Positions 1 through 26,618 are shown, counted from the first letter of the stretch. The stretch is 26,618 bases of DNA from Candidatus Abyssobacteria bacterium SURF_5 (GCA_003598085.1 QZKU01000009.1:1-26618), one strand, 5' to 3'. Translations and numbers: made by a program. The notes: generated by a model not told the origin, from the letters alone.

Positions 1-1
1 C

Positions 2-562
2 ACATTCCCACAACGCCTACTACTGCTGATTCGCTTCGCACCTTTAAAGACAAAGACCAAAGAAAAGAGCATTTTACAGAAATTTCTTGACATTACTCTA
101 ATAACAATTGCAATAATTTTGATGTTATTCTGTCTTTGCTTGATCATCATTGGCTGTTACAAGACGTCAATTGTTAGAAGGAATTCAGAACTTATACTTC
201 CGGTGAGAATCACAATTAAAATATTGGCCCCCATAATAGGCGTATTGGCGATATTAATATTGAAAAATCTACCCTTCTCGGTGCCGTTTCCATTCCTCTT
301 GCTTCTGATTTTAATCGATATTTCTTCTATTCTTATTTTCTTGTGTTCTGATATCATAGTGACAAATGATGGTATCTATATGAGCCTGATGCTTAAATCC
401 CTATCTTGGGACAGAATAAAGGAAATTACAAATCATCCCTCATACTTAGCGATAACTGGGCATCGGAAACGAGACACCAAGCAATATATCAAGTTCATAT
501 GGAATATCAGAGATGAAGATGTGGCAGCACTTCAGTCTCTGTTTTTCAAGAAAATGAGCTGA
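2..562 (+). CDS. Hypothetical membrane protein, 5' end outside the window
   Basis: The reading frame has no stop from base 2 to the stop at 560-562, so the gene may begin before the window. A start at TTG 119/ATG 122 is possible, but it would cut into the first hydrophobic segment, which begins upstream around FLDITLITIAII. Two membrane-spanning stretches are visible, roughly bases 86-165 and 215-355. A short soluble tail follows, containing SWDRIKEI and ending KKMS, which looks like the YcxB/PH-like tails of small bacterial membrane proteins. That resemblance is weak. The gene is plainly AT-rich with AT-ending codons, unlike everything to its right, which suggests separate acquisition. No function can be given. 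Confidence 0.6.
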   Translation, partial: TFPQRLLLLIRFAPLKTKTKEKSILQKFLDITLITIAIILMLFCLCLIIIGCYKTSIVRRNSELILPVRITIKILAPIIGVLAILILKNLPFSVPFPFLLLLILIDISSILIFLCSDIIVTNDGIYMSLMLKSLSWDRIKEITNHPSYLAITGHRKRDTKQYIKFIWNIRDEDVAALQSLFFKKMS

Positions 563-820
563 GAAAATTGGCCTTATGTCGACTTGAAGAACGCTCCGGC
601 CTCTAGTACTACCGCGCGCGCTGGTACTCGCCCGAAATCAGGCGGTTCCTCATCCAGGATCCGATTGAGTATCTGGGCGGAGTTAGTCTGTATGAGCTTT
701 GATCCGGCCCTGCATGCGAGCGGGGCCCTCTTCTTTTTCCAGCCGTAACAGGCTTGGGGATCCGCTGGTTTCGACCCCGGCGCGGCCCAAAACATTCCCG
801 CGTTTTAAGCCACATCGTCC
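563..820. other. Intergenic stretch without a supported gene
   Basis: Apart from the terminator at 706-738, I see no gene here. Minus-strand frames across it have no family resemblance and no convincing ribosome binding site. Composition shifts from AT-rich to GC-rich at about 570-600, so this is the junction between the left-edge gene and the rest of the window. No direct repeat, tRNA end or integrase marks the junction. Confidence 0.5.
706..738 (+). terminator. Intrinsic terminator in the gap after the left-edge gene
   Basis: GGCCCTGC (706-713) pairs with GCGGGGCC (720-727) across a 6-base loop, with one U-G wobble. The stem is followed by a T-rich run, CTCTTCTTTTT (728-738). This is a good Rho-independent terminator for + strand transcription, most simply for the left-edge gene about 140 bases upstream. 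Confidence 0.6.
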
Positions 821-850
821 TTGACCGCCTCAGATTGCATATGCTATAGT
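821..850 (+). promoter_or_regulatory. Sigma-70 type promoter with extended -10
   Basis: TTGACC (821-826) and TATAGT (845-850) each match 5 of 6 consensus bases and are separated by 18 bases. TGC precedes the -10 box, giving an extended -10. It lies about 37 bases before the YkgJ-type gene and is the only good promoter ahead of that gene and carB. Confidence 0.65.
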
Positions 851-886
851 TGAAAAGATGTGTGAGGCGGCAGGGAAATCCATGTG

Positions 887-1138
887 ATGAATGGCGACCC
901 CACAAAATCTCTCGGTCTGAAAGTCAAGAGGACGTTTACCGCCTTTTTGCCCATTGACGCCAATCGGAAAGGCGCCTGCCGGCGGTGCGGCGGATGCTGC
1001 AAATTGGCTTTTAACTGTCCTTTTTATGATGGTACCGGATGCGCAATCTACTCGATTCGGCCCCCACAATGCCGCAAATATCCGCGCACGAAAGAGGAAT
1101 CAATTGTGCCGGGGTGTGGTTTCAAATTCGGCGACTGA
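887..1138 (+). CDS. YkgJ-type zinc/iron-chelating cysteine-cluster protein
   Basis: An 83-residue protein with the signature of the YkgJ family. A CRRCGGCCKLAF core is followed by CPFYDGTGCAIYSIRPPQCRKYP and a last Cys near the C-terminus. The family's clustered cysteines are thought to bind zinc or an iron-sulfur centre. Its biochemical role is not established. It is short for the family, with essentially only the cluster domain present. The start is ATG 887, directly after an in-frame GTG at 884. AGGGAAA at 872-878 serves as the ribosome binding site. It sits downstream of a good promoter and about 55 bases before carB, so the two may be co-transcribed. Confidence 0.8.
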   Translation: MNGDPTKSLGLKVKRTFTAFLPIDANRKGACRRCGGCCKLAFNCPFYDGTGCAIYSIRPPQCRKYPRTKEESIVPGCGFKFGD

Positions 1139-1192
1139 GCCGGTCCTGCGGCTTCGGCTCGAATGCCGAGGCGCCCACTCTTTTCATTCTCT

Positions 1193-4100
1193 ATGCCAAA
1201 ACGAAATGACATCCAAAAAATACTCATAATCGGGTCCGGCCCGATCATCATCGGCCAGGCCTGCGAATTCGATTATTCCGGCGCGCAGGCCTGCAAGGCG
1301 CTGCGGGAAGAAGGCTATACCATCGTGCTGGTGAACAGCAATCCCGCCACGATCATGACCGATCCCGAGATGGCCGACCGCACCTATATCGAGCCGCTCG
1401 TTCCCCATGTGCTTGAGAAGATCATCGAGCGCGAACGCCCTCATGCGCTCCTGCCCACCATCGGGGGCCAAACCGGCCTGAACCTGGCGGTCGACCTGGC
1501 CCAGATGGGCGTCCTCGACCGCTGGAACGTCGAATTGATCGGGGCAAAGCTGCCGGCCATTCAAAAGGCGGAAGACCGCTCTCTCTTTAAAGAGGCCATG
1601 AACCGAATCGGGCTCGAACTGCCAAGAAGCTATTTCTGCCATTCAATCGAAGAAGCGATGGCTCAAATCGATGCCATCGGATTCCCCGTCGTCATCCGGC
1701 CCTCTTTTACCCTCGGCGGGACCGGCGGAAACATCGCCTATAATCGCGATGAGTTCGAGCGCATGGTGAAATGGGGGCTCGATGCCAGCCCCATCAGTGA
1801 GGTCCTGGTCGAGGAATCCGTCATCGGCTGGAAAGAATACGAGCTCGAGGTCATGCGCGACGGCGCCGACAACGTCGTCATCATCTGCTCGATCGAGAAT
1901 TTCGACCCAATGGGCATTCACACCGGCGACAGCATCACGGTCGCTCCCGCGCAGACGCTTTCCGACAAGGAATACCAGGCGATGCGCGATGCCGCCGCAG
2001 CTGTCATCCGCGAGATAGGAGTCGATACCGGCGGCTCGAACATCCAGTTCGCCGTCGATCCCGCGACCGGACGCATGGTCGTCATCGAAATGAACCCCCG
2101 CGTCTCGCGCAGCTCGGCGCTCGCATCGAAAGCCACCGGCTTCCCGATCGCAAAAATCGCGGCTAAACTCGCCGTCGGCTATACGCTAGACGAAATCCCG
2201 AACGACATCACGAAGCAGACGCCGGCTTCCTTCGAGCCCACCATCGACTACTGCGTCGTGAAGATTCCGCGCTGGGCCTTCGAGAAATTCCCCGGCTCGG
2301 ACCCGACGCTCACCATTCAAATGAAAAGCGTCGGCGAAACCATGAGCATCGGACGGACCTTCAAAGAGGCCCTGCAAAAGGGCCTGCGTTCGCTCGAAAT
2401 AGACCGGTACGGCCTCGGCAGCGACGGCAAGAACGTCCGCTATCCCGCCGGCGCCGCCGGTCCGGAGACAATCAACCACATCAGGGAAAGACTCAGGACG
2501 CCAACGAGCGAACGCATTTTCTATCTGCGCGAAGCCATATTGGCGGGACTCGATATCGCTGAGATATATCAATTGACGCGCATCGATCCGTGGTTTATCA
2601 ACAATATCAAGGACATTCTGGACGCAGAATCGCGCCTGCGGTCCGCGCCCGTCTCCCTCCTTGATATGATTCGCGGCGCGGCCGGCCAAAACGGCAGCCC
2701 GGAGGCGCGCGCCCTTCTTCTGGATGCCAAGCAGCATGGCTTCTCCGACCGCCAGCTTGCATATCTGTGGGAATCGGACGAGATGACGGTGCGGAGCGCG
2801 CGCAAAAAACTGGGAGTCGAGGCCACCTTCAAGCTGGTCGATACCTGTGCAGCCGAATTCGAAGCCTATACTCCCTATTACTATTCGACCTATTCGGATG
2901 AGGATGAAGTCAGGCCGTCCGAAAAGAAGAAAGTCATGATTCTGGGCGGCGGACCCAACCGCATCGGGCAGGGTATCGAATTCGATTACTGCTGCGTGCA
3001 CGCCGCTTTCGCATTGAAGGAAGAAGGCTGCGAGACCATCATGGTCAATAGCAACCCCGAAACCGTCAGCACCGATTATGATACGTCGGACAAGCTGTAT
3101 TTCGAGCCGCTCGCGCTCGAGGACGTTCTCAACATTTGCGACAAGGAAAAGCCCGACGGCGTTATCGTCCAGTTCGGCGGGCAAACCCCGCTCAAACTCG
3201 CCGTCCCGCTTCAGAAGGCCGGCGTCCCGATCATCGGCACATTGCCTGAACATATCGATGTCGCCGAAGATAGAGAACTCTTTCGTCAAATACTCGACCG
3301 GCTCGGCCTGAAACAGGCGCCGAGCGATACGGCTTTTTCAACCGAGGACGCTTTGGGAATCGCCAATCGGATAGGCTACCCCGTGCTGGTGAGGCCATCG
3401 TACGTGCTCGGCGGAAGGGCGATGATTATTGCCTACGACGACGAACATCTGCGCGATTACATGACGCTTGCGCGCGAGGCCTCGCCCGATCACCCGATCC
3501 TGGTCGACAAATTCCTCGATGACGCCATTGAGATCGACGTCGATGCCGTTTGCGACGGCAATGACGTGATTGTTGCGGGAATCATGGAACATATAGAATT
3601 GGCCGGCGTCCATTCCGGCGACAGCGCATGCGTTTTGCCCCCGCATACACTCAAGCCGCAGCAGATTCTCGCACTCAAAGAGCAGACACGCGCGCTTGCG
3701 CTCGCCCTCAACGTGATCGGGCTCATCAATATCCAGTTCGCCATTCAGAATGACACTATCTACGTTCTCGAAGTAAACCCGAGAGCGTCGCGCACAGTCC
3801 CGTTTGTCTCGAAGGCGACCGGCATTCCCTGGGCAAAGGTGGCCGCCAGATTGATGATCGGCCGGAAACTGAAAGAACTCGGCGTTCCTTCAGATATCGC
3901 GCTCAACCACTTTTCGGTCAAAGAGGCGGTCCTTCCCTTTAATAAATTCTCCGGAGTCGATACCATTCTCGGGCCGGAAATGAAATCGACGGGAGAAGTC
4001 ATGGGGATCGACAAAAGCTTCGGACTCGCCTTCGCAAAAGCGCAAATGGCCGTGAACTCGATGGCCCCGCTGAAGGGGAACGTGCTCATCAGCGTCAACG

Positions 4101-4498
4101 ACAATGACAAGAAGAAAATAGTCTCTGCCGCAAGAAAACTCCAGAACCTCGGCTTCACTCTCTTCGCCACCCGCGGAACCGCCCGTTTTCTTTCAGACGA
4201 AGGGCTTCAGGTGAGGCCGGTCTACAAGGTGAACGAGGATCGTCCAAATATTGTCGATCACATCAAGAACAAAGAGATCGCCTTGATTATCAACACGCCG
4301 CTGGGAAAAACATCGGCCTTCGATGAGATCGCCATCCGCCGTGCGGCCGTGGATTATCGCATCCCCTACATTACAACAATCGCAGGCGCACACGCCATGG
4401 TCAGCGCCATCGAAGCCATAAAAGCCGGCGAGCTCTCCGTCAACTGCCTGCAAGAATATCATTCGCGGGAGCGCGCAACCCTCAGTACTTCACCCTGA
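1193..4498 (+). CDS. carB: Carbamoyl-phosphate synthase large subunit
   Basis: Makes carbamoyl phosphate from bicarbonate, ammonia (delivered from glutamine by the small subunit) and two ATP, for pyrimidine and arginine synthesis in the cytoplasm. The protein opens with the family hallmark [18 protein letters not shown] and has the typical internal duplication. The first ATP-grasp half ([30 protein letters not shown]) is mirrored by a second ([48 protein letters not shown]). The last ~130 residues form an MGS-like allosteric domain ([11 protein letters not shown]). ATG 1193 ([10 protein letters not shown]) is preferred over an in-frame ATG at 1163 because family members begin here; neither has a clear ribosome binding site. 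At 1101 residues it is near the usual ~1070. No carA is present in the window. Confidence 0.97.
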
Positions 4499-4521
4499 AC
4501 CAAAAACGGAAGGAAGCTCGC

Positions 4522-5517
4522 ATGAAAGCGGCCATCCTGAAAAATGCGCGCGAACTCGTAGTCGAGGACGTGCCGGAACCGAAAATCGCGCTCGACGAGG
4601 TCCTTGTCAGAATCGCCGCCTGCGGCATCTGCGGAACCGATCTGCACCTTTACAAGTACGGCGCTCTCAACCCGAATCAAAAGATGGGACACGAATCGGC
4701 CGGAACCATCGAGCAACTCGGCGACGGAGTCGACCATTTTCACGCCGGCGACCGTGTGGCCGTGCTCGGGCGCGTCCCGTGCGGTCGGTGCCACTGGTGT
4801 CTCCGAAGCAGACATCACATCTGCCCGAATCGCGCTGACCTGCGAGGGGGGTTCAGTGAATTTATCGCAGCGAAACAGGAGATGCTCGCCCCCATTCCCG
4901 GCCAAATGACATTCGCCGAAGCCGCATGCATGGAGCCGATGGCCGTCAGCGTTCACGGCGTGCGACTGGCCGGCATAACAGACCGGGACGGCGTGGTTGT
5001 CACGGGAGCGGGACCCATAGGATTATTTGCCGCCGCATACCTTCGTCATCTCGGAGTTCGCGGGCTGGTCGTGAGCGAGCCGTCCGCACACCGGCGCGAG
5101 GTCGCGGCCCAGTGGGCCGATCGCGTGGTGAATCCGCTCGACGAAGACCTCGCCGATACCGCACGCACTGTCCTAAACCCCGGCGCTGATGTTGTCGTCG
5201 AATGTTCCGGACAGCAAGCGGTGCTCGAGGAGGCTTTTCATCTGCTGAATTTCGCGGGAAAGGTGCTCCTGCTTGGTACCTGTCTGGAAAACGTTGGCTT
5301 CAATCCTGCAACCATGCTGGTACGCGAATTGGCTTTTCAGGCTTCATACGGATGTGACATGCAAGAGGTACTCGATTGCATTGACTTGGTCGGCAACGGG
5401 CGCATTGACATCAAACCTATCATCAGCGGAACCGCCTCGATCGAAGAGTTACCCGATGTTTTCGAGCGCCTGTGCGGTCCCAACGACGACATCAAACTTC
5501 TCATGATTAACGGGTGA
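4522..5517 (+). CDS. Zinc-dependent medium-chain alcohol/polyol dehydrogenase
   Basis: An NAD(P)-dependent oxidoreductase of the zinc MDR superfamily, of the sorbitol/threonine dehydrogenase type. The GroES-like N-terminal half carries the catalytic-zinc ligands: Cys34 in ACGICGTD, His57 in the MGHE motif and Glu138 in MEPMAVSVHG. The four structural-zinc cysteines are Cys87, 90, 93 and 101. The Rossmann half shows VTGAGPIG at about 160-167. The length of 331 residues is normal. GGAAGGA sits just before the ATG. It follows carB by only 23 bases without a terminator, so read-through is likely, although no pathway link to carbamoyl phosphate is evident. The substrate cannot be deduced. Confidence 0.88.
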   Translation: MKAAILKNARELVVEDVPEPKIALDEVLVRIAACGICGTDLHLYKYGALNPNQKMGHESAGTIEQLGDGVDHFHAGDRVAVLGRVPCGRCHWCLRSRHHICPNRADLRGGFSEFIAAKQEMLAPIPGQMTFAEAACMEPMAVSVHGVRLAGITDRDGVVVTGAGPIGLFAAAYLRHLGVRGLVVSEPSAHRREVAAQWADRVVNPLDEDLADTARTVLNPGADVVVECSGQQAVLEEAFHLLNFAGKVLLLGTCLENVGFNPATMLVRELAFQASYGCDMQEVLDCIDLVGNGRIDIKPIISGTASIEELPDVFERLCGPNDDIKLLMING

Positions 5518-5579
5518 GCGGTATAGATGAGCGCGGCCGCCGCCCGCTTTCCGATTAAATGCTGTGACCTTTACGATGC

Positions 5580-5609
5580 TCCGGGGACATAATTTCTTAT
5601 GTCCCCGGA
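5580..5609. repeat. 13-bp perfect inverted repeat between convergent genes
   Basis: TCCGGGGACATAA (5580-5592) is exactly complementary to TTATGTCCCCGGA (5597-5609) across the loop TTTC. It lies between the ends of the dehydrogenase gene (+) and the DUF2148 gene (-). It can therefore act as a two-way terminator or mRNA-stabilising hairpin, and it looks like a REP-type palindrome. No second copy was found in the window. Confidence 0.7.
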
Positions 5610-5621
5610 TTCGATATGTCC

Positions 5622-6482
5622 TTATTGAGAGGCCCGCTCGGCGATCTTGCCGCGGGTTTCCATCACCAACTGCATCACGCGCGCCATTCCTGCCTGTTTC
5701 TTCTCCTGGTCGGCCTCTTCGCGCTTCGCCACGCGCACATAACGCGGATCATTCTCCCAATCGGCCGAGTGCTTGATACGAGGATCGCCGGCGCCCGGGA
5801 ACCCCATGAAGTGCGTCGGGAACGCCCGCATCATGAACGTGACGATCAGGTCCTTGTCATACTGCGCCTTGAGCGAAGGCCGGTTGTAATAAACTTCGGG
5901 CTCGCACGGGCCCAGGCACATCCCGATCGATATCTCGCATCCTTCGAGATAGCCCAAAGCCTGCGAAATCGCGCCAACCGACATCATCGCCCGGTTCTCG
6001 ATATTGAGCTGCGAAGCTGTCGCCGCCGCCCAGTCCAAGGCCATCCCTATGTCTATTGCTTTCCACACACAGACCGGGCCGGGAGTGCCAAATGCGCTTG
6101 GTCTCGTAAAATCCTTCGGCTTCTCCCGCTCTTCCGCAACGTAAGCATTGTGCTCTTTACAGGTGGCGAACCCGCAAGCGCCGCAGTCCCAGCCGAGCGT
6201 CGAGGTGCCGAGGCCGGTTCCGCCCATGAGCATAATGACCGGAAGCGTCCCCTTGTCTTTGCACGACTGCAACGTCTTATTGTCGCCGAAGCAGACGGTG
6301 TTGTCTTCTCCAAGAATGCCGAGCATTTCAATGATCGGGTCGATGTCTTCGCCGGTCAGAATCTCGATTTTCATCTCCGTCGTGCCGGTCAACTGGGGAG
6401 CCTTCAACGCTGCCATGGCGCATTGCTGTGCCGCCGCCAGAAGCCCATCGTTGGCCAGCTTCTTTCCATTGAAATACGCCAT
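5622..6482 (-). CDS. DUF2148 ferredoxin-domain protein, second of a tandem pair
   Basis: A 286-residue cytoplasmic protein of the DUF2148 family (proteins annotated as containing a ferredoxin domain), of unknown function. The likely Fe-S ligands are Cys100, Cys103 and Cys108 (DCGACGFATC) with Cys138 (GTPGPVC). MSVGAISQALGY at 168-178 is the conserved helix after them. The region that in the partner reads GIPVAAKGKSPF is changed here to GMCLGPCEPEVYYNR, with extra cysteines at 182, 189 and 193. A charged tail rich in Glu and Lys follows. It starts one base after the stop of the upstream paralogue, with GGAGGA as ribosome binding site, so the two are translationally coupled and may form a heterodimer. 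The [4Fe-4S] assignment is an inference from the cysteine spacing. Confidence 0.8.
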   Translation of the reverse strand: MAYFNGKKLANDGLLAAAQQCAMAALKAPQLTGTTEMKIEILTGEDIDPIIEMLGILGEDNTVCFGDNKTLQSCKDKGTLPVIMLMGGTGLGTSTLGWDCGACGFATCKEHNAYVAEEREKPKDFTRPSAFGTPGPVCVWKAIDIGMALDWAAATASQLNIENRAMMSVGAISQALGYLEGCEISIGMCLGPCEPEVYYNRPSLKAQYDKDLIVTFMMRAFPTHFMGFPGAGDPRIKHSADWENDPRYVRVAKREEADQEKKQAGMARVMQLVMETRGKIAERASQ

Positions 6483-6483
6483 G

Positions 6484-7266
6484 TCAGTCCTCCTTCTTCT
6501 CGCTGTTATCGGGATTGAGCGGATCCCACTGCCGGTAGGGCAGCCAGTTAACCATTCGCGAGATTACATATTTCGCGCGCAGCGAGTCGATTACGCGAGA
6601 CAAGTTATTCATGTGGTAATCCGGCAGAATGTCAACAAACGGACTTTTCCCCTTCGCGGCAACGGGAATTCCGACAACTACAGGGGACTTGGGACAGTAT
6701 CCTAACTTCTGACCCGCCACCCCTACCGACATGAATGCGCGCGCATCAACGAAAAGGCGGTTTGCCATGATAAGCGCAGAGCCTACAGCCCAACCCATCG
6801 CGTACACGTTCATCGTGCACATCGGACCATCCACCAGCCAGTTTGGATGCACCGGCTCGGTTAGATCCAAAACCCCATATCGCGCGTTTCGTCGCTCGTA
6901 AGTGAACTGGCAACCGGCGCTCCCCCCGCAGTATCCGCAGCCCGTATCGAACGGCTGAAGCGCCGAGACAGCGCCAATGAACAGGATTGCATCCGATTCC
7001 CGTACCATCGCCGCCTCATATTTGAACATCCTTTTCCATGCATTGTCATCCGGTTTTAGCCGGGCCACTTCTTCCATCTTTCGCGCAACTTTATCCAGAT
7101 CTTCGGCTCCGAAAACAATATGGCATTCGGCCATCTGGACGCCCCCCTGGCTTGGGGCCGTAATAGCCGCATTGGCCATCATCCGCGCGGCCCAAACAAC
7201 GCTCTCCTGCCTGACCAGGTCGTTCGGAGCGTTTGGCGGCCATTCCTCAATATAAATGTCCGGCAT
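6484..7266 (-). CDS. DUF2148 ferredoxin-domain protein, first of a tandem pair
   Basis: A 260-residue paralogue of the next gene. It shares an N-terminal helix, a central four-cysteine site (Cys110, Cys113, Cys119, Cys150; CGYCGGSAGC then GPMC) and the MSVGVAGQKLGY helix. It keeps the family's glycine-rich C-terminal segment, GIPVAAKGKSPF. The frame is open further upstream to a TTG at 7395. ATG 7266 is chosen because AAGGAG lies 6 bases before it and homology to the partner starts just after. The extra 43 codons are polar and low in conservation cues. It is transcribed away from the TetR-family gene from a promoter at 7437-7465. The function is unknown; a redox or electron-transfer role is an inference from the cysteines. 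Confidence 0.8.
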   Translation of the reverse strand: MPDIYIEEWPPNAPNDLVRQESVVWAARMMANAAITAPSQGGVQMAECHIVFGAEDLDKVARKMEEVARLKPDDNAWKRMFKYEAAMVRESDAILFIGAVSALQPFDTGCGYCGGSAGCQFTYERRNARYGVLDLTEPVHPNWLVDGPMCTMNVYAMGWAVGSALIMANRLFVDARAFMSVGVAGQKLGYCPKSPVVVGIPVAAKGKSPFVDILPDYHMNNLSRVIDSLRAKYVISRMVNWLPYRQWDPLNPDNSEKKED

Positions 7267-7436
7267 ATGAGTCTCCTTCTCTATATACTCCTCTGGTTCC
7301 TTGGGTGCTCCTGAACTCGTGGGCTCTTCAACTGAAGCCTTCTTATCACCTCCCTGATCCCGAATCGTTTGCACGCGCTTCTGTCTGAAAAACAAGCCGG
7401 GGGTGCGGCCGGAACATGATTCATTTGGTGAACGAG

Positions 7437-7465
7437 ATTATATCATGCCGCCGAAAGCTGGACAA
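7437..7465 (-). promoter_or_regulatory. Sigma-70 type promoter for the DUF2148 pair
   Basis: On the minus strand TTGTCC (7465-7460, 4 of 6 consensus) and TATAAT (7442-7437, perfect) are exactly 17 bases apart. Transcription would start near 7430 and leave a leader of about 165 bases before ATG 7266. Confidence 0.55.
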
Positions 7466-7501
7466 GCCCATTCCCCCGAGAAACCGCTTCGAGCCGGTCG
7501 C

Positions 7502-7516
7502 CTGTATTTAATACAG
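7502..7516. promoter_or_regulatory. 15-bp perfect palindrome in the divergent promoter region
   Basis: CTGTATT and AATACAG are perfect inverted arms around a single central T. The site lies about 54-68 bases upstream of the predicted TetR transcription start and behind the opposite promoter, a typical place for an activator. The cognate protein is unknown. Confidence 0.45.
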
Positions 7517-7534
7517 ATTTTCCGGGCCGCCACC

Positions 7535-7563
7535 TTGACAGCGCAAACGTTCCGCGATATAAT
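7535..7563 (+). promoter_or_regulatory. Perfect consensus sigma-70 promoter for the TetR-family gene
   Basis: TTGACA (7535-7540), exactly 17 bases, then TATAAT (7558-7563): full consensus in all three elements. Unregulated, it would be very strong, which fits a promoter kept in check by the overlapping palindrome just downstream. Confidence 0.85.
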
Positions 7564-7583
7564 TAAGTCAGTTAACCAACTTA
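7564..7583. promoter_or_regulatory. Candidate TetR-family operator over the transcription start
   Basis: TAAGTCAGTTAACCAACTTA is a 20-base imperfect palindrome with 16 of 20 positions symmetric. It directly abuts the -10 box, covers the expected start site and ends 6 bases before the regulator's ATG. The size and position are typical for autorepression by TetR-family proteins. Confidence 0.6.
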
Positions 7584-7589
7584 GCAGTC

Positions 7590-8186
7590 ATGTCAAGAAA
7601 GATCGTCGCGCCACAGCGCCGCAAACAAATCGCCGATGCCCTGTTCCTCTGTCTCGCGGAATCCGGACATGAAACAGTCACCATCAAGGATATCGCTCGG
7701 CGGGCGAATCTGCATTACGGCGTCATCCATTACTACTTCAAAAGCAAAGACGAAATCGTCTCGGAAATGGCGGATTCGATCATCGCAAAATATGGCAACC
7801 TGCTTCTTGAACGGACCCGCTCCGCTCATTCCGCAACTGAGAAAATAAACATTGCGGTCGATTTTCTGGTGGAGGAATTCATCTTCAATCGCCGCCTCAA
7901 TCGCGTCTTCTATAATCTTGTGCAAATGGCCTTCGAGCGGGAAACCATCAGAGATGCGTTGCGGCGGCAGTTGCGCGCATACCGCCGGCACATCGCAGCC
8001 GTTATCGCTGAAGGAACAACAAACGGGGAATTTCCCGCTCGCAGGAGCGGCCCGATTGCCTCATCGCTGGTGGCGCTCGTTGAAGGAATGGCGCTGCAGT
8101 GGGTGATCGATAGCAGAGCGCTCGAACGCAAAGAGGTCCACAGTCTGATTCGGGAAATGGTCGATCATTATCTCTTTGGTCATTAA
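7590..8186 (+). CDS. TetR/AcrR-family transcriptional regulator
   Basis: A 198-residue DNA-binding repressor-type protein. The N-terminal helix-turn-helix is clear at about residues 29-53 (TVTIKDIARRANLHYGVIHYYF, immediately followed by KSKDEI), the canonical TetR signature. The remaining ~140 residues form the helical dimerisation and ligand-binding domain, which is too variable to reveal the ligand. It is transcribed from a perfect promoter overlapped by a palindrome, so autorepression is likely. It is followed by an aminotransferase on the same strand and stands back-to-back with the DUF2148 pair. These are its likeliest targets (inference from position). There is no strong ribosome binding site at the ATG. 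Confidence 0.93.
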   Translation: MSRKIVAPQRRKQIADALFLCLAESGHETVTIKDIARRANLHYGVIHYYFKSKDEIVSEMADSIIAKYGNLLLERTRSAHSATEKINIAVDFLVEEFIFNRRLNRVFYNLVQMAFERETIRDALRRQLRAYRRHIAAVIAEGTTNGEFPARRSGPIASSLVALVEGMALQWVIDSRALERKEVHSLIREMVDHYLFGH

Positions 8187-8312
8187 CAAGGAACGCCTGT
8201 AAGAGGGGAGGGAAGTAAAATATTGTCGTTCAAACGGGCTAACCGCCATCGGAGGACGTTTTCCGATCGCTCAAAGGAAGCTTCAGAAATAATGCGGACA
8301 AGGAGGAGTTAC

Positions 8313-9683
8313 ATGAGAACGAAGAAAGAGCTGCAGCAACTGGATGAAAAATACCTGTTCCACCCCGTCGTCCAACTCAAAGAGCATCAACAAAAGGGCG
8401 CCCGCATCATTGTCGAAGGCGATGGCACTCGCATCAAGGACATTGACGGCAGGGAATACATTGACGCTTTTTCCAGTCTGTGGAATGTTATAATCGGACA
8501 CGGTCAGAAGCAGGTGCAGAAGGCGATTACCGAGCAGCTGGGCAAGCTCGAGTATTATTCGCCCTTCTTCGGGTTCGCCTCTCCTCCGGCCATCGAGTTA
8601 GCCGCAAAGGTCGTAAGCCTGATGCCGAAGGAGTGGAACATGGGGCACGTCATGTTCACCTGCGGCGGCTCCGAGACCAACGACACAAATATGAAATTTG
8701 CCCGCATGTACTGGGCGTGCAAGGGCAAGGACAGCAAGAAGAAAATCATTTCGCGCAACTACGCCTATCATGGGGTCACTTTCGGCGCATTGACGGCAAC
8801 GGGCATCGAATTCTTTAAAACGAATTTCGATCCGCTGCCCCCGGGATTCCTGCACATCATGGCGCCATATTGTTACCGATGCGAACTCGGCCTCACCTAT
8901 CCCGAATGCGGCATCGGGTGCGCCAAACAGCTCGAGGAAGCGATTCTTCGGGAAGGCCCGGATACCATTGCCGCTTTTATCGCCGAGCCGGTAATGGGAA
9001 CCGGCGGCGTCATCATCCCTCCCAAAGAGTACTGGCCGATGATCCGCGGCATCTGCGACAAGTATGAAGTGCTTATTCTGGCCGACGAGGTGATCACCGG
9101 CTTCGGCCGCACCGGCAAGATGTTCGGGTGCATGAACTGGGATCTGCGGCCCGACCTGATCTCCGTGGCGAAAGGAATAACCAGCGGATATTTTCCAACG
9201 GGCGGCGCCATCGCCAGCAATGAGATATTTGATACAATTCGAGATAATATCCCGAGCTTCCTCCCGTTCCTGCATGGGTTCACGTACAATAATCACCCGG
9301 TCGGTTGTGCGGCGGGACTGGCGAATATCAAAATCATAGAAGATGAGAAGCTTGTCGAGAACGCGGCTACAGTCGGCGCATACATGCACGATCGTCTCAA
9401 GGGACTGTACGATCTCAAATCAGTCGGTGACATCAGGGCCATTGGGCTGATGGCGGCCGTTGAATTGGTGAAAGACAAGCAAACCAAAGAGCCGATAGGC
9501 GAGCTTCCCATGGAGGGAACTCATCGGGTCGAAGAACTGATGTGGGAGAAAGGCATTTATGCGCGCGCAATGATGGAAAATGTGGCCGTCGCGCCCCCGC
9601 TCACAGTGACCAAGAAGGAGATAGACCTCATTGTCGACGCTCTCGAATCATCAATCGTGAAAATGGAAAAAGAGATGCTGTAA
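8313..9683 (+). CDS. Class III PLP-dependent aminotransferase (omega-amino acid:pyruvate type)
   Basis: Transfers an amino group from an omega-amino acid or amine to an oxo-acid using pyridoxal phosphate. The 456-residue protein shows the class III features: GGSETNDTNMKFAR, ADEVITGFGRTGK (Asp258 contacting the cofactor ring) and the PLP lysine Lys287 in SVAKGITSGY. Residues 187-203 hold four cysteines, C-x2-C-x8-C-x3-C (CYRCELGLTYPECGIGC). This insertion is seen in a subset of the family, including taurine:pyruvate-like enzymes, and may bind a metal. ATG 8313 is chosen over longer in-frame starts (TTG 8223, ATG 8292) because AGGAGG sits 6 bases before it. It follows the TetR-family gene without an obvious promoter of its own, so co-transcription is probable. 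The substrate is undetermined. Confidence 0.9.
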   Translation: MRTKKELQQLDEKYLFHPVVQLKEHQQKGARIIVEGDGTRIKDIDGREYIDAFSSLWNVIIGHGQKQVQKAITEQLGKLEYYSPFFGFASPPAIELAAKVVSLMPKEWNMGHVMFTCGGSETNDTNMKFARMYWACKGKDSKKKIISRNYAYHGVTFGALTATGIEFFKTNFDPLPPGFLHIMAPYCYRCELGLTYPECGIGCAKQLEEAILREGPDTIAAFIAEPVMGTGGVIIPPKEYWPMIRGICDKYEVLILADEVITGFGRTGKMFGCMNWDLRPDLISVAKGITSGYFPTGGAIASNEIFDTIRDNIPSFLPFLHGFTYNNHPVGCAAGLANIKIIEDEKLVENAATVGAYMHDRLKGLYDLKSVGDIRAIGLMAAVELVKDKQTKEPIGELPMEGTHRVEELMWEKGIYARAMMENVAVAPPLTVTKKEIDLIVDALESSIVKMEKEML

Positions 9684-9691
9684 AGCAGGAT

Positions 9692-9727
9692 GACAAAGAA
9701 GGGCGGCCGTTGCCGCCCTTCTTTGTC
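9692..9727. terminator. Strong two-way terminator hairpin
   Basis: A 16-bp perfect stem (9692-9707 with 9712-9727, arms starting GACAAAGAAGG) and a CGTT loop lie between the convergent aminotransferase and response-regulator genes. The descending arm contains CTTCTTTG, and AAAA follows, so there are T-rich parts for both directions. Confidence 0.8.
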
Positions 9728-9752
9728 AAAATGTCGCGAATCTCAAAAAATA

Positions 9753-10151
9753 TCAGGAATCCAGTGAAGGTTGCGTTTTCTGTTCAAGGCTCTTGACGAG
9801 ATCCAGCAACTCCCGATGCCCAAATGGTTTGCTCAAAAGAGCGTCAGGAAAAAAATCTGAGCCCTCTCCCGGATAGGCGGTAATCATTCCCACAAGCACT
9901 TTCGGATATTCCTCTTTAATCCGTTCTAGGAGCTCTATCCCGTCCATTCCGGGCATCCGCCTGTCGGTCAACACTATACCGACCGCTGTCTCGGCAAGTA
10001 TCTCAATCGCCTCCTCACCGCTCGCGGCCAGCGAAACAAGATAGCCTGACGAAATAAGCGCGCGTGCTATTTGTCTGCGTTGGACTGAATCATCCTCGAC
10101 AACGAGTATTACCTGATCGGCCACCGGCATGTCCTTTGCACTTTTTACCAT
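9753..10151 (-). CDS. Single-domain response regulator (REC only)
   Basis: A 132-residue CheY-like receiver with no output domain. All phosphorylation residues are present: the acidic pair in VVEDD (Glu19-Asp21), phospho-acceptor Asp63 in VLTDRRMPGMDG, Thr91 in MITAYPG and Lys108 in LLSKPFG. Such proteins relay phosphoryl groups or act by protein contact. No histidine kinase is in the window, so it is an orphan here. ATG 10151 is used. An in-frame ATG at 10130 (MPVADQVILVVEDD), with AAAGGA only 1-2 bases away, and a TTG at 10172 are alternatives. It converges with the aminotransferase gene across a strong hairpin. Confidence 0.9.
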   Translation of the reverse strand: MVKSAKDMPVADQVILVVEDDSVQRRQIARALISSGYLVSLAASGEEAIEILAETAVGIVLTDRRMPGMDGIELLERIKEEYPKVLVGMITAYPGEGSDFFPDALLSKPFGHRELLDLVKSLEQKTQPSLDS

Positions 10152-10378
10152 TCTTACCCAAACTTGCCCCAAAAAATGGATTTACGCAAGCTCTTTTGCT
10201 AATGATAAGGAAGGCAGCACAATTATTAACCGATGCAACCTGCATATGGGAGTTCAGCAAAAGCAAAGAGAAACAGGATTTTTGAAGAAGAAGATATCTT
10301 CGCCTATCCGAGCGGCATGAAGAAACAGTGCGTCACTACGAAAGAGCAACGAGTCGCTTTCCCAGTCGGTTATCCGCT

Positions 10379-11467
10379 TCAGAAAACCAATTTCTTCTTC
10401 TTGACCGGAGCGGGGGCGGCTTCCGGCGATGGGGCTGTAGGCGCGCTTAATTCGGGAGGAGCCAGCGAGATTGTCTGCTGACTGCCGGTCTTCATGTAAG
10501 TGATAACGACGGCCTTCAGGTCAAAATCGATTGCAGAGACCTTGAAGTCGCCTTCATTCAGGAATACCTCTCCTTCTTTCACCATGAACTTTTCACGGCT
10601 GGCCGGGAGTTCGATGCTCGCAATGGTCATTCCCTTGATCTTGGTAAGACCGCTCAGGCGCAATTCGGGCTTCGCAAGCTCATCTCGCGCGCGCTGGACA
10701 ATCTCCTTCGCTTCGGCGCTGGCAGGATCCACCTTCAGAACTTCTTCAGCTTTTGAGAGGGCTGACTCGTAAATCCCCTCGCTGTAAAACTTTCTGGCCA
10801 TTGTTAAGTTCTCTTCTTTATTCCGCGTTAGTATCTGTGCCAGCGCCTCCCGCAGAAAATCGGCGGCCTCTTTGTTCTGAGGATCAATGGCGAGAATGTC
10901 CTGCGCGAGATCCCGCAGCTTCTCAAAGTTCCCCTGATCAATCAGCTCCTGCGCCGTTACCACAAGATTCGAGATCCTTACCTGCACTTGCTCCTTCGCT
11001 TTACTCTCGACGTCCTTGGCGGGTGCAAATTGAGGATCAAGCCGCAACGCCTCTTGCGCATGTCTGAGCGCTACCATAGGATTGTTTTCCTGCAGTGCCT
11101 GCTGGGCGCTGGCCAGCTCGAGATGCTTTTTCGCTTCATCCAGCAAGGTCTTCGCCTTCTCTTCCTGGGGATCCAGATCGAGCAGCGTCTCTAATGTCGT
11201 CGCAGCGTCCTTGTAATTCTTCGCTTCGAACTGCGTCTCGCTTTCCTTGTACAGATGAGATTTGATCTTGCTCATCATCCGCAGAGCCAAAAAATTGCGG
11301 GGACTCTTCCGGAGGATGGTCTTTGTATTGTTGATGGCTACTTTTGAATTACCCTGCTTCAAAGCATCCCTTGCCTGTTTCAGCATTGCGCGGTCTTGCG
11401 CACTGCCACAGCCAAGCATCGTAAAACCAACAAGGAGATAAATGACGATAAATTTGCGCACTACCAC
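10379..11467 (-). CDS. TPR-repeat lipoprotein with PilP/GspC-like C-terminal domain
   Basis: A 362-residue exported lipoprotein. A hydrophobic leader ends in the lipobox TMLGC (Cys20). About seven helical tetratricopeptide-type repeats follow (for example NYKDAATTLETLLDLDP, GIYESALSKAEEVLKVDP). Residues ~270-330 carry a beta-rich segment (FMVKEGEVFLNEGDFKVSAIDFDLKAVVITY) that resembles the periplasmic domain of pilus/secretion proteins PilP and GspC. The tail is Ala/Pro-rich and ends in KKKKLVF. The start GTG 11467 overlaps the stop of the upstream dehydratase-like gene (TAG 11463-11461). A second GTG at 11461 overlaps that stop by one base. GGAAAGGA precedes both. A scaffold role at the outer or inner membrane is likely (inference). 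Confidence 0.8.
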   Translation of the reverse strand: MVVRKFIVIYLLVGFTMLGCGSAQDRAMLKQARDALKQGNSKVAINNTKTILRKSPRNFLALRMMSKIKSHLYKESETQFEAKNYKDAATTLETLLDLDPQEEKAKTLLDEAKKHLELASAQQALQENNPMVALRHAQEALRLDPQFAPAKDVESKAKEQVQVRISNLVVTAQELIDQGNFEKLRDLAQDILAIDPQNKEAADFLREALAQILTRNKEENLTMARKFYSEGIYESALSKAEEVLKVDPASAEAKEIVQRARDELAKPELRLSGLTKIKGMTIASIELPASREKFMVKEGEVFLNEGDFKVSAIDFDLKAVVITYMKTGSQQTISLAPPELSAPTAPSPEAAPAPVKKKKLVF

Positions 11468-12522
11468 GATGAAAGGTCCTTTCCGGGAGCATTTGCCGGC
11501 ATACGTCCTGCGCCCGCGTATCCGGTCGACTCCTCCGCATTTTTCCGGAGCATCTCGATAAAAGCGGTGATGCGTAATTTTGTTCGGCCATCAAGAGACC
11601 CGGGCTGGTCCCCCTCGAGCGAGAGAATGGGCAGAGGAAGCTTCTTTCTGAAGATAAGATCTTCTATCTGCCGATAGCAAAAACTCTGAGTATAATGAAT
11701 TATGCCATTCACTCTCCGCTGGGCGAGCGCCTGGAGAATATCCTCCAGCCGCGCAAATACTCCGTAGGGATATGTATAGAGCAGGTATTGCCGGACGATG
11801 TCAGCCGTCTTGAATGGCATTGAGAATTGGCGCTGGACTTCGTTGTATACCACCCGCGCCCCTTGTGATTCAATGAAAGAATGAAGATCGTTCCAAATTG
11901 GAGGGACGCCTATATATGCGATCCGCACATCGGTTGGAGACGGTTGTCTGAGGCGCGCCCGCTCCAGAAGCGCACCGGCCTCCTGCTCGAAACGCACCAC
12001 ATCGCCGCCGAAATCGCTGCTCGAAAGAAGTATGCAATGGTTTTCCTCGCCCGATATCAGCCCCTCTTCCCACGTCAGCCGATCAACTTCCACCAGCTTT
12101 TCCCGCACTGGCTTGAGGCGTTCCACCCACTCGCGCGCCTCTTCCGTACGGGTCCCCAGCCGGCTGGCCAGTTTATCGACCTGGAGCCGTAACAGGTCGG
12201 CATCCCGCGAGAAAGGGTATTCAAAGGGAATAACCGGTGTGCCGTGTACTATCAGCGTCTCGATCAGCGCCAACGTACAACTGCAATCCCCTTGGGTCAA
12301 CGCGATAACCGCGTCTACGCAACGGGTGCGTATCACCAGCCCAAATATTCCTTTTATCCAGCCACAGATATTGCGCGGATAGCCGGCATCCTCCGCGTAT
12401 CGAATGAATCGTGAGGGTTCTGGATCGCTAATAAACACGTTGTTCAGATCGACCGGCACATCGCCGGCAGCAAGAATCACCTCGACCGGAACCGTGCTTG
12501 TTATACCTATTCTTTGTCTCAC
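11461..12522 (-). CDS. 2-hydroxyacyl-CoA dehydratase D-component-like protein (HgdB/BcrC/FldB family)
   Basis: A 353-residue protein with the N-terminal GITSTVPVEVILAAGDVPVDLNN block typical of this Fe-S family. The family includes dehydratase subunits and benzoyl-CoA reductase subunits, which bind a [4Fe-4S] cluster and are energised by an ATP-dependent activator. Candidate ligands are Cys53 (CGWIKG), Cys80/Cys82 (GDCSC) and Cys282 (SFCYRQ). Known enzymes need two such subunits and an activase; neither partner is in the window, so the reaction is unassigned. The start is GTG 12522, with AAGGG upstream buried in a small hairpin. It has its own promoter (12572-12600) and overlaps the downstream TPR lipoprotein gene, which implies coupled translation. 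Confidence 0.85.
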   Translation of the reverse strand: MRQRIGITSTVPVEVILAAGDVPVDLNNVFISDPEPSRFIRYAEDAGYPRNICGWIKGIFGLVIRTRCVDAVIALTQGDCSCTLALIETLIVHGTPVIPFEYPFSRDADLLRLQVDKLASRLGTRTEEAREWVERLKPVREKLVEVDRLTWEEGLISGEENHCILLSSSDFGGDVVRFEQEAGALLERARLRQPSPTDVRIAYIGVPPIWNDLHSFIESQGARVVYNEVQRQFSMPFKTADIVRQYLLYTYPYGVFARLEDILQALAQRRVNGIIHYTQSFCYRQIEDLIFRKKLPLPILSLEGDQPGSLDGRTKLRITAFIEMLRKNAEESTGYAGAGRMPANAPGKDLSSW

Positions 12523-12523
12523 A

Positions 12524-12538
12524 AGGGAATTGCCCTTA
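12524..12538 (-). promoter_or_regulatory. Small hairpin over the ribosome binding site of the dehydratase-like gene
   Basis: On the minus strand AAGGG and CCCTT form 5-bp arms around CAATT, ending one base before GTG 12522. The only Shine-Dalgarno-like sequence close to the start (AAGGG) is within the stem. It could limit translation, but the stem is short. Confidence 0.3.
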
Positions 12539-12571
12539 TTTCTAACGTACCCTAACTCCTTATTTTACATA

Positions 12572-12600
12572 ACTATACCACATTGCCGGTTGCTTTTCAA
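12572..12600 (-). promoter_or_regulatory. Sigma-70 type promoter for the dehydratase-like/TPR operon
   Basis: On the minus strand TTGAAA (12600-12595) and TATAGT (12577-12572) each match 5 of 6 consensus bases with a 17-base spacer. A 7-bp inverted repeat, GTTGCTT-GAA-AAGCAAC, spans the -35 box and could also help end thiolase transcripts. The operon can thus be expressed apart from the thiolase upstream. Confidence 0.6.
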
Positions 12601-12633
12601 GCAACGGAGCCGCTTTCCGAACGGTCCCAAACC

Positions 12634-13848
12634 CTATATTTTCTCGAATGCCGTTGCGACGCCTTGTCCAATGCCGCAGCACATTGTCGCCAGTCCCCAC
12701 TGAACATTGCGGCGGTTCATCTCGTGAACCAGCGTGGCGGTGAAACGCGCGCCCGTTGCACCCGTTGGATGGCCGAGGGCAACAGCCCCGCCGTTGACGT
12801 TGAGCTTGTCCATATCCATCTTCAACTCGCGCGCGCAGTGAAGCGCCTGACAGGCGAACGCCTCATTAAGCTCATAAATGTCGAAGTCGTCAATGGCCAT
12901 TCCCTGCCGCTTGAGCATCTTTCGCGTGGACGGGATGGGGCCAATCCCCATAATCTCCGGCGGTACGCCCGCTTCACCATGATGCCTCACCGCCGCCAGA
13001 GGCTTGTATCCAAGCGCCTTCGCTTTTTCGAGCGACATCAATAATACCGCCGCTGCGCCGTCATTCGTCGGGCATGAGTTGCCGGCGGTGATTACCCCGC
13101 TCTCTTTAAATGCAGGTTTGAGACCGGCCAACGCTTCCATGGTTGTGCCGGGACGCGGGCACTGATCTTTGTCTATGACAAGCGAAGTTCCATCCTCATA
13201 TTCTATGACTACAGGCACCAATTCGCGGTCGAACTTCTTTTCCTCGATCGCCTTTTTCGCTTTTGCCTGGCTCCAACATGCAAATTCATCCATCTCGGCC
13301 CGGCTGATGCCGAATCTGGCGGCCAGATTTTCCGCTGTCAGACCCATCGAGAACGATGAAGGATCTATCAAATCCGGAAGACGTATCGCCTTGTGCAGTT
13401 TCCCCTGTGCGTTTGGAACCGAGGGCGTCGCGTAAAAATACTGCCGGTACTCACGCGCCATTTTCTGGTCCTCCGCACTCCACGGCCCAAGGCGGCCCAT
13501 CGTTTCCAGCCCCACCACCAGAATACAGTCTCCGTTGCCCGCTTTAATCGCATTGGCCGCAGAATTCAGCGCCGACAGACTCGAGCCGCACTGGCGGTTC
13601 ATCGTCAAACCGGAAAGCTCGACCGGCAGACCGCAATAGAACACCAGCGAGCGAGCGGCATCGATAGGGCCGGCTATCGTTCCACAGTAGATATCATCGA
13701 TTTCCAGCGGGTCGATCTGCGTCCTCTTCAGAAGAGCCTTTACCACCTGCGTGGCTATTTCCAGTCCGGTCAACTCGCGAAGGATGCCACGCTCTCCGGA
13801 CCGACCTATCGGAGATCGCAAAGCTTCCACAACTACTACATCTCTCAT
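12634..13848 (-). CDS. Thiolase (acetyl-CoA acyltransferase)
   Basis: Condenses or cleaves acyl-CoA with CoA in beta-oxidation or acetoacetyl-CoA metabolism. The 404-residue protein has the full catalytic set: Cys87 in MNRQCGSS for the acyl-enzyme, NEAFA, His360 in GGAVALGHPTGATGAR and the second cysteine at about 390 in MCCGIGQG. ATG 13848 (MRDVVVVEALRSPIG) is preferred because GGAGG lies 5 bases before it; the longer frame up to 13914 lacks support. A promoter lies at 13917-13945. Two other acyl-CoA-type proteins in the window (the dehydratase-like subunit and enoyl-CoA hydratase) fit a shared fatty- or amino-acid degradation theme, but they are not in one operon. Chain-length preference cannot be read. 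Confidence 0.95.
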   Translation of the reverse strand: MRDVVVVEALRSPIGRSGERGILRELTGLEIATQVVKALLKRTQIDPLEIDDIYCGTIAGPIDAARSLVFYCGLPVELSGLTMNRQCGSSLSALNSAANAIKAGNGDCILVVGLETMGRLGPWSAEDQKMAREYRQYFYATPSVPNAQGKLHKAIRLPDLIDPSSFSMGLTAENLAARFGISRAEMDEFACWSQAKAKKAIEEKKFDRELVPVVIEYEDGTSLVIDKDQCPRPGTTMEALAGLKPAFKESGVITAGNSCPTNDGAAAVLLMSLEKAKALGYKPLAAVRHHGEAGVPPEIMGIGPIPSTRKMLKRQGMAIDDFDIYELNEAFACQALHCARELKMDMDKLNVNGGAVALGHPTGATGARFTATLVHEMNRRNVQWGLATMCCGIGQGVATAFEKI

Positions 13849-13916
13849 CTCATCCTCCATTTGCTTATCTGTCCTCGAATGCGGGGGGCTTGCCGGGGGG
13901 TACTCCGGCAGCATGT

Positions 13917-13945
13917 ATTGTAGCAGATACCATATGCAGGTTCAA
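13917..13945 (-). promoter_or_regulatory. Sigma-70 type promoter for the thiolase gene
   Basis: On the minus strand TTGAAC (13945-13940, 4 of 6) and TACAAT (13922-13917, 5 of 6) are 17 bases apart. The leader to ATG 13848 is about 60 bases. Confidence 0.55.
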
Positions 13946-14023
13946 TGGAAATTGTGCCGGCTTGATCCCGTGCGGAACGCGAAGACAAGGAGCCGAACCA
14001 ACTTTACCCGATGACAGCAAAAC

Positions 14024-14611
14024 TTATAGTTTTCGCAGCCGAATAATGGCCACGGCGCCTATTGCACCGATAAGATCGGCGACAAGATCAAGCGCCGTAT
14101 TTCTGTAGCCGCCAACGCCGGTTTCCGGTACAAGCACAGTCGCAAGAAACTCAATGATTTCATTTAAAGCGCCGACTCCCAACCCGGCCATTACGACCAC
14201 AATGGGGAGAGCTATCCTGCTATTGTGTCCCTTCCTCAGGAGCGGTTTCAAGAGGTGATACATAACCAGAGTCGCCACGCCAAACCCGACAATGTGGACG
14301 AACTGATCGTACCGAAAGATGCTGTACGAGTCGGATATAGGAATGAGGATGACCTCGTACAGCTTTATCCCCCGGATGTACAAGCCGCCGCCGGACATGT
14401 GCAGAAGCGCCCATCCGGTCAGCCCCCACAGAATTGAATTCGGGTAATCGATACGTCGATTCGTTGAAAGAATCACAATCAGAAAAAATACGATTACACC
14501 AATATAAAGAAGAAACTCGTAGTTTTTTCTCGACATGAACAACACGCCAAACCCGATCAGCGCCACTCCGTTTAACAGCAGTATCGGTACCTGTCTTTTT
14601 TTCAGAAGCAT
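14024..14611 (-). CDS. Integral membrane protein, possibly DUF2238/YjdF-like
   Basis: A 195-residue protein with about six membrane segments. Conserved-looking polar motifs lie at the ends of helices: YDQFVHIVGFG at about 103-113, LNEIIEFLATV in the fifth region and GVGGYRNTALDLVADLIGA near the C-terminus. The His/Asp/Glu pattern, and an acidic helix followed by an NTALD-type segment, resemble the DUF2238 (YjdF) membrane family. I regard that as tentative. It starts 25 bases after the stop of the Cys/His-rich protein, so it is the third gene of the operon. GGGGAAAAAG serves as a weak ribosome binding site. No substrate is known. Confidence 0.65.
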   Translation of the reverse strand: MLLKKRQVPILLLNGVALIGFGVLFMSRKNYEFLLYIGVIVFFLIVILSTNRRIDYPNSILWGLTGWALLHMSGGGLYIRGIKLYEVILIPISDSYSIFRYDQFVHIVGFGVATLVMYHLLKPLLRKGHNSRIALPIVVVMAGLGVGALNEIIEFLATVLVPETGVGGYRNTALDLVADLIGAIGAVAIIRLRKL

Positions 14612-14636
14612 GCTTTTTCCCCTTACGCCCGAGCTC

Positions 14637-14990
14637 TCACAGAAATTCCACCTGCGCGATGCCGTACTTTGCTCGCAACAGTCGGGACAGCTCCATCTGC
14701 TCCCCTTTATCGCTGATGGGCTCGAGAATCGAAAAGTGGTGTTGCTCTATTATGCCGGCATGCCAGCACGTGATATACCCCATGACGCCGATCGAGCGCA
14801 AGCCTGCGCTCTCGCCGCAGCAACTGGTAATGCGCTCGGTGTCGCGGACGATGCAGAGGACTTCGCGGTCGCGAAACTGAATTCGTTCCTCGGCGGAAAT
14901 CCAGTAGGAGGACGCTCCGATTTCCATCGGAACATGCAATGGAAAATGAATGTATTTTTTCGTTCTTTTGGCGCGCACCCGCTCGTTCAT
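14637..14990 (-). CDS. Unrecognised Cys/His-rich small protein
   Basis: A 117-residue soluble protein that I cannot assign to a family. It has a basic N-terminus, then a compact core (FPLHVPMEIG, SYWISAEERIQFRDREVLCIV). Next comes SCCGESAGLRSIGVMGYI with Cys57-Cys58, Cys75 and the nearby His77, His84 and His85, and it ends in QVEFL. Cys46 is also present. The regular beta/helix texture and the ordered cysteines suggest a real conserved protein, perhaps metal-binding or redox-active (inference). Its ATG overlaps the stop of the upstream CsgG-like gene by four bases (ATGA), so translation is coupled. The membrane-protein gene follows 25 bases later. Confidence 0.65.
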   Translation of the reverse strand: MNERVRAKRTKKYIHFPLHVPMEIGASSYWISAEERIQFRDREVLCIVRDTERITSCCGESAGLRSIGVMGYITCWHAGIIEQHHFSILEPISDKGEQMELSRLLRAKYGIAQVEFL

Positions 14991-16150
14991 CTTTGATAGA
15001 GCGCCCTCAAGATCCGGTCGAGCAGGTCGCCCAGCTTGTCCGGCGATTCTCCTCTGACCGGCCTTGCCTCGGTTCTTTCGACGGCCCCGTCGGAAGACAC
15101 TGTTTCATCGCCGGAAGAGGAGGCTTCTATTGGTTTTTCCGGGTTCCCTACCATCTTGTATGTGCTGAATAATATTGCCGCACTTGAAGTGTCAACTACC
15201 CGAAGATTTACGGCTCCTTTTCCATCCACATCGGTGACGGTCCCGAAGACAATGGCGTCGGCGCCTTCAATCCCTTTCACTTTCTCTGCAATTGAAGAGT
15301 CAAGAGCGGGGCCGGTCGCATCGGCCTCAAGCGTTCCTATCTTTGCCGGCCGCTTCTGAGCATCGGCTGAAAGCCTGTCTGACAGCGGCGTAAGCAGTGC
15401 ATTCTGTATTGCCAATTCACGCAGCACCTTTCCGAGATGCCTGCGCTCGATCACACGCAGATTCGAGTCCTCACTGAATTTGCCGATAAGTTTTTCCGAT
15501 AGCAGCATCCCGTAGGGGCTTTCCTGCCCGTCGTCCGTCATAACGCCCGCTATCGCCAGAACAGGAGAACGGGGCATGTAAATCCCCGTATCGCCTTCCT
15601 GAAAACGATCAGCGCTCACATCTACGGGTACGGCCTTCGCAAATTCCTCCTCCACTATGATAATCTGAACAACTCCGATAAAATCCTTCTCCTTTCCGAG
15701 CAAAGAACCGGTTCCGGGATCAAGCACCTTTTCTCCTTCACGATATATGCTTAGTTCGATACCGGGCCGCGCGCCCCCCTCAGCACCTAAATTCAGGTAC
15801 ACTGATTCCGGCCTCACCTTGACCACCCGAAACTCTTTCTCATTGCCGATCAAACCCGCTACACAATGCGTGAAACCGTTAACAAGTTCTTCGGTTGTAA
15901 CCTGCTTCGGGGGGCGTATATCATACTCAATCTTATCGATAAGCTCCCGCCTCAGCTCGATTCGCCCTCCATTCTCAGGCCTCATCACGACTCGCTGCTC
16001 GTCCTCGCTGATTACGTCGCCCGCCATTTCGAAGCTGCTGTCTTTGAATTTGATCACATCCAGATTGCTGCTGCAGGAAGGTGAGACTGCCGCAGCCGCC
16101 GGCTCCGCCGTAAAAGAAAACACCAGTATCATCGCCAAAATGAATCGCAT
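14987..16150 (-). CDS. Exported CsgG/LpoB-like protein
   Basis: A 387-residue secreted protein. The signal peptide is MRFILAMILVFSFTAEPAAAA, cut near residue 21. A beta-rich first half follows (DVISEDEQRVVMRPENGGRIELRR read in pieces, then a FlgT-like segment with GARPGIELSIYREG). Residues ~190-345 resemble the CsgG/FlgO-type domain: PVLAIAGVMTDDG, then LSEKLIGKFSEDSNLRVIERRHLGKVLRE, and later GADAIVFGTVTDVDGKGAVNLRVVDTSSA. Such proteins act in the envelope in secretion or surface-structure assembly. ATG 16150 is chosen because the signal peptide begins there and GGAGGA precedes it; the frame extends to 16204 without support. It is the first gene of a three-gene operon. Confidence 0.75.
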   Translation of the reverse strand: MRFILAMILVFSFTAEPAAAAVSPSCSSNLDVIKFKDSSFEMAGDVISEDEQRVVMRPENGGRIELRRELIDKIEYDIRPPKQVTTEELVNGFTHCVAGLIGNEKEFRVVKVRPESVYLNLGAEGGARPGIELSIYREGEKVLDPGTGSLLGKEKDFIGVVQIIIVEEEFAKAVPVDVSADRFQEGDTGIYMPRSPVLAIAGVMTDDGQESPYGMLLSEKLIGKFSEDSNLRVIERRHLGKVLRELAIQNALLTPLSDRLSADAQKRPAKIGTLEADATGPALDSSIAEKVKGIEGADAIVFGTVTDVDGKGAVNLRVVDTSSAAILFSTYKMVGNPEKPIEASSSGDETVSSDGAVERTEARPVRGESPDKLGDLLDRILRALYQR

Positions 16151-16267
16151 CGTATGTTCCTCCTTCTGTGTCCGATCTGCCGGAGAATGCTTCCAGAGAG
16201 ACAATGAAGCGTGTCCTTCTTGTCAATCTAACAGAAAGAGCACCCGCACTCTAATGTGCGTCATGGA

Positions 16268-16729
16268 TTATTCCCATCCCATGACTTTCTTTTTTGCCTC
16301 GATGAGTTGATGGTGCGAAAGGTTAAGCATCCGCGAAAGGCGGTGAATGAGGTTATCCTCCAGAGAATGGAGCCGGTCATCCGCATAAACAACCTTCCAA
16401 AGCGTTTGGACCACCTGCAATTTTTCCTCCGGATTATAAGCGCTGTTGATAACCTTGGTAAAGCGGAAAAGATCTACACTTTCTTTCCGCTCCTGGTGGG
16501 CAAGTTCGATCAATTCTGAAACGTACTCTTCGGAGAGACGGAAATCCTCTTTAAGGACCTCGACAATGCGATCTTCCTCGGCCTCATTGAAACGATCATC
16601 GGAATGCGCGACCGCAAGTAACAGCACGCACGTCGCCAGCCGCACGCGGGTCTCCGTGTCCTCCTGCGCCGCCCGCTGAACCTGACTTCTCTGATTGGAA
16701 AAAAGATCCTTGAGCTTTTGAATGACCAT
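16268..16729 (-). CDS. TerB/DjlA-N-like helical protein
   Basis: A 153-residue, all-helical cytoplasmic protein of the TerB fold. It shows the family's two metal-type acidic motifs: AVAHSDDRFNEAEEDRI in the first half and VVYADDRLHSLEDNLIHRL in the second. The paired Asp-rich loops are thought to bind metal in tellurite-resistance protein B and the N-terminal domain of DjlA; the actual role varies widely. No other ter genes are nearby, so tellurite resistance is not implied. ATG 16729 is preferred, with GGAAG 5 bases before it. An in-frame ATG at 16741 is the alternative. It stands alone, about 120 bases before the CsgG-like operon on the same strand. Confidence 0.82.
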   Translation of the reverse strand: MVIQKLKDLFSNQRSQVQRAAQEDTETRVRLATCVLLLAVAHSDDRFNEAEEDRIVEVLKEDFRLSEEYVSELIELAHQERKESVDLFRFTKVINSAYNPEEKLQVVQTLWKVVYADDRLHSLEDNLIHRLSRMLNLSHHQLIEAKKKVMGWE

Positions 16730-16910
16730 CTTATCTTCCATTATTTATTAGTTTTAACCATTGAATTGGCATGCGTATAATAACATACCGCGCTTTCTAA
16801 TGGAAGAGATCATCCGGCCAAACCGGAGGATGCATTTCGTTCCCCATCGAAACATGATATCACCGCCACAACCGCGGCCGCAGTGGTCTGTCTTTCCTTT
16901 CTCGGTAAAA

Positions 16911-16939
16911 TTGACGGCGGCGTTTTCATTTATTAGAAT
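16911..16939 (+). promoter_or_regulatory. Sigma-70 type promoter for the creatininase-family gene
   Basis: TTGACG (16911-16916) and TAGAAT (16934-16939) each match 5 of 6 consensus bases with a 17-base spacer. Transcription would start near 16946, which leaves ATG 16994 a normal leader and makes the GTG at 16958 unlikely. Confidence 0.65.
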
Positions 16940-16993
16940 GACCCTGTTCCCTCTGACGTGACAAATGAACCCGATTGGCGAAAGGACCCGAAA

Positions 16994-17824
16994 ATGCTTT
17001 CCGAACCTACCGTAACGGAAAATCAGATCGAGACATATGGGCCATATCAGCCGCGCATGCAAAAGATAGCTCTGTTCACCGTCGCCAACGACTGCGAGGC
17101 GCATGGTTATCCCATGCCTCCCCATACCGACTCCCTGCTGGCTCAGAATTGGTGCCGCCTGATCACTCAGAGGCTCGGTGCGCCGTATGCTGCTCATATC
17201 CCGTATTGTACGGACTCGGCAGGCGAAATCGCCCGCCGCTGGTCTCCCAGATATTTGCCCTTTGACGAGTTTTATGACAAGCTGCGCGACTTTGTTAAAT
17301 GGCACGTTGAGCGCCTGAGCTTTCAGCCCGAAAAAGTCGCTATCATTATCGGGCATGGCGGAAACAGAGAACTGCCAGAACGACAGCAACACTTGAGCGG
17401 CATCCTCGGCATGCCAGTACAGTGCTTGCTGCCAAGCGTTTCCGAACCATTGATTTACCCCGAGTTTGAGGCGCTTGATGTTATCTATGACATCGCAGCC
17501 AAGGGGGGAGAACACGCCTACATGCTTGAATATTCGCTCATGGCTCACCTCGGCCATTTCGATTTTGGAAAACTGCAGGTGTTAAATGAAGTTGCTGAAC
17601 GCGACCCGCTCGAAGCCCTCAGGCGCTGGCCCGCGATCGCAGGGCTTGGCGGATTCATCGAATTCGGCGGGCGTGAATTCGATCCCTTGCGAGACATCGG
17701 CGGCTTGGTGGCCGCCCTTGAGGATTTCAAGAAAAGACGAAAGATTATTGTTGACGCCGAACTTGGCCGGAGGGCAACGGTGCTGATTGTCGACTATTTT
17801 TGTGAATGTCTGGAGAAGGAATAG
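16994..17824 (+). CDS. Creatininase-family metal-dependent amidohydrolase
   Basis: A 276-residue enzyme of the creatininase fold, whose members hydrolyse small cyclic amides or formamides with two metal ions. Putative ligands are Glu35, His37 and Asp46 (EAHG followed by HTD) and His121 in the GHGGN motif. Glu173-His174 in GGEHAYMLEYS fit the family's later active-site segment. Relatives include creatininase, archaeal formamide deformylase of flavin synthesis and mycofactocin-associated peptidase. The sequence does not decide among these. ATG 16994 is chosen over GTG 16958 because AAAGGA lies 8-9 bases before it and the promoter is too close to the GTG. It is probably monocistronic, since a separate promoter precedes the next gene. 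Confidence 0.85.
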   Translation: MLSEPTVTENQIETYGPYQPRMQKIALFTVANDCEAHGYPMPPHTDSLLAQNWCRLITQRLGAPYAAHIPYCTDSAGEIARRWSPRYLPFDEFYDKLRDFVKWHVERLSFQPEKVAIIIGHGGNRELPERQQHLSGILGMPVQCLLPSVSEPLIYPEFEALDVIYDIAAKGGEHAYMLEYSLMAHLGHFDFGKLQVLNEVAERDPLEALRRWPAIAGLGGFIEFGGREFDPLRDIGGLVAALEDFKKRRKIIVDAELGRRATVLIVDYFCECLEKE

Positions 17825-17917
17825 CCTCAACCGAAATCGAACTGAAAAAGAAACAAACCGGCCACTTCGGCGACAATGACGAGTTCTTCAAAAAATTCCG
17901 TTTCGGCACGCGCGCAA

Positions 17918-17947
17918 TTGACACATCTTTCCGGCCTGTGCTAATAT
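17918..17947 (+). promoter_or_regulatory. Promoter for the HEAT/DUF1573 pair
   Basis: A perfect TTGACA (17918-17923), an 18-base spacer, then TAATAT (17942-17947). TGC immediately before the -10 gives an extended -10 element. It lies about 37 bases ahead of the TTG start. Confidence 0.6.
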
Positions 17948-17983
17948 TTTTATGCGTTTATCACCAGAATTCAAGAGGTTTCC

Positions 17984-18733
17984 TTGTCCAATTTTTCGCA
18001 AAAAATCCTCATTATAGTGGCGGCAATTTCCATCGTGCTCGGCGGGATCTGGTATCTCCAGCGGGAATGGATTCTACAGGACCCTGCAAAGGTGACTGTT
18101 GACCCCCGGCTCGAGCGCGAGGTTCATGCCCTGTTGGAAGAATCGATTAATGCGGATTTTCAAAAAAGGATGACGCTGTTTTTTGAGCTGCGATCAAGGG
18201 GACGGGAGATCGTCCCTGTCCTGGTTCGCGCGCTGAACGACGAACATGAGGACGTTCGCGCGTTCTCCGCGAATTTGTTGCAGTATAGCGAAAATGCGGC
18301 GGTCATTCCTTATCTTGAGGCCCGCCTTCATGATGAGAGCCCGCGTGTCAGGAAAACGGCTCTAATCGCCCTTGGTGATCTGGGCGCGATCGACGCGGTC
18401 CCCGCGATTATCCTGGTGCTGAATGATGAGGATCAATTGACTCGATGTCAGGCAGCATATGTGCTTGGGGTATTGAAGAATGAGACCGCTGTTACCTACC
18501 TTGTTCGCACCCTCGAGCACGACCCCTACCCGATTGCACGCCAGACTGCCGCCAACTCGCTTGGAGAAATCGGGGATGCAGAGGCTGTGCCTCCCTTGAT
18601 CGATTCTTTGGACGATACGAATCATTTGGTGCGGTCGGCCTCGATGGTTGCCCTCAATCGGATTACCGGCGTTAATATGGGACCCACAAAGGAAGCCTGG
18701 GCCGGCTGGTGGAACAAAACGAAAGGATTATGA
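17984..18733 (+). CDS. Membrane-anchored HEAT-repeat protein
   Basis: A 249-residue protein with one N-terminal membrane anchor (about residues 8-24) and five or so HEAT/PBS-lyase-type helical repeats from residue 70 to 235. Examples are IVPVLVRALNDEHEDVRAFS, DESPRVRKTALIALGDLGA and DAEAVPPLIDSLDDTNHLVR. Such repeats make protein-binding scaffolds. The orientation places the repeats most likely in the periplasm (inference). It uses a TTG start with AGAGGT just upstream. It ends in an ATGA overlap with the DUF1573 lipoprotein gene, so the two are made together and probably act together. Confidence 0.82.
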   Translation: MSNFSQKILIIVAAISIVLGGIWYLQREWILQDPAKVTVDPRLEREVHALLEESINADFQKRMTLFFELRSRGREIVPVLVRALNDEHEDVRAFSANLLQYSENAAVIPYLEARLHDESPRVRKTALIALGDLGAIDAVPAIILVLNDEDQLTRCQAAYVLGVLKNETAVTYLVRTLEHDPYPIARQTAANSLGEIGDAEAVPPLIDSLDDTNHLVRSASMVALNRITGVNMGPTKEAWAGWWNKTKGL

Positions 18734-20160
18734 AGACATCTCCTCCCTTCGTACAGGCATTTCGAATGGCGATAACTACTTCCTTTGTCATCTTCACGAT
18801 GCTGGTTTCCATCCTTGCATTGTCCTGCGCGAAGAATGAACCCCTCTCGGAACATCCGACGATTGCGCTCAGTCCGGCAGCGGCCGAGTTTGGAGATATT
18901 TCCGCAGACGACCCGATCGCATTTCACGAAGTATCTTTGACAATCGCAAACAAGGGAAAAGAAGCACTTCACATCGACGGCATCGAAATGCCCGAAGGCT
19001 TTTCATATAATTTGATCCCGGCAAGACAGATTATCGAGGGAGGAGAGAAAGCTATCCTGAGAATCAGTATGGATTGCCGGCGCTTTTCCGCTCCTGTCTC
19101 GGAGACCGCATATATCAAGAGCAATGCGCCCGATCAGCCGCGCATGCCAGTCGCGCTGACCGCGAATATACTGAAGGATAAATTTGCTGTCGTATCCGGC
19201 TCCGAGGGACCTGATATCGAATTCGATCACCGGGCATTCGATTTCGGGCCGATCAGCCGCTCGCAAATGGTCGAGCATCAATTTCCCTTCAGAAACACAG
19301 GGCAGAAGCCGCTGAAAATCCTCGGCATCGAGACAATGTGCATGTGCGTAACCGCCTATACCACAAAAATAGAGGTCGCCCCAGGGGAAACGGCCGCTAT
19401 CGTGGCCAGAGTCGAACCATGGAAATATGACGGAGTCGCGCCGTGGAAAACCTTAAGCATCGCCACCAATGATCCGAATGAACCGATCGTGAACGTTTCT
19501 GTAGCGGGGGCTATTGTGGATGACGCGGTCCTCGAGCCAAACGTCGTTCTGTTGCCCAATATCCGCCAGGGGCAGGGGGCGCAGGCGCAGGTGAAGCTGC
19601 TGCAGCGCGGTTCCCAGGAATTGGTAATTAAACGTATCGACTCTTCTTCTCCGAAAATGTCTGCGACCTTCGAGCCCCTGGAGGGCGACGAGATCGGCTA
19701 TTTAGTGAACATAGCTGTTTCTCCCGACATGCCAAAAGGTAAGTTTGAGGAAGTCATTACTGTCTTCACAAATTATTCCGACTACTCCAGAAATGCCCAA
19801 CAAGGAACACACGGTGATATCTACAAGGATTACTCACGGATGCTGCTGCCGATAAGAGGTTCGGTTTCAGGCGCAGTCACCGTCTCCCCCGACAGAATCA
19901 ACTTCGGGTCATGTGCGCCCGGAGTATCCGTTAAACGGAAGCTGATTGTCTCCGCCGCCTCCGGCGCTGAAGTCCAGGTATCAGTCGATGACCCTGTCTT
20001 CCGCGCAGTGCAGTCGCTCGCGGAACCCGGCAAATACGAGATCGTGGTCGAATTTCTCCCGCAGCCGCCGGAAAGGGAAATCAACGCCGAATTGCTGATT
20101 ACCACAGAAGACGCTCATCTCAAGATCCCCATCTTTGCCGTGGTAAAGCAAGTATCATAG
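18730..20160 (+). CDS. DUF1573-domain lipoprotein
   Basis: A 476-residue lipoprotein. The hydrophobic leader ends in the lipobox ALSC (Cys33). Several immunoglobulin-like (ASH/MSP-type) beta domains follow. The clearest is a DUF1573 domain starting near FDFGPISRSQMVEHQFPFRN, with TGQKPLKILGIE and a CMC cysteine pair. A similar strand pattern opens the first domain (AAEFGDISADD) and the last (INFGSCAPGVSVKRKL). DUF1573 proteins are common in Bacteroidetes, Planctomycetes and related phyla and have no firm function; the fold suggests protein or surface interactions. ATG 18730 overlaps the preceding stop, with AAAGGA as ribosome binding site. Confidence 0.87.
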   Translation: MKTSPPFVQAFRMAITTSFVIFTMLVSILALSCAKNEPLSEHPTIALSPAAAEFGDISADDPIAFHEVSLTIANKGKEALHIDGIEMPEGFSYNLIPARQIIEGGEKAILRISMDCRRFSAPVSETAYIKSNAPDQPRMPVALTANILKDKFAVVSGSEGPDIEFDHRAFDFGPISRSQMVEHQFPFRNTGQKPLKILGIETMCMCVTAYTTKIEVAPGETAAIVARVEPWKYDGVAPWKTLSIATNDPNEPIVNVSVAGAIVDDAVLEPNVVLLPNIRQGQGAQAQVKLLQRGSQELVIKRIDSSSPKMSATFEPLEGDEIGYLVNIAVSPDMPKGKFEEVITVFTNYSDYSRNAQQGTHGDIYKDYSRMLLPIRGSVSGAVTVSPDRINFGSCAPGVSVKRKLIVSAASGAEVQVSVDDPVFRAVQSLAEPGKYEIVVEFLPQPPEREINAELLITTEDAHLKIPIFAVVKQVS

Positions 20161-20259
20161 GAGTGCGACATTCTCCTGTCCGCATTTGAACATGACTACT
20201 TCCCGCTAATCCACCTCTTGCGTTGCCGCATCTTTCTTCCAAAAGGTCGATCAAAGGAC

Positions 20260-20288
20260 TTGACAACCAGATAGCCATGTGATATATT
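20260..20288 (+). promoter_or_regulatory. Sigma-70 type promoter for the ThDP enzyme
   Basis: A perfect TTGACA (20260-20265), a 17-base spacer, then TATATT (20283-20288, 5 of 6). The leader to ATG 20381 is about 85 bases. Confidence 0.75.
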
Positions 20289-20380
20289 TCACCCCGCATG
20301 GTTGACTGACTGGCCAATTTAAAATCTTCCTTCTCTAAGTTACCTTCACACCTCGCTGCTTGGAGCCAGAAGGGGTAGGA

Positions 20381-22090
20381 ATGACCAAGACGGCAGGAAG
20401 AATGACCTCAATGCAGGGCGCTCAAGCTCTCATCTCTTCCCTTGAAGCAGCCGGCGTAAAAAACATTTATGGCATCATCGGGACGTCGAACATCGCATTC
20501 GTCGATGCCTTGTACGATAAACGTAACGATATTCGCTATATCTCTACCCGCCATGAACAGGTGGCCGCAAGCATGGCCGATACCGAAGGCAGATTGACCG
20601 GCAAACCCGGCGTTTGCCTCGTTCATTCCGGCCCGGGCGCATTGAATACAATGATCAGCGCCGCCAACGCCTATAAAGACTGTTCCCCGCTTATCATCAT
20701 CTCCGGAGCCGTCAAACCTTCTCTTAGGGGCACAGACGGCATGCTCGAAGTGGATCATTGCCGGATCTTCGAGCCGGTCTGCAAGGCGGTTTTTCGCGTC
20801 AATTCGGTCAAAGAATTCCCTGCGATTTTCTCCTCCGCCTATCGTATTGCAATGACACCCGCGAAAGGCCCGGTTCTGATCGAGGCGCCGGACAGCCTCT
20901 GGCAAGCCGAAGAGGACGTCGACCTCGATCTGGACATTGTTCCACCCGCGCCACCCGATGTGCGCGATGAGGACCTCCAAAAGATATTCCGCCTCTTCCA
21001 AAAAGCGGATCGACCGCTATTCCTTGCCGGTGCGGGCGCGAGTGAGGCCGGCGCCGCAACCAATCTGCAACGCCTGGCCGAACGCGCTCATGTCCGCGTG
21101 GTCACAACCGGCAACGGACGAGGTGTTCTCTCGGAAAAGCACCCTCTCTGTCTCGGTCGAGCCGGTTTCTTTGGAAATCCCGTGGCCGATGCGGCGATGG
21201 AACAGGCTGACTTGATCCTCGCCCTTGGATGCGGCCTTTCCGACCTTACTACGTACGAATATACCGCTGATTGGCGCGGAGACCTTGTTGTGATCAATGC
21301 CGATCCGCGCGGCTTAAGCACGCTCCCATCTTCCTTCAAGGTGAACCTGACCTCCGTTACCGCCGATGCGGGAGATTTTCTCCATAAGTTAGGACGACTC
21401 TATGATGCCAAGCCTTTTGTAAAATCGAATGACTGGATGGATTCACTCTTCCCCATAAAAGAGCAATGGGATGCACAGCTTGCTGCGGCCGCGTCATCTG
21501 ATAAAATTCCGCTCTCGCCCGGGCGAGTCCTGAAGGTTTTCTCAGATTTGGCTCCAGAGAATGCCTTGTTTGCCTGCGGCGCTGGCTTAAACATGGTCTA
21601 TGTCTGCGATTTCATTCAAATCCAAAGTCCCCGCTCCTATATCGCGCCTAATAATTTTGGCGCAATGGGATTCGGATTCCCGGCTGCGTTGGCCGCAAAA
21701 ATAGTTTACCCTGACCGGCCCGTCCTGTCGGTCCTCGGGGATGGCGACTTCATGATGACTGTTCAGGATGTGGAAACTGCAGTGCGCGAAAAAATCGCCG
21801 CGACAATCCTCATTTTGAACGATAACTGTTACCGCGCGTTGCGCTACACACAGCAAATCTTGTACGGAGCAAGATTCTACGGCAGCGAATATGAGAATCC
21901 GGATTTCGTGAAATTGGCGGAAAGCTTTGGGGCTGCTGGTTTCATAATAAAAGAACCTAGTCAGATTGAACCGGTACTGAGACAGGCAATGAACTGCGGG
22001 AAGCTCTCCATAGTAGACGCGCGAATCGATGTGGACGATGCAGTCCCTACGAATATGCAGGCGATCCTGAAAATGCGCGGATTGGCCTGA
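20381..22090 (+). CDS. ThDP-dependent enzyme of the acetolactate synthase/decarboxylase superfamily
   Basis: A 569-residue thiamin-diphosphate enzyme with the usual three domains. The N-terminal Pyr domain has the cofactor-activating Glu59 in STRHEQVAASMAD. A central nucleotide-binding-like domain follows (about 190-340). The C-terminal PP domain has the metal/ThDP motif GDG at 453-455, closing with LNDN at 480-483. The HSGPGALNT segment is typical of acetolactate synthase, oxalyl-CoA decarboxylase, sulfoacetaldehyde acetyltransferase and related decarboxylases. No regulatory subunit (ilvN) follows, and the substrate-contact residues do not identify a member, so the reaction is open. ATG 20381 is chosen for GGGGTAGGA just before it; an in-frame TTG lies at 20360. 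A strong promoter precedes it. Confidence 0.88.
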   Translation: MTKTAGRMTSMQGAQALISSLEAAGVKNIYGIIGTSNIAFVDALYDKRNDIRYISTRHEQVAASMADTEGRLTGKPGVCLVHSGPGALNTMISAANAYKDCSPLIIISGAVKPSLRGTDGMLEVDHCRIFEPVCKAVFRVNSVKEFPAIFSSAYRIAMTPAKGPVLIEAPDSLWQAEEDVDLDLDIVPPAPPDVRDEDLQKIFRLFQKADRPLFLAGAGASEAGAATNLQRLAERAHVRVVTTGNGRGVLSEKHPLCLGRAGFFGNPVADAAMEQADLILALGCGLSDLTTYEYTADWRGDLVVINADPRGLSTLPSSFKVNLTSVTADAGDFLHKLGRLYDAKPFVKSNDWMDSLFPIKEQWDAQLAAAASSDKIPLSPGRVLKVFSDLAPENALFACGAGLNMVYVCDFIQIQSPRSYIAPNNFGAMGFGFPAALAAKIVYPDRPVLSVLGDGDFMMTVQDVETAVREKIAATILILNDNCYRALRYTQQILYGARFYGSEYENPDFVKLAESFGAAGFIIKEPSQIEPVLRQAMNCGKLSIVDARIDVDDAVPTNMQAILKMRGLA

Positions 22091-22233
22091 TTCTCTCTGT
22101 CCGCGGAACAACGCGGCGGAATTGATGCCAAAAATTTTAGATGTATTAGTTCTTTGAAAAAACGATTTAGCGGGCGGGGGAGGACCGTTTCTTCACACGA
22201 CCTTTTCCAGTTACAGCTCAGCGACATTTGCTA

Positions 22234-22247
22234 ATATTCGCGAATAT
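22234..22247. promoter_or_regulatory. 14-bp perfect palindrome upstream of the SCP2 gene
   Basis: ATATTCGCGAATAT is fully self-complementary. A related ATATTCG half recurs at 22294-22300. The site is a candidate regulator-binding site for the SCP2 gene. Confidence 0.4.
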
Positions 22248-22356
22248 GAATTTCCTATAACTGCGGACTTAACATTCGCCCCGACAACCATCGATATTCG
22301 TATAGTGGTTCTCCCCGCTCCCGTCCTTTGATGTGTTGGATTTGTTTGGAGGTTTT

Positions 22357-22484
22357 AAGGATCGGTGCAAAAAAAATCGGGTAGGTCGAACCTGCCGCTC
22401 CGATCCTTTGTACCCGCGGGAAAAAGCCCATCAAAAGGGTTGCTCTCAACCCGTGGGAGATATAGTCAGGACGAAAGGAGGTGA
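22357..22484 (+). promoter_or_regulatory. Structured 5' leader with ideal Shine-Dalgarno before the SCP2 gene
   Basis: Two RNA domains can be drawn. First, AAGGATCGG (22357-22365) pairs with CCGATCCTT (22400-22408). It encloses an eight-A bulge and an inner stem, GGTAGGT/ACCTGCC, with a three-base CGA loop (22380-22396). Second, CCCGC (22413-22417) pairs with GTGGG (22453-22457), with one wobble, around GGG/CCC (22418-22429) and GGGTTG-CTCT-CAACCC (22437-22452), like a three-way junction. AAAGGAGGTGA (22474-22484), a near-full complement of the 16S rRNA tail, follows. It matches no riboswitch I know. The pairings are by eye. Confidence 0.5.
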
Positions 22485-22490
22485 ATTCGA

Positions 22491-22811
22491 ATGGCAAATT
22501 CAGTGAAGGAGTCTTTTGACGTGATGCCGGCAAACTTCAAGAAAGATAAAGCGGCTGGCATGAAGGCAGTCTATCAGTGGGACATCACCGGAGAAGGTGG
22601 TGGCAAATGGAACGCCGTGATTGACAATGGCAATATCCAGGTCAGTGAAGGTCAGCATGCTTCACCGAACATCACAATCACGGTCGCGGCCAAAGACTGG
22701 CTCGACATCCTCAACGGGAAGCTCGACGGCCAAATGGCCTTCATGAGCGGCAAGCTCAAGGTCAAGGGCGATATGAGCTTGGCCATGAAACTGAAAACCT
22801 TGTTCCTGTAA
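22491..22811 (+). CDS. SCP2 sterol-carrier-type lipid-binding protein
   Basis: A 106-residue single-domain SCP2 protein. The fold's features are visible in order: an amphipathic first helix (VKESFDVMPANFKKDKAAGM), a beta-sheet with GGGKWNAVIDNGNIQVSEG, and the conserved SPNITITVAAKDWLDILNGKLDGQ read in parts. It closes with AFMSGKLKVKGDMSLAMKL. SCP2 domains bind fatty acids, acyl-CoA or other lipids in a hydrophobic tunnel. Bacterial single-domain forms are poorly defined and often lie near acyl-CoA genes, as here. The start is ATG 22491 after an exceptionally good ribosome binding site, and an intrinsic terminator follows. High expression is likely (inference). Confidence 0.93.
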   Translation: MANSVKESFDVMPANFKKDKAAGMKAVYQWDITGEGGGKWNAVIDNGNIQVSEGQHASPNITITVAAKDWLDILNGKLDGQMAFMSGKLKVKGDMSLAMKLKTLFL

Positions 22812-22824
22812 CAATGGTTGTGGC

Positions 22825-22863
22825 GCGGAGGGGAAGTCGATGGCTTCCCCTCTCGCTGTTTTT
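22825..22863 (+). terminator. Intrinsic terminator after the SCP2 gene
   Basis: GAGGGGAAG (22828-22836) pairs perfectly with CTTCCCCTC (22844-22852), extended by GCG/CGC past a bulged T. TTTTT follows at 22859-22863. Confidence 0.85.
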
Positions 22864-22872
22864 GCTCCAACA

Positions 22873-22906
22873 GACGACAACATGAATCCTGTAAGCTCCT
22901 GTCGTC
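22873..22906. repeat. 7-bp inverted repeat before the enoyl-CoA hydratase gene
   Basis: GACGACA (22873-22879) and TGTCGTC (22900-22906) are perfect inverted arms 20 bases apart, ending 18 bases before the ATG. They could be an operator or an mRNA stem. No promoter is obvious around them. Confidence 0.35.
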
Positions 22907-22924
22907 ACATCTCTCCATTACACT

Positions 22925-23710
22925 ATGACATATCAGACGCTCTTATATCAGCGCGATCAGGCCATCGCCCTCATCACTCTCAATCGGCCCGAAAAACTCA
23001 ATGCACTTAGCCCGGAACTCTACGCAGAACTTTATTCAGCGCTTGTCGAGGCCGATCAGGACGATGAGGTCCGCGTCATTATTCTCACCGGCGGCAATAC
23101 CGTCTTCGCGGCCGGAGCCGATCTCGATGCGATGGCCGCCGCAGGAAATACCGTCGATCGAATGCTGAAGACCCGCTTCGCTCCCGGCAATCCCTTCGAC
23201 TTCATCGAGCAAACCGGAAAACCGGTCATAGCGGCAATCGCCGGATATGCGCTGGGCGGCGGCTGTGAGCTGGCGATGTGCTGCGATTTGCGCCTCGCGG
23301 CCCAATCCGCCCAGTTCGGACAGCCCGAAATTCGCGTCGGATTGATCCCCGGCGCCGGCGGGACTCAAAGACTTCCGCGCCTCATCGGGATGACGAAGGC
23401 GAAAGAGCTTATCATGATGGGCGAATTCATCAATGCCGATGAAGCCCTGCGGCTAGGACTCGTCAACAAAGTCGTCCCCGCCGATCGCCTGCTGGACGAG
23501 GCGAAGGAGTGGGCGAATAAACTCGCAAAGCGGCCCCCCTTTGGCCTGAGGCTGGCAAAACTGGTAATGAATATGGGCGCCGATCGAGATCTGCCCACCG
23601 CGCTCACACTCGAGCGTGAGGCCTTTGCCATGCTCTTTGCCACCGAGGATCAGAAGGAGGGAGTTCAAGCTTTCGTCGAGAAGCGCAAACCTGAATTCAA
23701 AGGACGGTGA
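22925..23710 (+). CDS. Enoyl-CoA hydratase (crotonase family)
   Basis: Adds water to 2-enoyl-CoA in beta-oxidation-type pathways. The 261-residue protein carries the crotonase marks: an oxyanion-hole segment FAAGADL at 61-67, the second at [15 protein letters not shown], and both catalytic glutamates, Glu115 (GGCELA) and Glu135 ([15 protein letters not shown]). Having both supports a hydratase rather than an isomerase or a non-hydratase relative. The length is normal. ATG 22925 has no visible Shine-Dalgarno, unlike most genes here. Together with the SCP2 protein next door and the thiolase at 12634-13848, it suggests acyl-CoA breakdown, although the genes are separately transcribed. Confidence 0.95.
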
Positions 23711-23816
23711 TTGAATACCCGTAACCCCGCGGCATGATCAAGACGTCTCTCAATTCTTTCCCTCCTGATCAGTATGCATTCCCCAGAATTGCCCCATCTG
23801 TAGCTCGCGCTCCCTG

Positions 23817-23846
23817 TTGCAACTGAGAAATCCGATATGATAAAAT
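23817..23846 (+). promoter_or_regulatory. Possible promoter for the membrane/methyltransferase fusion gene
   Basis: TTGCAA (23817-23822, 4 of 6), an 18-base spacer, then TAAAAT (23841-23846, 5 of 6). It lies 45 bases before the TTG start. Confidence 0.4.
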
Positions 23847-23890
23847 CAATCACTTTGCAAGAAGCCTGTTTTTGAAGTGAGGGGTAATAC

Positions 23891-26446
23891 TTGGCATTTA
23901 TCGTTCTCCTGCTGTTTTTCATTACCGGCGCCGTCGGACTGGCTTTCGAAGTCCTTTGGATTCGCATGCTGGTCAATATCTTCGGGACTACCGTCTACGC
24001 TGTCAGCACGGTCATCTCGTCGTTTTTCGCCGGACTCGCTCTCGGAAGCCATTTGTTTGGCCGCGTGGCGGAGCGGACCAAGAACCCGTTGAGACTGTAT
24101 GCAATTTTGGAATTTTTCGTCGGCATGGCGGCGCTGATGACGCTCGTCGTGCTTACCAGAATGACCGGCGTCTGGGCAACCATCTATTCGCTTGTCGGCA
24201 CCGGATCGATCCTCTATCCGATTTCAAGATTCGCCCTTTGTTTCGTCATTCTCCTGGTTCCCACCACGCTGATGGGCGGCACCTTGCCGGTCCTGTCGAA
24301 ATATTTTGTCCGAAACATGAAGACCCTCGGGTGGAACATGGGCCTTATCTACTCGATCAACACGTTCGGAGCGCTGGTCGGCTGCTTCCTCGTTGGTTTC
24401 ATCTTGATCGAAGCGATCGGGATCCGTGCCACCCTCTTGGCCGGGGTGACTTGCAATGTCTTTGTGGCGGCATGTTCCCTTCTCCTGAGCCTGGGACAGC
24501 AGCAAAGTATTACCGCAATTCCCGAAGCGGCCGACGTGCTGCCGATTCGGGAGGCCGAGCGCGAGAGCCACTACCAATTACTCAGGTTGGTGCCGCTCGC
24601 TTTCGCCGTTTCCGGATTCGCCTCCCTCTCGTACGAGCTTCTGTGGACTCGCATCCTCGTCTACTTCATTGGAGTTCAGACTCACGCCTATACCATTATG
24701 TTGATGACGTTCCTCTTCGGTATCGCCTTCGGCAGCATCGCATTTGCGCGAATTTCCGACCGGAGCAAAGACAACCTGTTCATCTTCGGAATGGTGGAGG
24801 TATTGATCGGGCTCTTTTCCATTATCGGCCTCTTTACGATAGGACGCCTCTCCAATATCTCCGACTACTTGACAAGCTCGGGTTTCATCACATCATGGTG
24901 GCATTATGCGGGCGTGAAATTCATCATCTCGGCTATCTTCATGCTTCTCCCCACGTTCCTCATCGGCGGCACGTTCCCGCTCGTCTCAAAGCTCGTTGTC
25001 AAAAGCCTCAACCAGGTGAGCACAAGCGTCGGCAAAATTTACGCCCTCAACACTGTCGGCGGGATCTTCGGCTCCGTTCTGACCGGCTTTATCATCCTCC
25101 CCCTGCTCGGAGTCAAAAATAGCGTCCTCCTAGTCGTCTCGCTCAATGTTGTCCTCGGTTTCCTCCTGATTTTGGGCTCGTCACAACGAAGAAGTTTCCC
25201 GGGACTCGCGGCGAACATGCTGGGAATGCTCGTCTTCGTGCCTGTCTTCTTCTTTGCGACGGTCGACCAACCAATCCTCAGCGAATGGAATCGCCAGCGC
25301 CGGGGCGGCAAGTACGATGTCCTGTACTCGAAGGAAGGAATCGAGTGCACTCTGTCCGTGCTCCTCAACCGGATCAACGGCGCTCGCGAGCTCAATATCA
25401 ACGGCCAATCGACCGCATACACCAGCTATCGCGATATCCAGGTCCATAAAATGCTTGTTCACGTCCCGATGCTCCTGCATCCCGACCCGCGCGAGGTGCT
25501 GGTCGTCGGATTCGGCATGGGGTGCACCAGTTATGAAGCCACTTTATACGAAAACTCGCACGTTACCTGCGTCGAACTGGTAAAGGACGAAACAGAAGCG
25601 GCTCGGTTCTTCGAGGACCTCAACAAGAACGTGCTCGAAAACCCGAAATTCACTTTCATACACGACGACGGGCGAAACTATATCCAGCTCAAGGACAGGA
25701 CGTACGATGTCATCTCCTTCAACGCAATCCACCCGCGGCTCAGCCCCGCGCTCTATACCCTCGAATTTTACGAGATGTGCAGGAACAGGATGGGCCCCGA
25801 TAGCCTCATCTGCGCCTGGATGCCTTCAAACTGGCTCAGTGTGCACGAATTCCAGTCGCTCGTGAAAACATTCATCTCGGTCTTCCCAGAGAGCACCCTG
25901 TGGTACTGCAATCCCGATCACGTCGTGCTGGTCGGCGGCCTTAATAAAACCAACATTGATTTCGCTGAGTTTTCCACAAAAATGCGACAGCCCGACATCC
26001 TTGAGTGCCTCAAAGCCTCAAATCTTGACGACCCGTTTTCCCTGGCAGGCACACTCGTGCTCGGACCCAGAGGATTGGAACGCTATTCGGCCGGCGCCCG
26101 GGTGGTCAGCGATAATCATTCACAAGTCGAATTTTCACGCTGTCTCGATTATGGATTGAACGAAGCGGTCTGGGTTCCTCTCCTTGATATCCGACAGCAG
26201 TATCTGGGTGAACTCGCGCAGGTGATTTCTACAAAGGATTCGGCAATCAGAGCAACTCTCCACGACAACATGAAAAGCCTTCCCCTCCTCGTCTCCGCAC
26301 AGATTCTTTCAGACCCGAAATACAACAAACACCGAGAGGCCCTTGAAGATTACAATAAGGCGCTGCTGCTTGCACCCCAAAATAGAAATATTGCTTACTG
26401 GAAAGACATCTCCCAGTTCCAGTTTGTCTCCCAACAGGGTGATTAA
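23891..26446 (+). CDS. Membrane protein fused to a spermidine-synthase-like methyltransferase domain
   Basis: An 851-residue protein of the fused MFS/spermidine-synthase type. About residues 1-470 hold 12-14 membrane helices arranged as a tandem duplication. GLAFEVLWIRMLVNIFG, TTLMGGTLPVLSKYFV and YSINTFGALVGCFLVGF in the first half match SLSYELLWTRILVYFIG, TFLIGGTFPLVSKLVV and YALNTVGGIFGSVLTGF in the second. Residues ~480-730 form a Rossmann methyltransferase-like domain (VVGFGMGCTSYEA, VTCVELVKDETEA, IHDDGRNYI, then YDVISFNAIHPRLSPALYTLEFYEM). The Asp expected of aminopropyl transferases at ISFNA is missing, so polyamine synthesis is doubtful. A TPR-like end (EDYNKALLLAPQNR) closes it. The start is TTG 23891, with GAGGGG upstream. 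The function is unknown. Confidence 0.85.
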   Translation: MAFIVLLLFFITGAVGLAFEVLWIRMLVNIFGTTVYAVSTVISSFFAGLALGSHLFGRVAERTKNPLRLYAILEFFVGMAALMTLVVLTRMTGVWATIYSLVGTGSILYPISRFALCFVILLVPTTLMGGTLPVLSKYFVRNMKTLGWNMGLIYSINTFGALVGCFLVGFILIEAIGIRATLLAGVTCNVFVAACSLLLSLGQQQSITAIPEAADVLPIREAERESHYQLLRLVPLAFAVSGFASLSYELLWTRILVYFIGVQTHAYTIMLMTFLFGIAFGSIAFARISDRSKDNLFIFGMVEVLIGLFSIIGLFTIGRLSNISDYLTSSGFITSWWHYAGVKFIISAIFMLLPTFLIGGTFPLVSKLVVKSLNQVSTSVGKIYALNTVGGIFGSVLTGFIILPLLGVKNSVLLVVSLNVVLGFLLILGSSQRRSFPGLAANMLGMLVFVPVFFFATVDQPILSEWNRQRRGGKYDVLYSKEGIECTLSVLLNRINGARELNINGQSTAYTSYRDIQVHKMLVHVPMLLHPDPREVLVVGFGMGCTSYEATLYENSHVTCVELVKDETEAARFFEDLNKNVLENPKFTFIHDDGRNYIQLKDRTYDVISFNAIHPRLSPALYTLEFYEMCRNRMGPDSLICAWMPSNWLSVHEFQSLVKTFISVFPESTLWYCNPDHVVLVGGLNKTNIDFAEFSTKMRQPDILECLKASNLDDPFSLAGTLVLGPRGLERYSAGARVVSDNHSQVEFSRCLDYGLNEAVWVPLLDIRQQYLGELAQVISTKDSAIRATLHDNMKSLPLLVSAQILSDPKYNKHREALEDYNKALLLAPQNRNIAYWKDISQFQFVSQQGD

Positions 26447-26618
26447 GTCCGCCTTTGGGCAGAAGCCGCAGGGAAGCGGACAATCCCGAAAAAAGCCCTA
26501 AAACTATACCTGATCGGGGGCCAGCGATTCCGCAAACCGGGTGGGGAATTCCCACATAAGTTCTTGAGTTGCCTTAAGTAATCCCACCAGCAGATTTCTT
26601 GAGCAAAGTCGCGATCAA
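26447..26618. other. Right-edge non-coding sequence with two weak hairpins
   Basis: GTCCGC (26447-26452) and GCGGAC (26476-26481) form a stem directly after the last stop codon. GTGGG-GAATT-CCCAC (26541-26555) forms a second. Neither has a T-run, so termination is uncertain. No gene start is seen before the edge. Confidence 0.35.

Follow-up and report, generated by a model that had tools for sequence, protein, structure and literature searches.

Proteins with a DUF2148 domain (PF09918) are described as 'uncharacterized protein containing a ferredoxin domain', and we know of no function that has been assigned to them. Literature searches for DUF2148, COG4739 and PF09918 returned no paper naming DUF2148, and searches for a nitroreductase-fold 4Fe-4S heterodimer returned nothing relevant. 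Standalone DUF2148 proteins are mostly encoded by single genes and have a length of 160-190 aa. The four-cysteine motif is not universal in the family, as the standalone members L009 and L012 lack these cysteines. The two DUF2148 proteins studied here, referred to as alpha and beta, have a recognisable cysteine motif and, in the case of alpha, a recognisable C-terminal segment of the family, but compared to standalone members they are longer, mutually diverged and paired, and beta has lost the GKNPYFDR-type segment.

In the nitroreductase superfamily, the two monomers of a dimer are intertwined and the active sites lie where they meet, and the structures that set subgroups apart are placed around the binding sites for flavin and substrate (PMC6017928). 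A predicted fold and remote profile similarity connect both DUF2148 subunits with this superfamily (PF00881), especially with iodotyrosine deiodinase and the minimal nitroreductases. In contrast to nitroreductases, the pair shows neither a PF00881 match nor the RRSxR segment, it carries a four-cysteine insert at the place of the superfamily excursions, and its dimer would consist of two proteins that have diverged from each other. Cyclodipeptide oxidase AlbAB is encoded by two adjacent genes, one of them for a nitroreductase-fold subunit (PMC11055893). In that enzyme only AlbA has the nitroreductase fold, the FMN is covalently bound and no Fe-S cluster is present, whereas in the DUF2148 pair both subunits have cysteine sites and are predicted to adopt the fold. 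The FeS domain PF04060, as it occurs in RnfB, combines CGxCGxxxC with a distal cysteine in a similar way to beta and the standalone members, whereas no relationship is seen in the other parts of the protein. What is newly found for DUF2148 is a predicted fold and an operon context, and together with the pairing these make an anonymous domain a testable candidate for an iron-sulfur variant of the nitroreductase fold with a role in how Desulfobacterota-type and deep-subsurface bacteria break down acyl-CoA compounds anaerobically.

Genes, cysteine sites and pairing of alpha and beta

The window, that is the whole stretch of 26,618 nucleotides that was analysed, belongs to a genome of 5.1 Mb, of which it constitutes contig C9, and carries beta and alpha as tandem genes on the minus strand:

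5622..6482, minus strand: beta subunit (P0001), DUF2148, 286 aa, with Cx2Cx4C at residues 100-108 and C138
6484..7266, minus strand: alpha subunit (P0002), DUF2148, 260 aa, with Cx2Cx5C at residues 110-119 and C150

The start of alpha was chosen according to the conserved 'MPxIY' start, and its open reading frame could be extended to TTG 7395. Both paralogues scored above the curated cut-off of 25 for PF09918 (beta 58.2 bits, alpha 64.8 bits) and they share 26% identity with each other. The cysteines of beta are arranged as C100-x2-C103-x4-C108 followed by C138, and those of alpha as C110-x2-C113-x5-C119 followed by C150, with an additional C191. In an alignment of 28 alpha-beta pairs, which belong to 18 genomes, every one of the four motif cysteines of alpha was conserved in 28/28 and C191 in 27/28, and in beta C100, C103 and C138 were conserved in all 28 and C108 in 27. 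The initial annotation had described tandem paralogues with a 1-base gap, differing cysteine spacings with a distal cysteine, and a glycine-rich C-terminal segment in only one of the two proteins, and these descriptions hold: both open reading frames are found with only base 6483 between them, the spacings are as claimed, and it is alpha that retains the C-terminal segment with the invariant K207 and D212, which in beta is exchanged for GP...YxR. Three cysteines that had been regarded as a gain in the C-terminal part of beta are indeed present at positions 182, 189 and 193, but they are not conserved (14, 3 and 5 of 28 homologues, respectively) and were given no weight. Each subunit probably contains one Fe-S cluster. 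The PF04060 model, named 'Putative Fe-S cluster', gave a weak match to beta (21.5 bits for a cut-off of 23) and also matched several standalone DUF2148 members, two of them at or above the cut-off (L041, 23.3; L064, 23.0), and alpha with its Cx2Cx5C spacing gave no match in the Pfam search. A cysteine motif that weakly resembles that of RnfB is seen in beta and in standalone members.

Three genomes from the phylum of the window (G000, G001 and G002) were compared, the relatives including 'Candidatus Abyssobacteria SURF_17'. When 386 genomes of relatives were searched for alpha-type proteins at E <= 1e-25, matches were obtained in 6 genomes, three of them in the phylum of the window, and when 395 genomes from the phylum of G063 were searched at E <= 1e-30, matches were obtained in 17 genomes, among which a few were standalone or second-family DUF2148 members. 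Named carriers include MAGs of Ammonifex, Desulfobacteraceae, Syntrophobacteria and Smithella. Wherever a locus is readable, beta adjoins every complete alpha, the incomplete cases being contig ends or an assembly gap, so that the two subtypes do stay together across genomes. In G096 (L092), alpha at first sight looks like part of a fusion, but this reading was rejected, as it corresponds to an assembly gap (run of N). Several genomes possess multiple pairs, with six diverged pairs in G064, and a second, diverged family of such proteins (L114-L116) is also paired.

In a maximum-likelihood tree, alphas, betas and standalone proteins each form a separate group, the alpha and beta branches have 99-100% support, and the subclades of alpha and beta mirror each other. 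Distances among alphas and among betas were correlated (Mantel r 0.891; none of 5000 permutations as high; 28 pairs, 18 genomes). The separate clades, the mirrored subclades, the distance correlation and the adjacency are strong evidence that DUF2148 alpha and beta constitute an ancient, co-inherited pair. The obligate heterodimer that had been suggested for the two proteins can be divided into two parts: that the pair looks obligate is supported by adjacency and by mirrored, separately monophyletic trees, and a physical alpha-beta heterodimer would be the natural inference from this co-inheritance.

Predicted fold of the two subunits

Structure models were analysed for each subunit as a monomer. 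The alpha model, obtained with a shallow alignment of 41 sequences, had a mean pLDDT of 86 and a pTM of 0.81, and gave 83 Foldseek matches at E <= 0.001. The best alignment obtained with VIA-align was to the iodotyrosine deiodinase 5ko7_A (Z 13.3, 142 residues, 3.9 A), a tighter rmsd was obtained with 4ttb_A (Z 12.8, 131 residues, 2.5 A), and in Foldseek and VIA-align all 50 matches listed had the nitroreductase fold. The beta model, for which only 5 sequences were available in a likewise shallow alignment, had a pLDDT of 62 and the confidence in its fold is lower than for alpha; it independently led to 3gfa_B (Z 11.8, 138 residues, 3.0 A), and again all 50 matches listed were of nitroreductase fold. 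Models that have no clear relative typically reach a best Z of 7-8, so the values of 13.3 for alpha and 11.8 for beta lie above this background, and the uniformity of the match lists counts for more than the Z values.

In a profile-profile comparison with hhalign, 17 alignments were employed, consisting of nitroreductases and 16 control families. Nitroreductases came out on top for alpha (21.0), for beta (27.5) and for standalone DUF2148 proteins (21.8), the next best of the 17 alignments reaching 8.8, 13.7 and 11.4, respectively, and the alignments of DUF2148 with nitroreductases extended nearly from end to end. In the alpha model, the cysteine motif is located between the strand 93-99 and the long helix that begins at 151, and this stretch has no counterpart in the aligned nitroreductases. 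Both alpha and beta are predicted to have the nitroreductase fold, into which the cysteine motif is inserted ahead of the long helix, and this predicted fold is new for the DUF2148 family. A sequence search against solved structures using P0001 and the profiles A5 and A7 yielded no credible match, and PF00881 gave no match even when E values up to 10 were allowed, a search in which the HMMER filters drop most weak matches.

In the nitroreductase alignment (A6), R47, R48 and R51 are conserved and constitute the RRSxR segment with the core FMN-binding arginines. This segment is absent from the DUF2148 proteins, as it precedes the first aligned residue, and beta and most standalone members start at or just before the first residue that aligns with nitroreductases. 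Because the segment lies ahead of the aligned part, DUF2148 is not classed here as a canonical flavin nitroreductase, although the predicted fold is the same, and a flavin redox role is not established.

Operon context and possible role of the pair

To characterise the gene neighbourhoods, one set of HMMs was run both on 26 pair loci outside the phylum of the window and on 20 control stretches, each 17 kb long and taken from the genomes that carry these loci, neighbour families being named via Pfam and NCBIfam. Four core families were counted, namely acyl-CoA dehydrogenase, SCPx-type thiolase, phenylacetate-CoA-ligase-like and fatty-acyl-CoA-ligase-like proteins. At least one core family was present near 21/26 pair loci and in 1/20 controls (Fisher p 1.7e-7), and two or more were present near 15/26 pair loci and in 1/20 controls (p 1.6e-4), where it has to be considered that the HMMs of the neighbour families derive from the very loci under comparison, that several loci can belong to one genome with paralogues that are not independent, and that the contigs are MAG fragments. 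None of 4 standalone DUF2148 loci had a core family according to the same HMMs, and at one readable pair locus (L110) no core family was found nearby. A typical operon consists of genes for a 130-aa protein (c8), a CoA ligase, alpha, beta, an acyl-CoA dehydrogenase, a thiolase and an SDR. The c8 protein has no Pfam or PDB relative, and a likeness to SCP2 was not confirmed. Pair operons are often accompanied by a divergent sigma-54 regulator. The neighbours of the pair resemble enzymes acting on fatty, aromatic and steroid acids, which does not decide the substrate class. The assignment of the pair to catabolism is supported, and its conserved partners elsewhere are acyl-CoA genes.

With a confidence that only slightly exceeds even, we lean towards the view that alpha and beta make up a heterodimeric iron-sulfur protein with nitroreductase fold, which takes part in the anaerobic breakdown of acyl-CoA compounds. 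Each subunit would combine the nitroreductase fold with a four-cysteine site, probably for a [4Fe-4S] cluster, that takes the place of the excursions shaping the active site in nitroreductases, and alpha and beta would form one heterodimer by analogy with the intertwined nitroreductase dimers. Judged by its neighbours in other phyla, such a pair would carry out a redox step when carboxylic acids activated with CoA are degraded anaerobically, together with the acyl-CoA dehydrogenase, the SDR and the SCPx-type thiolase of the same operon, and most likely electrons would travel through both clusters, either towards or away from a CoA-thioester intermediate or the dehydrogenase of this intermediate. 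A redox role is preferred because of the fold and the four cysteines per site.

Alternatively, the pair might be no more than an electron-transfer adaptor, which would accept electrons from the acyl-CoA dehydrogenase, hand them on to ferredoxin, to a quinone-linked carrier or to a hydrogenase, and not bind a substrate itself. In many operons the pair directly neighbours the gene for the acyl-CoA dehydrogenase, a relay function would fit with two clusters in each heterodimer, and the RnfB-like motif of beta and standalone members points weakly in the same direction. However, one operon (G395) also encodes ETF and an Fe-S oxidoreductase with cysteine-rich CCG domains, and the six diverged pairs of G064 suggest copies that are specific for substrates or partners and not a general relay, so that we consider a mere adaptor function rather unlikely. 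As ETF genes are present in some of the pair operons, the pair is unlikely to be simply a substitute for ETF.

It is also conceivable that the pair has no redox function and is an Fe-S hydratase or dehydratase that provides the pathway with its hydration step. In its conserved form, the operon covers activation, acyl-CoA oxidation, alcohol oxidation and thiolysis and lacks an enoyl-CoA hydratase: a gene for a crotonase-type enoyl-CoA hydratase was found near only 2/26 pair loci, there is no hydratase among ten unnamed ORFs beside pair operons, and the core operon from c8 to SDR occurs without a crotonase at several of the loci L082-L091 and also at L114-L115. The missing canonical FMN motif would be in line with a non-redox function as well. 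Fe-S clusters of hydratases usually leave one iron open, whereas the conservation of four cysteines in each subunit suggests an electron-transfer cluster whose ligands are all cysteines. Furthermore, crotonase genes often lie at another place in the genome, and SCPx-type 'thiolases' may be aldolases, in which case the pathway need not be textbook beta-oxidation. A hydratase thus seems improbable, more so than an adaptor, and it is retained as a rival because the operon is otherwise without a hydration step. Possible, and more so than either of these two alternatives, although we put it forward only tentatively, is a new kind of enzyme, in which a heterodimeric nitroreductase-fold Fe-S catalyst, possibly flavin-free, would perform the step that is missing from a widespread operon for anaerobic acyl-CoA conversion, either hydration or reduction of a CoA-thioester.

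For the phylum of the window itself, the proposed redox role in acyl-CoA catabolism rests on homology, because the orthologous loci of G000, G001 and G002 (C16) have none of the four core families nearby. Acyl-CoA context was seen at 1/4 Abyssubacteria loci, namely at the second pair of G002 (C42, L027), which is adjoined by a ligase, a thiolase and an SDR instead of the TetR and aminotransferase genes.

The TetR-aminotransferase unit and the intergenic region

Next to the pair, the window contains the following features:

7437..7465, minus strand: promoter-like element for the pair (TTGTCC-17-TATAAT), the second hexamer being preceded by TG
7535..7563, plus strand: perfect sigma-70-type promoter, TTGACA-17-TATAAT, directed toward TetR and part of the TetR-aminotransferase unit
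7564..7583, no strand: 20-bp palindrome TAAGTCAGTTAACCAACTTA, which is likely the operator of TetR and immediately follows the -10 of the TetR-side promoter
7590..8186, plus strand: TetR-family regulator with a BetI-like C-terminal domain, a neighbour outside the conserved pair system
8313..9683, plus strand: class III (omega-transaminase-like) aminotransferase, open reading frame from TTG 8223, which travels with the TetR gene

The aminotransferase did not pass a curated cut-off among the NCBIfam models listed. It had been claimed that a shared control region links the pair to the aminotransferase, and on this basis an Fe-S-dependent step in the catabolism of amines or amino acids had been considered possible, a reading in which TetR would regulate pair and aminotransferase together. 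The intergenic region does not bear out a shared control, as it contains two separate, divergent promoter-like sites (0.2 expected) and the palindrome TAAGTCAGTTAACCAACTTA (0 expected by chance) is situated on the TetR side, about 100 bp upstream of the -35 of the pair and not on the promoter of the pair. In G001 and G002, versions of the palindrome with the same arms were recognised by eye after the same TetR-side promoter, also where the pair is absent. In G001, the TetR gene and the aminotransferase gene (product 84% identical to P0004) are located on contig C257 and the pair is located on C144, and in G002 a gene for an 817-aa sensor-kinase-like protein lies between the orthologous pair and the TetR and aminotransferase genes. 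Class III aminotransferase genes were found near the pair at 2/4 Abyssubacteria loci, belonging to 2 genomes, and at 0/26 pair loci outside the phylum of the window, and the expectation that TetR and aminotransferase genes would stay with the pair is not upheld by these counts. The adjacency in the window and, with the kinase gene in between, in G002 would be compatible with an amine pathway, and a recent local recruitment might have occurred. Nevertheless, with the unit unlinked in G001, the promoters separate and the palindrome confined to the TetR side, the pair and the aminotransferase look like independent neighbours whose adjacency seems to be a local accident. A role of the pair in amine or omega-amino acid catabolism is accordingly regarded as very improbable and the link to TetR and aminotransferase was rejected; of the earlier proposal, catabolism stands and the connection to amines or amino acids does not. 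A striking gene neighbour in a single genome, such as this aminotransferase, can mislead.

In the genome of the window, the pair would thus have a promoter to itself and stand next to a TetR-aminotransferase unit to which it is unrelated. The sequences GCATGATATAAT / GCATGATAGAAT are also found upstream of alpha in G001 and G002, and the -10 context of the pair (GCATGATA[TG]AAT) recurs upstream of alpha in these two genomes.

Acyl-CoA genes and the TetR-side promoter in the window

An acyl-CoA theme is present in the window but away from the DUF2148 pair, as the following two genes lie at a distance of 4-5 kb from the alpha gene of the pair:
11461-12522, minus strand, 2-hydroxyglutaryl-CoA dehydratase D-component family (PF06050) gene
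12634-13914, thiolase gene accompanying the PF06050 gene

Further along the window are located:
20360-22090, thiamine-pyrophosphate enzyme gene, upstream of the next two genes
22491-23710, plus strand, SCP2 sterol-transfer protein gene followed by an enoyl-CoA hydratase gene

On the TetR side, a perfect sigma-70 promoter is directly followed by a 20-bp palindrome (7535-7583), and this order upstream of TetR is common to all three Abyssubacteria genomes. The palindrome is a candidate TetR operator.

DUF2148 pairs and proteins in other genomes

Six diverged DUF2148 pairs are encoded in the single 8.9 Mb genome G064 (loci L075-L080), mostly in acyl-CoA-type surroundings. A protein of 130 amino acids, c8, for which no relatives were found in Pfam and PDB, is conserved in pair-carrying operons of three loci and further ones:
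L083:5805-6200, c8 gene
L086:11814-12254, c8 gene
L114:7527-7919, c8 gene

Two standalone DUF2148 proteins mostly or wholly lack the cysteine motif despite retaining the remaining family segments:
L009:1225-1758
L012:1210-1692
The predicted Fe-S site is accordingly not universal across the DUF2148 family.
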